Assembly (NCBI RefSeq): GCF_000381005.1
Contig: NZ_KB908379.1
Location: 248,001-312,000, forward strand
DNA: 64,000 nucleotides
Origin: Selenomonas bovis DSM 23594
GTDB taxonomy: Bacteria; Bacillota; Negativicutes; Selenomonadales; Selenomonadaceae
Reading direction: 5' to 3'
This document shows positions 1 through 64,000 of the stretch, in pieces. Below the pieces are notes generated by a model that saw only the letters and a program-made list of their open reading frames with translations, was not told the origin of the DNA and searched no databases. Numbering within the stretch: position 1 is the first letter of the stretch; each line of letters begins with the position of its first letter. The translations under genes were made by a program, and so were the position numbers.

Positions 1-46
1 GCAGATAGAACGAAATATATGCAAAAGACGAAAGGAGTGATTCTCC

Positions 47-1051
47 ATGACAGCAAAATCCTGGCGTAGCTGCCGCGTGACCATCAACGGGCGAGTGCGC
101 AAGCTCTCCTACAGCGACGACGCCATCAAGAAACTCTTCCTGCCGTTCCTCCAGCGCCTATCCGACCTCTCGCGCCGCGAGGGGCGCCGTATCGTCATCT
201 ACCTCGCAGCCCCCGCCGATACAGGCAAGACGACGCTCGCGCTGTTCCTCGAGCGGCTCTCTCTGCTCGGTGCCGCGAGCGGCCTATTGCCGCTCCAGCG
301 CCTCGGGCTCGAGGGCTTTCAGCGGCAAGCGGACGAGCTCGACGCTGACGACAAGCCCCTCTCTCCCTACGGCCCAAAGGCGTTCGATACCGAGGAACTC
401 ACGCGCAAGCTCGCCGCCCTCGCTGCAGGAGAGGAACTGCGCTGGCCTGTCTTCGACCGTGCGCGCCACGAGGCAGTGCCTGATATCACGCCTGTGCGCA
501 AGCCCATCGTGCTCGTCGAAGGCTGCTGGCTGCTGCTCAAGCGGGACGGCTGGGAAAATCTGCGCTCCTTTGCCGACTACACGCTCGCCATCATGGCGCA
601 ACCGGAGAGCCTCGCCGCGCGCACGACGCAGCGCCTCATCGCGCGCGGGCTCACGCCGCGCGCGGCGCACGAGCGCTACGACCGCGACTACCGCCCCGCC
701 ATCATGCAAGTGCTCACGGACTCCTGGCCCGCGGACGAGACCTGGATCTACAGCGCGGACGGCGACTACCAGCCGCAGCCAGACCGCCTGCGGAACTACC
801 GCGCGAAACAGAAACACACGCAGATGGATTTCGACTCCGTGAAACGGAAAGACGAGCCGATCTTCCGCGCCTACGAGGAGCAGATGACGAAGAGCGGCGG
901 CCAGACGTTCGCCCTCGGCTACCAGCAGGGACTCGAGACGGCGCGCCGCAACATCCTGCGCCGTCTCGCAGGCGCCGGCGGCATGGGGCGTGAGGCGCTC
1001 ATGGAGACGTTCCACATCACGGAGGCAGAGCTCGACGATCTCCTCTCCTGA
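47..1051 (+). CDS. P-loop kinase-like protein (nucleoside/nucleotide kinase family)
   Basis: The 334-residue protein resembles the uridine kinase/phosphoribulokinase type of P-loop phosphotransferase; the substrate cannot be told from sequence. The nucleotide loop is at about residues 54-62 (AAPADTGKTT), where the first glycine of the Walker A motif is replaced by alanine. A segment near residues 155-165 (VLVEGCWLLL) matches the strand that carries the substrate-side glutamate in this superfamily, and an Arg-rich lid-like stretch follows (AARTTQRLIARG). The start is supported by AAAGGAG about 9 nt upstream. It is the only plus-strand gene before 15.9 kb and is monocistronic, ending at a strong bidirectional hairpin shared with the convergent TRAP operon. 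Family assignment is moderate; enzymatic activity is inferred. Confidence 0.7.
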   Translation: MTAKSWRSCRVTINGRVRKLSYSDDAIKKLFLPFLQRLSDLSRREGRRIVIYLAAPADTGKTTLALFLERLSLLGAASGLLPLQRLGLEGFQRQADELDADDKPLSPYGPKAFDTEELTRKLAALAAGEELRWPVFDRARHEAVPDITPVRKPIVLVEGCWLLLKRDGWENLRSFADYTLAIMAQPESLAARTTQRLIARGLTPRAAHERYDRDYRPAIMQVLTDSWPADETWIYSADGDYQPQPDRLRNYRAKQKHTQMDFDSVKRKDEPIFRAYEEQMTKSGGQTFALGYQQGLETARRNILRRLAGAGGMGREALMETFHITEAELDDLLS

Positions 1052-1059
1052 CAACAGAC

Positions 1060-1103
1060 AAAACGAGGCGGCTTCCCTGCTTTTGAGGAAGCCGCCTCGT
1101 TTT
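1060..1103. terminator. Bidirectional rho-independent terminator
   Basis: A perfect 17-bp stem (1060-1076 with 1087-1103, core CGAGGCGGCTTCC) around a 10-nt loop lies between two convergent genes. Both outer arms end in A/T runs, so it can stop the kinase transcript on the plus strand and the TRAP permease transcript on the minus strand. Confidence 0.9.
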
Positions 1104-1140
1104 GATTTGTATGGGGATATGCCCTTTCAGAAACCCCTGC

Positions 1141-3072
1141 TCACGCCGCAGCGCGCTGCGCCTTTTTCCTCTGCCACTGCGAGACGAGTACGAGCGCGAA
1201 GAGCACGAAGCCAGCGATGTCCGTCAGCATGCCCGGCTTGATCATCATGAGCCCGCCCGCGATGAGGATGATGCGCTCATAAGCGCGGCAGTTGTCCACG
1301 AGGTAGCCGATGAGCGCCGAGGAGAGCGCTACCATGCCGATGATGGCCGTCACAGTCGCGAGCAGCACGTTGCCGATGGTCGCGTCGACCATGAGGATGA
1401 CAGGCGAGAGCACGAACATATACGGGATGATGAACGCCGCAATCGCGAGCTTCGAGGCATTGATGCCCGTTTTGAGCGCGTTGCCGCCCGCGATGCCCGC
1501 GCCGGCGAACGCCGCGAGCGCGACCGGCGGCGTGACATCCGCGATGATGCCGAAATAGAACACGAACATGTGCGCCGCGAGCACGGGAACGCCCATCTGA
1601 ATGATGGCCGGCGCCGCGATCGTCGAGGTGATGACATAGTTCGCAGTCGTCGGCACGCCCATGCCGAGCACGATGGCCGTGATCATCGTGAAAAAGAGTG
1701 TCGGCAGCAGCAGGCCGCCCGAAAGCGCGAGCAGGCCGGACGCGAGCTTGAGCCCGACGCCCGTCTTCGTGACGACGCCGATGACGATGCCTGCCGAGGC
1801 GCAGGCCACGAGCACGGAAAGCACGTTGCGCGCGCCCTTGTCAAGGCCGCGCACAATCTCGATGGGCTTCATGCGCGTCGATTTCCGAAGCGCCGAGCAG
1901 ACGATGGAAAGCACGATGGCGACGAGCGCCGCGCGCATCGGCGTGTAACCTGAGACGAGCAGATAGACGATGACGACGAGCGGCAGCGCGAGGTGGCCGC
2001 GCTCGATGAAGAGCCTTCCGAACTTTGGCAGCTGCTCGCGCGGCAGGCCCTTGAGGTTGCTGCGCTTCGCCTCGAAATGCACGCCGAGCCAGACGCCTGT
2101 GAAATAGAGCAGCGCCGGCACGACGGCAGCCTTGACGATATCGATGTACGGCACGCCGACGAACTCCGCCATGAGGAACGCTGCGGCCCCCATGACTGGC
2201 GGCATGAGCTGACCGCCCGTCGAGGCCGCCGCCTCGACGGCACCCGCGAAGTTCTTGTGATAGCCGAGCTTCTTCATCATCGGGATGGTCAGCGATCCCG
2301 TGCCGACGACGTTTGCAACCGAGCTGCCAGAGACCGTGCCCATAAGGCCGGACGAGAGCACGGCGACCTTCGCGGGGCCGCCGCTCGCCCACCCCGCAAT
2401 GCTGTTCGCGAGGTCGATAAAGAATTTCCCCAGCCCCGTCGACTCGAGATACGCGCCGAAGAGGATGAAGAGGAAGATGAACGTCGAGGATACGCCGAGC
2501 GGAATGCCGAAAATACCCTCCGTCGTGAAATAGAGATGACCCACGAGCTGGTTGAGCGTGAGACCGCGATGCGCGAGCACGCCTGGCATATACGGCCCCG
2601 CGAACGCATAGGCGATGAAGCAGAGCACGACCGTCACCATCGGGATGCCGACGACGCGCCGCGTCGCCTCCACGACGAGCAGGATGCCGATCAGGCCGAC
2701 GGCGAGATCCGGCGTCGTCACCGTGCCGGAGCGCAGCACGAGCTGCTGGTACTCCAGCACGATGTAGGCGGGCGACGCCGCGCCAAGGATAGCGAGCACG
2801 ACATCGAGCGGATGCACCTTCGTGCGTGACCAGCGCTTGCGCGACGGATAGAGCAGATAGACGAGCGCGAGGCCGAAGCCGAGGTGCACGGCGCGCTGCA
2901 GCTGCGCGTCGAGCACGCCGAACGTCGCCGTGTAGAGCTGGAAGATGGAAAACGTAATCGCGAGTGCCGAGACGAACTTCGCCATGAGGCCCGTGTACTG
3001 CATCGTATCGGCATCGCTGTCGTATTTCTTGAGGACCTCCTCCGCGAGCTCTTTCTCTGATTTTTCACTCAT
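1141..3072 (-). CDS. TRAP transporter fused permease (4TM/12TM, TAXI type)
   Basis: This is a 643-residue inner-membrane protein carrying the small (DctQ-like, four-helix) and large (DctM-like, twelve-helix) TRAP permease subunits in one chain. The N-terminal 30 residues are charged and cytoplasmic, followed by many hydrophobic segments; glycine/serine-rich re-entrant motifs such as GTVSGSSVANVVGTGS and MGVPTTANYV are typical of the DctM half. It partners the TAXI binding protein encoded two genes upstream and would use an ion gradient to import an organic acid or similar solute. ATG at 3072 is chosen over the upstream in-frame ATG at 3081 because AAAGGA sits 8 nt before it. Last gene of the operon. 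The substrate is unknown. Confidence 0.93.
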   Translation of the reverse strand: MSEKSEKELAEEVLKKYDSDADTMQYTGLMAKFVSALAITFSIFQLYTATFGVLDAQLQRAVHLGFGLALVYLLYPSRKRWSRTKVHPLDVVLAILGAASPAYIVLEYQQLVLRSGTVTTPDLAVGLIGILLVVEATRRVVGIPMVTVVLCFIAYAFAGPYMPGVLAHRGLTLNQLVGHLYFTTEGIFGIPLGVSSTFIFLFILFGAYLESTGLGKFFIDLANSIAGWASGGPAKVAVLSSGLMGTVSGSSVANVVGTGSLTIPMMKKLGYHKNFAGAVEAAASTGGQLMPPVMGAAAFLMAEFVGVPYIDIVKAAVVPALLYFTGVWLGVHFEAKRSNLKGLPREQLPKFGRLFIERGHLALPLVVIVYLLVSGYTPMRAALVAIVLSIVCSALRKSTRMKPIEIVRGLDKGARNVLSVLVACASAGIVIGVVTKTGVGLKLASGLLALSGGLLLPTLFFTMITAIVLGMGVPTTANYVITSTIAAPAIIQMGVPVLAAHMFVFYFGIIADVTPPVALAAFAGAGIAGGNALKTGINASKLAIAAFIIPYMFVLSPVILMVDATIGNVLLATVTAIIGMVALSSALIGYLVDNCRAYERIILIAGGLMMIKPGMLTDIAGFVLFALVLVSQWQRKKAQRAAA

Positions 3073-3120
3073 ACATAACATCCTTTCAGAAGGAATCTTT
3101 TCAAAAACACCGCAGCATGC

Positions 3121-3594
3121 TCAGCGCAGCGCCTCGTAGCCCGGCGCGATACATAGATCCACGCGCGTTCCCGGTGGGAACATCTCGTAGAGGCGCAACG
3201 CCCCCGCCTCCGTATAGAGCGTGAGCTGCGTCCCGACGCCTGTACGCAGGGAGACGCTCCTGTAATGGCGATCCATGTGATCGAACACGAAGAAGTCTCC
3301 CTCCTCGTGAAACTCTCCCTCGCTGAGCCAGAACGGCAGGCCGACGCCGAACGACTGGTAGCGCGTCGAGCAGAGGCGCAGCTCCCGCTGCTGCCCATCC
3401 GCCACGAGATTCTCGAGCACCGGTGTCTTCTGCACGGAGTGCATGAACCATATAGAAAACGGTTGCGGGCGCTCAAGCGGCAAGGCGAGAAGCGTATGCC
3501 CCCCGCCTCTCACGAGGAAGACCGGCTGCAGGAGCTGCACGAAGATGAGCAGGCAGCCTGCCGCGAGCGCCGTGAAAATCTTTCTTTTTTTCAT
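3121..3594 (-). CDS. DUF1850 domain-containing protein
   Basis: A 157-residue protein with an N-terminal hydrophobic anchor (about residues 8-27) and a beta-rich extracytoplasmic domain containing the DUF1850 hallmark WFMHSVQKTPV. Members of this family are almost always encoded beside TAXI-type TRAP transporters, as here, where it lies between the binding protein and the permease; its biochemical role is not known. No clear Shine-Dalgarno sequence precedes the ATG. Instead a stable hairpin (3602-3621) ends about 7 nt upstream, which may limit expression of this gene and the permease relative to the binding protein. Confidence 0.85.
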   Translation of the reverse strand: MKKRKIFTALAAGCLLIFVQLLQPVFLVRGGGHTLLALPLERPQPFSIWFMHSVQKTPVLENLVADGQQRELRLCSTRYQSFGVGLPFWLSEGEFHEEGDFFVFDHMDRHYRSVSLRTGVGTQLTLYTEAGALRLYEMFPPGTRVDLCIAPGYEALR

Positions 3595-3601
3595 GGAGAA
3601 A

Positions 3602-3621
3602 GGGCGGGCAAGCGCCCGCCC
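3602..3621 (-). terminator. Intra-operon GC hairpin between binding protein and DUF1850 gene
   Basis: GGGCGGGC (3602-3609) pairs with GCCCGCCC (3614-3621) around a 4-nt loop. On the minus strand it is followed only by TTTC, so it is more likely a partial terminator or an mRNA 3'-end stabiliser after the binding-protein gene than a full stop. Confidence 0.5.
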
Positions 3622-3662
3622 CTGCCTTCTTTCTTTAGGAAGCGCGAATCAGCGCTGTTCCT

Positions 3663-4634
3663 TTACTTGCTTTCCTCGAAGAACTTCTTCGCACCGGCAT
3701 TCATGTCGAGCGGCATGCCCTTCTCCGCGTTCTCCTTCGAGATGAGCTTGCCGACGGAGTGCGCCGCCTGCAGACGGTCGAGGTTCGAGAAGATGGCCTT
3801 CGCAATCTCATAGCCGAGCTTGTCATCCACCTTGTCGTTCACGACGAGCATCGACATGACAGAGATCGTCGGAACCTCCTCATCAAAGCCCGCATACGTG
3901 CCAGCAGGAATCTTCGTCTTCGTATAGAACGGATACTTCGCGATCAGCGCATCCGCCTTGTCGCCGTCGATTGGTAGCAGGCGGATCTTGTTCTGCGAGG
4001 AGATATCCTGCACAGATGCCGTCGGATAGCCTGCCGTGAGGAAAGCCGCGTCGACGTTGCCGTCCTTGAGCGCGCTGGCCGCCTCGCCGAAGGAGAGGTA
4101 CTGCACGTTGATGTCATCATAGGTGATGCCGTACGCCGCGAGAATCTGGCGGGCGTTCGCCTCAGCGCCCGAGCCGGCGGCACCGACAGCCACGCGCTTG
4201 CCCTTGAGGTCGGCGATTGCCTTGATGCCCGAGCTGTCGAGCGTCACAAACTGGCAAGTCTCAGGATAAAGCGTCGCGATGCCCTTGAGGTTCGTGACCT
4301 TCTTGTCCTGGAACATCTCCGTGCCGTTCACCGCGTAATAGGTGAGATCGTTCTGTACGATTGCCATGTCGACCGAGCCGTCCTTGAGCATGTTGATATT
4401 CGCGACCGTCGCGCCTGTGCTCTGCGCGCTCGCATTCATGCCCTCGATGTTGTTATTGAGAATCTCCGCGATGGCACCGCCGATGGGGTAGTAGGTGCCC
4501 GCTGTACCGCCTGTGCCGATATTGAGGAATTTCTTCTGGCTTGCCTGGTCACCGCCGCAGCCTGCCAGGAGCGCCGCCGAGACGACGACCGCCAAGCCCG
4601 CAGCCAAGACTTTTTTCATGGAACCGAACTTCAT
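3663..4634 (-). CDS. TAXI family TRAP transporter solute-binding lipoprotein
   Basis: A 323-residue periplasmic binding protein. The N-terminus has a lipoprotein signal with the lipobox LLAGC (Cys26), followed by the TAXI family start of the mature domain (IGTGGTAGTYYPIGGAIAEI). It captures the solute and hands it to the fused permease. The ATG at 4634 has GGAGGG 6 nt upstream. It is the first gene of the operon binding protein - DUF1850 - permease, read from a sigma-A-like promoter at 4684-4713. Family assignment is secure. The ligand is not predictable; glutamate and other organic anions are known ligands in the family. Confidence 0.94.
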   Translation of the reverse strand: MKFGSMKKVLAAGLAVVVSAALLAGCGGDQASQKKFLNIGTGGTAGTYYPIGGAIAEILNNNIEGMNASAQSTGATVANINMLKDGSVDMAIVQNDLTYYAVNGTEMFQDKKVTNLKGIATLYPETCQFVTLDSSGIKAIADLKGKRVAVGAAGSGAEANARQILAAYGITYDDINVQYLSFGEAASALKDGNVDAAFLTAGYPTASVQDISSQNKIRLLPIDGDKADALIAKYPFYTKTKIPAGTYAGFDEEVPTISVMSMLVVNDKVDDKLGYEIAKAIFSNLDRLQAAHSVGKLISKENAEKGMPLDMNAGAKKFFEESK

Positions 4635-4683
4635 GGATATCCCTCCAAATCATTCATGTAAATTTCTTATGAAATCTATACAG

Positions 4684-4713
4684 ATTATAGCATAGTACAG
4701 TGTACACTCGCAA
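4684..4713 (-). promoter_or_regulatory. Promoter of the TAXI-TRAP operon
   Basis: Minus strand: TTGCGA (4708-4713), an 18-nt spacer, TATAAT (4684-4689). The spacer contains the perfect palindrome AGTGTACACT (4699-4708), a reasonable operator position. Upstream at 4753-4770 is a second imperfect palindrome, TTGTATACATGCGTACAA, of the kind bound by GntR/FadR-type regulators. Protein identity is an inference. Confidence 0.65.
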
Positions 4714-4841
4714 GGGATATTCCAGTTATTTTTCATAAAGTGTTCAGTTATATTGTATACATGCGTACAACGAAACCGTTTTGTTCATTTCATCTCAAAC
4801 TAATCGCATTTTCCCGTTGCCGCGCTTCAGCGCGAAACTGA

Positions 4842-6236
4842 TCAGCCGCGCTCCTCGCGCGGCATCGCGAGCTTGAGTGCCTCGCCAATGGTCGCCGCGC
4901 CATAGAGCGTGATGCCGGAGACGCCGTCAGCGATCTGTTCGTAGTTCTTGCGCGGCAGGACGACATGACGGAAGCCGAGCCGCTTCGCCTCATGCACGCG
5001 CAGCTCCGCCTGCGAGACGGCGCGTACCTCGCCGGAAAGGCCGACCTCGCCGAAGACGATGGTCTTCGGCCGCAAGAGGCGTCCCGCGAAGCTCGACGCC
5101 ATCGCGACGCAGATGCCGAGATCCGCCGCGGGCTCATCGATACGGATGCCGCCCGCGACCTTCACGTAGACATCGCAGGCGCCGATCTGCAGGTGGACGC
5201 GCTTCTCGAGCACGGCGAGCAGGAGCTGGATGCGCTTGATGTCGACGGCGTCTGATGTTCGGCGCGGCGGCACGTAGGGCGTCGGCGCGACGAGCGCCTG
5301 CAGTTCGACGAGCAGCGGACGCGTGCCCTCAACGGTCGGTATGATGACCGTGCCGCTGTCCGCCTCGCGCTCGGAGAGAAAGAGCTTCGACGCGTCCGGC
5401 ACATCGACGAGCCCTGCCTCGCGCATCTCGAAGAGACCGAGCTCGTTCGTGCTGCCGAAGCGGTTCTTCACCGCGCGCAGCACGCGGTACTCTGCGTTGC
5501 GCTCTCCCTCGAAATAGAGCACGGTGTCGACAATATGCTCGAGCACGCGCGGCCCCGCGAGGCTCCCCTCCTTCGTCACATGACCGATGAGGAATGCCGC
5601 AATGCCGTGCGTCTTCGCGATGCGCAGGAGCGTGCAGGCGCACTCACGCACCTGCGAGACGCTGCCGGGCGCCGAGGCGATGTCCGGGCGCAGCATCGTC
5701 TGGATGGAGTCGATGACGAGCAGCGCGGGATGCGTGTTTTCGATATGCGCCTCGATGGTCTCGAGGTTCGTCTCGCTCACGACGAGCAGCGTATCCGCGA
5801 GCGCGTCGAGGCGGTCGGCGCGCATGCGCACCTGCCGCGTGCTCTCCTCGCCCGTCACATAGAGCACCGTCTTCCCCTGCCGCGCGACCTGCGCGCACGC
5901 CTCGAGCGTGAGGCTCGACTTGCCGACGCCCGGATCGCCGACGATGAGCACCATCGAGCCCGGAATCACGCCGCCGCCGAGTACGCGGTCAAGCTCCGGC
6001 GAGCCCGTCGTGAAGCGCGGCAGGTCGCGCGTCTCAACCTCCGCGATAGGCTGCGGCTTCTGCGCGTCCGAGAGCCCGAGGCGCACGCCGCCCTTCCCCG
6101 CGCCCTGCGTCTCCTCCGGCACGATCTCCTCCACCATCGTATTCCAGCTGCCGCAGCCCGGGCACTTGCCGAGCCACTGCAGGCTGTCATAGCCGCACTC
6201 CTGACACACATACCGCGTCTTTTTCTTTCTCGCCAT
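4842..6236 (-). CDS. radA: DNA repair protein RadA
   Basis: RadA/Sms helps branch migration during recombinational repair. The 464-residue protein has the complete family layout: a C4 zinc finger (Cys11, 14, 25, 28), Walker A GDPGVGKSS at residues 100-108, the RadA-specific KNRFGS motif in the middle, and a Lon-protease-like C-terminal domain. The longer open frame adds 13 residues, but ATG at 6236 is preceded by AGGAGG 6 nt away and gives the usual MARKKK start. It is not obviously in an operon: upstream is a 433-nt non-coding stretch, and the TRAP genes downstream have their own promoter. Confidence 0.96.
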   Translation of the reverse strand: MARKKKTRYVCQECGYDSLQWLGKCPGCGSWNTMVEEIVPEETQGAGKGGVRLGLSDAQKPQPIAEVETRDLPRFTTGSPELDRVLGGGVIPGSMVLIVGDPGVGKSSLTLEACAQVARQGKTVLYVTGEESTRQVRMRADRLDALADTLLVVSETNLETIEAHIENTHPALLVIDSIQTMLRPDIASAPGSVSQVRECACTLLRIAKTHGIAAFLIGHVTKEGSLAGPRVLEHIVDTVLYFEGERNAEYRVLRAVKNRFGSTNELGLFEMREAGLVDVPDASKLFLSEREADSGTVIIPTVEGTRPLLVELQALVAPTPYVPPRRTSDAVDIKRIQLLLAVLEKRVHLQIGACDVYVKVAGGIRIDEPAADLGICVAMASSFAGRLLRPKTIVFGEVGLSGEVRAVSQAELRVHEAKRLGFRHVVLPRKNYEQIADGVSGITLYGAATIGEALKLAMPREERG

Positions 6237-6669
6237 CCTGCGCCTCCTACCCATATGAAAAACATCCACGCGCATCCCTCATCCCTGCGCACGGACGACC
6301 TGGAACACGTCATGGCACAAGCTGAAGCTTCTGCTTCAATGCTCTTTGCAAAGTCTGTGAAAAATTTTACATGAAAAATTGCAAGTGCAAATTGTTCTTG
6401 CGATTCCACTTCCTGTACTTCTTTCGCCCTAAGGTATGAGGCAAATATCGACCAGCACTCCTTGCGGATGCGCTCACATATCCACTGGATGAACGGTTCG
6501 CAGTCATCGCGATCCATTTTGCAAGGCGTTTGGAGCGCCTGCGATTCGCCGTGCAGGCTTCCTGTCAGCGTCTGGCGGTACATCCGGGACTGCGGCCACA
6601 ATTATGACCCCATCCATAACGGACGAGGTTTTATGGCGCATTCGATAAGGGATTCCCCGAGACGCCTGC
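6237..6669. other. 433-nt intergenic stretch between fabK and radA
   Basis: No convincing gene. A minus-strand frame is open from 6601 into radA and contains an E/K-rich stretch, but it overlaps radA out of frame and has no ribosome-binding site of its own. The segment holds one copy of a dispersed 60-bp repeat (6544-6605) shared with the other side of fabK. Confidence 0.5.
6544..6605. repeat. Dispersed ~60-bp repeat, copy 1
   Basis: Begins TCGCCGTGCAGGCTTCCTGT and runs through a CTGGCGGTACATCCGGG segment. The same sequence, with about ten differences, recurs in the same orientation at 7917-7978 on the other side of fabK. Its function is unknown. Confidence 0.7.
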
Positions 6670-7617
6670 TTACGATATCGAGATGGTATTGGCACGGTCG
6701 AGCGCGTCCTGCGCCTCGATGATGATGCGGTTGATGATCGTCTCGACTGGCTCGATTCTATCGAGCGGCAGAAGACTCTGCCCAGCCTGCATCATGCCGT
6801 TCTCAGTATCGCCGTCGACGGCGGCCAGTTTGTTTGTCCCCGTCGCCAGTTTCAGCAGTTCTTCCTTCGATGTCTTACCCTCATATTCCATCTTCACAAA
6901 ATTCTCGGAGAACTTGTTTTTCAGACCGCGCACCGCGCCGCCGATCGTCAGTCCCGTCACAATGGAGTCAGTATCGATCGCCTTGAGGAGTTTTTCCTTC
7001 ATATTCTGGTGGACAGGGCATTCCTCGGCGACAAGGAAACGCGTCCCCATCTGTACGCCTGACGCCCCCATAACGAGCGCCGCTGCCAGTCCGCGACCAT
7101 CGGCGAAACCACCCGCCATGACGACGGGAAGACTGACTGCAGGAATGACCTGCGTCATGAGCGGCATGGTTGCGATCGAGCCGATGTGCCCGCCCGCTTC
7201 CATACCTTCAACGACGATGGCATCCGCTCCCTTTTCCTCGACGCGCTTGGCAAGCTTGACATTCGGCACAACGGGAATGACCTTGATGCCAGCCGCATGG
7301 AGTTTTTCAAAATAGGGCACGGGATTGCCCGCCCCGAGTGTGACAAAGGCCGGCTTTTCAGTGCAGATGACATCGACGATCTCGTCTTTGTTCGGCGCCA
7401 TGAGCATGACATTGACGCCGAACGGCTTCTGCGTGAGCGTACGACAGCGGCGAATCTCTGCCTGCGTGTATTCCGTCGTGCGCCCGCCCGTCGAAATGAT
7501 GCCAGCTCCACCGGCATTCGATACGGCAGCAGCAAGCCCCGCGTCGGAAATCCACGCCATTGCGCCTTGGAGGATCGGATACTGGATACCAAGAAGTTCT
7601 GTCAGTCGTGTTCCCAT
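6670..7617 (-). CDS. fabK: Enoyl-ACP reductase II (FMN-dependent, FabK type)
   Basis: FabK carries out the last reduction of fatty-acid elongation with FMN and NAD(P)H. The 315-residue protein matches the family along its length: N-terminal YPILQGAMAW, PFGVNVML, TLGAGNPVPY, the catalytic-loop EGMEAGGHIG, and FMN-phosphate binding segments VMAGGFADG and GVQMGTRFL. The nearest alternative is nitronate monooxygenase, which shares the fold, but the EGMEAGGHIG loop and overall length favour FabK. A purine-rich AGGAAGG lies about 10 nt before the ATG. It stands alone, flanked by non-coding sequence and repeats instead of the fab cluster usual in streptococci. Confidence 0.85.
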   Translation of the reverse strand: MGTRLTELLGIQYPILQGAMAWISDAGLAAAVSNAGGAGIISTGGRTTEYTQAEIRRCRTLTQKPFGVNVMLMAPNKDEIVDVICTEKPAFVTLGAGNPVPYFEKLHAAGIKVIPVVPNVKLAKRVEEKGADAIVVEGMEAGGHIGSIATMPLMTQVIPAVSLPVVMAGGFADGRGLAAALVMGASGVQMGTRFLVAEECPVHQNMKEKLLKAIDTDSIVTGLTIGGAVRGLKNKFSENFVKMEYEGKTSKEELLKLATGTNKLAAVDGDTENGMMQAGQSLLPLDRIEPVETIINRIIIEAQDALDRANTISIS

Positions 7618-7728
7618 AATAAATCGTCCTTCCTGAAGAATGATATTTTTCAGCTTCTTTTGCGGATGGCCGGGCTACAATCAAGACAATTTTATCACGA
7701 ATATGTCACGCAAAGAAGGGAAAATTCA

Positions 7729-7908
7729 AGGAACCGCTGATTAAATGAGGTGCCCTGAATTTGCGTAGATGCGCTGTATCTCTCTAGGAGACAAACCGGA
7801 GGCGTAGCAGCCAAAACGCTCCATCGCGTTTTGTGCTGAGGATTGTAGGGCGACGAGAGGACAGTGCAGATACGCAAAGGCAGGGTGCCGAATGAATCAG
7901 TGGTTCCT
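7729..7908. mobile_element. MITE-like palindromic element, full-length copy (180 bp)
   Basis: The ends are imperfect inverted repeats (AGGAACCGCTGATTAA on the left; the complement of TTGAATCAGTGGTTCCT-like sequence on the right), and the long arms can fold on each other around a short centre (near 7812-7838). It has no coding capacity. A related copy lies in the opposite orientation at 17830-17991. The direct flanks here are CA/CA, where the other copies have TA/TA. Confidence 0.8.
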
Positions 7909-7916
7909 CAAGTACA

Positions 7917-7978
7917 ATTCGCCGTGCAGGCTTCCTGTCCGCATCTGGCAGTATATCCGGGGGGGTGGCCACGATTGC
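7917..7978. repeat. Dispersed ~60-bp repeat, copy 2
   Basis: Same orientation as copy 1 at 6544-6605 and starting only 8 nt beyond the MITE. The conserved core is CGCCGTGCAGGCTTCCTGTC. A GC hairpin (GCGCGGC/GCCGCGC, 7983-8001) follows it. The 7618-8092 interval contains no other recognised gene. Confidence 0.7.
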
Positions 7979-8044
7979 TCTTGCGCGGCGGTGTGCCGCG
8001 CTTCAGTTCATGATGCTGTATCTGCGATGAGAAAAGCAACGTCC

Positions 8045-8092
8045 CAAAAAAGGCAGCGCCTACGCCTTTTCCGACATAGGTGCTGCCCTTTC
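8045..8092 (-). terminator. Terminator of the ctsR-clpC operon
   Basis: On the minus strand an approximately 14-bp stem (AAAGGGCAGCACCTA with TAGGCGCTGCCTTT) is followed by a run of six T. It comes directly after the stop codon of the small frame downstream of clpC, which supports that frame lying inside the transcript. Confidence 0.85.
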
Positions 8093-8251
8093 TCATTTGC
8101 CGTTTTTCATCTGCTGTCTCTCGCGCTGCCTGCGCCGCACACGGCGCACGCAGGCGCGGCCGAGCCAGACGAGCGACCAGAGGAGATTCGCCGCGAGATT
8201 GCCGAGGCGCGCGGTGCGGCCACGCGGCGCGAGGTGATTACGCCTCCGCAT
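8093..8251 (-). CDS. Possible 52-residue Arg-rich membrane protein after clpC
   Basis: The ATG at 8251 lies inside the last codons of clpC, with GGAGG just 4-5 nt upstream, so translation would be coupled to clpC. The frame ends exactly before the operon terminator. The product is strongly basic ([17 protein letters not shown] at the start, RRVRRRQRERQQ near the end) with one hydrophobic stretch of about 17 residues (NLLWSLVWLGRACV). No family is recognised. A chance frame in GC-rich DNA is possible; its position and ribosome site are the only support. Confidence 0.4.
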   Translation of the reverse strand: MRRRNHLAPRGRTARLGNLAANLLWSLVWLGRACVRRVRRRQRERQQMKNGK

Positions 8252-10811
8252 GGACGCCTCCGGTGCCTGCCGGCTCCTTTCCGGCAGTCCCGCCTGACGC
8301 GCTGCCGCCTTTGGCATGCGCGGCCTTCGCGTGCGTGCTGCCAGCGGTGGCTTTGGCCGCCTTCGCCTTTTTCACCTTGGCGACGAAATCGAGCGCATCG
8401 CCGGTCTTCTTGACGTAGATGGTCTCTCCCGCCTTGAACTTGCGCGCGAGGAGCTGCTCGGCGAGCGGATCCTCGATGAGGCGCTGGATGGCGCGCTTGA
8501 GCGGGCGCGCGCCGTACTTGAAGTCGGTGCCCTGCTCGACGAGCTTGTTCTTCGCCGCGGGACTGATCTCGAGCGAGAGGCCGCGCTCCGCGAGGCGGTC
8601 CTTGACGCCGCGCAACAGGATGTCGACGATCTTCGCGAGCTCGGCGCGGCCGAGCGGATGGAACACGATGAGCTCGTCGATGCGGTTGAGGAACTCCGGC
8701 TTGAAGATGCGCTTGACCTCCGCGAGCACGCGCTTTTTCGCGCTCTCGTTCCTGTCCTCGTCCGTCTCCTCCTTCGCCGCGAAGCCGAGCGCCGGCGGCG
8801 CCTGCCGCAGGAAGTTCGCGCCCGCGTTGCTCGTCATGATGATGACCGTGTTGCGGAAGTCGACCGTGCGTCCCTGCCCGTCGGTGAGACGGCCGTCCTC
8901 GAGCACCTGCAGCAGCAGGTTGAAGACGTCAGGATGCGCCTTCTCGATCTCATCGAGCAGGATGATGCTGTACGGCTTCCTGCGCACGGCGTCCGTGAGC
9001 TGGCCGCCCTCCTCGTAGCCGACGTAGCCCGGAGGCGCGCCGACCATGCGCGAGACGGAGTACTTCTCCATGTACTCGGACATGTCGAAACGCAGGATGC
9101 TGTCCTCGCTGCCGAAGAGTACTTCAGCGAGCGTGCGCGCGAGCTCGGTCTTGCCGACGCCCGTGGGACCGAGGAAGAGGAAGGATCCGATGGGGCGCTT
9201 CGGGTCCTTGAGGCCCGCGCGCGCACGGCGCACGGCCTTCGAGACGGCCTTGACGGCTTCCTCCTGCCCGACGACGCGGCGCGTCAGCACGCGCTCCATG
9301 TGAAGCAGGCGGTCGGACTCCTTCGCCGCGATGCGGCGCACGGGAATCCCCGTCCAGAGCGCGACGACGTCCGCGATGTCATTTTCCGTGACCGTGATGG
9401 GGCTTTCCTCCTTTTTCTCCCAGCGGCTCTTCGCCGCCGCGAGTTCCTCCTTCAGCTTCTGCTCGGCGTCGCGCAGATGTGCGGCGCGCTCGTAGTCCTG
9501 CGAGGTGATGGCGGCCTCCTTGTCGTTTGTGAGGCGCGAGAGCTTTTCGCCGACCGCCTTGACCTCCGGCGGCTGCTCGACCATCTTCATGCGTACCTTG
9601 GACGCGGCCTCATCCATGACGTCGATGGCCTTGTCCGGCAGGAAGCGATCCGTGATGTAGCGATGGCTGAGCTTGACGGCAGCCACGATGGCATCGTCCT
9701 GGATGGTCGCGCGATGGAACGCCTCATACTTGTCACGCAGTCCCTTGAGAATGGCGATGGCATCGTCGACGCTCGGCTCCTCGACCATGATGGTCTGGAA
9801 ACGGCGCGAGAGCGCGGCATCCTTTTCGAGGTGCTTCTTGTACTCATCGAGCGTCGTCGCGCCGATGATCTGAATCTCGCCGCGCGAGAGCGCGGGCTTC
9901 AGGATGTTTGCGGCGTCGAGCGCGCCCTCGGCAGCACCCGCGCCGACGAGCGTATGCATCTCATCGATGAAGAGGATGACGTCGCCCGCACGACGGATCT
10001 CGTCGATGACACCCTTGAGGCGCTCCTCGAACTCGCCGCGGTATTTCGCGCCCGCGACGAGCGAGGCCATCGAGAGGGACATGACGCGCTTATCCTGCAG
10101 CATATAGGGCACGGTGCCCTCGACGATGCGCTGCGCGAGCCCCTCGGCGATAGCGGTCTTGCCGACGCCCGGCTCGCCGATGAGGATGGGGTTGTTCTTC
10201 GTGCGCCGCGAGAGGATCTGGATCACGCGCTGGATCTCCTTTTCCCGTCCGATGACGGGATCCATCTTCTCCTGCCGCGCCATGTCATTGAGGTTCCGCC
10301 CGTAGCGGTTGAGCAGCGGCGTCGCGTTCTTCCTGCCGCCTGACGCCGCGCCCTGCACGTCGGCGTCTGGGTGCTTCGCATCGAGCATGTTGTAGACGGC
10401 CGTGCGCAATTCCTCGAGGTCGACACCCATCGACTCGATGACGCGCGCGCCAGCACTCGACTCGTCGCTCAAGAGGCCGAGCAGGATATGCTCCGTACCG
10501 ACGTAGTTATGGCCGAGCCGCTGCGCCTCGCGCATGCTCATCTCCATCGCGTGCTTCGCGAGCGGCGTGTAGTACGGGTTGTCCGACGGATACTGCTCCT
10601 CCTGCTCGAGCACGTTCTCCACCTGCTGGCGCACGGCGGCAAACTCGAGGCCGACGGCACCGAGCGCCTTGGCCGCGATGCCCTCCTTTTCATGCAGGAG
10701 GCCGAGCAGGATATGCTCCGTACCGATATAGTCCTGCTGGAGCTCCTGCGCCTCATACTGCGCGAACTCGATGGCATGAACCGCGCGATTCGTAAATCTT
10801 CCCTGCCTCAT
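8238..10811 (-). CDS. clpC: ATP-dependent Clp protease ATP-binding subunit ClpC
   Basis: ClpC is a Hsp100 unfoldase that feeds ClpP and, with McsB, degrades arginine-phosphorylated proteins. The 857-residue protein has the N-terminal repeat domain (residues 1-145), AAA-1 with Walker [10 protein letters not shown], a middle UVR-type coiled segment, and AAA-2 with GPTGVGKTE plus the Walker B region [10 protein letters not shown]. The C-terminus is extended by an Ala/Gly/Lys-rich tail of about 45 residues. A longer open frame running to 11396 is an artefact of antisense-free overlap with mcsB: ATG at 10811 has GGGAGG 8 nt upstream and gives the normal [10 protein letters not shown] start. It overlaps mcsB by 4 nt. 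Confidence 0.97.
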
Positions 10812-11911
10812 GCCTGCTGCCTCCCTTCGCCCGGATGCGCGGCGAGCGCCTTGCGCACCGTCTCCGCGCGCAGCTTGTCGAGCTCGCCGCTCGACATGTT
10901 TTCCGTTCCCGCGAGAATCTCGAGCCAGCTCGTGCGGCTGCCGATGAGGATCTCCGGATAGCAGTCGGCGGAGACCTCTTTGATGAGGCGCATATCGATG
11001 CCGAGCCGCACCTTGGAAAAGAGCGTGAGGACCTCCTTCTCCGTGAGCAGCCGCGCATAGCGCAGCGTGCCGTAGGCGCGCCAGATGCCGTCCTCGAGAT
11101 GCTCCTTCATGTAGAGCGAGAGCGCCTTGCGCGCGCGGCGCTCGTGCGCGATGATCTCCGTCACGGCGCTCTTGAGGTTGTCGATGATCTCCTCCTCGCT
11201 GAAGCCGAGCGTGAGCTGGTTCGAGACCTGGAAGAGGTTGCCTACGACCTCCTTGTCGTCGCCGTAGAGCGCGCGCAGCGAAAGACCGAGCTGCTGCGAG
11301 ATATTGATGATGTTGTTGATGTTGCGCGTATAGACGAGCCCCGGCAGATGGAGTACGACCGATGCGCGCAGGCCCGTGCCGAGGTTCGTTGGACACGACG
11401 TGAGATAGCCCATCTTCTCGTCGAACGCGAGGTCGAGCTGTCCTTCGATGGCGTCATCGATAGCGGAAGCGAGCGCATAGGCCTGCTCGAGATCGAGCCC
11501 CGCGCGCATGCACTGGATGCGCAGATGATCCTCCTCGTTGACGAGCAGGCTCACGCTCGCGTCATCGGCGAGGAAGGCCACGCGGTCCTGCGGGTTCTTC
11601 ACAAGATTCTCCGTGATGAGACGCTTGTCGACGAGCACCTCCCGCTGCAGCTTCGTGAGCTTGTCCATCGCGTAGCGGCCAAAATGCCTGTGCGCCGCGT
11701 CCGCCACGGCCGGGATCGCGCCGTCTGTGAGCTGCAGCACCGCCGCGAGCTGCTCGAAATCCGCCCGATTCGGGAACGGGATCTTGCGGAAATTCCGCGC
11801 GAGCCGGATGCGGCTCGAGAGTACGACATCGCTCTCCGGTGCCTGGCTCGTGAGCCATGGCAGGCGGTTCGCGTGGAAAACATCCTGCGTGACCGAATTA
11901 TCTTGCGGCAT
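10808..11911 (-). CDS. mcsB: Protein arginine kinase McsB
   Basis: McsB phosphorylates arginine residues, marking proteins for ClpCP and inactivating CtsR. The 367-residue protein is a guanidino (phosphagen) kinase homologue with the conserved SSRIRLARN near residue 30 and the catalytic signature CPTNLGTGLRASV near residue 165. It sits between mcsA (14-nt overlap) and clpC (4-nt ATGA overlap), the canonical low-GC Gram-positive order. Length and motifs are complete, so the protein should be active. Confidence 0.97.
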   Translation of the reverse strand: MPQDNSVTQDVFHANRLPWLTSQAPESDVVLSSRIRLARNFRKIPFPNRADFEQLAAVLQLTDGAIPAVADAAHRHFGRYAMDKLTKLQREVLVDKRLITENLVKNPQDRVAFLADDASVSLLVNEEDHLRIQCMRAGLDLEQAYALASAIDDAIEGQLDLAFDEKMGYLTSCPTNLGTGLRASVVLHLPGLVYTRNINNIINISQQLGLSLRALYGDDKEVVGNLFQVSNQLTLGFSEEEIIDNLKSAVTEIIAHERRARKALSLYMKEHLEDGIWRAYGTLRYARLLTEKEVLTLFSKVRLGIDMRLIKEVSADCYPEILIGSRTSWLEILAGTENMSSGELDKLRAETVRKALAAHPGEGRQQA

Positions 11912-12446
11912 CTGCCTCGCCCCCTTCCTCCTGCATGAGCTTCTTCTCGAGCGCGCGGATCTGGTCGCGGTACTCCGCCGCCTGTTCGTACGCTTCCTTT
12001 GCTACGGCGTCCTTGAGCGCCGCGCGCAGCACCTCGATCTCGTGCTTCGTCTCGAGGCGCCCGCCCGTGCGGTGCGGGATCTTGCCGCTGTGCACGCTCG
12101 AGCCGTGGATGCGCCGCAAGAGCGGCTCGAGTTGCGCGCGGAACGTATCGTAGCAGACGCTGCAGCCGATCTTGCCCGTCTGCTGGAAATCGCGATAGCG
12201 CATGCCGCAGTTCGGACAGACGAGCTCCTCCGCCTCGGGCGTGTCCTCCTCGCGCGGACGCGGCGTATTGCTGAACACTCCTTTCAGAAAATCATTCACC
12301 GACATCGCGCGCTCCTGCGGCGCGAACATCGTATTGCCGTATTTCTGGGCACAGTCCTCGCAGAGATTCTTCTCCACGCGGCCGTTCGGTCCGATCTGCA
12401 CGATATGGACCACGGCCTCCTTCTTGCCACAATCATCACAAATCAT
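11898..12446 (-). CDS. mcsA: McsA, zinc-binding activator of McsB
   Basis: The 182-residue protein has pairs of CxxC motifs (CDDC, CEDC, CPNC, CSVC) in its N-terminal two-thirds, then a C-terminal UVR domain (about residues 140-175) similar to that in UvrB and ClpC. McsA binds zinc, stimulates McsB and senses redox or heat stress. ATG at 12446 has GGGAGG about 7 nt upstream; the longer frame starts within a transposon relic and is rejected. The stop overlaps mcsB by 14 nt. Confidence 0.95.
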   Translation of the reverse strand: MICDDCGKKEAVVHIVQIGPNGRVEKNLCEDCAQKYGNTMFAPQERAMSVNDFLKGVFSNTPRPREEDTPEAEELVCPNCGMRYRDFQQTGKIGCSVCYDTFRAQLEPLLRRIHGSSVHSGKIPHRTGGRLETKHEIEVLRAALKDAVAKEAYEQAAEYRDQIRALEKKLMQEEGGEADAAR

Positions 12447-12498
12447 TCGATATCCTCCCTCTGCGAGCTGGCATTCCCTGCGGATATTGCCACACCTA

Positions 12499-12527
12499 GG
12501 AAACCACTGATTCATTCAGCGGTTCCC
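12499..12527. mobile_element. 29-bp mini element of the MITE family, inside the ctsR-mcsA junction
   Basis: The palindromic core GGAAACCACTGATTC plus its partner end AGCGGTTCC consists only of the two terminal repeats of the 160-180 bp element. It is flanked by TA on both sides (12497-12498 and 12528-12529). The right-hand TA is part of the TAG stop codon of ctsR. Confidence 0.7.
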
Positions 12528-12991
12528 TACGAGAATTTCTCCAGCGTCAGGAAAAGCGACTGGATCATCTGCACTTTCTCCGCGACATCCATCGTCGGCG
12601 AGTGGAACAGGCCATCGATGACCTGCATGCAGAGCGCCGCCTCACGCTGCGTGATGAGCTCATGCTGCTGCAGGTAGTGGAGCATCCCCTCCACCTCTCC
12701 ATACGTCGTATCACCTGTGATCTTGCTGCGCATATCGGCATAAATGAGATTCTTCACCTGCTGCCGGTCCGGCACCTGCACGATGCGGATATAGCCGCCG
12801 AGGCCGCGCCGCGACTCGACGACGAACCCCTTGTCCTGCGTGAAACGCGTCGACAGCACATAGCTGATCTGCGACGGCGCGCAGGAAATCTTGTCCGCGA
12901 TATCCGTGCGCCTCAGTTCCACCTTGCCATCCTGCTGCTGCGCAAGCTGCTGACGGATGTATGCCTCGATCAAGTCTGCTATGTTGCTCAT
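12527..12991 (-). CDS. ctsR: Transcriptional repressor CtsR
   Basis: CtsR represses class III heat-shock genes and is released on heat or arginine phosphorylation. The 154-residue protein has the N-terminal winged helix (NIADLIEAYI... then the DNA-contacting CAPSQISYVLSTRF), the glycine-rich beta wing (ESRRGLGGYIRI) and the C-terminal McsB-interacting half. ATG at 12991 follows AAGGTGG; the upstream extension is antisense-like and lacks a ribosome site. First gene of ctsR-mcsA-mcsB-clpC and presumably autoregulated through the repeat at 13011-13037. Its TAG stop overlaps the right flank of a mini transposon relic. Confidence 0.96.
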   Translation of the reverse strand: MSNIADLIEAYIRQQLAQQQDGKVELRRTDIADKISCAPSQISYVLSTRFTQDKGFVVESRRGLGGYIRIVQVPDRQQVKNLIYADMRSKITGDTTYGEVEGMLHYLQQHELITQREAALCMQVIDGLFHSPTMDVAEKVQMIQSLFLTLEKFS

Positions 12992-13010
12992 ACAACCACC
13001 TTCTATTTTA

Positions 13011-13037
13011 GATTGACTATTTGACTTTTGCTCGACT
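13011..13037 (-). promoter_or_regulatory. Candidate CtsR operator
   Basis: Minus strand shows three heptads, AGTCGAG, AGTCAAA and AGTCAAT, immediately downstream of the -10 box. The CtsR consensus is a direct repeat of (A/G)GTCAAA at 10-bp steps. Here the steps are 11 and 8 bp, so the site is degenerate. The position next to the transcription start fits autorepression. Confidence 0.5.
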
Positions 13038-13039
13038 CT

Positions 13040-13068
13040 ATTATATGAAACATACACCCATTTGGCAA
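13040..13068 (-). promoter_or_regulatory. Sigma-A-type promoter of ctsR operon
   Basis: Minus strand: TTGCCA (13063-13068), 17-nt spacer, TATAAT (13040-13045). The expected start is near 13033, giving a leader of about 40 nt that contains the CtsR-like repeats. Confidence 0.75.
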
Positions 13069-13086
13069 GAGAAAAATGCAGGCCGC

Positions 13087-13116
13087 CCCCTCCGCAGCCG
13101 AAAGCCTGCGGAGGGG
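13087..13116 (-). terminator. Hairpin downstream of feoAB
   Basis: An 11-bp GC-rich stem, CCCCTCCGCAG with CTGCGGAGGGG, around an 8-nt loop. A T run follows on the minus strand only after about 12 nt, so terminator strength is doubtful. A second smaller hairpin lies at 13131-13158. Confidence 0.45.
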
Positions 13117-13267
13117 CACAGACAGACAGAGGGCGCCTCGTATGCAGAGGCACCCTTGAAAAAGGAAAGCCGATGCAGCAAGCGCCGCGCCGGCCTTCTC
13201 GATATTTCGCCAGAGGTTGCTGAGGGATAGCTGCTGCGGCGCGATATGCTGCCAGCAGCCGCGTCAC

Positions 13268-15652
13268 TCAGGACAAGCCGAACAAGCCGCCGAGACAGCG
13301 GACGAGGAACGCCACGCACCAGGCAATCACGCACTGCGTGACCACCGTGTAGAGCGCGTTTCTGCCGCCGGACTCGCGCTTCACGGTCGCGATGGCCGCG
13401 ACGCAGGGCGTATAGAGCAGCGTGAACACGAGGAACACGAGCGCCGTGAACGGTGTGAAGAGCGCCTGCAGCGCGTGGATATCCTCGCCCGCGAGCACCG
13501 TGAGCGTAGAGACGAGCGTCTCCTTGGCCGTGAAGCCCGTGAGAATGGCCGTCGCGACACGCCAGTCGCCGAAGCCGAGCGGCGCGAAGAGCGGCGCGAC
13601 CAGGCGACCGATGGACGCGAGCAGGCTCTCGTCCGGCGCCGCCGCGGGATTGAGCTGTCCGTCAAACATCTGCAAGAACCAGATGAGGATGGACGCCACG
13701 AAGATGATGGTGAACGCCTTGACCACGAAGCCCTTCGCCTTGTCCCAGACGAGGCGCACGACGCTTTTCGCCGAGGGGATGCGGTAGTTCGGCAGTTCCA
13801 TGACGAACGGCACCGGCTCGCCGCGGAACTTTGTATGATCGAGCACGAGCGCGTAGAGAATGCCGCAGAAGATGCCGAAAAGATAGAGCCCGATCATCAC
13901 TGCCGCCTGCAGATGCGGCGGGAAGAACGCCCCGATGATGAGCGTGTAGATGGGCAGCTTCGCGCTGCAGCTCATGAACGGCGTGAGCAGGATCGTCATC
14001 TTCCTGTCGCGGTCGCTCGAGAGCGTGCGCGTCGCCATGATGGCCGGCACCGAGCAGCCGAAGCCGACGAGCAGCGGCACGATGCTGCGCCCGGAAAGTC
14101 CGATTCTGCGCAGCAGCCTGTCCATGACGAACGCCACGCGCGCCATGTAGCCCGTATCCTCGAGAATCGAGAGGAAGAAATAGAGCGTCACGATGGTCGG
14201 CAGGAAGCCGATGACCGTACCGACCCCCTGCAGCACGCCGTCGATGAGGAGCGCGTGCATGACGGGATTGACGCCCGCCGCCGTGAGTCCCGCGTCGATG
14301 GCATCCGTCACGCTGCTCACGAGCAGCTCCATGAGCGAGGTCAGCCATGCCCCGATGCCGTTGAACGTCATGAGGAAGATGAACGCCATGATGCCGAGGA
14401 AGATCGGGATGGCCGTATAGCGTCCCGTGAGCAGGCGGTCCATCTGCATACTGCGGCGATGTTCCCGGCTCTCATGCGGCCGCACGACCGTCGTCCGGCA
14501 GAGGCGCGTGAGAAACGCGAACCGCATGTTCGCGAGCGCGGCCTCCGCGTCGAGGCCGGACTCCTGCTCCATGACGGCGGAAATCTTATCGTAGATGACC
14601 TTCTGCTCGGGCGGGATGGCGAGCTTCGCCTCGATGAGCGGATCATGCTCGATGAGCTTCGTCGCCGCGAACCGCACGGGAAGCCCCGCCTTCTGCGCGA
14701 GCGGCTCTATAAGATGCGCCATCGCGTGGATGCCGCGGTGCACGGCCGCCACGGGATCGGCCGGATCCTCGCTGTCCGCGCAGAAATCGATGCGCGACGG
14801 CTGCTCGTGGTTGCGCGCCACATGCAGCGCGTGCTCGACGAGCTCGTCGATGCCCTCGTTCTTCGCCGCGGAGATCGGCACGACAGGGATACCGAGCGCC
14901 TGCTCTAGCTCGTTGATATGCACCGAGCCGCCGTTGCCGCGCATCTCATCCATCATGTTGAGCGCAAGCACCATCGGGATGCCGAGCTCCATGAGCTGCA
15001 TCGTGAGGTAGAGATTGCGCTCGAGATTCGTCGCGTCGACGATGTTGATGATGCCATCAGGATGCGTATGCAGCAGGAAATCACGCGTGACGATCTCCTC
15101 ATTCGAGTACGGAGAGAGCGAGTAGATGCCCGGCAGATCCGTCACGCGCGCCTCGGGATGCAGGCGCATCTGCCCATCCTTGCGGTCGACCGTCACGCCG
15201 GGGAAATTCCCCACATGCTGGTTCGCGCCTGTGAGCTGATTGAAGAGCGTCGTCTTGCCGCAGTTCTGATTGCCGACAAGCGCGAACGAGAGCGGCGCTC
15301 CCGCAGGGATCTCCGTCGCCTTATCATGGCGGTGATAGCTCGGGGCGCGGTCGAACTCCCCGCGGCCCGGATGCGGGATCGAGCGGTGCGTCTCGCGCGG
15401 TGTCTCCTCCGCCTGCCGCGCCGCCGCGCGCACATCGCTCACGACGAGCAGCCGCGCCTCATCGAGCCGCAGCGTCAGCTCATAGCCGCGCACCTTCACC
15501 TGGATCGGATCCCCCATCGGCGCGCGCTTCACGAACGATACCTCTGCACGCGGCGTGAGCCCCATATCGAGCAGATGATGGCGCAGCGCCCCCGTGCCCT
15601 GCACCAGCGCGATCACCGCAGCCTGCCCCGGTTGCAATTCATCGAGTGTCAT
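13268..15652 (-). CDS. feoB: Fused FeoA-FeoB ferrous iron transporter
   Basis: FeoB imports Fe(II) through the inner membrane. Residues 1-75 form an SH3-like FeoA domain (LDMGLTPRAEV is the family signature), which is joined by a linker of about 45 residues to the FeoB G-domain: G1 GNQNCGKTT near residue 128, G3 DLPGIYSLSPYS, G4 NMMDE. A cytoplasmic spacer and about eight to eleven hydrophobic segments with two Gate domains follow. The protein ends shortly after the last helices, with no FeoC-like tail. ATG 15652 is chosen; an in-frame TTG one codon upstream is equally possible because AAGGGG lies only 4 nt from the ATG. It is transcribed from 15722-15750, divergent from rqcH. Confidence 0.95.
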   Translation of the reverse strand: MTLDELQPGQAAVIALVQGTGALRHHLLDMGLTPRAEVSFVKRAPMGDPIQVKVRGYELTLRLDEARLLVVSDVRAAARQAEETPRETHRSIPHPGRGEFDRAPSYHRHDKATEIPAGAPLSFALVGNQNCGKTTLFNQLTGANQHVGNFPGVTVDRKDGQMRLHPEARVTDLPGIYSLSPYSNEEIVTRDFLLHTHPDGIINIVDATNLERNLYLTMQLMELGIPMVLALNMMDEMRGNGGSVHINELEQALGIPVVPISAAKNEGIDELVEHALHVARNHEQPSRIDFCADSEDPADPVAAVHRGIHAMAHLIEPLAQKAGLPVRFAATKLIEHDPLIEAKLAIPPEQKVIYDKISAVMEQESGLDAEAALANMRFAFLTRLCRTTVVRPHESREHRRSMQMDRLLTGRYTAIPIFLGIMAFIFLMTFNGIGAWLTSLMELLVSSVTDAIDAGLTAAGVNPVMHALLIDGVLQGVGTVIGFLPTIVTLYFFLSILEDTGYMARVAFVMDRLLRRIGLSGRSIVPLLVGFGCSVPAIMATRTLSSDRDRKMTILLTPFMSCSAKLPIYTLIIGAFFPPHLQAAVMIGLYLFGIFCGILYALVLDHTKFRGEPVPFVMELPNYRIPSAKSVVRLVWDKAKGFVVKAFTIIFVASILIWFLQMFDGQLNPAAAPDESLLASIGRLVAPLFAPLGFGDWRVATAILTGFTAKETLVSTLTVLAGEDIHALQALFTPFTALVFLVFTLLYTPCVAAIATVKRESGGRNALYTVVTQCVIAWCVAFLVRCLGGLFGLS

Positions 15653-15721
15653 CAATCCCCTTCATCCTTTCCCCTGCTGCCGCCATCAGTTGCGGCATAC
15701 GAACCTTCTCTGTCTATTCCT

Positions 15722-15750
15722 ATCATAAAACATCTTTATCCCGCCTGCAA
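15722..15750 (-). promoter_or_regulatory. Promoter of feoAB
   Basis: Minus strand: TTGCAG (15745-15750), 17-nt spacer, TATGAT (15722-15727). No obvious Fur box was recognised around it. Confidence 0.65.
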
Positions 15751-15804
15751 CCCGTCGCAGCAGCGAAGGAAAGTCCCCTGCTGCCAGGACGCACGCCCCG
15801 TTAT

Positions 15805-15833
15805 TTGACCGCCTCCCAGTGCGATGTTATACT
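15805..15833 (+). promoter_or_regulatory. Promoter of rqcH
   Basis: Plus strand: TTGACC (15805-15810), 17-nt spacer, TATACT (15828-15833). The leader of about 65 nt contains a small imperfect hairpin (GGCGCACTGATG with CATCAGCGCTCC, 15858-15884). Confidence 0.75.
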
Positions 15834-15907
15834 TTTCTATAAATAAAAAACACGAAAGGGCGCACTGATGCCATCAGCGCTCCCGGAAGAAACGAGGAAG
15901 ATACCCT

Positions 15908-17683
15908 ATGAGCCTTGACGGTTTCTCCATGCATGCGCTCGTCAAAGAACTCAGCCGCGCCCTCATCGGCGGGCGCATCGACAAAATCACCCAGCCGAAC
16001 AAGCAGACCATCATCCTTTCCGTGCGCCAGCCGGGCAGGAACTACCTGCTCCACATCACGACAAATCCCGCGAATCCCGCCGCGCACCTCCTCGAGAAAC
16101 CGCTCGAGAACCCGCCGGAGCCACCCGTCTTCTGCATGGTACTCAGAAAACAGATCGAGACCGGCCGCATCGCCGCGCTGAGACAGCACGGCCTCGACCG
16201 CCTGCTGCTCCTAGACATCGACACGCTCGCTGCGGGCGGGCGCATCACGACAAAGACGCTCGTGCTCGAGCTCATGGGCAAATACAGCAACATCATCCTC
16301 GTCGAGGACGGCATCATCCTCGACGCCCTGCGCAAGATCGGCACGACGAGCAGCCGCGTGCGCACCGTTTTGCCCGGAGATGCCTACGAGCTGCCGCCCA
16401 TGCAGGACAAGCTCGACCTCTTCGCATCTCCGCTCGCGGACATCCTCGCGCGCGTCAGACAGCAGCAGGAGCTCAAGCTGCAGAAAGCCCTGCTCGCCGC
16501 CTGCATGGGCTTTGGCCCCGTCTCCGCCCGCGAGGCGGCATTCCTCGCCGGGCTTCCGGCAAATCTCCTCGTGCGCGAGATGGATGCGGCGGACTTCGCC
16601 TCGCTCGGGCAGGCACTCACTGAGCTCAAGGAAGCAGCGGACGCGGACGCCCCAGCCCCCGCCATCGTGACCGACGCGCATGGGAAGCTGCTCGCCATGG
16701 CGGCGTTCCCGCTCCACTACCTCACGGAGGGAAAGGCGACCAGCTACGCGAGCCTCTCCGCCATGCTCGACGCCGCCGACCGGCTCGCAGGCAGCTACGT
16801 CCTCCCCGACAAAGACCGCTTCACCCGCCTCGTGAAGAACGAGCTCCACCGCGCGCAGGCAAAAATCGGCAAGCTCGACGAGGAAATCGCCGCTGCCGAG
16901 AATGCCGAGGACTGGAAGATCCGCGGTGACAACCTCATGACCTATCAATACCAGTACCAGGATCATGCCGACAAAGCCATCACTGTGGCGAACATCTACA
17001 GCGAGACCGGCGAGCAGATCACCATCCCGCTCGACCAGCGCCTCACGATCATCGGCAACATGCAGGCCTGCTACAAGAAATACGACAAGCTCAAGCGCGC
17101 GCAGAGCCTGCTCGCCGTGCAGCGCCGTAACTGCGAGGAAAATATCGCCTACCTCGAGAGCATCGAGGCGAGCCTCCTCTCCTCCTCGAGTCTCGCCGAG
17201 ATCAACGAGATCCACAACGAGCTCGTCGCCGGCGGCTATCTGCACGAAAAGCCGAAGAAAAAGAACAACGACAAGCCCGCCAAGCCCTTCCAATTCACCG
17301 CTCCCGACGGCACGGCCATCCTCGTCGGCAAGAACAACTACCAGAACGACCGTCTCACCTGCAAGACGGCAAGCTACAACGACACCTGGTTTCACACGAA
17401 GGACATCCCCGGCTCTCACGTCATCCTGCGCAACGGCGGCCAACCGCTCACGGATGAGAATCTCCTGCTCGCCGCCATGCTCGCCGCCCATTTCAGCAAG
17501 GCGCAGAGCGGCTCGAACATCCCCGTCGACTACACGCAGATCCGCTACGTGAAAAAGCCCTCCGGCGCCAAGCCCGGCTTCGTGATCTTCACGAACCAGC
17601 AGACCGTCTACGTCACGCCCGACGAGGAGCGGCTCGCGCGCGTCCTCGAGCGCGAAAAGAAAAGCCCGAATCATCAAGGGTAA
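15908..17683 (+). CDS. rqcH: NFACT protein RqcH (ribosome-associated quality control, FbpA/YloA family)
   Basis: RqcH binds 50S subunits obstructed by peptidyl-tRNA and adds C-terminal alanine tails. The 591-residue protein shows the NFACT-N domain (residues 1-190, beginning SLDGFSMHALVKEL with LLHITTNPANPAAHL), a helix-hairpin-helix region, a long coiled coil (about 290-430), and the NFACT-R domain, with NYQNDRLTCKTA and DTWFHTKDIPGSHVILR near 480-515. It is monocistronic. The last codons (KKSPNHQG) are antisense to a TpsB remnant, so the original 3' end may have been replaced when that remnant was joined. The older name, fibronectin-binding protein, refers to the same family. Confidence 0.95.
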   Translation: MSLDGFSMHALVKELSRALIGGRIDKITQPNKQTIILSVRQPGRNYLLHITTNPANPAAHLLEKPLENPPEPPVFCMVLRKQIETGRIAALRQHGLDRLLLLDIDTLAAGGRITTKTLVLELMGKYSNIILVEDGIILDALRKIGTTSSRVRTVLPGDAYELPPMQDKLDLFASPLADILARVRQQQELKLQKALLAACMGFGPVSAREAAFLAGLPANLLVREMDAADFASLGQALTELKEAADADAPAPAIVTDAHGKLLAMAAFPLHYLTEGKATSYASLSAMLDAADRLAGSYVLPDKDRFTRLVKNELHRAQAKIGKLDEEIAAAENAEDWKIRGDNLMTYQYQYQDHADKAITVANIYSETGEQITIPLDQRLTIIGNMQACYKKYDKLKRAQSLLAVQRRNCEENIAYLESIEASLLSSSSLAEINEIHNELVAGGYLHEKPKKKNNDKPAKPFQFTAPDGTAILVGKNNYQNDRLTCKTASYNDTWFHTKDIPGSHVILRNGGQPLTDENLLLAAMLAAHFSKAQSGSNIPVDYTQIRYVKKPSGAKPGFVIFTNQQTVYVTPDEERLARVLEREKKSPNHQG

Positions 17684-18118
17684 TCGATCCGTAAACATTG
17701 CACCCTTGCATTACATTTAGCACAATGCCTGTAAACCCAGGCTTCTCCGAGGGTATCAGCGGAACTTTGGCATCCTTTAAAGGCAGTCGCTTCATCTGCT
17801 CCAATCCCTGCTCAATGTCGCGGAGATTAAGGAACCGCTGATTAATTCGGCACCCTGCCTTTGCGTATCTGCACTGTCCTCTCGTCGTCGACAAATCCTC
17901 AGCGTAGCTCTGCTACGCCTCCGGTTTGTCTCCTAGAGAGATACAGCGCATCTACGCAAATTCATGGCACCTCATTTAATCAGCGGTTCCTTAAGAATAT
18001 CTCCCTCTCGGAAAGGGAATGCCGACTTCCAATAGACTTCCTTGCCGCCATCAGCAAAGCGAACTTCGCCAATCCGTCCTTCCGCCAGCATCAGCCGCAA
18101 CTCCCCATAGAGTTGACT
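17661..18118 (-). pseudogene. TpsB (ShlB/FhaC/HecB) POTRA-domain remnant split by a MITE
   Basis: Minus-strand frames on the two sides of the MITE read GELRLMLAEGRIGEVRF...AFPFREGDIL and LRDIEQGLEQMKRLP...VPLIPSEKPGFTGIVLNV...SITLDDSG. Joined, they match the POTRA region and first barrel strand of hemolysin secretion/activation transporters, whose conserved core is GD(L/I)LNLRDIEQGLEQ. If the element and one TA are removed, the frame reads DILNLRDIEQ without a break. Both the N-terminal and the barrel portions are missing, so this is a relic. It is evidence that the lineage has an outer membrane and a two-partner secretion system elsewhere. Recognition is by motif only. Confidence 0.75.
17830..17991. 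mobile_element. MITE-like palindromic element, copy 2 (162 bp, TA target duplication)
   Basis: Terminal inverted repeats AGGAACCGCTGATTAA / TTAATCAGCGGTTCCT, long complementary arms around a GCGTAGC-TCT-GCTACGC centre near 17902-17918, and flanking TA on both sides (17828-17829 and 17992-17993). TA duplication is characteristic of the IS630/Tc1-mariner group, so that family is the likely source of transposase. No transposase of this type is in the window. Confidence 0.85.
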
Positions 18119-18150
18119 TCGGCATGCGGCGGACTCGTCGCCATTCGAAA

Positions 18151-18198
18151 CAGAGGACCCGAAAAGTCTGGTACTGGACTTTTCGGGCCCTCTGTTTT
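18151..18198. terminator. Strong terminator between rqcH and the convergent secreted-protein gene
   Basis: An 18-bp stem with one mismatch (core CCCGAAAAGTC with GACTTTTCGGG) around an 8-nt loop is followed by TTTTT on the plus strand. It lies between converging genes and could also act on the minus strand, where the T run is weaker. Confidence 0.85.
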
Positions 18199-18399
18199 TA
18201 TCGAGATACGATCCTTGCCAATAGATTTCGCTACACTTGTAGCAACAATCCTGAAGTAGATATTCGGTTAGCCTGACGTTGAAGAACCGTGTTCCCAACT
18301 CAAAATGGAAAGGGTCCGGCGCTTTGACCCGCCGACCTTTCTATGTCTGATGGCAGCATAAGCCATCTATACCTGCAAGCACTGTCACTGGGAAGGCAA
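18199..18399. other. Non-coding remainder up to the secreted-protein gene
   Basis: A weak minus-strand frame here (18298 downwards) is not recognised. An imperfect hairpin with GAAAGG/CCTTTC ends lies at 18308-18342. Nothing else is supported. Confidence 0.4.
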
Positions 18400-18870
18400 T
18401 TAGCCCAGATAGCCCATCTCTATCTCGTCGACACGGCTATTCTCAATCTCAAAGACGAGCCCGATGCTCTGGTCTTCATCGCAGTAGTAGATGTACTTAT
18501 CCCCGCGGATCTTGTCGGGTTCACCGTAGGCTGCCTTGACGGCGTCAAGGGTGGAGCCGACTTCGATGTTTGCGGCAGTCTTGATGCCATTGTGGCGGGA
18601 AATCTCGACGTGGCGTGCGTAACCGTCGACGAACTTCAGCTCGAAGGAATCGCCGTACTCGTATTCCGTTACCTCGCCATTCCACACCGTATGGTGCTTC
18701 GTCTCCACCTCTGTCGGCGCGCCGTACACCTGCCGGACGTAGTCCTCAGAAGCTCCGTATTCAATGCCGCCAGCGACGAGTGCCGATGACGGGACAGCTG
18801 CAGAACAGACTGCCGCGCTCATCGTCAGAACAGCACCAGCAGCCAGTGAAGGAATCCATTTTTTCATCAT
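18400..18870 (-). CDS. Secreted protein with SmpA/BLIP-like repeat fold
   Basis: A 156-residue exported protein with a signal peptide of about 25 residues (MMKKWIPSLAAGAVLTMSAA, cleaved near AAVCSAA). The mature part repeats a short motif: GASEDYVRQVYGAPTEVE and later GSTLDAVKAAYGEPDKI. This is the pattern of the SmpA/OmlA and beta-lactamase-inhibitor-protein folds, in which each half begins with a G-x-(S/T)-x(3)-V-x(3)-Y-G-x-P turn. Known members bind other envelope proteins, but no partner is suggested here. Of several close ATGs, that at 18870 is 6 nt after GGAG. It is surrounded by pseudogenes but looks intact. Confidence 0.7.
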   Translation of the reverse strand: MMKKWIPSLAAGAVLTMSAAVCSAAVPSSALVAGGIEYGASEDYVRQVYGAPTEVETKHHTVWNGEVTEYEYGDSFELKFVDGYARHVEISRHNGIKTAANIEVGSTLDAVKAAYGEPDKIRGDKYIYYCDEDQSIGLVFEIENSRVDEIEMGYLG

Positions 18871-18897
18871 AATCATCTCCGTTTCCATGCATCTAAA

Positions 18898-18922
18898 TAG
18901 AATAAAATTTTATTTTATTCTA
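18898..18922. promoter_or_regulatory. AT-rich palindrome upstream of the secreted-protein gene
   Basis: TAGAATAAAA (18898-18907) and TTTTATTCTA (18913-18922) form a perfect inverted repeat of 10 bp in a GC-rich background, 28-52 nt before the start codon. It could be an operator overlapping the promoter. Confidence 0.45.
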
Positions 18923-18978
18923 CAGAACCTGCATGAAAACTGCATGGAAAGAAGCTTGGAAGGCTGTCTCAAAGGCCG

Positions 18979-19236
18979 TCACAATGACCTGCAATGGCGC
19001 GTCGAGGGCTGCACGGCGGCTTCGCGCAAGCCCTCGGGGATGCCGTAGCAGGCCTCAGCGAGGCTGCCAGCGATGGCGGCGATGGTATCACTGTCGCCGC
19101 CAATCGAGATGGCATTGCGGATGGCGTCCTCGAAGTCCGTCGAGGGGAAGAATGTAATGGTGTTATCCGTCGGACGGCACTTCGGATGGAATAGCGTGAA
19201 ATCCTTGTGGCGGTAATTGAGCCACTCAAACCGCGA
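18979..19236 (-). pseudogene. ADP-ribosylglycohydrolase remnant with internal deletion
   Basis: The minus frame begins with SRFEWLNYRHKDFTLF and CRPTDNTIT, which correspond to the N-terminal GSxFEWxN...KDFxLF and the metal-binding TDDT motif of ADP-ribosylglycohydrolases. After residue position about 19146 it continues directly with DFEDAIRNAISIGGDSDT and IAAIAGSLAEACYGIP, the C-terminal metal/ADP-ribose motif. The roughly 200 central residues are missing and the two ends are in one frame. It is inactive by inspection: one of the TDDT aspartates is Asn and the core is absent. Confidence 0.75.
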
Positions 19237-19400
19237 TAGTGTAAAATCAATTGAAGAAGGCGTCCATGCCGTCCTCAAAGCGGAACTGGCAAGATTTCTC
19301 GGCTATGAGAAGCACAGTTCCGGCGCGAAATCAACATGTCGATTCGTTGGAAACCACCATCATCCAACTCTACCAACGCTGTGTCAATATGAGAGGCATC
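19226..19400 (+). pseudogene. IS256-like transposase fragment
   Basis: In one plus-strand frame SIEEGVHAVLKAELARFLGY and EKHSSGAKS match the N-terminal region of IS256/Mutator-type transposases (LxxELxxxLGYxK). After a frame change at about 19320-19345 the sequence ETTIIQLYQRCVNMRGI matches the downstream IxxLYxxGMxTRDI segment. Nothing further is present and the catalytic DDE residues are missing. Confidence 0.5.
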
Positions 19401-19538
19401 ATCAGTTTGTGTGGAGAAATTCCCAGCCTGCTAAGCAGCTTCATAATCCCATGGCAACCTTACATCAATGTCGGAGCAGCGGAGCATAATCATATCGATC
19501 ATGTTGTCTATATTACGAAATCCGTAGGCCATGTAAAC

Positions 19539-19738
19539 GATGCGGACAAGGCCCACGAAGCGTGCGGCTGGATTTGCATCAAGTTCAGCCCGCATCCTGC
19601 TCATGATGGGGCCGATGGTATTCCAGGAAATCCTGAGCAAAGAGGAGGCAGCGGTTTTCGTGCAGGACAAGGAGAGCCAAGTGGCCAGCTCCTCAAATTC
19701 CTTTATATGAACCGGCTTCTCTTTCGCGGCTTGCCGCG
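19539..19738 (-). pseudogene. ISL3-like transposase fragment
   Basis: The minus strand reads through HIKEFEELATWLSLS, TKTAASSLLRISWNTIGPI and RAELDANPAARFVGLVRI, the helix-turn-helix and linker region before the catalytic domain in ISL3 transposases (typical pattern: TAVxxLxRISWxTVGxI). The match ends after LVRI; what follows is unrelated. It abuts the stop codon of the phosphoesterase gene at 19740. Confidence 0.55.
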
Positions 19739-19739
19739 C

Positions 19740-21020
19740 TCATTTCCTCAGCGTCGCCTCATCGATCTGCGCGCCGTCCGGCAGGAAGCAGCGCACGGAG
19801 AGCGCAGCGGAGTCCGCCGTGAGCGTGAGGTAGTTGTCCGTCTCCGGCTGCGGCGCGACATATGTATCGAGCGCGTGATCCACCCAGAGCCCCGGATAGC
19901 GCACGTTGCCCGCCACGCCCGTCAGGATGTAGAGCGGGCCCTTCTCGTCGCGGCGGAAATCCTTGATGTGGCCGCGGTTGCGGTACGTATGGAGATGCGC
20001 GGAGAGCACGAGGTCGATGCCTGCCTCATCGAAGAGCGGCATCCACGCTTTCCCCTCATCGGAGAATCCCTCCTGCCGCTCCGGCCGGCTGCCGATGCGG
20101 TACTGCAGGGGGTCCTTGTGCATGAGCACGACGTTCCAGGGCTTCTGCGACTTCCGTACATCGTCGCGGAACCACGCCTGCTGGCGCGCGAGGAGCTCTG
20201 GATGCCACTCCTTCTCCTCCTCGTGCTGCGTGTCGAGCACGAGGAAATGCACGGGCCCGTAGTCGAAGGAATAGTAGCGGCGGTCGTCCTCCGCACTCCC
20301 GTTCCCCGGCACGGCGAAATAGCGCAGGTACGCCAAGGGCTCCCGCACCTTCCACGCCTGGTTGTACGTCTCGTGGTTGCCGAGCAGCGGCGCCACGGGG
20401 ATGCGGTCGGCAATGCCGTCCACCGCCTCAAACCAAGCGCGCCACTGCCCGTGGTCCTCCCCGTTGTCGACGAGGTCGCCCATGTTGATGAAAAACGCCG
20501 CCTCCGGCACGCGCGCCGCCGCGTCCTGCGCCAGGTGACGCCAATCCGAGTAATCGTTCGACTGCGAGTCGGGGAAGACGAGCGCGGTAAACGCCCCACC
20601 GCCGTCCGTCTGAAGCGCGTGCCAATCGCCCGCCTCGCCGCCCACGGACACACGATACTGCTGCGTACTGCCGGCCGTCAGCCCCGTGACCTGCGCCGTG
20701 TAGAGATACGACGACACGCCATCATCCGTGAAGGACTCCTCCTGGGCGGGGAAGGTCTTACCGTCCCTTGCACCGCCCGAGAGCTCCACCATCGGCGCGG
20801 TGAGCTGCACGGGCGACTGCCACATGATCGTCCGCGCCGTGGCATTGTCGCTCGCCGCCACCTGCCGCAGCGCCTGGACCTTGTCCCCGCCGAGCACCGC
20901 CGCCGCCTTATCCCGCACCTCTGGCAGGTCGAGACCGCGCGAAAACGCCCAACCGCCCCCGCCCAGCAGCGCCATGCCAGCGCAAAGCTGCAAGAACTGC
21001 CGCCGTGAGATCTTCTTCAT
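19740..21020 (-). CDS. Exported metallophosphoesterase (purple acid phosphatase type)
   Basis: The 426-residue protein carries a Tat signal (SRRQFLQ at residues 5-11, hydrophobic run to about 25). An N-terminal fibronectin-III-like domain follows (about 45-150), then a calcineurin-like phosphoesterase domain with the motif set FPDSQ, GDLVDNG, GNHE, H (VLMHKD) and AHLHTY. This is the layout of bacterial purple-acid-phosphatase-like enzymes. The first metal motif is DSQ rather than the usual DxH/DxG. It probably acts on phosphate esters outside the cytoplasm. ATG at 21020 has AAGGGTGG upstream and places the twin arginines correctly. Confidence 0.9.
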   Translation of the reverse strand: MKKISRRQFLQLCAGMALLGGGGWAFSRGLDLPEVRDKAAAVLGGDKVQALRQVAASDNATARTIMWQSPVQLTAPMVELSGGARDGKTFPAQEESFTDDGVSSYLYTAQVTGLTAGSTQQYRVSVGGEAGDWHALQTDGGGAFTALVFPDSQSNDYSDWRHLAQDAAARVPEAAFFINMGDLVDNGEDHGQWRAWFEAVDGIADRIPVAPLLGNHETYNQAWKVREPLAYLRYFAVPGNGSAEDDRRYYSFDYGPVHFLVLDTQHEEEKEWHPELLARQQAWFRDDVRKSQKPWNVVLMHKDPLQYRIGSRPERQEGFSDEGKAWMPLFDEAGIDLVLSAHLHTYRNRGHIKDFRRDEKGPLYILTGVAGNVRYPGLWVDHALDTYVAPQPETDNYLTLTADSAALSVRCFLPDGAQIDEATLRK

Positions 21021-21216
21021 CACTACCACCCTTTTCCCTGCCTCTGCTTCGATCTTTGCTTTCATCTTACCAAGTCATAGTGATTGCTCCTTCGTTGGTG
21101 ATTTATTACAGAGCCATTCTAGCATGAAGCGTCACTATGGATTTTATTTTTTGATTAACTGTTCAAGTTCATTTTACAACGGACCCTCGAGAGATCTTTC
21201 ATCGCTGCTTCCTCCT

Positions 21217-21717
21217 TCAAGATAAGAACGCCTTCGCTTCAGCGAGCCAGGCATCGACCTCTTCCTGTGCCGTCACCTGCTGACTGCCGCCCGTCGAGTC
21301 GAACTGCACCGTCATGGACGGCCCTTCCGTGGCTCCCGCGCACGCTGCCGCCATATCTTTGAGCGTATGACCTGGCCAGCCGCCATGCGTCTGGAAGAAG
21401 ATGACCTCCTTGCCGCTGAGGTCATGGTCATGGAAAAAGCTTTTGACCGCCGGTGCCATCGTATACCACCAGGTCGGGGTCCCCACAGCAACCACCTCAT
21501 ACTGGGAAAGATCATGCGCGAGCGGCTGGATTTCTGGCAGAAAACCGCTCTCCACCTCTCGCTTCCCCTGTGCCACGACCTCCTCATAGCTTCCCATATA
21601 AGGATGTACCATAGAAATCTTTTCGAGATCTGCCCTCGTCGCGCGTTGAAGTTCACCAGCAATCTTCTCCGTGTTGCCATTGCTCCAAGTGTAATAGACA
21701 ATCAATACCTTCTTCAT
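21217..21717 (-). CDS. Flavodoxin family protein (cytoplasmic)
   Basis: A 166-residue flavodoxin-like protein. The FMN-phosphate loop is at the N-terminus (YYTWSNGNTEKIA, residues 8-20) and the isoalloxazine-side segment is GTPTWWYTMAPAV near residue 85, with FFQTHGGWPG later. Such short proteins resemble WrbA/MdaB-type quinone or protein reductases as well as electron-transfer flavodoxins. ATG at 21717 gives the standard MKKVLIVYYT start with AGGCGG upstream. It stands 154 nt downstream of a related lipoprotein flavodoxin gene. Confidence 0.88.
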   Translation of the reverse strand: MKKVLIVYYTWSNGNTEKIAGELQRATRADLEKISMVHPYMGSYEEVVAQGKREVESGFLPEIQPLAHDLSQYEVVAVGTPTWWYTMAPAVKSFFHDHDLSGKEVIFFQTHGGWPGHTLKDMAAACAGATEGPSMTVQFDSTGGSQQVTAQEEVDAWLAEAKAFLS

Positions 21718-21871
21718 CGCATTTCCGCCTCTCCCTTCATCGTCTCCCCCCTTCTCCCGCCGTCCACGCCAACAACGGACGTTCAGAGAAGGGCATGGGA
21801 AACGCCAAAAGCAGGAACCCACGTCGCTTCGACACTTCCTGCTCCTGGCTGCAAACGCTCTGATCCGTTCC

Positions 21872-22513
21872 TTATTTTAGCGACTTCGCCCACTCAGCGA
21901 CCTTGGCATCGTCAATCCTGCCCGTGAAGCAGGTGCCGTCTTCCCAGTCGCCTTTACTCCCTGCCATCTCCTTGAGCAGCTGTCCGCTGCTGCCGAGCGG
22001 CGAGCTTGCGGCCGTAGCGAACGTCACGACATGCTTGCCCGTGAAGTCGTTGCCCTTGACGAAGGCATTCATCGGCCAAGCGGCGATACCCCACCAGATT
22101 GGATAGCCGATGTAGACCGTCTCATAGTCCGCCCAGTTGTCCGGCATCGTCTTCTTCAGCGTGATCTTGTCGCGCAGGGTATCATCATCGTGTTCCTTGC
22201 TGACGCGGCTGTCCGGATTGTTGTAATCGAAATCGTCCTTCGTGTACTTCTGCGTCGGCTCAATCTTCATGAGGTCGGCATCCTTGGCCTTCGCGAGGTC
22301 TTTCGCGACCTGTTCCGTCCTGCCCGTATCCGAGTAATAGACGACGAGCGCTTTCTTGCCTGACGCCTGCGGCTTTTCCGACGAGGAGGCAGTGCTCGAC
22401 GCTGCCTTCCCGGACGATGCCGCCGCGCCGGAAGACTCATCGGCTCCGCAGCCTGCCACCATCACGGCGAGGAGGGCACCCATGACGAGCGCCAGGATCT
22501 TCTTGACTTTCAT
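21872..22513 (-). CDS. Flavodoxin-domain lipoprotein
   Basis: A 213-residue protein with a lipoprotein signal (lipobox VMVAGC, Cys22) and a Ser/Ala-rich linker to about residue 52, followed by a flavodoxin domain: FMN loop VYYSDTGRTEQVA, then GYPIWWGIAAWPMNAF and TFATAASSPLGSS. It is therefore an envelope-anchored flavoprotein, presumably taking electrons to an extracytoplasmic acceptor; the partner is unknown. GGGAGCGG precedes the ATG. It heads the local cluster together with the neighbouring decarboxylase-like and cupin genes. Confidence 0.88.
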   Translation of the reverse strand: MKVKKILALVMGALLAVMVAGCGADESSGAAASSGKAASSTASSSEKPQASGKKALVVYYSDTGRTEQVAKDLAKAKDADLMKIEPTQKYTKDDFDYNNPDSRVSKEHDDDTLRDKITLKKTMPDNWADYETVYIGYPIWWGIAAWPMNAFVKGNDFTGKHVVTFATAASSPLGSSGQLLKEMAGSKGDWEDGTCFTGRIDDAKVAEWAKSLK

Positions 22514-22682
22514 ACGTTCCGCTCCCTTTCTCTTTCATCAGCGAAGTGCTGACACGTCATTCCTCATTTGTTCACAGATACATCATACGAACGCAAGCAA
22601 CGAACGTACAGTTCCGATTTCTCATAGCAGCATACGCGCAGCGCATAGAGAAGACTCCCTGCCCCTGTGAGACCCGAGTCAC

Positions 22683-22832
22683 TCACTGACCATTCACCCA
22701 CGCTGCGAGCCTGCTGTCCGAAAAGCCGTTGAGCATCTCTCCCGACTGCCAGTCGGCCTCAGGGCAGACGCGCTTCGATTCCTCGATGGTCCTGTCCATG
22801 CCGGTGACCTTCAAAAATTCCCTGCGGTTCAT
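22683..22832 (-). pseudogene. Internally deleted Tat-flavodoxin remnant, 49 codons
   Basis: ATG at 22832 follows a good GGGAGGAT ribosome site. The frame starts with a Tat-like MNRREFLKVTG and jumps without a hydrophobic core into RTIEESKRVCPEADWQSGE and LAAWVNGQ, which resembles the C-terminal helix region of flavodoxins (cysteine, PEAD, then an amphipathic helix ending in WV). The middle of the gene seems to have been lost in frame. It might be translated, but the product can be neither exported by a complete signal nor folded as a flavodoxin. Confidence 0.6.
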
Positions 22833-22865
22833 GGCATCCTCCCGCTTCCTTCTCCTTGCTGCGCG

Positions 22866-23321
22866 TTACTCCGCGTAGATCTCCTTGGCATAGCGGAACG
22901 CCGCCCACGCCTTCGGCCAGCCGCTGTAGAAGCCGAGCTGCGTGATGACCTCGACCATCTCCGCCTTCGTCACGCCGTTCTTCTTCGCCTCGCCGATGTG
23001 ATACTTGAGCGAGCTGTCCGTGAGGCCCTGCGCGACGAGCGCGGAGACCGTCACGATGCTGCGGTCGTGCAGCGAGAGCACATCGTTCTTGCTCCAGACC
23101 TCACCGAAGAGGACATCATCGTTGTAGCGCGCGAAGTCCGGCGCGAAAGCCCCGAGCTGATCGCGGCCTGCTGTCTGCACGACCTTCACGGCCTTTTTCT
23201 GCGTTCCATTCTCATTCTGCTGTTCCATTGCACTTGCCTCTTTCATCGAAAATCCACTGCCGATGAGCATGATCCCCGTGAGCAGGGCTGCCACGACTTT
23301 CTTCTTAGCGTTTCTCTTCAT
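22866..23321 (-). CDS. Exported carboxymuconolactone decarboxylase family protein
   Basis: A 151-residue protein with a signal peptide (KKKVVAALLTGIMLIGSGFS, cleaved near EASA) and an AhpD/CMD-like all-helical domain (FGEVWSKNDVLSLHDRS, then GEAKKNGVTKAEMVEVITQL). The family core is present, but the AhpD catalytic CxxC pair is not, so peroxidase-reductant activity is unlikely. ATG at 23321 is preferred over a GTG 9 nt upstream. It lies beside flavodoxin and cupin genes, a combination often seen in small redox or aromatic-compound clusters. Confidence 0.85.
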   Translation of the reverse strand: MKRNAKKKVVAALLTGIMLIGSGFSMKEASAMEQQNENGTQKKAVKVVQTAGRDQLGAFAPDFARYNDDVLFGEVWSKNDVLSLHDRSIVTVSALVAQGLTDSSLKYHIGEAKKNGVTKAEMVEVITQLGFYSGWPKAWAAFRYAKEIYAE

Positions 23322-23345
23322 ACCTGACACCTCACACCTTGCGAC

Positions 23346-23765
23346 TCACGGCAGCGCTTCGTACGCTTCCGGATTGACGGCCTCGCACCATTCATTGCTC
23401 GTCTCCTCGCCCGGCACCTCGATGGCGAGATGCTGGAAGGCGCTGTCCTTCGCAGCGCCGTGCCAATGCTTGACCTCCGGTGGGATGTGGACGACATCGC
23501 CGGGCCTGAGCTCGCGCGCGGGCTTGCCCCATTCCTGGTACCAGCCACGGCCAGCGGTGACGAGGAGCATCTGCCCGCCGCCCGACTTCGCGTGGTGGAT
23601 GTGCCAGTGGTTGCGGCACCCCGGCGAGAACGTCACATTCCCGACGGCGACCTGCTCGAGCGAGAGCATGTTCAGATAGCTCATCCCATCGAAGTACTGC
23701 GCATAGCTGACATTCTCCCCGCCGATGGCGAAGGGACTTGCCTGCTTGATCTCTTCAAGTGTCAT
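23346..23765 (-). CDS. Cupin domain protein
   Basis: The 139-residue single-domain cupin has the metal-ligand motif HWHIHHAKSGGGQ near residues 53-65, with the conserved glutamate-position region altered, and the second motif PGDVVHIPPEVKHWHG near 88-103. Substrate unknown; relatives accompany carboxymuconolactone decarboxylase proteins, as here. Its ATG overlaps the stop of the preceding small gene by 4 nt (ATGA), indicating translational coupling. Confidence 0.88.
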   Translation of the reverse strand: MTLEEIKQASPFAIGGENVSYAQYFDGMSYLNMLSLEQVAVGNVTFSPGCRNHWHIHHAKSGGGQMLLVTAGRGWYQEWGKPARELRPGDVVHIPPEVKHWHGAAKDSAFQHLAIEVPGEETSNEWCEAVNPEAYEALP

Positions 23766-23971
23766 ACGATGTCCCGTCCTTTCCCTCGCTGTTCGAGTTC
23801 AAAAATCATGTAATCGAGGCAGGAAAGCTTTTCCTGCTGCCGGTGCAGTTCATCGACCAGACGACGCCTGTGCCGCTTCAGGTAGCAGAGGCGCGCCGCG
23901 TCGTCAGGCAGGGCATCGTACTCTGCCTGACAGGCGGGGGAGCAACTAGCATCAAGGAGTTCCTCATGCAT
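23762..23971 (-). CDS. Small helical protein resembling a MerR C-terminal coiled coil
   Basis: The 69-residue protein begins after a clear AGGAGG site. The C-terminal two-thirds (YLKRHRRRLVDELHRQQEKL then SCLDYMIFELEQ) has the pattern of the dimerisation helix and ending of MerR-family regulators (LLxxHRxxLxxEIxxLxxxLxxIDYxI). No helix-turn-helix is present, and the N-terminus is not a MerR remnant. It is either a truncated regulator that re-acquired a start or a free coiled-coil protein. First gene of the cluster reading towards the flavodoxins, coupled to the cupin gene. Confidence 0.6.
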   Translation of the reverse strand: MHEELLDASCSPACQAEYDALPDDAARLCYLKRHRRRLVDELHRQQEKLSCLDYMIFELEQRGKGRDIV

Positions 23972-24003
23972 CGCTTTCCCTCCTTCCCTCTCTTGATGGT
24001 TCT

Positions 24004-24033
24004 ATCATAGCAAGCGCGGTGTAAAATGTGAAA
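24004..24033 (-). promoter_or_regulatory. Candidate promoter of the cupin/CMD/flavodoxin cluster
   Basis: Minus strand: TTTCAC (24028-24033), 18-nt spacer, TATGAT (24004-24009), upstream of the 69-codon gene. Confidence 0.5.
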
Positions 24034-24038
24034 TGCTT

Positions 24039-24061
24039 ATGTTTTAGCGACTAAAATACAT
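24039..24061. promoter_or_regulatory. LysR-type operator candidate
   Basis: The inverted repeat ATGTTTTAG-CGA-CTAAAATACAT contains TTTTAG/CTAAAA half sites spaced as in T-N11-A LysR boxes. It lies in the divergent region between the LysR remnant and the cluster it would have controlled. Confidence 0.5.
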
Positions 24062-24146
24062 TTTTCGTATAATATTGGTTGTAAAAAAACGCCTCTGCCT
24101 TGTAGAATGGAGACAGAGACGTAAAAAGGAAGAGAGGCGTATCCTC

Positions 24147-24310
24147 ATGGAACTTCGTACCCTTTCGTATTTCCTGGCCGTGGCGCGAGAGCAGAACATG
24201 ACCGAGACCGCCAACGTGCTGCATGTGACGCAGCCGACGCCGTCGAGGAAAAGCTCGCCCATGGGCTCATCGATTTCGCCGTGATGATCGAGCCGTGCCC
24301 GCGAAGTGAT
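24147..24310 (+). pseudogene. LysR-type regulator remnant (HTH plus fragment of effector domain)
   Basis: ATG at 24147 (GAGAGG upstream) starts MELRTLSYFLAVAREQNMTE and continues to VLHVTQPT, a typical LysR N-terminal helix-turn-helix. At about 24236-24245 the sequence switches to another frame that reads AVEEKLAHGLIDFAVMIEP, which fits the first part of a LysR effector domain. Roughly 60-80 codons between them are missing, and the rest of the gene is gone. Divergent from the cupin cluster, so it was probably its regulator. Confidence 0.75.
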
Positions 24311-24318
24311 TGCCTGTC

Positions 24319-25439
24319 CTACCCCCTCCACCAATCGGAGGTGTCCGCGGGGGAAGCGAGGTCGATGAGCGCGCCGATCTTAGGCGTCAGGAGCCGATAG
24401 GAGCGCCCGCGGCTCGCCTCCTCGAGGCGCACCATCGGCTCCTGCCACGGATGGCGCGCCAGGGCGAACTTGCTGTTGTGCGCGGGGATGACGAGCCGCG
24501 CGCCGACGTCATCGCAGGCCTGTGCTGTTTCCTCTGGCAGCATGTGGATCGCATGCCAGGCGAGGTTGTACTGGCCGTTCTCGGCGAGCACGCAGTCGAA
24601 GCCGCCGAACGTCCTGCCGATGTCCTGGAAATGCGCGCCGTAGCCGCCATCTCCCGTGTAGTAGAGGCTGCGCTTCGGCGTGAGGAACGCCATGCCGCAC
24701 CAGAGCGTCACATTCTGCTTGAGGAAGCGCCCCGAGAAATGCTGCGAGGGCAGGATGTGGACGGAGAGCGTCTCTTCGAGCTTGATCTCCGCCCCCCAGT
24801 CTTCCTCGTGGATGCTCTCTGCCGGGTAGCCCCACTGCTCAAGTAGGCACCGACGCCGAGCGGGCAGACGACCTGACGGACTTTGGGCTTGAGCGCCATC
24901 ACCGTCGAATAGTCGAGGTGGTCCCAATGGTCATGGCTCAGCGCGAGCACGTCGATCTCGGGAAAGTCGTCCGCCGTGTAGACGTTCGAGCCCGCGAACG
25001 CGCGATTGATGCACCAGAGCGGCGAGGCATAGCTGCTGAAGACGGGATCGATGAGGATACGATAGCCGCCGAGCTGCACGAAGAAGCTTGAGTGGCCGAG
25101 CCAGACGACGGCATCCCGCTCGCGCGACAGCGCCGAAAGGTCTGTCTTCTGCGTCGGCAGCGGACCATCGGGCACGAGCCCCGTCTTATCGCCGAACAAA
25201 AATTTCCACGTGGCGACGAGGCGGTTCTCGTGCTCCCCTTCCTCCTCCGACATAACTGAGACGGGCACGAGGTTCTCAAAATGGTCGCCATGGTAGTGCG
25301 GCGAGGCCTGCATGCGCCTGAGGCGTTCGCCCGTCGGTAGATTGCCAAACTTCGGCAGGTGAACATACGCATACGCGCCACCTGCTGCCGCCGTGCCGAG
25401 CAGTCCCAGCCCAGCCACAATGAATTCACGTCTTGTCAT
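24319..25439 (-). pseudogene. Exported metallo-beta-lactamase-fold hydrolase with a single-base frameshift
   Basis: The first part (start 25439) has a Tat signal MTRREFIVAG, then LGHSSFFVQLGGYRILIDPV and the metal motif SHDHWDHLDY, and breaks off after CPLGVGAYL. The second part continues in the next frame with EQWGYPAESIHEEDWG, PSQHFSGR, YTGDGGYG and VIPAHNSKFAL to the stop at 24319. The join is at 24840-24843, where one extra C on the plus strand would restore L-E-Q-W. Together they form a protein of about 370 residues of the UlaG/NAPE-phospholipase-D-like family. It is either a recent mutation or a sequencing error in a functional gene. Confidence 0.8.
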
Positions 25440-25616
25440 CGCTGGTATCCTCTCTCATCCTCTAAGTCCGAGTCACGCCACAGAAGATTCGCAGCTGCGA
25501 CGCCGACGTCCCCATCATAGCAAGATTTCTCCGGAAGGTCAATTTCCTCCGCAAACCTGCAGAAAGCCAGATGCGCGCACATCTGCTTCGCGCGTATCGC
25601 GTCTCGCCCTGACACG

Positions 25617-25660
25617 AAAAAGCTGCCGCAAGAGATACGCCTCATGCGGCAGCTTTTTTT
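25617..25660 (-). terminator. Terminator of ilvD
   Basis: A 14-bp stem AAAAAGCTGCCGCA / TGCGGCAGCTTTTT around a 14-nt loop, with a T run on the minus strand (and also on the plus strand), starts 18 nt after the ilvD stop codon. Confidence 0.88.
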
Positions 25661-25677
25661 CGCTGAGTTGCTCTAGA

Positions 25678-27333
25678 TTACGCCTTCAGCACCGCGCCCG
25701 TGCTCGCGGATGTCGTGAGCTTCGCATAGCGGGAGAGGTAACCCGTCTTGATCTTCGGCTCCGGCTGGTGCCAGTTCGCCCTACGCCTTGCGAGCTCTTC
25801 GTCGCTGACCTTGAGCTCGAGGCGGCGGTTCGGGATGTCGATGACGATGACGTCGCCGTCCTCGATGAGCGCGATCGGACCGCCTTCCATTGCCTCCGGC
25901 GAGATGTGGCCGACGCACGCACCCTGGCTCGCGCCGCTGAAACGACCGTCCGTGATGAGGCCGACCTTCAGCCCGCGGCCCGTGATGACGGCCGTCGGGT
26001 TGAGCATCTCCTGCATGCCCGGACCGCCCTTCGGTCCCTCGTAACGGATGACAACGACGTCGCCGTCATGAATATCGCCGGCCATGATAGCATCGCAGGC
26101 CTCTGTCTCGGAGTTGTAGCATTTCGCCTTGCCCTCGTAGGTGAGCATGTCATCCGCCACGGCCGACGCCTTGACGACGGCGTAGTCCGGCGCGAGATTG
26201 CCCTTGAGGATGGCGATGCCGCCCTCCTTGCGGTACGGCGCGTCGACGCTGTGGATGACGTTGCGGTCGAGCACCTCGGCATCCTTGATGCGGTCGCCGA
26301 CCGTGCCCGTCACCGTGAGCGCGTCGAGATGGATGAGGTTCTTCGTCGCGAGCTCATGCATGACGGCGGGGATGCCGCCCGCCTCATCGAGGTCGACCAT
26401 GTGATGCTTGCCGGACGGGCTGAGCTTCGTGATGTACGGCGTGCGGCGCGAGATCTCGTCAAAGAGCGGCGCGGGCAGGTCGATGCCCGCCTCGTGCGCG
26501 ATGGCCGTCAGATGCAGCACCGTGTTCGACGAGCCGCCGATGCCCATGTCGACGGTGATCGCGTTCTCAAACGCCTCGCGCGTGAGGATGTCGCGCGGCT
26601 TGATGTCCTTCTTGAGCAGATCCATCACGACGGCGCCCGCGCGCTTCGCGAGCAGGCGGCGTGCGCCCGTGTAGGCCGCGGGGATCGTGCCGTTGCCCGG
26701 CAGGCCCATGCCGAGCACCTCGGTCAGCGAGTTCATCGTGTTCGCCGTGAAGAGGCCCGCGCAGGAGCCGCAGCCCGGGCAGCACTTCGCCTCGAGCTCG
26801 TGCATCTCCGCGTCCGTCATGTCGCCCGCCGCGTATTTGCCGGCCGCCTCGAACGCCTGGCTCACGCTCACGTCGCGGCCATGGAAGCGGCCGGGGAGCA
26901 TCGGGCCGCCGGAGACAACGACCGCCGGGATATTGAGCCGCGCCGCCGCCATGAGCATGCCCGGCACGACCTTGTCGCAATTCGGGATGAGGACGAGTGC
27001 ATCAAAGCCGGAAGCCATCGTGACCGCCTCGATGGAGTCGGCGATGAGCTCGCGGCTCGCGAGCGAGTATTTCATGCCCGTATGGCCCATCGCGATGCCG
27101 TCGCAGACACCGATGGCCGGGAACTCCAGCGGCGTACCGCCGGCGGCCGCGACGCCGAGCTTTGCAGCCTCGGCAATCTCGCGCAGATGGATGTGGCCCG
27201 GGATGATTTCATTGAAGGAATTGCAGATGCCGATGAGCGGCTTCTTGAGGTCCTCCTCACCGTAGCCGTTCGCATGGAACAAAGAACGATGCGCGCAACG
27301 CGTGGCGCCTTTCTTGACAATATCGCTTCTCAT
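25678..27333 (-). CDS. ilvD: Dihydroxy-acid dehydratase IlvD
   Basis: IlvD makes the 2-keto acids of valine and isoleucine synthesis. The 551-residue protein has the iron-sulfur ligands in IPNCDK and CCPGCGSC, the N-terminal [13 protein letters not shown] and the C-terminal [19 protein letters not shown]. Length is normal. ATG at 27333 (GAGGAG 8 nt upstream) is preferred over a TTG two codons earlier. Single gene between its own promoter (27422-27450) and terminator; other ilv genes are not adjacent. Confidence 0.97.
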
Positions 27334-27421
27334 AAACAACTCTCCTCACTATCAAATGCGGCCGCGGTCTCCCGCAGCCTGCGGCAGGAGTCCCCCGCCG
27401 CGCTGGTGTTACTGATTTACA

Positions 27422-27450
27422 ATTTTACACTTTTTATATAAAGAATTCAA
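27422..27450 (-). promoter_or_regulatory. Promoter of ilvD
   Basis: Minus strand: TTGAAT (27445-27450), 17-nt spacer, TAAAAT (27422-27427). The leader of about 80 nt holds a GC-rich hairpin (27371-27393) but no T-box or leader peptide rich in branched-chain codons was found. Confidence 0.7.
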
Positions 27451-27490
27451 GCGGCCGCAATGAAAAGTTTCCGCGGCAGCGCGCAGGCGC

Positions 27491-27530
27491 AAAAGGGCGC
27501 GGCCACAGGCTCATCCTGTCGCCACGCCCT
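27491..27530 (-). terminator. Terminator of the aroC-aroK-aroB operon
   Basis: Stem AGGGCGCGGCCACAGG / CCTGTCGCCACGCCCT (two mismatches) with a 5-nt loop and TTTT on the minus strand, 18 nt after the aroB stop. Confidence 0.8.
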
Positions 27531-27547
27531 GCTGCTGTGCGCTTTCA

Positions 27548-28657
27548 TCAGTCGCGCCTGAGCACGCTCGCCATGGCCTGACGCACGACATTCTCTGGCA
27601 CATCACTCCTGATCTGCGTATGACCGATGCGATCCATGAGAACCCAGTGGACCTTGCCGTTCACGGTCTTCTTGTCGTGAAAGATCTCCTCGTACATCTT
27701 ATCTTCCGTGCAGCCCTCCGCCTGAGTCGGCAGGCCGAGCGAAGCGATGAGCGCTGTCGTGCGCGCAGCCGTCGCCGCATCGATGAGCCCGAGCTGGCGG
27801 CTGATATCTGCGGCTCCGACCATGCCGATGGCGACGGCCTCGCCGTGGTTGTAGCGCACATAGCCCGTCTCCTGCTCGATGGCATGGGCCATCGTATGGC
27901 CGTAGTTGAGGATGCGGCGCAGGCCCGCCTCCTTCTCGTCCTGGCTCACGACAGCGGCCTTGATCTCGCAGGAACGCGCAATCATATGCACGGCGGCCTC
28001 AGGCGCGAGCGAGAGCACCTCCTGCTGGTGCTGCTCGAGGAACGTGAAGAACGCCTCATCATAGATGATGCCATACTTGACAATCTCCCCAAGTCCCGTG
28101 GAGATCTCCCGCGCGGGCAGCGTTTCCATGAGCGCGAGGTCGATGAATACAGCGTCCGGCTGATAGAAACAACCGATGAGATTCTTGCCGAGCGCGTGGT
28201 TGACGGCCACCTTGCCGCCGACGCTCGAATCGACCTGCGCGAGCAGGCTCGTCGGCAGCTGGATGAACGGCACGCCGCGCATATAGGTGCTCGCGATGAA
28301 ACCAGCGAGGTCGCCGACGACGCCGCCGCCGAGCGCGAATACCGGCGACTTGCGATCAAGCCCGTGCTCGATGACCGCCGTATAGATGCCCTCCGCCACG
28401 GCGAGAGACTTCGATGGCTCGCCCGCGGGAACGGTGTAGATGAAGGGAGACAGCCCTGCTTGGCGGAGCGTCTTCGCCGTCTTTTCCCCATAGAGCGGCC
28501 CGACGTTCGTATCGGTCACGATGAGCGCTTGTCGCGAGTAGTCCCGCTCCTTGACGAACGCGCTGAGCCGCGCCGCGAGTCCGCGGCCGATCACGATATC
28601 ATAGCTGTCTTTTCCCAGTGCGACGCGCACGACGCGCGCCGTTCCTTCCTCATGCAT
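27548..28657 (-). CDS. aroB: 3-dehydroquinate synthase AroB
   Basis: AroB catalyses the second step of the shikimate pathway, using NAD and a divalent metal. The 369-residue protein has the NAD-binding GGGVVGDLAGFIASTYMRG, the metal ligands in NYGHTMAHAIE and HGEAVAIGM, and normal length. ATG at 28657 follows AAGGGG by 8 nt and lies within the last codons of aroK (8-nt overlap), so the two are co-translated. A longer frame is open upstream but is antisense-free overlap only. Confidence 0.96.
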   Translation of the reverse strand: MHEEGTARVVRVALGKDSYDIVIGRGLAARLSAFVKERDYSRQALIVTDTNVGPLYGEKTAKTLRQAGLSPFIYTVPAGEPSKSLAVAEGIYTAVIEHGLDRKSPVFALGGGVVGDLAGFIASTYMRGVPFIQLPTSLLAQVDSSVGGKVAVNHALGKNLIGCFYQPDAVFIDLALMETLPAREISTGLGEIVKYGIIYDEAFFTFLEQHQQEVLSLAPEAAVHMIARSCEIKAAVVSQDEKEAGLRRILNYGHTMAHAIEQETGYVRYNHGEAVAIGMVGAADISRQLGLIDAATAARTTALIASLGLPTQAEGCTEDKMYEEIFHDKKTVNGKVHWVLMDRIGHTQIRSDVPENVVRQAMASVLRRD

Positions 28658-29180
28658 GCAAAACGCCCCTTCCCCGCAGGAACCGCACGATGTCGTCGAC
28701 CACCTGGAGCGGCGAGAGCTCGCTCGTATCAACGGTATAATCCGCATGTGTGTAGAGCTGCGCGCGCTCCTGCATCAGCTGTTCGATGGCCTTGCGGCGG
28801 TCGCCCGCGTCCCTGCCGTCAAGCACGGGCCGCTGTCCCTGCGTCATGGTCCGCTGCAGGATGGTATCGACATCCGCCTGCAGGCAGACGACGACGCCGC
28901 CCGCGCGCAGCGCCTCCATATTCTCCTGGCTTTTCACCGTGCCGCCGCCCGTCGAGATGACCGTATTGCGGCGCTTTGCCACGCGCGCGACCATCTCACG
29001 CTCGCGCGCGCGGAAATACGCCTCGCCATGGCGCTCGAACATCTCGGGGATGCTCATGCCCGCCTCCGCCTCGATTTTCTGATCGAGATCGAGAAAGGAG
29101 AAGCCGAGCCGCTGGGCGAGCGAACGTCCCGTGCTCGTCTTGCCCGTGCCCATGAATCCGATGAGGACGATGTTCTTCAT
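28650..29180 (-). CDS. aroK: Shikimate kinase AroK
   Basis: The 176-residue kinase phosphorylates shikimate. Walker A is GFMGTGKTS (residues 8-16); the shikimate-binding DLDQKIE follows at 32-38, with the GGGTVK glycine loop near 79-84 and the lid QGQRPVLDGRD around 113-123. It sits between aroC (3-nt gap) and aroB (overlap) in one operon. Confidence 0.96.
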   Translation of the reverse strand: MKNIVLIGFMGTGKTSTGRSLAQRLGFSFLDLDQKIEAEAGMSIPEMFERHGEAYFRAREREMVARVAKRRNTVISTGGGTVKSQENMEALRAGGVVVCLQADVDTILQRTMTQGQRPVLDGRDAGDRRKAIEQLMQERAQLYTHADYTVDTSELSPLQVVDDIVRFLRGRGVLHA

Positions 29181-29183
29181 GGC

Positions 29184-30338
29184 TCACCAGTCCTTCTCTA
29201 CGCGCTCATTGTAGGCGGAAAGCGCTGTGCGCACATCCACCATCGCGTCGCCGCCGAACTTCTCGACGATGGCCTGCGCGATGACAAAGGCCGTCATCGC
29301 CTCGCCGACCACGGAGGCCGCCGAGACAGCACAGGCATCGCTGCGCTCCTTGCAAGCGAGCACGGGCTTCTTCGACGCGATATCGACGGAGTGCAGCGGC
29401 TGCATCAGCGTCGGAATAGGCTTCATGACCGCGCGGACGACGACCGGCTCGCCGTTCGTCATGCCGCCCTCGAGTCCGCCCGCATTGTTCGTCCGGCGAT
29501 AGACATGCGTGCCCTCGATGTACATCTCATCGTGCATCGCGCTGCCCGGCTGATCGGCATAGCGGAAGCCGGCGCCGATCTCCACGCCCTTGATGGCCTG
29601 GATGGACATCATCGCGCCCGCGAGCCGCGCGTCGAGCCGACGATCCCACTGGATATGAGAGCCGAGTCCGACTGGCACGCCGCGCACGATGACTTCGAAC
29701 GTGCCGCCGAGCGTATCACCCGCTGCCATCGCCTCGCGGATGCGCGCTTTCATGCGCTCCTCCGCCTCCGCGTCGCAGCAATTGAGCTCAGACTCCGTCC
29801 TGCCGATGCTCATGACATCGATATGGTCGGGATTGACAGCCACGCCGCCGATCTTTGTGACATGAGAGACCACGTCAATGCCGAGCGAGCGCAGGAATTC
29901 CTTGCAGAGCGCACCGACCGCGACGCGCATCGTCGTCTCCCGCGCACTCGAGCGCTCGAGGATATCGCGGATGTCGCTGCGCGCGTATTTCTTGCAGCCC
30001 GTGAGGTCGGCATGACCGGGACGCGCCGCCGTGACCGGCTCTCCGGACGGCGCGCCGAACGCCGCCATGCGGTCCGTCCAATTCGCGAAATCACGGTTCA
30101 CGACGCGCAGCGTGATGGGGCCGCCCAGCGTCTCCCCGAAACGCACGCCGGAGAGAATCTCCGCCTTGTCCTTCTCGATCTTCATACGGCCGCCGCGCCC
30201 GTAGCCCTGCTGGCGCCGCGCCAGGTCGCGGTTGATCGCCTCGATATCCAGCGCCAGCCCCGCCGGCAGGCCCTCCAGAATGGCCGTCAGGCAGGGGCCG
30301 TGAGACTCTCCTGCCGTCAGGAAGCGTAATTCACTCAT
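29184..30338 (-). CDS. aroC: Chorismate synthase AroC
   Basis: AroC converts EPSP to chorismate with reduced FMN. The 384-residue protein starts with the family motif GESHGPCLTAILEGLPAG and shows GRGGRMKIEKD, the central SSARETTMRVA (residues 130-140) and C-terminal signature region DVRTALS. GAGGTGG lies 7 nt before the ATG. First of aroC-aroK-aroB; it lies downstream of the pilus operon in the same direction across a repeat-containing gap of about 250 nt. Confidence 0.97.
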   Translation of the reverse strand: MSELRFLTAGESHGPCLTAILEGLPAGLALDIEAINRDLARRQQGYGRGGRMKIEKDKAEILSGVRFGETLGGPITLRVVNRDFANWTDRMAAFGAPSGEPVTAARPGHADLTGCKKYARSDIRDILERSSARETTMRVAVGALCKEFLRSLGIDVVSHVTKIGGVAVNPDHIDVMSIGRTESELNCCDAEAEERMKARIREAMAAGDTLGGTFEVIVRGVPVGLGSHIQWDRRLDARLAGAMMSIQAIKGVEIGAGFRYADQPGSAMHDEMYIEGTHVYRRTNNAGGLEGGMTNGEPVVVRAVMKPIPTLMQPLHSVDIASKKPVLACKERSDACAVSAASVVGEAMTAFVIAQAIVEKFGGDAMVDVRTALSAYNERVEKDW

Positions 30339-30368
30339 TCATGCCACCTCATTCTCTCAAAAACAATG

Positions 30369-30402
30369 CGCACAAATATCCGCTTCACGGACATCGTGCG
30401 CC
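30369..30402. repeat. Short hairpin repeat, copy 1
   Basis: The imperfect palindrome GCGCACAAATATCCGC / CGGACATCGTGCGC is related to the elements at 30505-30534 and 38893-38922. Here it is the most diverged of the three. Confidence 0.55.
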
Positions 30403-30432
30403 GCTATTAGCAAAATCAGCATTTTCTCTAGT

Positions 30433-30475
30433 TTACTATGTAAATCTCAAGAGCGCAAGCCGTCAGGCGCCACGC
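30433..30475. repeat. 43-bp direct repeat, copy 1
   Basis: Starts TTACTATGTAAATCTC and ends GCCGTCAGGCGCCACGC. It matches 30542-30584 with two mismatches. On the minus strand it contains the small palindrome TTTACATAGTAAA, which might be an operator. Confidence 0.8.
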
Positions 30476-30504
30476 GATTGGCTAGATTTACTGCAAGGGC
30501 GGGC

Positions 30505-30534
30505 GCACAATGTCCACAAAGTGGACGTTTGTGC
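30505..30534. repeat. Short hairpin repeat, copy 2
   Basis: The near-perfect palindrome GCACAATGTCCAC-AAA-GTGGACGTTTGTGC lies between the two 43-bp direct repeats. It matches 38893-38922 at about 24 of 30 positions, with paired changes that keep the stem. Confidence 0.75.
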
Positions 30535-30541
30535 GTTGAGC

Positions 30542-30584
30542 TTACTATGTAAATCCCAAGAGCGCAAGCCGTCAGGCGCCGCGC
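30542..30584. repeat. 43-bp direct repeat, copy 2
   Basis: Second copy of the repeat at 30433-30475, 109 bp away and in the same orientation. It ends just beyond the pilO stop codon. Confidence 0.8.
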
Positions 30585-30591
30585 AAAATAT

Positions 30592-31155
30592 TTACGACGC
30601 ATCTTTCCCGCCTGGAAGCGCGAAGACCGCCACGAGCAGTTCACAGGTGAGCGGCTCGCCCGTGCCGCCGCTCTGCACCTTGATGCCGCGCACCTCGACG
30701 AAACGGCCGCCGATACGCAGGGAGGCCATATCCTGGAGGAAGTCGAGCAGCGCGAAATAATCTCCCGCGAGCCGCACGCGCACGGGCAATTCGCGGAGAC
30801 CAGCCGCGCCGCTCACCGCGGGCTGCGGCGCAACGTCGAGGAGCGTGAGCGAGCGTGCGGCGGCCTGGCGCTCGAGATGGCTCAGGAACGGACCTTGCGC
30901 GAGCGTCTCCGGCAGGGCCTGCGCGAGGAACACATGGCGCTTCTGCTGCTGTTCCTGCACGACCTTCTGATCGGCATGCCCATTCGCGAAATTCGCTGCC
31001 GCTATCTGTACGCGGCGCGCCTCATCACATGCCTGCCGCGCCGAAGCGCGCGCCCGCTCGAGTGGCAGATGGACGAAGTACACCCAGCCCGCCAGCAGCC
31101 AAGCGAGCAGGCAGAGCAGGCCCGCGAGCTTTTCCTTTTCATTCCATCGATGCAT
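30592..31155 (-). CDS. pilO: PilO-like type IV pilus alignment protein
   Basis: The 187-residue protein has one N-terminal membrane helix (LLCLLAWLLAGWVYFVHLP, residues 12-30), a periplasmic coiled region with many Gln/Ala residues, and a C-terminal ferredoxin-like domain (ELPVRVRLAGDYFALLDFLQ, typical of PilO/GspM). PilO pairs with PilN to connect the inner-membrane platform with the secretin. Its ATG is 6 nt after GAGGAGG inside the end of the PilMN gene (17-nt overlap). Last pilus gene of the operon. Confidence 0.82.
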   Translation of the reverse strand: MHRWNEKEKLAGLLCLLAWLLAGWVYFVHLPLERARASARQACDEARRVQIAAANFANGHADQKVVQEQQQKRHVFLAQALPETLAQGPFLSHLERQAAARSLTLLDVAPQPAVSGAAGLRELPVRVRLAGDYFALLDFLQDMASLRIGGRFVEVRGIKVQSGGTGEPLTCELLVAVFALPGGKDAS

Positions 31156-32386
31156 GCGCTGCCTCCTCTCCCTCGCGCACGTCCCTCGCAGGCTCCTCTG
31201 CGGGGGCAGCGAAAGGAATTTCTATGGTGAAATCGATTCCGCCATCACTGCGGCGCGTCGAACCCGTGAGCGCCGCGCCGCTTCCTCCCTCGCCTGCCTG
31301 CGCCTCAAAGCCGGCCAGATAATCCGCGAGCGCGTCATACGTCACCGCCTCCCCTTTGATCTGCAGGCTTTGCTGCGGCTCGAGAGAGAGCTCCGTGAGA
31401 CAGACGCCTGCCACATTGCGCGTCCCGAGAAAGGAAAGCACTGCCGCAGCCGGAGGGCTCGCCGCAGATAACGAGCGCAGGGCATCATCGCGCCGCGCGA
31501 TCCACGCCTCCTCAGCGCGGAAGTCCTCCATGCGGTTTGTCTCGGCACGGGAAAGCGCGACCTCAGCCTGCAGCTGCCGCGCCTCCCGGCGCGCGGCGTA
31601 GAGGCGATAAATATCCGCACTTGTGACGAGCAGGAGTACGGCAGCTGCGGCCGCGACTGCCAAGCCGGCGATGCGGCGCAGATCGAGGCCTCTGAGTCTG
31701 ACCGGAGCAAAGGGGAACGCGAGTCCCGGCGTCGGCAGCGCCTGCACGAGGATGCCGGCACCGTAAATGGCGCGGCTGAATCGCTCATCCCAGCCGTGAA
31801 AAGCGCCATCCGCCTCCAAGAGTGTCGGCACGAGCGGCAACACGGTCTCCTCCCAACACAGGCGGTCTGTCTCAACGAGCAGACAAAAGGATGCCGGCGG
31901 CGCAGCCGTTGCCAAAAGCTGCAAGCCCGCCGCTGCAAACGCACGGCGGCACGCCTCCGCCTCGCCCACCGCCACAGCGGCGACTGCATAACTACCCTGC
32001 TCCTGCCGCGCATAAGACGTAAAGAGCGGCGCGCCGCCAAAAGGTTCCCGCGCCGCCATCTCCCAATGCGCGGTCTGCCCGAGTTCCCTGGTGGGGAGCG
32101 CTGGCAGCTGCATCTCCTCTACATAGACGTCCTCCGGCGGCATGGCGAGCACGACAGGCACATCCTCCCAGCCGCTGCGCGCGAGAAGCACCGCCGTTTT
32201 CTCCGCGATGCTTCCCGCACGATCCTCCTCCGGCGCAAAAAGCACGCTCTCGAGACAAGCGACCTGCCATCCCCCCACCGTTTTCTCAAGACCAGCGAGA
32301 TAGAGCAGCCCGTCTTCTGCCGCGACGCCCGCGATGCGCCGCAGCTCCTCATGCAGCCAGTCACGGCATCCAGCCCAGCCATACAT
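31139..32386 (-). CDS. PilM-PilN fusion (GspL-like) of the pilus assembly platform
   Basis: The 415-residue protein begins with a cytoplasmic domain of about 235 residues related to PilM/GspL (AMPPEDVYVEEMQLPALPTR is the strand preceding the PilN-contact region). One membrane helix follows at about 243-262 (GLAVAAAAAVLLLVTSADIY), then a coiled coil and a PilN-type periplasmic ferredoxin-like domain (TELSLEPQQSLQIKGEA, then a long C-terminal tail). Most type IV pilus systems encode PilM and PilN separately; a single chain resembles GspL of type II secretion. It overlaps the minor pilin upstream by 26 nt and pilO by 17 nt. Confidence 0.8.
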   Translation of the reverse strand: MYGWAGCRDWLHEELRRIAGVAAEDGLLYLAGLEKTVGGWQVACLESVLFAPEEDRAGSIAEKTAVLLARSGWEDVPVVLAMPPEDVYVEEMQLPALPTRELGQTAHWEMAAREPFGGAPLFTSYARQEQGSYAVAAVAVGEAEACRRAFAAAGLQLLATAAPPASFCLLVETDRLCWEETVLPLVPTLLEADGAFHGWDERFSRAIYGAGILVQALPTPGLAFPFAPVRLRGLDLRRIAGLAVAAAAAVLLLVTSADIYRLYAARREARQLQAEVALSRAETNRMEDFRAEEAWIARRDDALRSLSAASPPAAAVLSFLGTRNVAGVCLTELSLEPQQSLQIKGEAVTYDALADYLAGFEAQAGEGGSGAALTGSTRRSDGGIDFTIEIPFAAPAEEPARDVREGEEAAHASME

Positions 32387-32816
32387 AGCCCGCCCCCTCC
32401 TTTCTCATGCGCGCCCGCACACGGAGCTCGGAGCGCGCGGGTATCACGCGATCTTTCCCGCCTGCTGCCACCACATGCGCTGTCACCACGATCATGCCAT
32501 TTCCCGGCTCCCTCATATCCTCTGGGCGCGCCTGAACGGAAACCTTGCAGCCATCCTCTGTCGACCGTTCCACAACGAGTGAGCACCCTCCCCGCGGGAT
32601 CACCTCTCCTGCACGCGCGCCACCTGCCTCGAGCTGCGAGGCGGCCCGCTCCGCCTCGCTCTGCGCGAGCAGGCGCAGGCGCACCTCATCCTCATAGCCG
32701 CGCCCCGCCTGCGCCTGCTGACGCTCGAGTGTCAGCAGGCCGCAAGCCGCAAGCAGCATGATGCCGAGCATCATCATACCAAGCACGGAAGTCATGCCGC
32801 GTTCCGCCCGCCGCAT
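32361..32816 (-). CDS. PilX/GspK-like minor pilin
   Basis: The 151-residue protein has a short basic leader (MRRAERG) and, after the glycine, a hydrophobic stretch (TSVLGMMMLGIMLLAACGLL). The mature residue 5 is not glutamate, which is typical for the GspK/PilX tip pilin. The rest is a small globular region. Position (between PilW-like and PilMN genes) supports the call; sequence similarity alone is weak. Confidence 0.65.
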   Translation of the reverse strand: MRRAERGMTSVLGMMMLGIMLLAACGLLTLERQQAQAGRGYEDEVRLRLLAQSEAERAASQLEAGGARAGEVIPRGGCSLVVERSTEDGCKVSVQARPEDMREPGNGMIVVTAHVVAAGGKDRVIPARSELRVRARMRKEGAGYVWLGWMP

Positions 32817-33328
32817 CAGCGTCCCCCCTGCGCGGGAAACTCCGCAGTCTGCTCCACACGATGCCCTGTCAGCAGCGATCGACCCACGAGACGCAGATGA
32901 TAGAGCCCGTTCGGCAGAATCCGGATAGAGAACTCGTCGATGGCGACATTGCCGACGATGCTCTCCCCCGTCAGCGGCTGAAAACCGCCGAGATTAATAT
33001 GACCACGATAAAGCTTCTTCAGCCCGTCCACTTCGTGTAGGCGGTAAGATGTAACGCGCCAGCCGGAGAGATCGCTGGCTGCCTTGCGAAACTCCAGCGT
33101 CTGTGCATGCGCCGTTCCGCTCATACGCACGCTCTGCGCCTCCGCTGCATCCGTGAGGATCAGCTGCAGGGCGGTATGGACCTCCTCGGACAGCTCGAGA
33201 TCCGCCTTCTCCGCCAATACCATGTGCATGTATTGGAAAAAGAACGCACCGATGCCGAGCAGAGCTGCCATCCAGAGCGGCAACGCGATTCCCAGCGCGA
33301 AGAAGCCTCGCTCACCTTCCTTTGCCAT
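32816..33328 (-). CDS. PilW-like minor pilin
   Basis: The 170-residue protein starts MAKEGERG, then FFALGIALPLWMAALLGIGA, a prepilin-type leader and helix that lacks Glu5. The remainder has alternating beta-strand character (HAQTLEFRKA, YRLHEVDGLKKLYR, FSIRILPNGLYHLRLVG). ATG 33328 with GGGTGG 6 nt upstream is chosen over a TTG seven codons earlier. It overlaps the preceding PilV-like gene by 17 nt. Confidence 0.7.
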   Translation of the reverse strand: MAKEGERGFFALGIALPLWMAALLGIGAFFFQYMHMVLAEKADLELSEEVHTALQLILTDAAEAQSVRMSGTAHAQTLEFRKAASDLSGWRVTSYRLHEVDGLKKLYRGHINLGGFQPLTGESIVGNVAIDEFSIRILPNGLYHLRLVGRSLLTGHRVEQTAEFPAQGGR

Positions 33329-33704
33329 GTGCACCCACCCATTTCCCAAGCGTCAGAGATGCGGCCTCGCCGCGCACCTCCCAGAAGACACTGGCCTGCA
33401 GCTGCCAGCCCGCGGCGTCCGGCACGATCTCTCCCCTCACCTCATAGGCGCGCGCATGGCGCGCCAAATCCTCGGCAGGCCCAAGCCAGCCCGTGCGGAC
33501 TGTCTCACGCGGCAGCGACAGCCGCGCTGACGTCTCGAGCTCGACGAGCTCCTGCTGCGCGAGATGGACCGCCGTCTGACGCGCAGTGCTCGCCGTGCGC
33601 AGCGCCGCCGCCTGACGCGGCAAGATGAACATCGCGGCCATCAGCGCCAGGAACACACCGAGCAGCGCCGCCTCCAGCATCAAGAATCCCTGTTCCCGTC
33701 TCAT
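33312..33704 (-). CDS. PilV-like minor pilin
   Basis: The 130-residue protein has a canonical class-III leader, MRREQG, followed by FLMLEAALLGVFLALMAAMF with Glu at mature position 5. It is therefore the one minor pilin here that meets the full processing rule. The C-terminal part is a small beta-rich head. It overlaps the GspH/FimT-like pseudopilin gene by 4 nt. Confidence 0.75.
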   Translation of the reverse strand: MRREQGFLMLEAALLGVFLALMAAMFILPRQAAALRTASTARQTAVHLAQQELVELETSARLSLPRETVRTGWLGPAEDLARHARAYEVRGEIVPDAAGWQLQASVFWEVRGEAASLTLGKWVGAHGKGR

Positions 33705-34234
33705 TTTCCCTCCACGCGGATGCGGCCGACCGCATCGACGATGACCTTCTTCCCATGCGCCCAGTCATGGTCATACGCCAGGACAAGGCTCAGCGTATTC
33801 TTCGTACCGCCGTTGTAGCCAAACGAAACATTGTCGTACCTGCCGCTACCGAACGTCTCTCTCCCCGCCCTGGCCGGGTCGAAAATAGCAAGGGAAATGC
33901 CCTGCGGGAGATGATACATCCGCACCTCATCCACCTGGATCACGTTCCCCGCACCGCGCTTCGGAATCTCCAGCCAGTACCGCCCGCCATCCTCATCACA
34001 GCGGAAAGTCGGCCGCGGCAGCATGAAATCCTCTGACTCATACCGCATCACCGCCAGCCGCGAGGACTGCCGCAGCAGGCGCAGCTCGCCCGCCAGGCGC
34101 TCCGCCTCGCAGGACAGCTGCGCCTGGCGGTACCACTCTGTATAGCGCGGCAGGAATCCCGCCAACAAGAGGCCGAAAAGCGTCAGGAAGAGCAGCGGGT
34201 ACAGGAGGACATACCCCGCGGAATGCGTTTTCAT
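33701..34234 (-). CDS. FimT/GspH-like pseudopilin
   Basis: The 177-residue protein starts MKTHSAG then YVLLYPLLFLTLFGLLLAGF, a prepilin-like leader and helix without Glu5 (leucine/tyrosine instead). Its beta-rich domain (GGRYWLEIPKRGAGNVIQV) and C-terminal VIVDAVGRIRV are the usual pattern of GspH/FimT proteins. ATG 34234 has GAGGTG upstream and overlaps the prepilin-peptidase stop by 4 nt. The longer open frame upstream is a shadow of the peptidase gene. Confidence 0.72.
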   Translation of the reverse strand: MKTHSAGYVLLYPLLFLTLFGLLLAGFLPRYTEWYRQAQLSCEAERLAGELRLLRQSSRLAVMRYESEDFMLPRPTFRCDEDGGRYWLEIPKRGAGNVIQVDEVRMYHLPQGISLAIFDPARAGRETFGSGRYDNVSFGYNGGTKNTLSLVLAYDHDWAHGKKVIVDAVGRIRVEGK

Positions 34235-34704
34235 AGGAACACCTCGCAGTAAAAGCGGACGATGCGCTCTCCAGACACCAGCCCCAGCAAGCCGCCGGCC
34301 GCGAGGAAGGGGCCGAACGGTAGCGTCGCACGCCGCCGCACGCCGCGGCAAAGCAGGAAAAGTGCCGCGAGACTGCCGAGGAAGAATGCTGCGAAAAGCG
34401 CGGGCAGAACGGCCGGCATACCCGTCCAGGCACCAATCGCGGCAGCGAGCTTGACATCGCCGCCGCCCATGCCACCGTGGCTCAAGCAGCGCACCAGATA
34501 AAAGAGACCACCGCCGAACGCAGCGCCGGCGAACGACACGGCAAGCGGGGAAAGCACACCGGCCGCGCTCAGCAGGATGCCCAGCGCGCCGAGCGGCAGG
34601 ACCAGGCGGTCCGGCAGATACCCCGTACGCACATCCACGACGGCCAGACGCAGCAGGACGATGCCGTAGACAAACGCGGCGAGCAGAAAAGTCAGCCGCT
34701 CCAT
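34231..34704 (-). CDS. pilD: Prepilin peptidase (A24 domain only)
   Basis: The 157-residue integral membrane aspartyl protease has the two active-site regions: DVRTGYLPDR (first Asp near residue 24) and GGMGGGDVKLAAAIG (second Asp in GGGD, near residue 86), with six hydrophobic segments. The N-terminal methyltransferase domain with its cysteines, present in full PilD, is missing, so the enzyme may only cut leaders or the N-methylation may be done elsewhere. ATG 34704 is chosen; the codon before it is GTG. It lies within the pilus operon directly after the major pilin gene. Confidence 0.88.
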   Translation of the reverse strand: MERLTFLLAAFVYGIVLLRLAVVDVRTGYLPDRLVLPLGALGILLSAAGVLSPLAVSFAGAAFGGGLFYLVRCLSHGGMGGGDVKLAAAIGAWTGMPAVLPALFAAFFLGSLAALFLLCRGVRRRATLPFGPFLAAGGLLGLVSGERIVRFYCEVFL

Positions 34705-34707
34705 CAC

Positions 34708-35142
34708 TCACTCTCCCTTGCCGCTGCCGACACTGCCTGTGCTGCTGCCGCGCGAGGGCAGGAAGGACTCCGCAGTCTTGTCATCGCACGTCGCGCGCGG
34801 ATTGCCGTTCGTCTCTTTCTTCAGCAGATAGGCTGTTCCCTTGACCTCATGCTCTGCACCATCGAGAATGACCGTGCTGCCAGTCGGCGGCTTGACGCTG
34901 CCGATGTTCTCCACATATGCCTCGAGCACTTTGATGTCCCCGGCCGCCGGCGGCTTTCCCTTCTCTGCCTCGTACATCACGGCCGCCGCATCGAGCATCT
35001 GCAGATCGGCCGCCACCTTCTGCGTGCGACTGACCGCCAGCACATGGGAGACCTTCGGTGCCGCGACCGCTGCGAGCAGGCCGATGACCGTCAGCGCGAG
35101 CATCAGCTCGATGAGCGAATAACCCTTTTCGTTTCCAAGCAT
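34708..35142 (-). CDS. Type IV major pilin (prepilin)
   Basis: The 144-residue prepilin has leader MLGNEKG, then YSLIELMLALTVIGLLAAVA with Glu5, the strict type IVa/ComGC consensus. The head domain is short (about 90 residues), with CDDK near the end and a flexible Ser/Gly C-terminus (RGSSTGSVGSGKGE). Glycine at -1 and a basic residue before it predict cleavage by the peptidase encoded next. Because of its canonical helix and position it is the likely main subunit. Confidence 0.9.
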   Translation of the reverse strand: MLGNEKGYSLIELMLALTVIGLLAAVAAPKVSHVLAVSRTQKVAADLQMLDAAAVMYEAEKGKPPAAGDIKVLEAYVENIGSVKPPTGSTVILDGAEHEVKGTAYLLKKETNGNPRATCDDKTAESFLPSRGSSTGSVGSGKGE

Positions 35143-35169
35143 CTTGCCACCTCCAAGCGCCTGCTCGCT

Positions 35170-36402
35170 TCAGACGAGCAGCATCATATCGAGCAACGGC
35201 AACGATACCGCCGCTACAAAACCACCAACGAGTGCGAAAACAATGAGATACGCGAGCGGCTCCGCAAGTGCTTGGAGCCGCGCCGCATGATGCTCTGCCA
35301 TCATCTCCGCGTAGTCCGCGCCGTGATCGAGCATCTCCTGCAGGCAGCCGCTCGTCTCACCTACGCGCAGGAACTCGAGCAGAAGCGGCGGTAGCGTCCG
35401 CTCATCCGTGAGGAGCTCCGTGAGCGGGAATCCCTGACGGATGCCGGCTGCGACAGCGAGGAGGCGCTGCCGCATATACCGACTCCCCGTGACCGACGCC
35501 GCCTCTCGCGCCGCCTCATCGATCGAGATGCCACAGGAAACGAGCATCGAGAGAGCGCGCAGCACCTGCAGCCACAGCACCTCCCTGCGCAGCTCGCCGA
35601 AAAACGGCAGAGAAAGCCGCAGCCGTTCTGCCCTGTCAGCAACGCGCGGCAGTCGCAGCAACAAGAGCAGCAGCACTGCCGCCGCGATGGCACAAGTCAG
35701 AAGCAGCGGCCATGACGCCTGCACGAACGCGCTCCATGAGAGTAGCAGCCGCGTCGGCCAGGGCACATCCGCGCGCAGGCTCAGGATCAGAGAGGAGAGT
35801 GCCGGCAGCACGACGAGCGTCAGGAAGATGCCGAGCCCCACCGTCTCGATGAGCAGCACCGACGGATAGAGGAGCGCTGTCTTGAGCTTCTCGCGGCTGC
35901 GGCACGACTGCTCGAGCCACGCTGCGAGCTGCTGCATCATCTCCGGCAATCGTCCCGACCGCTCACCGACACGCACGAGCGCGGCGGAAAGTTGGGAGAA
36001 CACCTGCGGCCGCGCCGCCAGTAGCTCCGAAAACGTCCGGCCCGCCGCAAGTCCTGCCGCAAGCTCCCGCAGCAACACGGCATAGCCGTCTGAGCGGCTG
36101 CCCGCAAGCGACTGCAGACTCTCGTAGAGCGGCAGCCCGGAGCGAAGCAGCACGGCGAGCTGGCGGCAGAGCAGCGCCTCTTCCCCGCGCCGCCGCACCA
36201 GGAAACGCCGCCCGAGGATTGCAGGACGACTGATGCCCTGCCGCAGGCACAACAAGGGGCTCTGCCGCCTCGGCTGCAGCGAAGAGACGAAGAGCCCCCT
36301 CTCCCGCACCGCAGCGAGCGCCTCGCGCGCCGTGTCCGCCGCAATCTCACCTGCGACCTCCGCGCCGTCAAGGCGATGCGCCCGATAAGTAAACACCACC
36401 AT
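35170..36402 (-). CDS. pilC: PilC/GspF inner-membrane platform protein
   Basis: The 410-residue protein has the tandem GspF domains (first near residues 60-190, second near 265-395), each with cytoplasmic helices and a pair of membrane segments (VLLIETVGLGIFLTLVVLPAL in the middle, AYLIVFALVGGFVAAVSLPL at the C-terminus). The repeated signature is ALxRxxxLLxSGxxxxEAL. ATG 36402, 8 nt after GGAGGGG, lies within the pilT gene (35-nt overlap). It anchors the PilB and PilT motors. Confidence 0.93.
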   Translation of the reverse strand: MVVFTYRAHRLDGAEVAGEIAADTAREALAAVRERGLFVSSLQPRRQSPLLCLRQGISRPAILGRRFLVRRRGEEALLCRQLAVLLRSGLPLYESLQSLAGSRSDGYAVLLRELAAGLAAGRTFSELLAARPQVFSQLSAALVRVGERSGRLPEMMQQLAAWLEQSCRSREKLKTALLYPSVLLIETVGLGIFLTLVVLPALSSLILSLRADVPWPTRLLLSWSAFVQASWPLLLTCAIAAAVLLLLLLRLPRVADRAERLRLSLPFFGELRREVLWLQVLRALSMLVSCGISIDEAAREAASVTGSRYMRQRLLAVAAGIRQGFPLTELLTDERTLPPLLLEFLRVGETSGCLQEMLDHGADYAEMMAEHHAARLQALAEPLAYLIVFALVGGFVAAVSLPLLDMMLLV

Positions 36403-37438
36403 CCTGCATCCCCTCCATGAGCTCCTCATACCCGCAGCGCGTGAGCTTACCCGCCTGCAATAACCGCCTTCCCTCCGCCGCGAACGTCGTCATGCCCTCG
36501 CGCCGGCCCGCTAGCATGGCCGAGGGAATCTGGCGCTCCTCGCCGTCATGAATCATACGGCAGATCGCAGGCGTCCGCAGCAGCACCTCGAACACCGCCT
36601 GCCGCCCCGCTGTCCCTGCAACGAGCCGTTGTGCGGCTATGGCCGTCACTGCTGCCGCGAGTGCCGCCCGCGCCGCCGCCCGTTCCTCCGCGGGGAAGAA
36701 ATCAGAGAGCCGCTGCACCGCCTCCGCCGCCGTCCGCGCATGCAGCGTCGAGAGAACGAGCATTCCCGCTTCCGCCGCCGCAAGTGCCGCCCGGACGGCC
36801 GCGACGTCGCGCAGCTCCGTCACGAGCAGGACATCTGGATCCTCGCGCAGCGCACTGCGCAACGCCTCAGGAAACGAGAGGAAATCCCGGCCGAGCTCTC
36901 GCTGATGGATGAGGCTTCCCGCCGACTCGCAGAGATACTCGATGGGGTCCTCGAGCGTGATCACATGCAGGCCGCGGCGCTCGCTGGCCGCGGCTGCAGC
37001 TGTGAGCGCCATGAGCAGCGATGCCAATGACGTCGTCTTCCCCGAACCGACGCGCCCCGTCACAAGGATGAGCCCGTGTCGCACCTGTGCTAGCGAACAG
37101 AACCCAGGCGGCGCGCCGATCTCCGTGAGCGAAGGAATGCGCGCGGGCAGCAGACGCAGCGTCAGCGCCACAGCGCCCCGCGCGAGATACGCGTTCCCGC
37201 GCAGCCGCCGCCCCGCGTGCGTGAACGCGAAATCCATGCCCGTGCGCGCCTCCCGGAGGCGTGCGCAGACATCCCCGCGCGCATCGAGCCACGCCGCAAG
37301 CTCCGCCGAGGAGACTGACGACATAGGCTGGAGCCGCCCCGCCACACGCAGGAACGACGGAGCTCCTGCCGTGAGATGGAGATCCGATGCCTCGCGCCGC
37401 ACCATCTCATCGAGGAGAAACATCATCGCCTCAGCCAT
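36368..37438 (-). CDS. pilT: Pilus retraction ATPase PilT
   Basis: The 356-residue hexameric ATPase powers pilus retraction, so twitching or uptake is expected. The N-terminal PAS-like domain starts with RREASDLHLTAGAPSFLRV, which is diagnostic for PilT. Walker A is GRVGSGKTTS (near residue 128), the Asp box is HVITLEDPIEY, Walker B is DPDVLLVTELRD, with T where most homologues have G, and the His box is STLHARTAAEAVQRL. It overlaps pilB by 8 nt upstream and pilC by 35 nt downstream. Confidence 0.93.
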   Translation of the reverse strand: MAEAMMFLLDEMVRREASDLHLTAGAPSFLRVAGRLQPMSSVSSAELAAWLDARGDVCARLREARTGMDFAFTHAGRRLRGNAYLARGAVALTLRLLPARIPSLTEIGAPPGFCSLAQVRHGLILVTGRVGSGKTTSLASLLMALTAAAAASERRGLHVITLEDPIEYLCESAGSLIHQRELGRDFLSFPEALRSALREDPDVLLVTELRDVAAVRAALAAAEAGMLVLSTLHARTAAEAVQRLSDFFPAEERAAARAALAAAVTAIAAQRLVAGTAGRQAVFEVLLRTPAICRMIHDGEERQIPSAMLAGRREGMTTFAAEGRRLLQAGKLTRCGYEELMEGMQDGGVYLSGASP

Positions 37439-38708
37439 AGAGCACGCGCCTCACTTCCGCTGCCGTCGTCAGCCCCGCGAGCACCTTCCGCCGCCCGTCC
37501 GCGCAAAGTGACTGACACCCAGATTGCGCGGCCAGGTCACGCAGTTCCGCCAGGCTACTGCCGCGCAGGAGCGCACGGCGCAGCCCGTCGTCGAGCACGA
37601 GCACCTCCTGCAGCGCCAACCGACCGCGGTACCCCGTCCCATGGCACGCCTCGCAGCCAGTGCCACGCCGCACCGCGCGCCCCGCCAATCCTTCATCGCC
37701 CAAGAGCAGCGCCTCCTCCACAGAGAGCGATACCGTCTCGGCGCACGCGGGACAGGCGCGCCGCACGAGACGCTGCGCGACCACGCCCTTAAGCGTCGCC
37801 GCCAAGAGGTACGGCGCGAGTCCCATCTCGAGCAGACGGTACATCGCGCTGCAAGCATCCTCCGTATGCAGCGTTGAAAAGACGCGGTGCCCCGTCAGCG
37901 CCGCCTGCAGGGAAAGCTCCGCCGTCACAACATCCCGCATCTCGCCGACGACGATCGTATCCGCATCGAGACGCAGCACATGGCGGAGCGCCTCGGCGAA
38001 CGAAAGGCCGCCCGCCTCCCGGATCGGCACCTGCGTCACTCCGGACAGACGATACTCCACAGGATCGTCGAGCGTCACGATACTCCCCTGCGCCGACTGG
38101 AGCTCCGCCAGCACTGCATAGAGGCTTGTCGTCTTGCCCGAACCCATCGGCCCCGCAAAGACGACAAAGCCTGACGGCGCGCGGCAGAGAGCGCGCAGCA
38201 CTGCCGCATTCTCCTCTGTGAAGCCAAGATCTCCGACACGGCGCACCTCGCCGCCATGCGCGAGCAGGCGCAACACAAGGCATTCGCCCTCCACCGTCGG
38301 CATCGTCGCCACGCGCACATCGCTCTCTCGCCCCTCGTGTACGAAAGAAAAGTGGCCATCCTGCGGCCGCCGCTGTTCATTCAGCACGAGCCCCGCGAGC
38401 ACCTTGACACGCGACAAAAAAACGGCATAAACCCTTTTGGGAAAAGGTTCATGCCGTTCTTGAAGAAGCCCGTCCACACGGACACGGATGCGCACGCCGC
38501 CCGTCTGCGGCTCGAAATGGAGATCACTCGCGCCCTCCGTGAGGGCTTCGCCGAGCGTGAAATCGACGAGGCGCTCGACAGCCGACACCGAGGGAAGTGC
38601 ACGCGCGGAAGCAGAGCCACCCGCGCGCATCGAAACGCGCTGCAGCCCGATCTCGCGCAGCACCTGCTGCACGAGCTGGTGAAACAGTTCCGCCTGCCGT
38701 CCCGCCAT
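37431..38708 (-). CDS. pilB: Pilus extension ATPase PilB/GspE
   Basis: The 425-residue ATPase drives pilin polymerisation. It is short: the N-terminal MshEN domain seen in most PilB proteins is missing, and the protein starts almost directly with the N2 domain (ASDLHFEPQTGGVRIRVRVDG). Walker A GPMGSGKTTSLY, Asp box IVTLDDPVEYRL, Walker B DADTIVVGEMRD and His box STLHTEDA are all present. A zinc ribbon follows (ACPAC near residue 320 and CEACHGTGYRGR near 355). The absence of MshEN suggests no c-di-GMP control through this subunit. GGAGG lies 5 nt before the ATG. First gene of the operon. Confidence 0.92.
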   Translation of the reverse strand: MAGRQAELFHQLVQQVLREIGLQRVSMRAGGSASARALPSVSAVERLVDFTLGEALTEGASDLHFEPQTGGVRIRVRVDGLLQERHEPFPKRVYAVFLSRVKVLAGLVLNEQRRPQDGHFSFVHEGRESDVRVATMPTVEGECLVLRLLAHGGEVRRVGDLGFTEENAAVLRALCRAPSGFVVFAGPMGSGKTTSLYAVLAELQSAQGSIVTLDDPVEYRLSGVTQVPIREAGGLSFAEALRHVLRLDADTIVVGEMRDVVTAELSLQAALTGHRVFSTLHTEDACSAMYRLLEMGLAPYLLAATLKGVVAQRLVRRACPACAETVSLSVEEALLLGDEGLAGRAVRRGTGCEACHGTGYRGRLALQEVLVLDDGLRRALLRGSSLAELRDLAAQSGCQSLCADGRRKVLAGLTTAAEVRRVLYG

Positions 38709-38892
38709 GTAGATCCTCCGCTATAACATCCTGTCGCCAAGGAACCGCCAGAAAAATCATCAGCTCCCTGAGGAAACAACGCACGCCTCATGATGTTCCT
38801 CCGGCAGACAGCCATGCGGGCAGGTCTCCCAGCAGCACCATGCGACAGACATAGCACGTGAGCATCTGCCCACGCAATTGTCGTAAGAGCGA

Positions 38893-38922
38893 TACACAAT
38901 ATCCGCCAAGCGGACGTTTGTA
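38893..38922. repeat. Short hairpin repeat, copy 3, at the pilus promoter
   Basis: The palindrome TACACAATATCCGC-CAAG-CGGACGTTTGTA begins a few bases after the predicted transcription start, so the pilus mRNA would have it as a 5' stem-loop. It is related to copies at 30369-30402 and 30505-30534. Confidence 0.75.
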
Positions 38923-38930
38923 CATAAGTT

Positions 38931-38959
38931 ATTATAGCGAAGAATAAAGAAGGTTTCAA
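38931..38959 (-). promoter_or_regulatory. Sigma-A promoter of the pilus operon
   Basis: Minus strand: TTGAAA (38954-38959), 17-nt spacer, TATAAT (38931-38936), inside an AT-rich island. Predicted start near 38924. Confidence 0.8.
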
Positions 38960-39011
38960 TAGATTCTATGACAAAAAAATAGAAAATACAAATATCTTCG
39001 AGGGAAATTTA

Positions 39012-39040
39012 AGGAAACGCTGATTAATTCGGCACTTCCT
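39012..39040. mobile_element. 29-bp mini element of the MITE family
   Basis: AGGAAACGCTGATTAATTCG followed by GCACTTCCT: the left end of the larger element joined to the last bases of the right end. Flanked by TA at 39010-39011 and 39041-39042, between the EF-G-like gene and the pilus promoter. Confidence 0.7.
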
Positions 39041-39080
39041 TAAGAAAATGGCTGCTTTTGCATGTAATTTGCGAACAAAA

Positions 39081-41135
39081 TCATTTTGCTTCAAGAATCT
39101 CACGCGCCTGCCGCTCTGGCATCTCCTCATAGCGCAGGAACGAGCGCGTGAAGGTACCGCGCCCCTGCGTCTGAGAGCGAAGCTCTGTCGCGTAACCGTA
39201 AAGCTCCGCCTCGGGCACGACGGCATGCAGGACGGTCGTATCCTTGCCGCTCATCTCCGTGCCGAGGATGCGAGCGCGCTTGCCATTGAGCCTGCCGATG
39301 ACATCCCCGAGGTAATACTCCGGCGTCGTGACCGCGATCTCATCGAGCGGCTCGAGGAGTACGGGATCTGCCGCGAGGACGGCCCGGCGCAGCGCGATGG
39401 CCGTCGCCGCCTTGAACGCCGCCTCGGAGGAATCGACGGGATGATAGGAGCCATCCGTGAGACGGACGGCAACATCGACGACGGGGAATCCCGCGAGGAT
39501 ACCTCCCGCGAGCGTCTCCGCCGCGCCCTTCTCTACGGCTGGAATGTACTGGCGCGGCACGCTGCCGCCGAAGATCGACTCGCTGAACGCGTTGCCCGTG
39601 CCCGCTTCCTGCGGTTGTACCTCCAGCACGACATGACCGAACTGCCCATGCCCGCCGCTCTGCTTCTTGAATTTCCCCTCGGCCTGCGCCGCCTTGCGGA
39701 TGGTCTCGCGATAGGCCACGCGCGGGCGGCCGAGCTTCAGCTCCACATGGTATTTGCGCGCGAGCTGCTCCGCGAGCACGGTGAGCTGCATCTCCCCGAG
39801 CGCCGCCACTACGGTTTGCTGCAGCGCTTCCTCGCGGTGCACAGCGAGCGTTTGCTGCTGCTCCCGCTCTTTCGCTAAAGCTGCGAGCAGCTTGTCCGCT
39901 TCCTCCTTCTTCTCCGTCACGACGGCCATCTCGAGCATCGGTGCGGGGAAGTCCGGCAGCTCATAGAGGATCGGAGCATCCTTCGCCGCGAGCGTATCGC
40001 CTGTGCGCACAGCGGCGAGCTTCGCGGTCACGACGATGTCGCCCGCGTGCGCAAGTGTCACGGTATGCGCCTGCCTGCCGCGCAGGGTGCTAAGACTGCC
40101 GATGCGCTCCGCGCGCCCCGTCGTCACATCGAGCACCGTCGTATCGCCGCGCAGCGTCCCCGTCTCGATGCGCAGATACGTCTGCCGCCCGCTCTGGGGA
40201 TCGACGACCGTCTTGAACGCCTGGGCGGAGAATGCCTCAGAGATGCCGCGCTCCACGAGCTCCCCCGTCCCCGGCTCCGTGCCGAGCACCGTAGCCGCGG
40301 GCGCCGGCAGATAGGCCGCGATGCCGCCGAGAAGCTTTTTCACGCCGATATCCGCCTTCGCCGAACCGCAGAAAACCGGGAAGATCTTGCCGTCACAGAC
40401 GCCCTGGACGAGCGCCTCCGCTACCTCCGCCTCCTCGATGGGCTCGCCCTCGAGGTATTTTTCCATGAGCGCGTTGTCATAGTCCGCGACCGCCTCGATG
40501 AGGGTCTGGCGCGCCGCCTCGACATCTGCGGCGAGGTACTCCGGAATCTCCGTCACGACGCAGTCGTCCTCGTCGTGCGGCACGACCTTGCCGTGCATCG
40601 CGAGGAGGTCGACGACACCCTGGAACGCGGCCTCCTGGCCGATGGGCAGCTGCACGGGCACGACGCCTGCGCCGAAACGCACGCGCAGCTCATCGACGAC
40701 AGCCGCGAAGTCCGCGTGCTCGCGGTCCATCTTGTTGAGGAAAAACGCGCAGGGAAGATCCTCGCCGCGCGCGAGCTGCCAGAACTTCTCCGTCTCCACC
40801 TCGATGCCGGCGGGCGCGGAGAGCACGAGCAGCGCGGCGTCCGCCGCCGCGACGGCGGACACCGCCTCGCCGAAAAAGTCAGGATAGCCCGGCGTATCGA
40901 GCAGGTTCAGCTTCTCCTCGCCCCACTCGCAGGCCGCGAGCTTCATCTCAATCGTGAGATGGCGCGCCTTTTCCTCCGGCAGCACGTCGAGCAGACTCGT
41001 CCCCTCGTCAACGCTGCCGCAGCGCTTCGCCGTTCCCGTATGGTAGAGGCAGGCATCGAGCAGGCTCGTCTTGCCGCTGTTTCCGTGGCCGAGCACCGCC
41101 ACATTGCGCAGATGCGCTGTCGTATATTCTTTCAT
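39081..41135 (-). CDS. Elongation factor G-like GTPase (FusA2 type)
   Basis: The 684-residue protein is EF-G-like with all five domains: G1 GHGNSGKTSL near residue 16, G3 DTPGYPDFF, G4 NKMD, domain II (QTYLRIETGTLRGDTTV), domain IV (KKQSGGHGQFGHVVLEVQP) and the C-terminal domain ending YEEMPERQAREIL. It belongs to the EF-G-2/FusA2 subgroup found beside the main fusA in many Firmicutes, whose role is not settled. The G-domain lacks the usual AHIDAGKTT of canonical EF-G. GGGAGGGA precedes the ATG. Confidence 0.92.
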   Translation of the reverse strand: MKEYTTAHLRNVAVLGHGNSGKTSLLDACLYHTGTAKRCGSVDEGTSLLDVLPEEKARHLTIEMKLAACEWGEEKLNLLDTPGYPDFFGEAVSAVAAADAALLVLSAPAGIEVETEKFWQLARGEDLPCAFFLNKMDREHADFAAVVDELRVRFGAGVVPVQLPIGQEAAFQGVVDLLAMHGKVVPHDEDDCVVTEIPEYLAADVEAARQTLIEAVADYDNALMEKYLEGEPIEEAEVAEALVQGVCDGKIFPVFCGSAKADIGVKKLLGGIAAYLPAPAATVLGTEPGTGELVERGISEAFSAQAFKTVVDPQSGRQTYLRIETGTLRGDTTVLDVTTGRAERIGSLSTLRGRQAHTVTLAHAGDIVVTAKLAAVRTGDTLAAKDAPILYELPDFPAPMLEMAVVTEKKEEADKLLAALAKEREQQQTLAVHREEALQQTVVAALGEMQLTVLAEQLARKYHVELKLGRPRVAYRETIRKAAQAEGKFKKQSGGHGQFGHVVLEVQPQEAGTGNAFSESIFGGSVPRQYIPAVEKGAAETLAGGILAGFPVVDVAVRLTDGSYHPVDSSEAAFKAATAIALRRAVLAADPVLLEPLDEIAVTTPEYYLGDVIGRLNGKRARILGTEMSGKDTTVLHAVVPEAELYGYATELRSQTQGRGTFTRSFLRYEEMPERQAREILEAK

Positions 41136-41201
41136 AGATCTCCCTCCCAGTCACTTCGATGCACCTACCTGGGCACTTCGTGGATTCCAAAGCACCCTAT
41201 G

Positions 41202-41246
41202 AAAAAACGCTGCCCTCCTGTGCGTTTCTCACACAAGATGCAGCGT
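41202..41246 (-). terminator. Terminator after the corrinoid adenosyltransferase gene
   Basis: ACGCTGC (41207-41213) pairs with GCAGCGT (41240-41246), with an inner weaker stem CTGTGcg/CACACAAG. The minus strand continues with TTTTTT. It separates the gamma-carbonic-anhydrase operon from the EF-G-like gene. Confidence 0.75.
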
Positions 41247-41264
41247 CACTCCTCTCAGCCGCGC

Positions 41265-41759
41265 CTACTGATCCTCGAGGCGCATGAGCAGAAAACAGTA
41301 ATCCGACAGGCGGTTCAGATACCGCCTGTCCGTATCATGTACTTCCTCTTCCTCCGACAGGCGGCAAAAGAGCCGTTCCGCGCGGCGCGTGACCGTACGC
41401 GCGTGATCGAGCGCCGCGCCGCCCTGTGTATCGCCCGGCACGAGGAACGAGGTGAGCGGCGGCAGCCGCCCCTCAAGCTCGTCCATCGCCTGCTCGAGTG
41501 CCGCGACATCCGTCTCGGCGATCATAGCATCCTGCGCGCGGCTCGCAAGATCTGCCATGAGCGCAGGCAGCTTTTTCTGCAGCGCCAGCACGCGCTCCCT
41601 TACCTCCGCCTTCGCGACGAACGCGCGCGCGAGCCCCAGGACGGAGTCGAGCTCGTCGACCGTGCCGTAAACCGCGACGCGCAGCGAGGATTTCCTCACG
41701 CGTTCCCCCGTATAGAGGCCCGTCTCACCGGCATCCCCCGTCTTCGTGTAAATGCTCAT
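41265..41759 (-). CDS. Cob(I)yrinic acid a,c-diamide adenosyltransferase (PduO type)
   Basis: The 164-residue protein transfers adenosine from ATP to cob(I)alamin. It has the PduO-type N-terminal ATP loop YTKTGDAGETGLYTGERV, the central GTVDELDSVLGLA helix and the C-terminal corrinoid-side RRAERLFCRLSE and RYLNRLSDYCFLL. AGGAGG precedes the ATG. It ends the operon gamma-carbonic anhydrase - ndk - adenosyltransferase; the 11-nt gap to ndk suggests co-transcription. Confidence 0.94.
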   Translation of the reverse strand: MSIYTKTGDAGETGLYTGERVRKSSLRVAVYGTVDELDSVLGLARAFVAKAEVRERVLALQKKLPALMADLASRAQDAMIAETDVAALEQAMDELEGRLPPLTSFLVPGDTQGGAALDHARTVTRRAERLFCRLSEEEEVHDTDRRYLNRLSDYCFLLMRLEDQ

Positions 41760-41770
41760 AAATCCTCCTG

Positions 41771-42190
41771 TCAGCCGTCGTAAATCTCCGTCTGATTGAA
41801 GAAGATCGAAATCTCACGCGCCGCACTCTCCGGACTGTCGGACGCGTGGACGGCATTGCGGCGCCCATCCAAAGCGTACGCCTTGCGGATCGTCCCCTCA
41901 GCCGCTTCCGCGGGATTCGTCTTGCCGTTGAGCGCGCGCACGCGGCGGATCGCATCCTCGCCCTCGAGTACCATCGCGACGAGCGGACCGGACGTCATGA
42001 ACGTGCGCAGGCCCTCGTAATACGGGCGGCCGATGTGCTCCGCATAGTGGATGGAGGCCAGGCGGTCGTCCATACGCAGCATCTTGAGCGCGACGATGCG
42101 CAACCCTTCCTGCTCATAACGCTGGATGATATCTCCCGTGTGATGATTGGCAAAAGCATCCGGTTTGATGAGTACAAGCGTTTTTTCCAT
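41771..42190 (-). CDS. ndk: Nucleoside diphosphate kinase
   Basis: Ndk balances nucleoside triphosphates by a ping-pong mechanism through a phospho-histidine. The 139-residue protein starts MEKTLVLIKPDAF, and the active-site RNAVHASDSPESA contains the catalytic His. The length is standard. ATG at 42190 is the only sensible start; the longer frame is a shadow of the adjacent gene. Confidence 0.96.
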   Translation of the reverse strand: MEKTLVLIKPDAFANHHTGDIIQRYEQEGLRIVALKMLRMDDRLASIHYAEHIGRPYYEGLRTFMTSGPLVAMVLEGEDAIRRVRALNGKTNPAEAAEGTIRKAYALDGRRNAVHASDSPESAAREISIFFNQTEIYDG

Positions 42191-42227
42191 GAATGAATCT
42201 TCTCCTTTGATATGGCTTATCATTGCC

Positions 42228-42746
42228 TCAGAGCACTTCCGCCTTATAGGCCCGTGCCAGTTCGGCATGCGCAAGCGCGGACTCCCGCAGCGCCTCGATC
42301 TCGTCGTCGCGCAGCGCGCGGATGATCTTGGCCGGATTGCCGTAGACGATCGAGTTATCGGGGATCTTCTTGTGCTGCGTGATGAGCGATCCCGCGCCGA
42401 TGATACAGTTGTCACCGATCTCCGTATAGCCGAGCAGGATGGCCCCCATGCCGATGAGCGTATTGGAGCCAATGGTGCGGCTGTGGATGATGGCATTGTG
42501 CCCGATGATGACGTGGCTGCCGATGGAAAGAGGACAATCCCCCATCACATGAATTGTAGCATTGTCCTGTACATTCGTGCAACGTCCGATCTGGATTGGT
42601 TGGAAATCACCGCGCACAACCGCGCCGAACCAAATGCTGGAATCCCTGCCAATCGTCACATTGCCGGCAACGCAGGCCGTCGGTGCGATGAAAACAGACG
42701 GGTCGACCTTCGGTCGCTTTCCTTTGTACGGTATCATGAGCCCCAT
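42228..42746 (-). CDS. Gamma-class carbonic anhydrase-like protein
   Basis: The 172-residue left-handed beta-helix protein has hexapeptide repeats throughout (VSIGRD-type turns), with the three metal histidines in NATIHVMGD and IGHNAIIHS. It belongs to the YrdA/PaaY/CaiE group; carbonic anhydrase activity is established only for some members. GGAGG precedes the ATG by 8 nt. First gene of its operon. Confidence 0.92.
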   Translation of the reverse strand: MGLMIPYKGKRPKVDPSVFIAPTACVAGNVTIGRDSSIWFGAVVRGDFQPIQIGRCTNVQDNATIHVMGDCPLSIGSHVIIGHNAIIHSRTIGSNTLIGMGAILLGYTEIGDNCIIGAGSLITQHKKIPDNSIVYGNPAKIIRALRDDEIEALRESALAHAELARAYKAEVL

Positions 42747-42800
42747 AGTATCTGCCTCCGTGATGTGTTCGAATTTTTCAGAAATATCTCTACATTTCTC

Positions 42801-42829
42801 ATTATAACCGCTGGGGAATAAAAAGTAAA
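42801..42829 (-). promoter_or_regulatory. Promoter of the gamma-carbonic-anhydrase/ndk operon
   Basis: Minus strand: TTTACT (42824-42829), 17-nt spacer, TATAAT (42801-42806). Confidence 0.7.
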
Positions 42830-42894
42830 CACTTCAAATCAATTTATACCAATTTTGCAAATCAGACAACAAATGACAAGCACTGATATGATGA

Positions 42895-44130
42895 TCATCG
42901 CGTTTTCTGCCGCAGCAAATCCCGCAGACGCCGCACGCGCTGCGCGAGCAGCCAGTCCGCAATCTCCTTCCCGGCAAGCCCTGGCGGCGCCGCATGACCG
43001 GAGATGCGCAGCAGCTCCGCCGCAATCTCCTCGCCACGCACGAGATACGCGGGCAGGTCGCCGTGATCCGCCCGCAGCACGGCGAGGAACGCGGAGAAAG
43101 GCAGCGGCACCTTGACCGCCGCCAGCAGGAGCCTGACAATCTTCCCAGCCTTTGCGAGGCGTGGCGCGCGCATGTGTTCGCGGATGACGAAAGCCGCCGC
43201 TGCGCGCCAGTCCCGCGGCAGCGTCATGCGACGGTTCCAGTCTGCGAGCACGTCGAGGCCGCACACCTCATGGCCGTAGTGGTGCGGCAGCATCGCCTGC
43301 GGCGTCCGCCCTTTGCCGATATCATGCGCGAGCGCCGTGAAACGTGCGCGAACATCACCTGTCTCCGCCGCCACGCGGTCGAGCACGAGCATGGTGTGTT
43401 CGAACGCATCCCCCTCAGGATGGAATGCCTGCGGCTGCGTCTTGCCGATGAGCGCTGCAAGCTCTGGGAACGTCACATCGAGCACGCCCGCGCGCGCGAG
43501 CCAGCGGAAAAAAGCGGACGGCTGCGCCGCGCTAAGCGCGCGGCGCAGCTCGGCGAAGATGCGCTCGCCCGGCTCGCGCGCGAGCTCCGCGCGGCAGGCG
43601 CGCATATACGCGAGCGTCTCCTCCGTGATCTCATAGCCGAAGAGCGCCGCCTGCCGCGCCGCGCGCAGCGCGCGCACGGGATCCTCGACGAAATGGGAGG
43701 AAACCGCCCGCACGCGACCGCGTGCGATGTCCTCCCGCCCGCCATAGAGGTCGATGAACCGCCCCTCGGGTAGCTCGAGCGCGATGCTGTTCATCGTCGT
43801 GTCCCTGCGATAGAGATCCTCCTCGATCGTGACCTCAGGCGAGAACGCGACGGCAAAACCGCGATAGCCCGGCCCTGTCTTGCGCTCCCGCCGCGCGAAT
43901 GCCACCTCCGCTCGTTTCCCGTCCACCGTCACCAGGTAGACGGGAAACGAGCGGCCGACGCGCTGCGCGTCAGGAAAGAGCGCGCAGAACGACTGCTCGC
44001 CGATGCCACTCACGACGTAATCCTTGTCCGCGGCCGCTGCACCGCGCAGACGGTCGCGCACCCAGCCGCCCACAACGAAGACGCGCGCGCCGGCCCTGCG
44101 CAGCGCCGCGACGAATGCTGCTTCCTCCAT
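42895..44130 (-). CDS. cca: CCA tRNA nucleotidyltransferase with HD domain
   Basis: The 411-residue enzyme adds or repairs the 3' CCA of tRNA. The N-terminal nucleotidyltransferase domain has GGWVRDRLRG, DKDYVV (catalytic Asp pair region) and RRDTTMNSIAL, followed by EDPVRALRAARQAALFGYEI for base recognition, and a C-terminal HD phosphohydrolase domain with HTMLVLDRVA and TALAHDIGKG. ATG 44130 has GGGAGGG 8 nt upstream. The HD-containing form is the type that both adds CCA and removes 2',3'-cyclic phosphates. Confidence 0.93.
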   Translation of the reverse strand: MEEAAFVAALRRAGARVFVVGGWVRDRLRGAAAADKDYVVSGIGEQSFCALFPDAQRVGRSFPVYLVTVDGKRAEVAFARRERKTGPGYRGFAVAFSPEVTIEEDLYRRDTTMNSIALELPEGRFIDLYGGREDIARGRVRAVSSHFVEDPVRALRAARQAALFGYEITEETLAYMRACRAELAREPGERIFAELRRALSAAQPSAFFRWLARAGVLDVTFPELAALIGKTQPQAFHPEGDAFEHTMLVLDRVAAETGDVRARFTALAHDIGKGRTPQAMLPHHYGHEVCGLDVLADWNRRMTLPRDWRAAAAFVIREHMRAPRLAKAGKIVRLLLAAVKVPLPFSAFLAVLRADHGDLPAYLVRGEEIAAELLRISGHAAPPGLAGKEIADWLLAQRVRRLRDLLRQKTR

Positions 44131-44206
44131 CTCGATTCCCTCCCTGCGGCGCAAAGACCTGCGCCATGAAATTCTGCGGCGCGTGCTTCGCACGCATCCA
44201 GTTCCA

Positions 44207-44237
44207 TAAAAAAGACTGCCCCGCCAGGGACAGTCTC
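44207..44237 (-). terminator. Terminator of the ACT-hom-thrB operon
   Basis: Minus strand: AGACTGTCCC - TGGC - GGGGCAGTCT followed by TTTTTT, directly downstream of thrB. Confidence 0.88.
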
Positions 44238-44252
44238 TCCTCCAGAAAACAC

Positions 44253-45194
44253 TCAGGCATGTTCCGCGTGGTTCACGATATGCGCGCCGCGCGTATCGAG
44301 TGCGAGATGCTTGATCTCCGCCTCGACGCCATGGCGATGGAAGGCCTCGCGCATCGCCGCGCCGATGGCCTCCTCCTTGCCAGCGCGCTCAAGCGTGAAT
44401 GCGATGAGGCACGGCCCTGCACCGCTCAGCACCGTGCCGAGCGCCCCTGCCGCACGCGCCGCACGGAACACGTCGAACATGCCGGGAATCAGCGCCGCGC
44501 GATACGGCTGATGCAGCGCATCGTCAAAGGAGCGCTTGAGAAAATGCTCGCTGCCCTTCATGAGCGCGGCGACGAGCATCGAGGCGCGTCCGATGTTGAA
44601 AATCGCATCCGCCATCGGCACCGTCTCCGGCAGGACCTCACGCGCTTTCTTCGTCGGCAGATAGAAATCCGGCACCGCGACAACGAAGCGCAGGCGGAGC
44701 TTTGGCAGGAACGAGAAGCTCTCGACATGATGCCCTTTCGTCGTGCTCACCGTGAAGCCGCCGAAGATCGCCGGCGCCACATTGTCAGGATGTCCCTCGA
44801 TCTCCGTCGCCATCTGCAGGAGCTCGCGGCGGTTGTACTTGTTGCCGATGATGACATTCGCTGCCTTGAGACCGGCCACGATGGCCGCGGCGCTCGAACC
44901 GAGGCCGCGGGAAAGCGGCACATGGTTCTTCATGTGGATCCGCGCGCCGCGGAACTCCTCGCCGCGCTTCGCGCGCTCGAGCAGTAGGCGGATGGAGCGC
45001 CAGACAATGTTGCGCGCATCCTCCGGGATGCGCCCCGCACCCTCGCCCTCGACGAGGAACTCGAGGCCCGGGTCCTCCCGGAGCGTGAGATCCAGCTCGT
45101 TATAAATATTGCAGGCCAGCCCGAGCGTATCGAAGCCAGCGCCGAGATTGGCGCTCGTCCCCGGCACACGGACCGTAATGCTGCGTTCTCCCAT
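44253..45194 (-). CDS. thrB: Homoserine kinase ThrB
   Basis: ThrB phosphorylates homoserine on the way to threonine. The 313-residue GHMP kinase has the N-terminal VPGTSANLGAGFDTLGLA, the phosphate loop PLSRGLGSSAAAIVAG and the C-terminal GTVLSGAGPCLIAF. ATG 45194, 7 nt after GGGGG and 4 nt beyond the hom stop codon, is preferred; an upstream in-frame ATG adds six residues and overlaps hom. It ends the threonine operon. Confidence 0.95.
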   Translation of the reverse strand: MGERSITVRVPGTSANLGAGFDTLGLACNIYNELDLTLREDPGLEFLVEGEGAGRIPEDARNIVWRSIRLLLERAKRGEEFRGARIHMKNHVPLSRGLGSSAAAIVAGLKAANVIIGNKYNRRELLQMATEIEGHPDNVAPAIFGGFTVSTTKGHHVESFSFLPKLRLRFVVAVPDFYLPTKKAREVLPETVPMADAIFNIGRASMLVAALMKGSEHFLKRSFDDALHQPYRAALIPGMFDVFRAARAAGALGTVLSGAGPCLIAFTLERAGKEEAIGAAMREAFHRHGVEAEIKHLALDTRGAHIVNHAEHA

Positions 45195-45198
45195 TTGA

Positions 45199-46497
45199 TT
45201 ACCCCCGGTCATTTTCCACGCGGATGAGATTGCGGACCTCGCTCACGACCGGCAGTGCGTTGAGCACGTCGAGCGCCGTAAGGATATTCGCATGCGGGAC
45301 ACAGTGCGTGATCGCGACGATCTCCGCATGCTCTTTCTTATCGCGCTGTGTCTGGATGACGGACTGCAGGCTCACACCTGCGTTGCCGAACGCCGTCGCG
45401 ATCGCACCGAGCACACCCGGCTTGTCCTCAACGAGGAGGCGCACATAGTAGCTCGACCGCGTCTTCTCGATGGGGCAGAGCACCTTCTTGCGGTAGCAGG
45501 TGCAGTTCACGCGCCCGAACGAATGGTTCACGATATCGCGTGCAACATCGATGATATCGGCGACCACCGCCGAGGCCGTCGGCAGCGATCCCGCGCCCGG
45601 GCCGTAGAACATCGCTTCGCCCACGGCGTTGCCGCGCACGAAGATCGCGTTGAATACACCATTGACCGACGCGAGCGGATGCTCCTCCGGCAGGAACACC
45701 GGATGCACGCGCACGTTGATGCCCTCGTCCGTCTCCTTGCCGATGGCGAGCAGCTTCACGACGTAGCCTAGGTTCTTCGCGTAGGCAATGTCATCCGGCG
45801 TGATCTTCGTGATGCCCTCCACCGAGACATCGTCGAGGCTGATGCGCGTGTTGAACGCGATGGAGGAAAGGATGGCCGCCTTGCGTGCGGCGTCCAGGCC
45901 GTCGACATCCGCCGAAGGATTCGCCTCCGCATAGCCCTTTTCCTGCGCTTCCTTGAGCACGTCGTCATAGCTCGCGCCGCACTCGCTCATCTTCGTGAGC
46001 ATATAGTTCGTCGTGCCGTTCACGATGCCCATGATCTCCGTGATGCGGTTCGCCGTCAGGCACTGCTTGAGCGGCATGATGATGGGAATGCCGCCGCCGA
46101 CACTCGCCTCGAAGCGGAAATCGGCGTCGTGCGCCTCCGCCATATCGAAGAGCTCGCGGCCATACTGCGCCACGACATCCTTATTCGCCGTCACGACATT
46201 CTTGCCCGCGGCAAGCGCGCGCAGCATGTAGTCCTTCGCGGGCTTGATACCGCCCATGACCTCGACGACGATGGAGATCTCGTCATCCTCAAGGATGTCC
46301 TCGACGCGATCCGTGAGCTCGACCCCCTCAAGATAGGGACGCGGCTTCTTCACATCGCGCACGAGCACCTTGGCGAGCACGAGGCGTGTGCCGACGCGCG
46401 CGGTGATCTCTTCCATGTTTTCTCTCAGCACGCGAACGACACCAGATCCGACCGTGCCGGAGCCCAAAAGACCGATCTTGATTGCTTCCTTCATCAT
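45199..46497 (-). CDS. hom: Homoserine dehydrogenase
   Basis: The 432-residue NAD(P)-dependent enzyme makes homoserine. It has the Rossmann motif GLLGSGTVGSGVVRVL at the N-terminus, the catalytic region NGTTNYML, and a C-terminal ACT domain (YYVRLLVEDKPGVLGAIATAF) for feedback by threonine. ATG 46497 has GGGAGG 8 nt upstream. Situated between the ACT-domain protein and thrB. Confidence 0.97.
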   Translation of the reverse strand: MMKEAIKIGLLGSGTVGSGVVRVLRENMEEITARVGTRLVLAKVLVRDVKKPRPYLEGVELTDRVEDILEDDEISIVVEVMGGIKPAKDYMLRALAAGKNVVTANKDVVAQYGRELFDMAEAHDADFRFEASVGGGIPIIMPLKQCLTANRITEIMGIVNGTTNYMLTKMSECGASYDDVLKEAQEKGYAEANPSADVDGLDAARKAAILSSIAFNTRISLDDVSVEGITKITPDDIAYAKNLGYVVKLLAIGKETDEGINVRVHPVFLPEEHPLASVNGVFNAIFVRGNAVGEAMFYGPGAGSLPTASAVVADIIDVARDIVNHSFGRVNCTCYRKKVLCPIEKTRSSYYVRLLVEDKPGVLGAIATAFGNAGVSLQSVIQTQRDKKEHAEIVAITHCVPHANILTALDVLNALPVVSEVRNLIRVENDRG

Positions 46498-46519
46498 CGA
46501 CACACCTCCCTTTCGTCCC

Positions 46520-46966
46520 TCATGCCTGGCCGAGTACTTCGAGACGTTTCACGCCGTCGACCATGCGGAGCTTATCGAGCAGCGCCTCGAGGTCGACGGA
46601 AAGCTGCGCCGTCTCGATTGAGACCGTCGCGTTCGCGACGCCCTGCAGGGGGATGCCCTGGTTGATGGTCAGCACGCTGCCGGAATCCGCGGAAATCGTG
46701 TTGAGCACGCTCGAGAGCACGCCCTTCTTGTGCTCGAGCAGGAACGTGAGCGTGACGATCTTATTCTTGCTCGCCTCATAGAACGGGAACACGTAGTCCT
46801 TGTATTTATAGTAGGCGCTGCGCGAGAGATCCATCTTCTCCACGGCCTCGTTGATGGTGCGCGCGTCGCCGCGCTTGAGCATCTCTTTGACGCGGATGGT
46901 CTTCTTGATTGCCTCCGGCAGGATCTCCTCTTTCACGAGAAAGAATCCATTCTGTTCGTTTTCCAT
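46520..46966 (-). CDS. ACT domain protein of the PheB/UPF0735 family
   Basis: The 148-residue protein pairs an N-terminal helix-turn-helix-like region (LSRSAYYKYKDYVFPFYE) with a C-terminal ACT domain (VTLTFLLEHKKGVLSSVLNTI). It precedes hom and thrB as in many clostridia and Negativicutes and is thought to sense an amino acid, but its target is not established. GGGAGGAG precedes ATG 46966. First gene of the threonine operon. Confidence 0.9.
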   Translation of the reverse strand: MENEQNGFFLVKEEILPEAIKKTIRVKEMLKRGDARTINEAVEKMDLSRSAYYKYKDYVFPFYEASKNKIVTLTFLLEHKKGVLSSVLNTISADSGSVLTINQGIPLQGVANATVSIETAQLSVDLEALLDKLRMVDGVKRLEVLGQA

Positions 46967-46977
46967 ACATTCTCCTC

Positions 46978-47012
46978 CCAAAAAGAAGGCATGCGACAAC
47001 GCGCCGCATGCC
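46978..47012 (-). terminator. Terminator-like hairpin in the leader of the threonine operon
   Basis: GGCATGCG (46988-46995) pairs with CGCATGCC (47005-47012); the minus strand continues with TTCTTTTT just before the GGGAGG of the ACT gene. It sits about 45 nt after the predicted transcription start, so it could attenuate the operon or control ribosome access. Confidence 0.55.
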
Positions 47013-47058
47013 CTGGGTCTGTACTCTTCTTAAGCATTTTTGTTCGTGTCTGTGAGAT

Positions 47059-47087
47059 ATTATACCATCATCTGTCCGCGAATGCTA
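47059..47087 (-). promoter_or_regulatory. Candidate promoter of the threonine operon
   Basis: Minus strand: TAGCAT (47082-47087, weak -35), 17-nt spacer, TATAAT (47059-47064). Confidence 0.45.
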
Positions 47088-47136
47088 CCTTGTTTTCAAA
47101 AAACGTCCACAAAAGCTGAGAGACGCGTCAAAAATG

Positions 47137-47727
47137 TTACAAATGTCCCGCGGAGATCCGATTTTCTGTTCCATTGAGCAGGCGCGTGATGTTGCTGCGG
47201 TGACGCACGATGATGAGTGCGGCCGCGAGCACACCGAACGCGACGTAGAGCGCTGGGTAGCCGAATACGAGCGCGAGCACGGGCACGAGCGCCGCCGCGA
47301 CGATCGAACCGAGGGATACGTAGCGCGTGGCGAGCACGAGGAGCAGCCAGACGAGGAAGACGATCACCGTCACCTTCGGCATGAGCATGAGGATCACGCC
47401 GAGCCCCGTCGCGACGCCCTTGCCGCCGTGAAAGCGCAGAAACAGCGAAAGCGAGTGTCCGACGATGGCGAGGACGCCGCAGAGGATCATGACGAGCGGC
47501 GTGCCGACGAGCATCTCGCCGAGCCAGACGGCGAGCAGCCCCTTGAGCATGTCGAGGCAGAAGACGAGGAAGCCGGGGCCCTTGCCAAGCGTGCGCCAGG
47601 CGTTCGTCGCGCCGATGTTGTGGCTGCCGTGCTGCCGCAGGTCTACATGCCAGAGCGCGCGGCAGAGCCAGAGGCCGTTCGGAATGGAGCCGAGGAGATA
47701 ACTCAGCAGCAAGGCGAGGAGTGTCAT
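47137..47727 (-). CDS. plsY: Glycerol-3-phosphate acyltransferase PlsY
   Basis: PlsY acylates glycerol 3-phosphate from acyl phosphate in the inner membrane. The 196-residue protein has the three conserved loops: SYLLGSIPNGLW, RQHGSHNIGATNAWR and LRFHGGKGVATGLG, plus five hydrophobic helices. ATG 47727 follows the der stop by 4 nt, so the two are translated from one mRNA. Confidence 0.96.
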   Translation of the reverse strand: MTLLALLLSYLLGSIPNGLWLCRALWHVDLRQHGSHNIGATNAWRTLGKGPGFLVFCLDMLKGLLAVWLGEMLVGTPLVMILCGVLAIVGHSLSLFLRFHGGKGVATGLGVILMLMPKVTVIVFLVWLLLVLATRYVSLGSIVAAALVPVLALVFGYPALYVAFGVLAAALIIVRHRSNITRLLNGTENRISAGHL

Positions 47728-47731
47728 GGTC

Positions 47732-49063
47732 TCACGCCTCCTCTTCTTCGCCGCGCTTGCGCACGATGAGCACGAGCGGCGTACCCTCGAAGCCGAACTG
47801 CTCACGCAGGCGGTTCTCGATGAAGCGCAGATAGGAAAAATGCATGAGCTCGGGATCGTTGACGAAGAGGATGAACCGCGGCGGCTTCACATCCGCCTGC
47901 GTCATGAAGAGGATCTTGAGCTGGCGGCCGCGGTGCATCGGCGGCGGATTCACGGAGACGGCATCGCGGATGAGCTCATTGAGGACGCTCGTCTTGATGC
48001 GCATGGACTGCTGCTCCGCGACGTACTTCACGAGCTCCGTCACGCGGTGCACGCGCTGGCCCGTGAGTGCCGAGGTGTAGAGCACGGGCGCGTACTGGAG
48101 GAAACCGAGCTTGTCGCGCAGCTCATCCGTGAAGCGCAGCGTCGACTTATCGTCCTTCTCCGGGAAGATATCCCACTTGTTCACGACAATGACGACGCCG
48201 CGCCCCGACTCGTGCGCATAGCCGGCGATCTTCTTGTCCTGCTCCGTGATACCCTCAGCGGCATTGATCATCATGAGCACGACATCCGCGCGGTCGATGG
48301 CGCGCAGAGAGCGCATGACGCTGTACCGCTCGACCGGCTCGTCGATCTTGCCGCGCCGGCGCATGCCCGCCGTATCGATGAGCATGAACTTCGTGCCGTC
48401 CTCGATGAAATGCGTGTCGATGGCGTCGCGCGTCGTGCCCGGCACATCGCTGACGATGACGCGCTGCTCGCCGAGGATGGCGTTGACGATGGAGGACTTG
48501 CCGACGTTCGGCCGACCGATGACGGCGATGCTGATCTCGTCCGGCTCCTTGTCGTCGCCCGTCTCCTCCGGGAACGCGGCGACGACGGCGTCGAGCAGAT
48601 CGCCGAGATTGCGCGCGTTCGACGCGGAAATACCGATGGGATCGCCGAGTCCGAGGCTGTAGAACTCATACATGTCCATCTCGCGTTCGGGACTGTCGAC
48701 CTTGTTCACGGCAAGGACGACAGGTTTCTTTGTCGAACGCAGGAGATGCCCGACCTCCTCATCCGCCGTCGTGAGCCCCGCGCGTCCATCGACGACGAAG
48801 AGGATGACATCCGCCTCCTCCATCGCAATCTGCGCCTGCTGGCGCATGGATTTCAGGATATGGTCGCTCTCGTCGAGCTCAATGCCGCCCGTGTCGATCA
48901 TCGTGAACGCATGGCCGAGCCACTCCGCGTCGAGATAGATGCGGTCGCGCGTGACGCCCGGCATATCGTCGACGATGGAGACGCGCTGCTTGCCGATCTG
49001 GTTGAAAAGCGTCGATTTGCCGACGTTCGGACGACCGACGATGGCAACGATTGGTTTACTCAT
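47732..49063 (-). CDS. der: Ribosome biogenesis GTPase Der (EngA)
   Basis: Der is a double-G-domain GTPase needed for 50S assembly. The 443-residue protein has two full sets of motifs: GRPNVGKSTLFN / DTGGIEL / NKVD in the first domain and GRPNVGKSSIVN / DTAGMRRRGKI / NKWD in the second, with a C-terminal KH-like domain. AAGGGG precedes the ATG. Upstream of plsY as in most Firmicutes. Confidence 0.98.
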   Translation of the reverse strand: MSKPIVAIVGRPNVGKSTLFNQIGKQRVSIVDDMPGVTRDRIYLDAEWLGHAFTMIDTGGIELDESDHILKSMRQQAQIAMEEADVILFVVDGRAGLTTADEEVGHLLRSTKKPVVLAVNKVDSPEREMDMYEFYSLGLGDPIGISASNARNLGDLLDAVVAAFPEETGDDKEPDEISIAVIGRPNVGKSSIVNAILGEQRVIVSDVPGTTRDAIDTHFIEDGTKFMLIDTAGMRRRGKIDEPVERYSVMRSLRAIDRADVVLMMINAAEGITEQDKKIAGYAHESGRGVVIVVNKWDIFPEKDDKSTLRFTDELRDKLGFLQYAPVLYTSALTGQRVHRVTELVKYVAEQQSMRIKTSVLNELIRDAVSVNPPPMHRGRQLKILFMTQADVKPPRFILFVNDPELMHFSYLRFIENRLREQFGFEGTPLVLIVRKRGEEEEA

Positions 49064-49103
49064 ACTGACCCCTTCTTTCCGTTCGCTTCTTTATCTAGTT
49101 CCC

Positions 49104-50492
49104 TTATTCCGTTCCTGCCGCCGGCTTCGTATAAGCCGCATTGCTCTGCCACATGTAGGCGGTCTCCCCAGCCCGCGCCTTGTGGTAATGCGTCCAGTCC
49201 GCGAGCGCGCGGCGGTAGTCGCTGCCACCCTGCACGGGCTCGACGCGCGCCTCGGGGAACGCAGCGCGCAGTTCCGCAAGCGTCATGTCATCGAGGAAGA
49301 TGTCCTCGCCAGCACGCAGCGCCGGCTCCGGAATCAGGATGCCCGTGCGCGGCCCCGGCAGCGCGCGCAGCGCGCGCACGATGTCCTGTCCCGTGAGCAG
49401 GCCCGAAACATTGACGGTCGTACCGAAATATTCATTGGGAACCGGCACGATGCGCACATGGAGGTTCGTCTGCCGTACGGACTGCGCGAGTCTCTCTAGC
49501 ACCGGCGCGACCGACGTCCCCGTGACAACATCGAGGTAGACGGGCGCATCATACGACGACGACGCCTGCGTCTCCTCGAAATCCTTGAGGAAGCTGCGCG
49601 TAAGTCCGATGCCGTTATCGAGCTGTGGGAACCCGTCGTACATCTCCTCTGGCGGCACCTCGCGACCAGCGAGGAAATAGAACTCATCCCCGAGGTAGAG
49701 AAACGTCCGCCCCGTCTCCTCCCTGAGCCTCTTCTGCCACCGTTCCGCCATGTCGATGACCGCTGCCGCGCCCGCTGCATCGAACTGCTTGAGCGGATAC
49801 GGATCCGTGCGGAACTTCGTCACGCCGACGGGAACGACAGCGAGCGAGAGTACATGCGGCCGCCGCGCGACGAGCTCGCGAATCGTGCGCTCGAGCTCCT
49901 CGCCGTCGTTGAGGCCCGCACAGAGCACGACCTGCGTATGGTAGTCTGCGCCCGCTGATTCGAGGCGGTCGAGCTGCTCGTTGATGAGCGCCGCTCGCTT
50001 GCAACGCAGCATCTGCGCGCGCAGCTCAGGGTTCATGCACTGTACGGACACATAGAGCGGCGAGAGATGCAGCTGCTCGATACGCCGGAAATCCGCTTCG
50101 CCCATATTCGTGAGCGTCACGAAATTGCCGTAGAGGAACGACAGACGATAGTCATCATCCTTGATGTGCAGCGATGAGCGCATGTGCGGCGCGACCATGT
50201 TCACAAAGCAGAAATAACAGTTGTTCGCACAGCGGCGGATGCCGTCGAAAACCGCGGCCGCGAACTCCGCGCCAAGCTCCTCATCGATATCCTTGTCGAA
50301 GGAAATCATCTCCTGCTCGCCGTCTGCATGCTCGACAAGCAAGTCAATCTCCTCCTCCGCGAACGCAAAGCTCAAATCGATGATGTCGCGCAGTTCCCTC
50401 CCATTGACCGAGAGAACCTTGTCCCCTGGCACGAGCCCCAGTTCCTCCGCCAGACTGCCCGCCGCAACGCGGATGATTTCCCCTTTGTTCAT
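49104..50492 (-). CDS. DUF512 radical-SAM-like protein with PDZ domain
   Basis: The 462-residue protein has an N-terminal PDZ-like domain (residues 1-60: AAGSLAEELGLVPGDKVLSV), a radical SAM-type cysteine cluster CANNCYFCF near residue 88, the family block IKDDDYRLSFLYGNFVTL, and a C-terminal DUF512 domain. It belongs to the TIGR03279-type family commonly encoded next to der. Its reaction is unknown. GAGGAG precedes the ATG. Confidence 0.9.
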   Translation of the reverse strand: MNKGEIIRVAAGSLAEELGLVPGDKVLSVNGRELRDIIDLSFAFAEEEIDLLVEHADGEQEMISFDKDIDEELGAEFAAAVFDGIRRCANNCYFCFVNMVAPHMRSSLHIKDDDYRLSFLYGNFVTLTNMGEADFRRIEQLHLSPLYVSVQCMNPELRAQMLRCKRAALINEQLDRLESAGADYHTQVVLCAGLNDGEELERTIRELVARRPHVLSLAVVPVGVTKFRTDPYPLKQFDAAGAAAVIDMAERWQKRLREETGRTFLYLGDEFYFLAGREVPPEEMYDGFPQLDNGIGLTRSFLKDFEETQASSSYDAPVYLDVVTGTSVAPVLERLAQSVRQTNLHVRIVPVPNEYFGTTVNVSGLLTGQDIVRALRALPGPRTGILIPEPALRAGEDIFLDDMTLAELRAAFPEARVEPVQGGSDYRRALADWTHYHKARAGETAYMWQSNAAYTKPAAGTE

Positions 50493-50628
50493 ACCTACTC
50501 CTCATCTGCTCATATATTCCCCGCAGCTGTCAGTGCAGCCGCTCTTTCTGTCTACTATCATAGCACGGAAAGAGGAGTGATGAAATCATCACTCCTCGAA
50601 ATTTCCTATAAGATTGCCGGATACAGAC

Positions 50629-51771
50629 TCAGTCCTTGACCTCGTCGCCAATCGTCGTCGGCGCGTCATCCTGCTCTTCCATGTAACGCTTGTAGATGGC
50701 GTTATCGCCATCGCGCTTCGCCTTCGTGATGGAGAGCGAAATGCGCTTGCGCTTCATATCGATGCGCAGGACCTTGACCTTGACGATGTCGCCGACATGC
50801 ACGGCCTCGTCTGCACGCTCGATGCGATGATCTGCGAGCTCGCCCATCGGGATGAGACCGTCGAATCCCGGCTCGATCTCCATGAAAGCACCGAAATCCG
50901 TCAGCTTGATGACCTTGCCCTCGATGTGGTCGCCCTCAGCGTACTTCTCCGCCTTGTCGAGCCACGGATCGCGCATCGTATCCTTGACGGAGAGCGAGAT
51001 GCGCTTTGCTTCCTTATCGACGTTCTTCACATAGACATCGAGCTCCTGACCGACGTGGAGCACGTCGCTCGGCTTGCTCACGCGATGCCATGCGAGGTCA
51101 GAGATATGAGCGAGACCGTCCACACCGCCGATATCAATGAACGCGCCGTAGTCCACGAGGCGCTTGACCGTGCCGTGCACCGTCTGGCCAGCCTCGAGCG
51201 TCGCGAAGACCTCTTCCTGCTTCTTCTCGCGCTCAGCCTCGAGGAGCTGGCGACGGGAGAGCACGAGACGCTGCTTGCGCACATCGATCTCGATGGGCAG
51301 AGCCTCGACCGTCTGGCCGACGTAGATGGAGAGGTCCTTCACGAAGTGAAGCTCCATCTGGGATGCGGGGATGAAGCCGCGCAGGCCGTTGACGGAGGCA
51401 ACGAGGCCGCCCTTGACGACCTGCTGAATCTTCGCCTCGACCGTCTCGCCGCGCTCTTTTACACCTTCCATGTCCTTCCATGCAGCCATGCGATCTGCCT
51501 TGACCTTGGAAAGGAGGCCGCCATTCTCGCCGCCGAGGGAAACGATGTAGACATCGATCTCGTCGCCGACCTTGACGACATCCTCTGCGGAATCAGGCTC
51601 CGGATAAGCCAGCTCTTTTTTCGGAACGGGAATCTCCTGCTTGTAGCCGATATCGATAAAAGCCTCGCTCTTGTTGACAAGAACGACCTTGCCTTTCACT
51701 ACCTCGTGCTCCCGAATCTCCGGGCTGTTCTTCTCTTCTTCCTCTAAAAGGGTTTTCATATCCTCTGACAC
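50629..51771 (-). CDS. rpsA: 30S ribosomal protein S1-like protein (four S1 domains)
   Basis: The 380-residue protein contains four S1 RNA-binding repeats (about residues 20-90, 105-175, 190-260 and 280-350), e.g. GTVKRLVDYGAFIDIGGVDG and GKVIKLTDFGAFMEIEPGFDG. That is the Firmicute form of S1. GTG at 51771 is taken as the start: AGGAGG lies 10 nt upstream, and ATG at 51759 would be only 2 nt after a weak site. It overlaps the end of ispH by 16 nt in another frame. In several relatives the two genes are fused. Confidence 0.93.
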   Translation of the reverse strand: MSEDMKTLLEEEEKNSPEIREHEVVKGKVVLVNKSEAFIDIGYKQEIPVPKKELAYPEPDSAEDVVKVGDEIDVYIVSLGGENGGLLSKVKADRMAAWKDMEGVKERGETVEAKIQQVVKGGLVASVNGLRGFIPASQMELHFVKDLSIYVGQTVEALPIEIDVRKQRLVLSRRQLLEAEREKKQEEVFATLEAGQTVHGTVKRLVDYGAFIDIGGVDGLAHISDLAWHRVSKPSDVLHVGQELDVYVKNVDKEAKRISLSVKDTMRDPWLDKAEKYAEGDHIEGKVIKLTDFGAFMEIEPGFDGLIPMGELADHRIERADEAVHVGDIVKVKVLRIDMKRKRISLSITKAKRDGDNAIYKRYMEEQDDAPTTIGDEVKD

Positions 51772-52583
51772 TTTTTATATACCTCCTTGATAATCCAGTC
51801 CGGTGTAGAAGCACCAGCTGTAATACCAATTTTTTCAATGTTGTCAAACCACGCGAGCTGAAGCTCTTCAGCCGTCTCGATATGGTAGGTACGACATGTT
51901 TTCGCGCAGAGCTGCGCGAGGCGCGTCGTATTCGCACTGTTCTTGCCGCCGATTACGATCATGACATCTACCTTCGATGCCAGTTCGCGCGCAGCGTGCT
52001 GCCTTTGGTCTGTCGCCGTGCAGATGGTCCGCATGACACGGATATCACGCGACTTGTCGAGGAGCGCGCTCACGATTTCTCGGAAACGCCCGCCCGAGAA
52101 GGTCGTCTGCGAGACGATGCCGAGCTTCGGCACGCTAAGAACAGCCGCAGCCTCCGCCACCGTCTCGACAACAGCCACGCTACCACCTGCCCACTGCACG
52201 ATGCTCTGCACCTCAGGATGTTCCTTCTCGCCGACGATGACGACGAAACGCCCCTCTTCCGCAAGCTCCTTCGCTGAGAGCTGCGCCTTCTTGACATGCG
52301 GACATGTCGCGTCAACGCACTCGAGGCCCATCGCCTCAGCCCGTGCATACGTCTCCGGCCCAACGCCGTGAGAGCGGATGATGACCCTTCCCCGCTTCAT
52401 ATCATCAAGGCTGCTGATGGTACCGACACCCTCTTCTTTCAGGCGCTCTACCATCTGCGGGTTATGGATGATCGGGCCGAGCGTACAGGCGGAGCCATCG
52501 GGAGCAGCATTCTCCCGGGCAATCTTGATGGCGCGTTTGACGCCATAACAGAAGCCCAGATAGTCTGCCAGAATGACTTCCAA
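51756..52583 (-). CDS. ispH: 4-hydroxy-3-methylbut-2-enyl diphosphate reductase IspH
   Basis: IspH is the last enzyme of the MEP isoprenoid pathway, with an iron-sulfur cluster. The three cysteine ligands are in YLGFCYGVKRA near residue 13, CVDATCPHVKK near residue 97, and RTICTATDQRQ near residue 194, with the conserved SHGVGP and NSANTTRL. TTG at 52583, 8 nt after GGGTGG, gives the standard EVILADYLGFCYGV start; an in-frame GTG at 52631 would add 16 unusual residues. Overlaps rpsA by 16 nt. Confidence 0.95.
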   Translation of the reverse strand: MEVILADYLGFCYGVKRAIKIARENAAPDGSACTLGPIIHNPQMVERLKEEGVGTISSLDDMKRGRVIIRSHGVGPETYARAEAMGLECVDATCPHVKKAQLSAKELAEEGRFVVIVGEKEHPEVQSIVQWAGGSVAVVETVAEAAAVLSVPKLGIVSQTTFSGGRFREIVSALLDKSRDIRVMRTICTATDQRQHAARELASKVDVMIVIGGKNSANTTRLAQLCAKTCRTYHIETAEELQLAWFDNIEKIGITAGASTPDWIIKEVYKKCQRI

Positions 52584-52713
52584 TCTATCAACCACCCGTA
52601 TGATTTGTTGCGAACCAGTATGATTCCTCACACCAATAACGCAATCTAAGTGTTAGTATATCATTTTCAGAGAAACTTGTATAGGGTGATTTCACTCCAT
52701 CAGGAAATTTTTT

Positions 52714-53331
52714 TCACGCACGAGATGGTGTTCCTGACGTAACCGAGGCCTTCATACGGGCGATCTCATCGAGGATTCCCTGCGAAAAAGCGGCGAGCTC
52801 CTCTTTCTTGCGGCGATCGCCCGTAAACGTTCTGGGCCTGCCGACGATGACTGTAAGCCGCGGCAGCAAACCGCCGTTTGCGAAAATCCGATCCGTGCCG
52901 AGGATGGCCGCGGGCACGACGGGCGCACCGGTGAGCGCGGCGATGAGTCCGACGCCCGCCTCCGCCTTGCGCATCTTGCCCGTACGGCTGCGCGTACCCT
53001 CGGGGAAGAGGCCGAGGCAATGGCCGAGTTTCAGGACTTCGACCGCCGTCTTGATGGCCGCGCGGTCCGCTGCGCCGCGCTTCACAGGGAACGCGTGGCA
53101 GGCGCGGATGGCAGCGCCGAAAACGGGATGCTCGAAGAGTTCCTCCTTCGCCATGTAGGCGACATGGCGGCGCATGAAGCACGCGAGAAACGGCGGATCC
53201 CAATTGCTCATGTGATTGGCCGCGAGGATGACCGCTCCCTGCTGCGGCAGGTTCTCCGCGCCGATGACGCGCGCGCGGAAGACGATGCGGAACAGCAGCT
53301 GGAATATGATCTTGAGCATGGCATAGAGCAT
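52714..53331 (-). CDS. plsC: 1-acyl-sn-glycerol-3-phosphate acyltransferase PlsC
   Basis: The 205-residue membrane-associated enzyme acylates lysophosphatidic acid. It has the catalytic NHMSNWDPP (H-x4-D), the substrate motif FPEGTRSRTG, and an N-terminal hydrophobic helix (LKIIFQLLFRIVF). ATG 53331 follows GCAGGTG and begins within the last codons of cmk; a second ATG four codons on is possible. Together with cmk, ispH and rpsA it forms a conserved Firmicute block. Confidence 0.94.
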   Translation of the reverse strand: MLYAMLKIIFQLLFRIVFRARVIGAENLPQQGAVILAANHMSNWDPPFLACFMRRHVAYMAKEELFEHPVFGAAIRACHAFPVKRGAADRAAIKTAVEVLKLGHCLGLFPEGTRSRTGKMRKAEAGVGLIAALTGAPVVPAAILGTDRIFANGGLLPRLTVIVGRPRTFTGDRRKKEELAAFSQGILDEIARMKASVTSGTPSRA

Positions 53332-53335
53332 ACGA

Positions 53336-53992
53336 TCACCTGCACATTCCGAGAATCTTCTCAACGACCTGCTCGATGGAGAGTCCCGTCGTATCGAGCA
53401 GCACGGCATCCGCCGCCTGCACGAGCGGGGAGATGGCGCGCTCGCTGTCCGCCTTGTCGCGCGCGGCGATGTCCTCCTGGAGCTTCGCGAGCTCGACGTC
53501 GTAGCCCTTTTCGCGCATCTCGCGGTAGCGGCGCTGCGCGCGCTCCTCGATGGAGGCCGTGAGGAAGATCTTCACATCGGCCTGCGGCAACACATGCGTT
53601 CCGATGTCGCGCCCGTCCATGAGCACGCCGCCCTCCTCCGCCATCGCCCGCTGCAGCTCGACCATCTTCTCACGCACGGGGCCGAGGGCCGCGACCTGCG
53701 AGACGATGCGGCTGACCTCCGGCGTGCGGATGTAGTCCGTCGCCTCCTCGCCGTTGACAAAGACATGCGTGACACCGTCATGGTAGGAGAGCCGCACGTC
53801 GATGTCCTTCACGACGGAGAGGATCAATGCGTCCGTCACCGGCGCCTTCTGCTGCAGCGCCTTCCAGGCGACGGCGCGATACATCGCGCCCGTATCGATA
53901 TAGGTATAGCCGAGCGCCTTTGCCGCGAGTTTCGCGACCGTGCTCTTGCCCGCGCCCGCGGGGCCGTCGATGGCAACAACTAGTTTCTTCAA
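53336..53992 (-). CDS. cmk: (d)CMP kinase
   Basis: The 218-residue kinase converts CMP and dCMP to diphosphates. Walker A is GPAGAGKST near residue 9; the CMP-binding region includes YIDTGAMYRAVAW and MDGRDIGTHVLPQADVK. The start is taken as TTG 53992, which is 8 nt after a perfect AGGAGG and gives the family start LKKLVVAIDGP; ATGs at 54022 and 54043 are upstream of that ribosome site. Confidence 0.95.
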   Translation of the reverse strand: MKKLVVAIDGPAGAGKSTVAKLAAKALGYTYIDTGAMYRAVAWKALQQKAPVTDALILSVVKDIDVRLSYHDGVTHVFVNGEEATDYIRTPEVSRIVSQVAALGPVREKMVELQRAMAEEGGVLMDGRDIGTHVLPQADVKIFLTASIEERAQRRYREMREKGYDVELAKLQEDIAARDKADSERAISPLVQAADAVLLDTTGLSIEQVVEKILGMCR

Positions 53993-54039
53993 GGAAATAT
54001 CCTCCTTTTCTTTTTCGTCCATGAGCCGCCGCCCGGCAA

Positions 54040-55353
54040 TCATTCTCCGCCAAAGCCCGCGAGCGTATCGTAGAACTCCGGGTACGAGATGCGCACGCAG
54101 TCCGGCCGCTCGATGATGACGCCCGCTCCGGCCGCGCCGAGGATCGCGAGCGACATCGCCATGCGATGGTCGTCGTAGCTGGGGACAGCGGCGCGCTGGA
54201 GCTGCGTGCCACCGTGGATCACGAGGCTGTCCGCGCCCGCCTCGACGCTTCCAGGCGCGAGCGCCGAGAACGTATCCGCGATGGCCTGCAGGCGATCGGT
54301 CTCCTTCACGCGCAGCTCGCCCGCGCCCGTGATGACCGTATCGCCCTCGGCGAAGAGCGCCGCGACGGCGATGACGGGGATCTCGTCGATGAGGCGCGGC
54401 ATGATGTCCTTGCCGAACGTCGTGCCGTGCAGCTTCGCCGCCGTCACGACGAGATCCGCCGCCGCCTCGCCGCCGCTCACGCGCTCGTTCGTGCGCACGA
54501 TGTCAGCCCCCATCGCCGCGAGCACATCGAGAATGCCCGTGCGCGTCTCGTTGACGCCGACGTTCTCGAGCACAATCTGACTCCCCGGCACAAGGGAGGC
54601 GAGCACGAGCCAGTAGGCCGCCGAGCTGATGTCGCCCGGCACCTCGATGGCGGCCGGCGCCTGCACCTCTGCCACGGGGCGGATCGTCACGGCCGTCCCA
54701 TCCTTCTCCGTCACGACGCCGAACGCCTCGAGCATGCGCTCCGTATGGTCGCGCGAGGTCACGGGCTCGACGACCGTCGTCGCGCCGTCCGCGAACATGC
54801 CGGCGAGCAGGAGGGCAGATTTCACCTGCGCGCTCGCGACGGGGCTCTCATAGCGCATGCCGTGGAGCTTCCCGTCCGGGGCGAGCACCGTGAGCGGCAG
54901 CAGCGTGTTCTGCGCGCGGCCGACGATCTTCGCGCCCATCGCGCTGAGCGGCTTCACGACGCGGCCCATCGGGCGCCGCGAGAGCGACGCGTCGCCTGTA
55001 AACGTCGCGAGGAAAGGCTGCGGCGCGAGCAGGCCGAGGAGCAGGCGCAGCGTCGTGCCGGAATTGCCCGCGTCGAGCACGCACGCCGGTTCCCTGAGGC
55101 CGTGCAGGCCGTTGCCCGTCACGACGAGCTCCGTCGCGCCGAGTTCCTCGACGGTCGCGCCGAGCGCGCGCATGCAGGCGACGGTAGAGAGACAGTCCGC
55201 CGCGTGGAGGAAGTTCGTGATGTGCACTGGCGTGCTGCCGAGCGCTGAGAACATCACGCTGCGATGGGAGATGGATTTATCTCCCGGGATATGGAGCCGC
55301 CCTTTGACGCCGTGGCGAAGCGGCCGGATTTCCTTCGTTTCTACCTGTTCCAT
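54040..55353 (-). CDS. aroA: 3-phosphoshikimate 1-carboxyvinyltransferase (EPSP synthase)
   Basis: The 437-residue enzyme joins shikimate 3-phosphate and PEP. It has GDKSISHRSVMFSALG at the N-terminus, the LDAGNSGTTLRLLLGLL loop, SRRPMGR, and the C-terminal RVKETDRLQAIADTFSA and SYDDHRMAMSLA. It is the aro gene missing from the aroC-aroK-aroB operon; here it precedes cmk. Confidence 0.97.
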   Translation of the reverse strand: MEQVETKEIRPLRHGVKGRLHIPGDKSISHRSVMFSALGSTPVHITNFLHAADCLSTVACMRALGATVEELGATELVVTGNGLHGLREPACVLDAGNSGTTLRLLLGLLAPQPFLATFTGDASLSRRPMGRVVKPLSAMGAKIVGRAQNTLLPLTVLAPDGKLHGMRYESPVASAQVKSALLLAGMFADGATTVVEPVTSRDHTERMLEAFGVVTEKDGTAVTIRPVAEVQAPAAIEVPGDISSAAYWLVLASLVPGSQIVLENVGVNETRTGILDVLAAMGADIVRTNERVSGGEAAADLVVTAAKLHGTTFGKDIMPRLIDEIPVIAVAALFAEGDTVITGAGELRVKETDRLQAIADTFSALAPGSVEAGADSLVIHGGTQLQRAAVPSYDDHRMAMSLAILGAAGAGVIIERPDCVRISYPEFYDTLAGFGGE

Positions 55354-55363
55354 GAGATACCCC

Positions 55364-56608
55364 CTAATCGTCGTTCCATACGCTGTAGCTGCCCGCCGCT
55401 ACGCCCATCGAGAACGCTGCCTGCAGGTTGTAGCCGCCCGTGAACGCGTCGACATCGACGAGCTCGCCCGCGAAATAGAGCCGCGGCACGAGGCGCGACT
55501 CCATCGTCCGCGGATCGATCTCCTTCACGCAGACGCCGCCCGCCGTCACGATGGCCTCCGTGAGCGGACGCGTGCGCGCGACCGTGAGCACGAGGTGCTT
55601 GAGCGCCTCGGCGAGGCGATGGCGTTCCTCCTGCGTCACCTGATGCACGAACTTCTCTCCGTCGAGATACGCGGCGTCGATGAGCACGGGAATCAGCCGG
55701 TGCGGCAGCAGGTCGACGAGCGCGTTCTTGACCTGCTTGCGCTGATATTTCTCGAAATCGCGCAGGATGCGCGCCGCGAGCTTTTCCGGCGTGAGTGCAG
55801 GCTTGAGGTCGATCTCGAGCTCGACGAAGGCGCCGTCCGCGAGCGCCTGCGCCGCCGTGCGGCTCAGGGAGAGGATGATGGGCCCCGTGACGCCGAAATG
55901 CGTGAACATCATCTCGCCGAACATCTCCTGCCGCTCCCTGCCATCCACGAGGAGCTTCACCCGCACATTGCGCAGAGAGAGACCCTGCACGTCCCGGGGC
56001 CAGTGCTCCTCCGTTTCGAGCGGCACGAGCGAGGGCAGGATGCGCGTGACCGTGTGGCCGAGCTGCCGCGCGATCTCATAGCCGTCGCCTGTCGAGCCCG
56101 TCCCCGGATACGACGCGCCGCCGACCGCGAGGATGACGGCATCCGCCGCGATCTCCTCGCCTGCCGCCGTGCGCACGCCCGCCGCGCGTCCCTCGCGCGT
56201 GAGCACCGCAGCGACCGCCTCGCCCGTGCGCACGGCGACGCCGAGCTCATGCAGGCGCGCGAGCATCGCCTCCACGCAGTCCGCCGCCTTGTCGCTCACG
56301 GGGAAGACGCGCCCGCCGCGCTCCACCTTGACCGGTACGCCCTGCTGCTCGAAGAAGCGCATGGCATCCTCGTTGTCAAAGGCGGCAAAGGCGCTGTTGA
56401 GGAACGCGCCGTTCCCCTTGAACTGCCGGATGAGCTCCGGCACAGGCGCGGCGTTCGTGAGGTTGCAGCGCCCCTTGCCCGTGATGAGCATCTTGCGGCC
56501 GACGCGCTGCATCTTCTCGAGCAGTGTGACCCGCGCGCCGTTCTCCGCCGCCGTGATCGCGGCCATCATGCCGGCGGGACCGGCGCCGACGACGAGGACG
56601 TCCTTCAT
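55364..56608 (-). CDS. HI0933-type flavoprotein (NAD(P)/FAD-dependent oxidoreductase)
   Basis: The 414-residue protein has an N-terminal FAD-binding dinucleotide motif VVGAGPAGMMAAITAAENGA, the family-specific GKGRCNLTNAAPV and GGASYPGTGSTGDGYEIA, and a C-terminal GGVCVKEIDPRTMESRLVP with GELVDVDAFTGGYNLQ. This is the YhiN/HI0933 family; its physiological substrate is unknown. ATGA overlap of 4 nt with the pseudouridine synthase gene. Confidence 0.93.
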   Translation of the reverse strand: MKDVLVVGAGPAGMMAAITAAENGARVTLLEKMQRVGRKMLITGKGRCNLTNAAPVPELIRQFKGNGAFLNSAFAAFDNEDAMRFFEQQGVPVKVERGGRVFPVSDKAADCVEAMLARLHELGVAVRTGEAVAAVLTREGRAAGVRTAAGEEIAADAVILAVGGASYPGTGSTGDGYEIARQLGHTVTRILPSLVPLETEEHWPRDVQGLSLRNVRVKLLVDGRERQEMFGEMMFTHFGVTGPIILSLSRTAAQALADGAFVELEIDLKPALTPEKLAARILRDFEKYQRKQVKNALVDLLPHRLIPVLIDAAYLDGEKFVHQVTQEERHRLAEALKHLVLTVARTRPLTEAIVTAGGVCVKEIDPRTMESRLVPRLYFAGELVDVDAFTGGYNLQAAFSMGVAAGSYSVWNDD

Positions 56609-57333
56609 CGCTCCACCCCCGCGAGTTCATAGAGCTGCGCGACCTCTGCGGCCGTGAGCGGCCGGTGCGCGCCGCGCCTGACGCCCGCGAGCGTGAGGCG
56701 CGCGAACGCGACGCGCTTCAGCGCGCGCACATCCGAGCCGACCGCCTCGAACATGCGGCGCACCTGGCGGTTGCGGCCCTCATGGATCGTGATCTCGACG
56801 CGCGCCTGCGCCGGATCGCGCTCGATGACGCGCACGAGCGCCGGCGCCGTCTTGCCGTCTGAGAGCTCGACGCCCTCCGTGAGTGTGATGAGCGCGGCTT
56901 CGGGCGGCGGCGGCGCGACGCGCGCGATGTAGGTCTTCTCCACCTGATAGCGCGGGTGCAGCAGGCCGTTCATCAGTGTCCCGTCATTCGTCAGGAGCAG
57001 CAAGCCCTCCGTGTTGTTGTCGAGGCGTCCCACGGGATAGATACGCTCCTTGACCTCCGGCAGCAGGTCGAGCACCGTGCGGCGGCCGCGCTCATCCTTC
57101 GCCGTCGAGAGATAGCCCTTGGGCTTGTTGAGCAGGAAATAGACATGCCGCTCGCGCGCCGCGAGCGGCTTGCCATCCACCGTGATCTTCACCTTCGCCG
57201 CGTCAAACTTCGCGCCGAGTTCGCGCACGCACGTCCCATTGACGTTCACGCGTCCCGCGAGGATCAGCTTCTCCGCGTTGCGGCGGGACGCGACGCCCGC
57301 CTGCGCCAAAATCTTCTGCAATCGTTCCTGCAT
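56605..57333 (-). CDS. rluB: Pseudouridine synthase of the RsuA/RluB family
   Basis: The 242-residue enzyme has an N-terminal S4 RNA-binding domain (RLQKILAQAGVASRRNAEKL) and the catalytic pocket GRLDNNTEGLLLLTNDG (Asp in the GRLD motif), followed by EKTYIARV and HEGRNRQVRRMFEAVG. It modifies a uridine in 23S rRNA (RluB) or 16S (RsuA); the sequence fits the RluB side better, but this cannot be settled here. Confidence 0.92.
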   Translation of the reverse strand: MQERLQKILAQAGVASRRNAEKLILAGRVNVNGTCVRELGAKFDAAKVKITVDGKPLAARERHVYFLLNKPKGYLSTAKDERGRRTVLDLLPEVKERIYPVGRLDNNTEGLLLLTNDGTLMNGLLHPRYQVEKTYIARVAPPPPEAALITLTEGVELSDGKTAPALVRVIERDPAQARVEITIHEGRNRQVRRMFEAVGSDVRALKRVAFARLTLAGVRRGAHRPLTAAEVAQLYELAGVER

Positions 57334-57342
57334 CGTTCTTCC

Positions 57343-58572
57343 TCACATTCCCAGTAACTGGCGAAGCCCATGCCAGACCGTCAGGAAAAAGGAGCGGCGC
57401 TGCGCGGACGCAGCCGCGACGAGATCCGTCGCCGCCACCTCTTTTCCTTCATAATATACATGCAATGTTCCAACCGTGTCGCCCGCCTGGATGGGCGCCT
57501 TGACCGCCTTGGGCAGCGACACCTCCTGCGTATAGCCTGACTTGCCGTCAACGACGGGCAGCACGATGCTCTCCGCGGCCTGCGCCTCGATGCGCCGCGT
57601 GCCGCTGCCGGAGACGGCGCAGCTGCCGACCTTCGTCCCCGCCTTGACGACTGTCACCGTATCGATCTGACGAAACCCATAGTCGAGCAGCAGGATGGAG
57701 TCGTTCCACATCCAGTTGCTGTCGAGCACGACGGCGACGAGCTGGATGCCGTCCCGCTTCGCCGCAGACACGAGGCAGCGCCCCGCCGCCTCCGTGTAGC
57801 CGGTCTTGACGCCGTTGCCGCCCTCGTAGAGCCAGAGCATCTGGTTCTCGTTGCGCAAGCGGTGCGTCTCATCCTTCACCCAAGGGAACGTGATCTCCTT
57901 CGTGCTCACGATCTCCTCGAATCCCGGCAGCGAATAGCCGTACGAGGCGATGAGCGCCATGTCGTGCGCCGTCGTGTAGTGCGCGTCATCCGGCAGGCCG
58001 TTCGCGTTGACGAAATGCGTATCCGTCGCGCCGAGTTCCTTCGCCTTCGCCGTCATGAGCCGGGCGAAGGCGTCGACGGAGCCAGCGATGTGCTCGGCCA
58101 CCGCGACCGTCGCGTCGTTGCCCGAGTGCAGCATCATGCCATAGAGCAGTTCCCGCAGCGTGATCTTGTCGCCGGGCGCGAGCCAGATGGTCGACCCCTC
58201 CGTGCCCGCCGCGTGTGCGCTCACCGTCACGACATCGTCGAGATTTCCTCGCTCGAGCGCGATGATGAGCGTCATGATCTTCGTCGTACTCGCGGGGAAG
58301 CGCCGCTCGTTCATATTCCGCTCGTAGAGCACCCGTCCCGTGCGCGCCTCCATGACGACAGCGCTGCGCGCCGTCACGCGCGGCAGCGCATCATCCGGTG
58401 AGAGCACGAGGCCCTCTACCTTCGGTGTATTCTGCGGCGCCTTGCGGATGATATCATCTGCGAGCGCCGCCGCAGCCTCTCCCGCCGTCAGCGAGAGCAC
58501 GAGGAGACAGCTGACCGCCGGCAGCAGCCAGCGTCGCCAGCGAGCCTTGGACGTCCTATGGTTTCTATTCAA
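57343..58572 (-). CDS. dacF: D-alanyl-D-alanine carboxypeptidase (DacF/PBP5 type)
   Basis: The roughly 409-residue serine peptidase trims peptidoglycan pentapeptides. The active-site motifs are present: PASTTKIM (SxxK, near residue 95), LHSGNDA (SxN), and NGVKTGYTEAAG (KTG). A C-terminal PBP5-like domain follows. The signal peptide reads KARWRRWLLPAVSCLLVLSL and is cleaved near EAAAA. TTG at 58572 is proposed as the start because the longer frame begins in a MITE relic (GTG 58614); this start is uncertain. Confidence 0.92.
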   Translation of the reverse strand: MNRNHRTSKARWRRWLLPAVSCLLVLSLTAGEAAAALADDIIRKAPQNTPKVEGLVLSPDDALPRVTARSAVVMEARTGRVLYERNMNERRFPASTTKIMTLIIALERGNLDDVVTVSAHAAGTEGSTIWLAPGDKITLRELLYGMMLHSGNDATVAVAEHIAGSVDAFARLMTAKAKELGATDTHFVNANGLPDDAHYTTAHDMALIASYGYSLPGFEEIVSTKEITFPWVKDETHRLRNENQMLWLYEGGNGVKTGYTEAAGRCLVSAAKRDGIQLVAVVLDSNWMWNDSILLLDYGFRQIDTVTVVKAGTKVGSCAVSGSGTRRIEAQAAESIVLPVVDGKSGYTQEVSLPKAVKAPIQAGDTVGTLHVYYEGKEVAATDLVAAASAQRRSFFLTVWHGLRQLLGM

Positions 58573-58605
58573 ACAAATATCCCAGCTTTCCCGATGTGAT
58601 TTCCA

Positions 58606-58634
58606 AGAAACCACTGATTCATTCGTAGCTTTTT
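58606..58634. mobile_element. Degenerate MITE-end relic upstream of the carboxypeptidase gene
   Basis: AGAAACCACTGATTCATTCG matches one end of the element family (compare 12499-12527). The right end is replaced by a T run. It supplies the spurious GTG of the extended carboxypeptidase frame. Confidence 0.5.
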
Positions 58635-58675
58635 TATTTTATCATCCCCCTCCCGCCTTGGCAAGAATGCCGCTC

Positions 58676-59638
58676 TCACTGGAATGTCTGCCAGGCATCC
58701 ATGACATCGAGAAACGCGCCATCGAAGCCGGCATCGATGATCTCATCGAGATAGGCATCCGCACTGCCGTAGAGGATGCGCCGCCAGGGGCGCGACCAAT
58801 ATTTCACGCGATAGCTGCCCGGCCACGCGGGATTCGGCTGCGCGAGCCAATCGGGGCGTTTTGCCGCCCAGTGCTTCTGCCAGTAAGGACGATAGTCGGC
58901 GGCCTCGCCGACGCTTAAATAAGCGAGCACGAGCCTGCGGCCGCCTTGCGGTTTTTCCTGAAGGCGCGCGACCTCCTGCCGCGTGAGCGGCGCTGCACCG
59001 TAATAGAGATCGATGATGAGCAGATCGGCCGGTGAAGCGCGCAGAGCCGCAAGATAGGCCGCGCGGCTCCCAAAACGGCCGGGATTGAGCAGGATGAGGA
59101 AATTGCGCACAGCCGCGAGCCGCGCGACGGAACGGCTGTTTTCTCCCGTGAGCGGCCCCTGCGGCAGCACGTCAAGCTCCCTGCGCGGCACCGTCATGCT
59201 CACATAGCCTGCCGCGCGGCCTTGCGCGCGGTCGGCCGCCGCGCTCGCCGCATCGCTCACATAGTCGAGCGTGAAGACCGCCTTGCCGGCTGCCAATGGC
59301 TTTGCAAGCATCGCCGCCAGATAGGCCGCCATCTCCGCGGATCTCGGCACGGCGGCGTCCTCCACCGACTCGTAGAATACAGATTCCGTGAGAAAGCCGT
59401 CGAGCGCGCCGAGGAGCCTCGCTACGTTTTCCTCCGGATTCTCCCTCGTCACCTCGAGCAGCCCGGCCGCGCCGTTGCCGACGAGCAGGAATCCCGGCTG
59501 CCGCGCCTGCGCGTAGCTGTGTATGTCAGCAACGAGGCGAACCATCTCCGTCTGCGGTGAAGGCCGCGCCTCGCAGCCGGAAAACAGCAAGCCGAAGCCA
59601 AGGCAGGCACAGAGCATTTTTCTGAAACGCAAATCCAT
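58676..59638 (-). CDS. GH114-domain lipoprotein (PelA-hydrolase-like)
   Basis: The 320-residue protein has a lipoprotein signal with lipobox LLFSGC (Cys21) and a GH114 TIM-barrel: the family signature VLAYLSVGEAADYRPYW near residue 235, then PDWLAQPNPAWPGSYRVKYW and the catalytic-side GFDGAFLDVMDAW near the C-terminus. GH114 enzymes cleave alpha-1,4-galactosaminogalactan; in PelA the same domain trims Pel. Here only this hydrolase domain is present; the deacetylase part of PelA is absent. The position directly after the barrel gene in a Pel operon supports a role in polymer processing. GGAGG is only 3 nt from the ATG. Confidence 0.85.
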   Translation of the reverse strand: MDLRFRKMLCACLGFGLLFSGCEARPSPQTEMVRLVADIHSYAQARQPGFLLVGNGAAGLLEVTRENPEENVARLLGALDGFLTESVFYESVEDAAVPRSAEMAAYLAAMLAKPLAAGKAVFTLDYVSDAASAAADRAQGRAAGYVSMTVPRRELDVLPQGPLTGENSRSVARLAAVRNFLILLNPGRFGSRAAYLAALRASPADLLIIDLYYGAAPLTRQEVARLQEKPQGGRRLVLAYLSVGEAADYRPYWQKHWAAKRPDWLAQPNPAWPGSYRVKYWSRPWRRILYGSADAYLDEIIDAGFDGAFLDVMDAWQTFQ

Positions 59639-59655
59639 GCGCCTCCTTTCCTCTT

Positions 59656-61848
59656 TCACAGGGAGCGGCTGTACCAAAGCGCCATGCCCCAGCCATGGTA
59701 CTCGACCGAAGCCTCATCACGGCGCACGTAACGCTCGAGGGAGAACGTGAGTTGCTCCTCCGGCCGCGGCTGCCAAGTGAGTCGCGCGAGCAGGCCGAAG
59801 CGGCTCCAGCCGCCGTTCATGAGGTCAGCGCCAGCCTCCTCGCCGCGCGCAAGGAGGCGCCGCTCGATATCGCTGCTGCCCGCGCTCACATGCTGGTAGG
59901 ATGCCACAGCCTGCCAATGGAGCTGCGGCGTCACCGTATGGCGCACGCCGATGCTCGCGAACTGCTCATAGACCTTGCCCGCGTCGTAGCCGTGCACCGC
60001 ATTCGTGAAATCAAACGCGAGATAGTGGAAATACTCGTCGCGCGGCGCGATCTTCCGGTTGGAGAGCCAGCGCAGCCCCCACGTCTCGCCCTCGCGGTAG
60101 CGCGTAACGCCTGCAACCGGCACCTCCCTGCGCATGGCATTTTTCAGCCAATCATCGTATTCAAAGGTGCCCTGCCGTGCCTGCGACGTGCTGCTGTGAC
60201 GCAGGCCGATGCGTGTCTGCCGCCGCTCACCGATATGTTGATAATATACATCCTCTGCAAGCTGCGTGCCGGGATGCACGGCGGCGGACGGCGACTCCCG
60301 CGCGTAATCGTAGGAAGCGCGCCACGCGCAGGAGAGCGTCGCATCGAGACTGTCGCGCTCCGTGAAATGATGCAGCCACTCGACGGCCGGGATGTACTCC
60401 CAGCCGGCGCCGAACGATGTCATGGCTGCGACGCCCTCGGGCAGAATTGCCGACTGATACACGCGGCTCTCGCCCGTCGGCACGTTCAGCGTGAAATGGT
60501 AGCGCACGCTGTCGCGCGGGTGGTCGCCATGCAGTGTGATGCCAAGCACCGTATCGGTAAAGCCGCTCACATGGCCGCCTGCATAGCCGGAGTCCGACGC
60601 GACGCGTCCCGCGGTCAATGAGAAATCGACCATGTGCCCGTCCTGCCGGCGGCTGGAGAAATAGGAAAGCGGCAAATAAAGCTGATGGCCCGCGCGCCTG
60701 CCGCGCCAGCTGTAATACTCAAAGCCAGCCTGAACCCCTTCGCCCTCGCCGAAATGGGCCAACTGCTCCGTCGCCTCCCTCTCCCAGACTTGCGCGCTCA
60801 CGAGATCCGCTGCGGCCTCGCGCGCCCAATCCTCTGCTTCACGGACATCGTCTTCTGCCGCCGCTTCCTCCTTTTCCTGCTGCGCTGCCTCCGCGGCCGC
60901 CTGCGCTGCCTCCGCCTCTGCCTGCGCTGCCTCCTGCTGCGCGTCCGCCGCCTCCATCGCCGCGTCCTCTGCCGCGCTCATGAGATCATCAAGCTGCGCC
61001 TCCGCATCGCTGAGCACCGCCTCCGACGCGTCGAGCGACGCGGCGAGCGCATCGAGCCAGCCACGGTAAGAGCTCTCGACCTCCTCCATGCGGTCCGGCA
61101 TCGCTGCGAGCGCCTCCTCCGCGAGACGCTGCGCCTCCTCAAGGCGCCGCTGCTCATAGCCGACCGCCTCACAGGCTGCGGCGACAGCCGCCTCCCGATC
61201 CCGCTGCGTCGCCGCCTGCGCTGCGGCGGCTGCCTCCTCGTACGCGCCCTCTGCACGCGCGCTCTCCTCAGCGGCAGCCGCCGCGTCCGACCGCAGTGCC
61301 TCCACCTCGGGCGCGTAGTCAGCCACCGCCTGCTGCGCTGACTGCGCCGCCTGCGCTTTCTCCGCGGCCACGGCCCGCGCTGCCGTAAGTGCCTGCTGCG
61401 CTTCCCTGAGCGCCTCGCGGCTCGCAGCGAGGTTTTGCCGCGCGTCTGCAAGCGCCTGCGCCGCCTCTCTCTTTCCGGCCTGCGCCGCCGCGAGATTTTC
61501 CTGCGCCGCCTGCACGCCCTTTTTCGCCTCGCGCAGGTTGCGCTGCGCCGCGTGATAATCAGCGAGCTGCGTACCCGCGTCACGCAATGCCTGCACCTCC
61601 CCGGTCATCTCATGCATCACCTCATGCGCAGCAGCCGCCGCGAGCGCCGCGCGCATCAGGCAGACGCCGGAGACGGAAAGGAGCAGCGCGCCGCGCCGCA
61701 CCAAAGCGGCGCGTGCCTGCCGGATGCGGCAGGCGCGGCGGCGCGCCCGCGTGAGACGGTAGACGCCGTGCCCTTCCTCTGCGCGCACTTGCTGCGTACA
61801 TACTTCCTGCGCGCGGCGCTGCCGCGCCCTCCGCCGCGTCATCCTCAT
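59656..61848 (-). CDS. Coiled-coil plus predicted outer-membrane beta-barrel protein of the Pel operon
   Basis: The 730-residue protein begins with a very long basic region (residues 1-52, many Arg) before a hydrophobic signal core (GALLLSVSGVCLMRAALAAA). Residues about 75-345 are an almost uninterrupted Ala/Glu/Gln-rich coiled coil. Residues about 355-730 show alternating hydrophobic/polar strands with many aromatic residues (YYSWRGRRAGHQLYLPLSYF, DEYFHYLAFDFTN) ending LWYSRSL, the look of an outer-membrane barrel. In proteobacterial Pel systems PelB combines TPRs with a barrel; here a coiled coil takes the place of the TPRs. It overlaps pelG by 4 nt. Function is inferred from context and architecture. 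Confidence 0.75.
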   Translation of the reverse strand: MRMTRRRARQRRAQEVCTQQVRAEEGHGVYRLTRARRRACRIRQARAALVRRGALLLSVSGVCLMRAALAAAAAHEVMHEMTGEVQALRDAGTQLADYHAAQRNLREAKKGVQAAQENLAAAQAGKREAAQALADARQNLAASREALREAQQALTAARAVAAEKAQAAQSAQQAVADYAPEVEALRSDAAAAAEESARAEGAYEEAAAAAQAATQRDREAAVAAACEAVGYEQRRLEEAQRLAEEALAAMPDRMEEVESSYRGWLDALAASLDASEAVLSDAEAQLDDLMSAAEDAAMEAADAQQEAAQAEAEAAQAAAEAAQQEKEEAAAEDDVREAEDWAREAAADLVSAQVWEREATEQLAHFGEGEGVQAGFEYYSWRGRRAGHQLYLPLSYFSSRRQDGHMVDFSLTAGRVASDSGYAGGHVSGFTDTVLGITLHGDHPRDSVRYHFTLNVPTGESRVYQSAILPEGVAAMTSFGAGWEYIPAVEWLHHFTERDSLDATLSCAWRASYDYARESPSAAVHPGTQLAEDVYYQHIGERRQTRIGLRHSSTSQARQGTFEYDDWLKNAMRREVPVAGVTRYREGETWGLRWLSNRKIAPRDEYFHYLAFDFTNAVHGYDAGKVYEQFASIGVRHTVTPQLHWQAVASYQHVSAGSSDIERRLLARGEEAGADLMNGGWSRFGLLARLTWQPRPEEQLTFSLERYVRRDEASVEYHGWGMALWYSRSL

Positions 61849-63311
61849 GGCTCCCGCCCCCTCTCAAGATCGACATAGCGCGCGCCGTAGAGCCAACGCG
61901 TCAGCACGCCCTGCGGCGGCCGGTAAAAAACCGGCTGCGCACAATAAACATAATAATCGATGCGCCGTGCAAACTGCGACAGATACCGCCACCCCACCGC
62001 CAGTCCCAGCCCCGCGGCCAAGAAAAACGTAAATCCATAGCCAGCCGCCCCCAAGAACAGGAATCCCAGCACGCCGAAAACCGCATTGGCCGCGAGAAAG
62101 ACCGCCGCTGTACGCAGGACGAACTTCTGGATATCGAAATACGTGAGCAGCACGATGAGCAGCTGCAAAATGCCCGTGAAAAACGCCGCGAAGAGCAGCA
62201 CATCATAGAGGCTCACGAGATGGTAGTCTACCCCCGCCAGGGAGAGAATGTAACCGCCGAGCGCGAGAAAAACCAGTGTGAAGACGAACTGGAACTCGAC
62301 GACCTGCCGCAGCTCGAACCAGAGCGTATAGACGAGCTCCCGCCGCGCGTCCTCGATCTCGCGCAGGTTTCCCCGCCGCGTGATCGCGTCGAAATACGCC
62401 GCGTATTTCTCATAGAACTGCGTCTCCGCTGCCACGACGAAGAGCACCATGAGCGGCAGGATCGAGAGGAACGCGAAAAACGTCACCGCGTCATATCCCG
62501 GCGCGCAGCGGTATGTCTCCGCCACCGTCACGCCCCACGGCCCCAGCCAGACGAGGAAATTCGGCAGAAAGATTCCCATCGTGTAGAAAACCGCTGAGAA
62601 GAAAAGCCGCCAATGGCGCTCGAAATACGGTAAGAACGCGAAATGCTGCCCGTCCCGAGGCAGGCCGAAGTACTGCGCGATATGCACGAAAAAGAGGCAG
62701 ACGAGCAGGCCCATGCCGACATCCATCGAAATCAGCGCGGCGCGTACCGGCGCGGTCCATCCCGCCGCGAGCAGCCCCGCGCAGAGCGCGACGCTCAGTG
62801 AGACGCTCGCGGCAAAGCCCGTGAGCAGCCGCTGGAATTTCTTGATGGCCGTGAGATAGACGCTCTGCGTCCAGATGAGCAGGAGCTCGAGGAAAAAGAC
62901 ATACGTGAGCCCGGCCTCCACAAAGCCGAGCGGCGACGCGGCGAAAAACACCGCAGCCACCGCACTCCCGAGCAGCGTGAGCAGCGCGCCCATGCCGAAG
63001 AGCGACGCCGTCACATCCCGGTAATGCCCGACGGAGAGGCAGTCCGCGAGATAGCGCGTGAGCACCATCGTGAAGCCGCTCGAAAGGATCTGCGAGAATA
63101 CGAACACATAGGCGACCGATGCCACAAAGAGTATGGCATCCTCCGCCGCCACGCCGTGCAGGAAAAAGAGCAACTGCACGGCGAGCACCATGCCTGTCAT
63201 GAGCAGGAACGGCCCCGTCGTGACCACGGACGCGTATGCGTACGCCTTGACATGCCCCACCGCCGTGCGTGCGCGGAAAAGCTTCTTGAGCTCGAAGCCA
63301 ACGCCTGCCAT
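61845..63311 (-). CDS. pelG: Pel polysaccharide inner-membrane transporter PelG
   Basis: The 488-residue MATE/Wzx-like membrane protein has about twelve hydrophobic segments. It starts MAGVGFELKKLFRART, which is the invariant PelG N-terminus, and has large cytoplasmic loops (YEKYAAYFDAITRRGNL). It would export Pel across the inner membrane together with PelD/E/F. Start and stop overlap the genes on both sides by 1 and 4 nt. Family assignment is confident because of the N-terminal motif and PelF beside it. Confidence 0.93.
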   Translation of the reverse strand: MAGVGFELKKLFRARTAVGHVKAYAYASVVTTGPFLLMTGMVLAVQLLFFLHGVAAEDAILFVASVAYVFVFSQILSSGFTMVLTRYLADCLSVGHYRDVTASLFGMGALLTLLGSAVAAVFFAASPLGFVEAGLTYVFFLELLLIWTQSVYLTAIKKFQRLLTGFAASVSLSVALCAGLLAAGWTAPVRAALISMDVGMGLLVCLFFVHIAQYFGLPRDGQHFAFLPYFERHWRLFFSAVFYTMGIFLPNFLVWLGPWGVTVAETYRCAPGYDAVTFFAFLSILPLMVLFVVAAETQFYEKYAAYFDAITRRGNLREIEDARRELVYTLWFELRQVVEFQFVFTLVFLALGGYILSLAGVDYHLVSLYDVLLFAAFFTGILQLLIVLLTYFDIQKFVLRTAAVFLAANAVFGVLGFLFLGAAGYGFTFFLAAGLGLAVGWRYLSQFARRIDYYVYCAQPVFYRPPQGVLTRWLYGARYVDLERGREP

Positions 63312-64000
63312 CAGCGCCTCACCTGCCCTTCCTCCTCATAGATGCGCCGATACGACGCGATGAAATGCTCATACGTATAACCGCGGCGGCAACGCTCATA
63401 GCCGACAGCCGCCATCTCTTTCCTCAGCTTGTAGTCGCGCGCGAGCCGCAGGATCTCCCGCGCCATCGCCTCGTAGTCCATCGGCGCGACGACCGCGCCC
63501 GCCGTGCCGAGCGTATCCATGCTGTCGCCGTAGATGAGCTCGCGGCAGCAGCCGACATCCGTCGTCACATACGGACGGTGCGCGGCGAAGCCCTCGAGCA
63601 CCGAGAGCGGCTGCCCCTCGCTGATGCTCGAGAGCACGAGCACATCCATGCGCGGCAGATAGGCCGCGACATCGATCGAGCCTGTGAACGTGACGCCCTC
63701 GATGCCGAGCGTCTCTACCGTGCGGCGGCAGAGCGCGACATACTCCGGATCCTCCTCCATATTGCCCATCACATAGAGCTCCGTCTCCGGCAGCGCGCGG
63801 TGCACGAGGAAGAACGCGCGCAGGAGCGTCACGATGTCCTTGATGGGCACGACGCGCACGACCGCGCCGATGACGATCGGCCCCGCGTGCTCCGTGAGCT
63901 CCGGGACGGCTGCGAAGCGCTCCATGTGGATGCCGTTCGGCACGATGCCGATCTTTCGGGGATCGCAGCCGAGCTCCGCCTCGATCCTCGCGTTGTGCTC
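63311..64000 (-). CDS. pelF: Pel glycosyltransferase PelF (C-terminal part, runs off the window)
   Basis: The visible 229 residues are the C-terminal half of a GT4-type glycosyltransferase: IGIVPNGIHMERF, a GAVVRVVPIKDIVTLLRAF donor-binding loop, and the E-x7-E region SSISEGQPLSVLEGFA. PelF polymerises GalNAc/GlcNAc from UDP-sugars in the cytoplasm. The frame continues to the window end without a start, so the gene extends beyond 64000. Its TGA overlaps the pelG ATG by one base. Confidence 0.9.
   Translation of the reverse strand, partial: EHNARIEAELGCDPRKIGIVPNGIHMERFAAVPELTEHAGPIVIGAVVRVVPIKDIVTLLRAFFLVHRALPETELYVMGNMEEDPEYVALCRRTVETLGIEGVTFTGSIDVAAYLPRMDVLVLSSISEGQPLSVLEGFAAHRPYVTTDVGCCRELIYGDSMDTLGTAGAVVAPMDYEAMAREILRLARDYKLRKEMAAVGYERCRRGYTYEHFIASYRRIYEEEGQVRR

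Follow-up and report, generated by a model that had tools for sequence, protein, structure and literature searches.

The window, a stretch of 64,000 nucleotides, carries at its end part of a Pel exopolysaccharide operon on the reverse strand (Table 1). Both pelF and pelG are present at the positions given in the earlier note, as identified by NF038011 and PF16933. Complete pelF (L002:7312-8739) encodes 475 aa and matches PF11997/DUF3492 (E 6.7e-77). The unit as then outlined (pelF, pelG and a 730-aa ORF) was right in these three members but omitted a GH114 gene and the rest of the operon, which carries on just outside the window with PelE-like, DUF2194 (PelA-deacetylase-like) and PelD-like genes. 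Consecutive genes of the unit overlap at TGATG and ATGA junctions; the start codon of the 730-aa gene overlaps the pelG stop (ATGA).

Table 1. Features of the Pel locus within the window
Feature	Position	Strand	Evidence
pelF, C-terminal 229 codons	63311..64000	(-)	NF038011 PelF, E 2.4e-58; gene runs past window edge
pelG, inner-membrane exporter, EPS-E family, 488 aa	61845..63311	(-)	PF16933, E 4.4e-120, full profile covered
730-aa ORF, predicted helical arm and 16-strand barrel, proposed outer-membrane exporter	59656..61848	(-)	
Residues 1-72, basic n-region with RMTRxRxR-type motif and putative Sec-type signal peptide	61633..61848	(-)	Alignments, motif scan
Helix 1 (predicted), residues 75-228	61165..61626	(-)	AF2
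Helix 2 (predicted), residues 253-364, net charge -26, joined to strand 1	60757..61092	(-)	AF2, charge count
16-strand barrel (predicted), residues 369-729	59662..60744	(-)	AF2; hydrophobic last residue nearby
GH114 / TM1410-type glycoside hydrolase	58676..59677	(-)	PF03537, E 8.9e-19

The GH114 product is probably a separate PelA hydrolase. It matches TIGR01370 at E 2e-41, yet under that model's own cut-off, and has a lipobox-like LFSGC near the N-terminus, missing in some relatives. The ORF as first called overlaps the 730-aa range by 22 bases; compared N-termini indicate that the gene likely starts at 59638. The DUF2194 gene matches PF09960 (E 1e-113) and would encode the PelA deacetylase. 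The PelD-like gene has only epimerase and GAF matches, both below cut-off, and the PelE-like gene is assigned from place and conservation across loci. Gene order GH114-PelD-PelE-DUF2194-PelF-PelG-barrel is retained in three other families (L107, L125, L126); at L123, pelE and pelF were overlooked by a simple ORF picker.

Sequence comparison marks the 730-aa ORF as a genuine gene: relatives of its barrel, to about 19% identity, are present in 66 of 380 Negativicutes genomes. Its putative Sec-type signal peptide, read here as ending at an AxA-like site near residue 70-72, is unusual in the basic stretch of about 50 residues that precedes it. No Pfam family above cut-off; Pfam/NCBIfam matches to WipA_Phos, SMC, SelB and ASRP were rejected as spurious. 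No TPR, SLH, MCE or BCSC_C (PF05420) family was found in the protein at E up to 1. Profile A4, built from 27 rows chosen for diversity, gave no match to PDB sequences at E up to 1, hence no detectable sequence match to PelB or another known exporter. Set A1 comprises the window and 20 of 30 barrel loci, with the window's own copy and near-duplicate, truncated, split or insert-bearing copies omitted; A3 and A5 comprise the window and 12 of 15 loci, without L068 (near-duplicate), L076 (unknown bases) and L077 (large insert). Ala is invariant every 7 residues in helix 1 (101, 108, 115, 122, 129) in 13 aligned sequences. Periodicity of Ala alone is not significant in helix 1 (reached by 520 of 2000 shuffles) and weak in helix 2 (34 of 2000); that of hydrophobics plus Ala is reached by 10 (helix 1) and 28 (helix 2) of 2000 shuffles.

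In the AlphaFold2 model, residues 229-252 interrupt the helical part and divide it into two helices (154 and 112 residues); a closed barrel of 16 strands follows between residues 369 and 729. A 32%-identical relative is likewise predicted with two long helices (129 and 113 residues) and a closed 16-strand barrel. The strand number is our own count from the DSSP list, within the 14-18 anticipated earlier; pTM of the two models, on which helix placement also rests, is only 0.59 and 0.64. The layout first proposed from the sequence (signal, about 270 helical residues, barrel of about 375 residues) agrees with the model. The single 270-residue helix of 40 nm proposed with it was dropped, because the helical part is broken in both models and some structural alignments pair the mature N-terminus with the N-termini of other barrels. 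In these models, the helices probably fold back into an antiparallel hairpin of about 17 nm. The first mature residues are paired with N-termini of other barrels in 8 of 50 alignment rows for the window model and 10 of 50 for the second, for CdiB 6wil and CymA 4d51 with one model only; the remaining 42 and 40 rows lack this pairing, the ranges giving only first and last aligned residues. A hairpin with its end inside the barrel lumen is accordingly a lead of moderate weight.

In a fold search with the window model, PelB 9h80 (Z 19.6, rmsd 4.0, 267 residues) and BcsC 6tzk (Z 18.8, rmsd 4.2, 285 residues) were found. Over the searches with both models, the matches listed within 1-2 Z units include CdiB, BamA, CymA, OprB and OprO. 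Identification as PelB by fold was rejected, PelB being no better than CdiB, BamA or CymA. FapF chains are among the listed matches of the second model.

The barrel family is carried by 57 of 59 genomes with PelG, a co-occurrence whose statistic overstates independence because most genomes are from one family. The barrel part starts less than 4 kb downstream of pelG, on the same strand, in 52 genomes and at 6.8 kb in a 53rd. Altogether 53 of 68 barrel-family places adjoin pelG, as expected from the earlier claim that relatives lie mainly beside pelF/pelG. One PelG genome without a barrel match (G129) has a signal and helix start of the same kind downstream of pelG, then the contig end; in the other, the contig stops 166 bases past the PelG match. 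In G028 and G003, PelG has room downstream and the barrel gene lies elsewhere. Just 9 of 321 genomes without PelG above cut-off have the family. PelG matches below cut-off (G035, G171) are left out of the counts, and split matches (G014, G022, G071) are represented by one piece, in G022 the C-terminal one, which shares a contig with the barrel. Among 159 genomes drawn across the phylum, only 2 matches were obtained, both in the window's own family. One peptide pattern retrieved 15 related loci, all Selenomonas or 'uncultured Veillonellaceae', a set uninformative on distribution. BCSC_C (PF05420) was found in 0 of 380 Negativicutes genomes, with a positive E. coli control.

Seven of the 68 places lie in non-Pel exopolysaccharide-synthase clusters, as assigned from some of the neighbours: G211:C14 by one neighbour, and G211:C12 from gene layout only, resembling L112. 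The BcsA-like synthases in such clusters are possibly acetylated-glucan synthases. Four further copies are orphans with no exopolysaccharide gene among the neighbours scanned; the G057 and G220 copies are located in short contigs or at their ends. In G214, PelG, helices and barrel occupy a single open frame with a signal-peptide-like stretch at the junction. The fusion was seen in this genome only; three other genomes of the same family are without PelG. It was not accepted as proof of a physical link, a lost stop, sequencing error or internal initiation being possible.

By a crude alternation rule, lumen-facing residues of the window barrel are about neutral (12 K+R, 13 D+E), whereas the PelB lumen is anionic in the cited part of PMC12141448; the rule is unreliable, as it assigned 17 charged residues to the outer face. 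Lumen charge as a sign of a cationic substrate was dropped on these grounds. Arms and barrels are more anionic in Pel-linked copies (28 against 7 from other clusters, Mann-Whitney p 0.0007 and 0.001), a contrast confounded by phylogeny. It is not relied on, because 23 of the 28 Pel copies are from the window's family and Pel copies from other families overlap non-Pel copies in arm charge.

The 730-aa protein is probably the outer-membrane exit channel for Pel made by PelF/PelG, and a member of a Negativicutes family that replaces TPR-plus-barrel exporters (PelB, BcsC, PgaA) and is coupled to several synthases. Gene order, family distribution and predicted fold are the observations on which this reading is built. 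After Sec export, the protein would insert its C-terminal 16-strand barrel into the outer membrane. The two long anionic helices would pair as an antiparallel hairpin and extend about 17 nm through the periplasm in the direction of PelG and of the DUF2194 deacetylase with its membrane anchor. Once past PelG, the polymer would be deacetylated, follow the anionic arm and leave the cell by the barrel; the N-terminal end of helix 1 may act as a gate in the barrel lumen. The earlier suggestion that Negativicutes export Pel by a route of their own, distinct from PelB, is supported in its predicted closed barrel and linkage to pelG; export itself would follow by inference. An exclusive role in Pel export did not stand: the family is mainly Pel-linked but not restricted to Pel.

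In a trimeric or larger channel, the protein would be one subunit and its helices a tunnel or platform, as in the parallel coiled coils of TolC or FapF. Such an assembly would alter the mechanism and leave the export role unchanged. Tight coiled-coil packing suits the invariant Ala of helix 1, and the stalks of FapF and OmpM are trimeric in the cited parts of PMC5557850 and PMC10628300; but both single-chain models show a pair of helices with a single closed barrel, and the first residues lie at the barrel in some of the structural alignments, so that this assembly is rather unlikely. An autotransporter-type surface adhesin, with helices displayed outside and the operon supplying both matrix and a matrix-binding protein, is quite improbable. 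It shares the order of N-terminal helical part and C-terminal barrel, finds a parallel in the autotransporter-driven aggregation of Veillonella (PMC7549365, in part), and fits the alignment rows in which N-terminal residues meet the N-termini of other barrels. However, the barrel has 16 predicted strands against 12 of the autotransporter-like barrel described in part of PMC5557850, helix 2 meets strand 1 within about 4 residues, on what is read in the model as the periplasmic side, the gene holds a near-fixed position behind pelG and recurs in other exopolysaccharide clusters, and Pel would have no exit.

Very improbable is a role as tether or porin in the manner of OmpM, keeping the outer membrane in place over the Pel machinery while passing no polymer. 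OmpM of Negativicutes likewise combines a 16-strand barrel with a coiled-coil stalk (PMC10628300, in the cited part), but the absence of an SLH match at E up to 1, the linkage to exopolysaccharide clusters and the rarity of the family in genomes without PelG speak against it.

If the protein is the exit channel, the barrel family would be the missing exit, with no TPR scaffold required. Pel clusters of diderm Firmicutes have a Gram-positive layout and, in the clusters examined, no TPR-barrel gene, yet an outer membrane is present; how synthase-made exopolysaccharide crosses this second membrane is the unexplained problem that the family addresses. Occurrence of one family beside different synthases suggests outer-membrane export as a swappable module, which bears on how polysaccharide export took shape as lineages acquired an outer membrane or shed it. 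As a tentative extension, the exopolysaccharide exit channels of Negativicutes may form a class peculiar to them (a single chain with an antiparallel hairpin across the periplasm and a 16-strand barrel plugged by the N-terminal helix end), interchangeable among Pel, BcsA-like and GT2-BcsB synthases, taking the place of proteobacterial TPR-barrel exporters class-wide and, in one lineage, fused to PelG so that one chain links inner-membrane exporter and outer-membrane channel. PelF/PelG homologues are present in biofilm-forming Selenomonas sputigena and absent in non-biofilm ATCC 33150, one strain each having been assayed according to the cited part of PMC13339959 (2026); by this pattern, the Pel system may be of importance to biofilms of the mouth and the rumen. 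No description of the 730-aa barrel protein was found in the best-ranked papers of the open-access literature searched (no preprints).

Among known systems, PelB of Pseudomonas aeruginosa, which acts with PelC, is likewise Pel-encoded and has a C-terminal 16-strand barrel after a long periplasmic helical part, as predicted here. PelB has a TPR superhelix; the 730-aa protein has two long helices, with neither TPR nor sequence match. BcsC and PgaA, whose barrels like that of PelB have 16 strands (PMC12141448, cited part), place the same barrel type behind different synthases but are TPR-based. FapF, an amyloid exporter, has a barrel, periplasmic coiled coil and helical plug, but is a 12-stranded trimer with a protein substrate (PMC5557850, cited part). 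Long MlaD of Veillonella joins a helical region to a C-terminal barrel as a proposed envelope bridge and differs in its MCE domain, ten-strand barrel and role in lipid trafficking (PMC10665443, cited part). OmpM, again stalk and 16-strand barrel in one chain in Negativicutes (PMC10628300), has in the cited description an SLH domain; the 730-aa protein is tied to polysaccharide genes. The Gram-positive Pel cluster pelDE-ADA-FG of Bacillus cereus and streptococci, as described in the cited parts of PMC7112168 and PMC13254593, shares, by the assignments above, a PelD-like protein with an N-terminal epimerase-like domain, a separate deacetylase with an N-terminal membrane helix and a separate hydrolase. 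In that description the published core (pelDEADAFG) is without a barrel gene, whereas the Selenomonas operon has one.

Pel genes fill the final 5.3 kb of the window on the minus strand. Adjacent genes overlap or almost touch at the junctions of pelF, pelG, the 730-codon gene and GH114, so that pelF to GH114 is read as one operon; it goes on upstream, past the window end, in locus L002. The DUF2194 protein is taken for the PelA deacetylase, probable from its gene place and membrane-anchored N-terminus; the name DUF2194 is not used in the accessible part of the Bacillus cereus PelADA paper (PMC13254593). Selenomonas bovis, a diderm Firmicute, is Dongibacter bovis in current NCBI naming (Selenomonadaceae, Negativicutes).

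Features of the Pel operon and of related loci (window positions unless a locus, L, or genome, G, is named; C, contig)
Feature	Location	Strand	Match or content
pelF, gene end only	63311-64000	minus	NF038011, E 2e-58
pelG	61845-63311	minus	PF16933 over whole profile, E 4e-120
730-codon gene	59656-61848	minus	only spurious matches in Pfam and NCBIfam; no Pfam family above cut-off
Basic extension before signal peptide	61633-61848; also L110:9079-9400 and L072	minus (window)	RMTRxRxR-type motif
GH114 gene	58676-59677	minus	PF03537, E 9e-19; TIGR01370 below cut-off
DUF2194 protein	L002, upstream part of operon		PF09960, E 1e-113
PelE-like gene, 294 aa	L002		named from gene place
PelD-like protein, 751 aa	L002:11442-13697		N-terminal epimerase-like domain and GAF, both below cut-off
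Fusion, 1135 codons	L107:7171-10578 (G214:C1)		PelG, helices and barrel in one open frame
BcsA-like cluster	L108:2791-9830 (G214:C19)		barrel, then GT2-PilZ BcsA-like synthase; also MBOAT, AlgX-like and GH5 cellulase genes
Rearranged Pel cluster	L120 (G013), 4675-8120		two DUF2194 genes; changed order between pelG and barrel gene
Divided barrel	G019:C1:1078919-1081538		matches 3' of pelG in two pieces ~1.5 kb apart; perhaps an interrupted copy

The AlphaFold2 model of the 730-aa protein (13 sequences; mean pLDDT 79, pTM 0.59) has two helices, residues 75-228 and 253-364, followed by 16 strands that span 369 to 729. The model of a mature relative from S. ruminantium HD4, 32% identical (pLDDT 85, pTM 0.64), places its helices at 10-138 and 185-297; by our count its barrel, too, has 16 strands, with one extra hairpin. 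Solved structures that the barrel matches include PelB (9h80; Z 19.6, 267 residues at rmsd 4.0) and BcsC (6tzk; Z 18.8, 285 residues at rmsd 4.2). BamA (Z 20.4), CdiB (Z 20.2) and CymA (Z 18.5) match as well, and the fold therefore indicates an outer-membrane barrel of such size, not PelB specifically. PelB, BcsC and PgaA have 16 strands; solved exporter barrels, AlgE included, have 16 or 18 (PMC12141448).

Helix 2 runs directly into strand 1. Among the 50 matches listed for each model, the alignment begins at or a few residues from the mature N-terminus in 8 (window model) and 10 (second model), where this terminus is paired with N-terminal parts of CymA, CdiB, FhaC, FadL-type channels or two BAM-complex chains; the pairing is absent from the remaining listed matches. 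In CymA, CdiB, FhaC and FadL the N-terminal parts sit inside the barrel lumen. The helical region would thus have its two ends at the barrel and is inferred to fold back as a hairpin of ~112 residues (~17 nm), helix 1 starting inside the lumen. Alanine is invariant at 101, 108, 115, 122 and 129 in the 13-sequence alignment. Net charge of helix 2 is -26.

Many Selenomonadaceae copies carry a strongly basic extension before the signal peptide; in G027 its motif occurs four times, with Pro-Ala-Phe-Pro-like linkers. Signal peptides are short in those copies read from other families. A 1200-codon frame in S. ruminantium ATCC 12561 (L055/L077) has a large insert between presumed strands 7 and 8, in an extracellular loop where PelB has Plug-I. 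Several further copies have frames of 929-979 codons.

Within the window's family (151 genomes), PelG passes the cut-off in 52 genomes and a single-sequence search finds the barrel in 52. Across the class (380 genomes) the barrel profile matches 66, as does a broader one built from 27 diverse sequences; PelG passes in 59, and both occur together in 57. The barrel lies at most 4 kb downstream of PelG on the same strand in 52 of these 59 and at 6.8 kb in one; it is on another contig in four and without a match in two, where the contig stops within the apparent signal and helix of the barrel protein (G129) or just past pelG (G138). Of the four with the barrel on another contig, G028 and G003 have room downstream of pelG, as expected of true relocations, whereas the PelG match of G011 and of G071 is near a contig end, the G071 matches being fragments. 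Fisher's test gives p ~2e-55, read as a strong association only, because most genomes come from one family and are not that many independent events. The order GH114, PelD, PelE, DUF2194, PelF, PelG, barrel is kept in three other families (L107, L125, L126); in a fourth (L123, L124) GH114 comes after the barrel, which is also its place in the window. In L123, pelE and pelF were missed by simple ORF picking. A phylum-wide draw of 159 genomes gave two barrel matches, both from the window's family.

The fusion of PelG and barrel is known from one genome, G214, and a signal-peptide-like stretch persists at its junction. Loss of a stop codon may explain it, or an error. If real, it ties channel and inner-membrane exporter in one chain.

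Of 68 barrel copies, 53 are beside PelG, four on other contigs of PelG genomes, seven in other exopolysaccharide clusters and four orphan (G027, G057, G220, G240); surroundings are not readable in G057 (4.8 kb contig) and G220 (copy cut by contig end). Non-Pel clusters comprise GGDEF, DUF2334 (deacetylase-like), GT2, BcsB and barrel in G288 and G295; GT2, a bactofilin match below cut-off, a weak polysaccharide-deacetylase match and barrel in G182, G210 and G211:C12, the deacetylase match exceeding its cut-off in G210 only and G211:C12 being assigned by layout only; and barrel, then a BcsA-like synthase of GT2-PilZ type, in G211:C14 and G214:C19. Gene content of the G214:C19 cluster suggests an acetylated cellulose-like polymer in a Negativicute. 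The BCSC_C barrel, which belongs to TPR exporters of the cellulose type, was found in 0 of 380 class genomes, with a positive E. coli control. In a tree of 27 barrels, Pel copies L107, L124, L125 and L126 group with six copies from non-Pel clusters (support 100/99); L123, the fifth Pel copy from other families, is outside. The Pel label needs three changes, at least two forced by well-supported branches, by which the putative exporter changed synthase partner at least twice, to or from Pel.

In relatives, PelF polymerises Pel, passage through the inner membrane falls to PelD/E/G, deacetylation to PelA, and the PelB barrel is the exit, as established or proposed (PMC7112168, PMC12141448). For B. 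cereus, a model sets the membrane helix of the deacetylase against PelG (PMC13254593). What the analysis shows for the 730-aa protein is its operon, its distribution and a predicted fold. Most likely its arm would extend from the barrel toward PelG and DUF2194, its negative charge would guide polymer carrying free amines, and the barrel would open once the start of helix 1 leaves the lumen. FapF may serve as a model for this gating, since a like role has been proposed for its helical plug, which is connected to a coiled coil (PMC5557850). The stalks of OmpM and FapF are trimers, and the channel may likewise be trimeric, or the arm oligomeric, instead of a single-chain hairpin. An adhesin displayed by the barrel is improbable and an OmpM-like tether slightly more so: either would leave Pel without a known exit and the association with other synthases unexplained.

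Searches of an open-access library listed no description of a family of TPR-free exporters associated with these exopolysaccharide clusters. By word counts, two papers of 2020 that deal with Pel clusters of Gram-positive bacteria mention neither Negativicutes nor Selenomonas; a 2026 paper gives PelF and PelG for S. sputigena and, in its accessible part, names no barrel exporter. Already known are Pel synthesis, 16-strand polysaccharide barrels and the helix-plus-barrel proteins of Negativicutes (OmpM, long MlaD). The window operon shares its layout with the Pel clusters of Gram-positive bacteria. There, deacetylase and hydrolase have a gene each, and PelD sometimes bears an epimerase-like domain at its N-terminus (PMC7112168).
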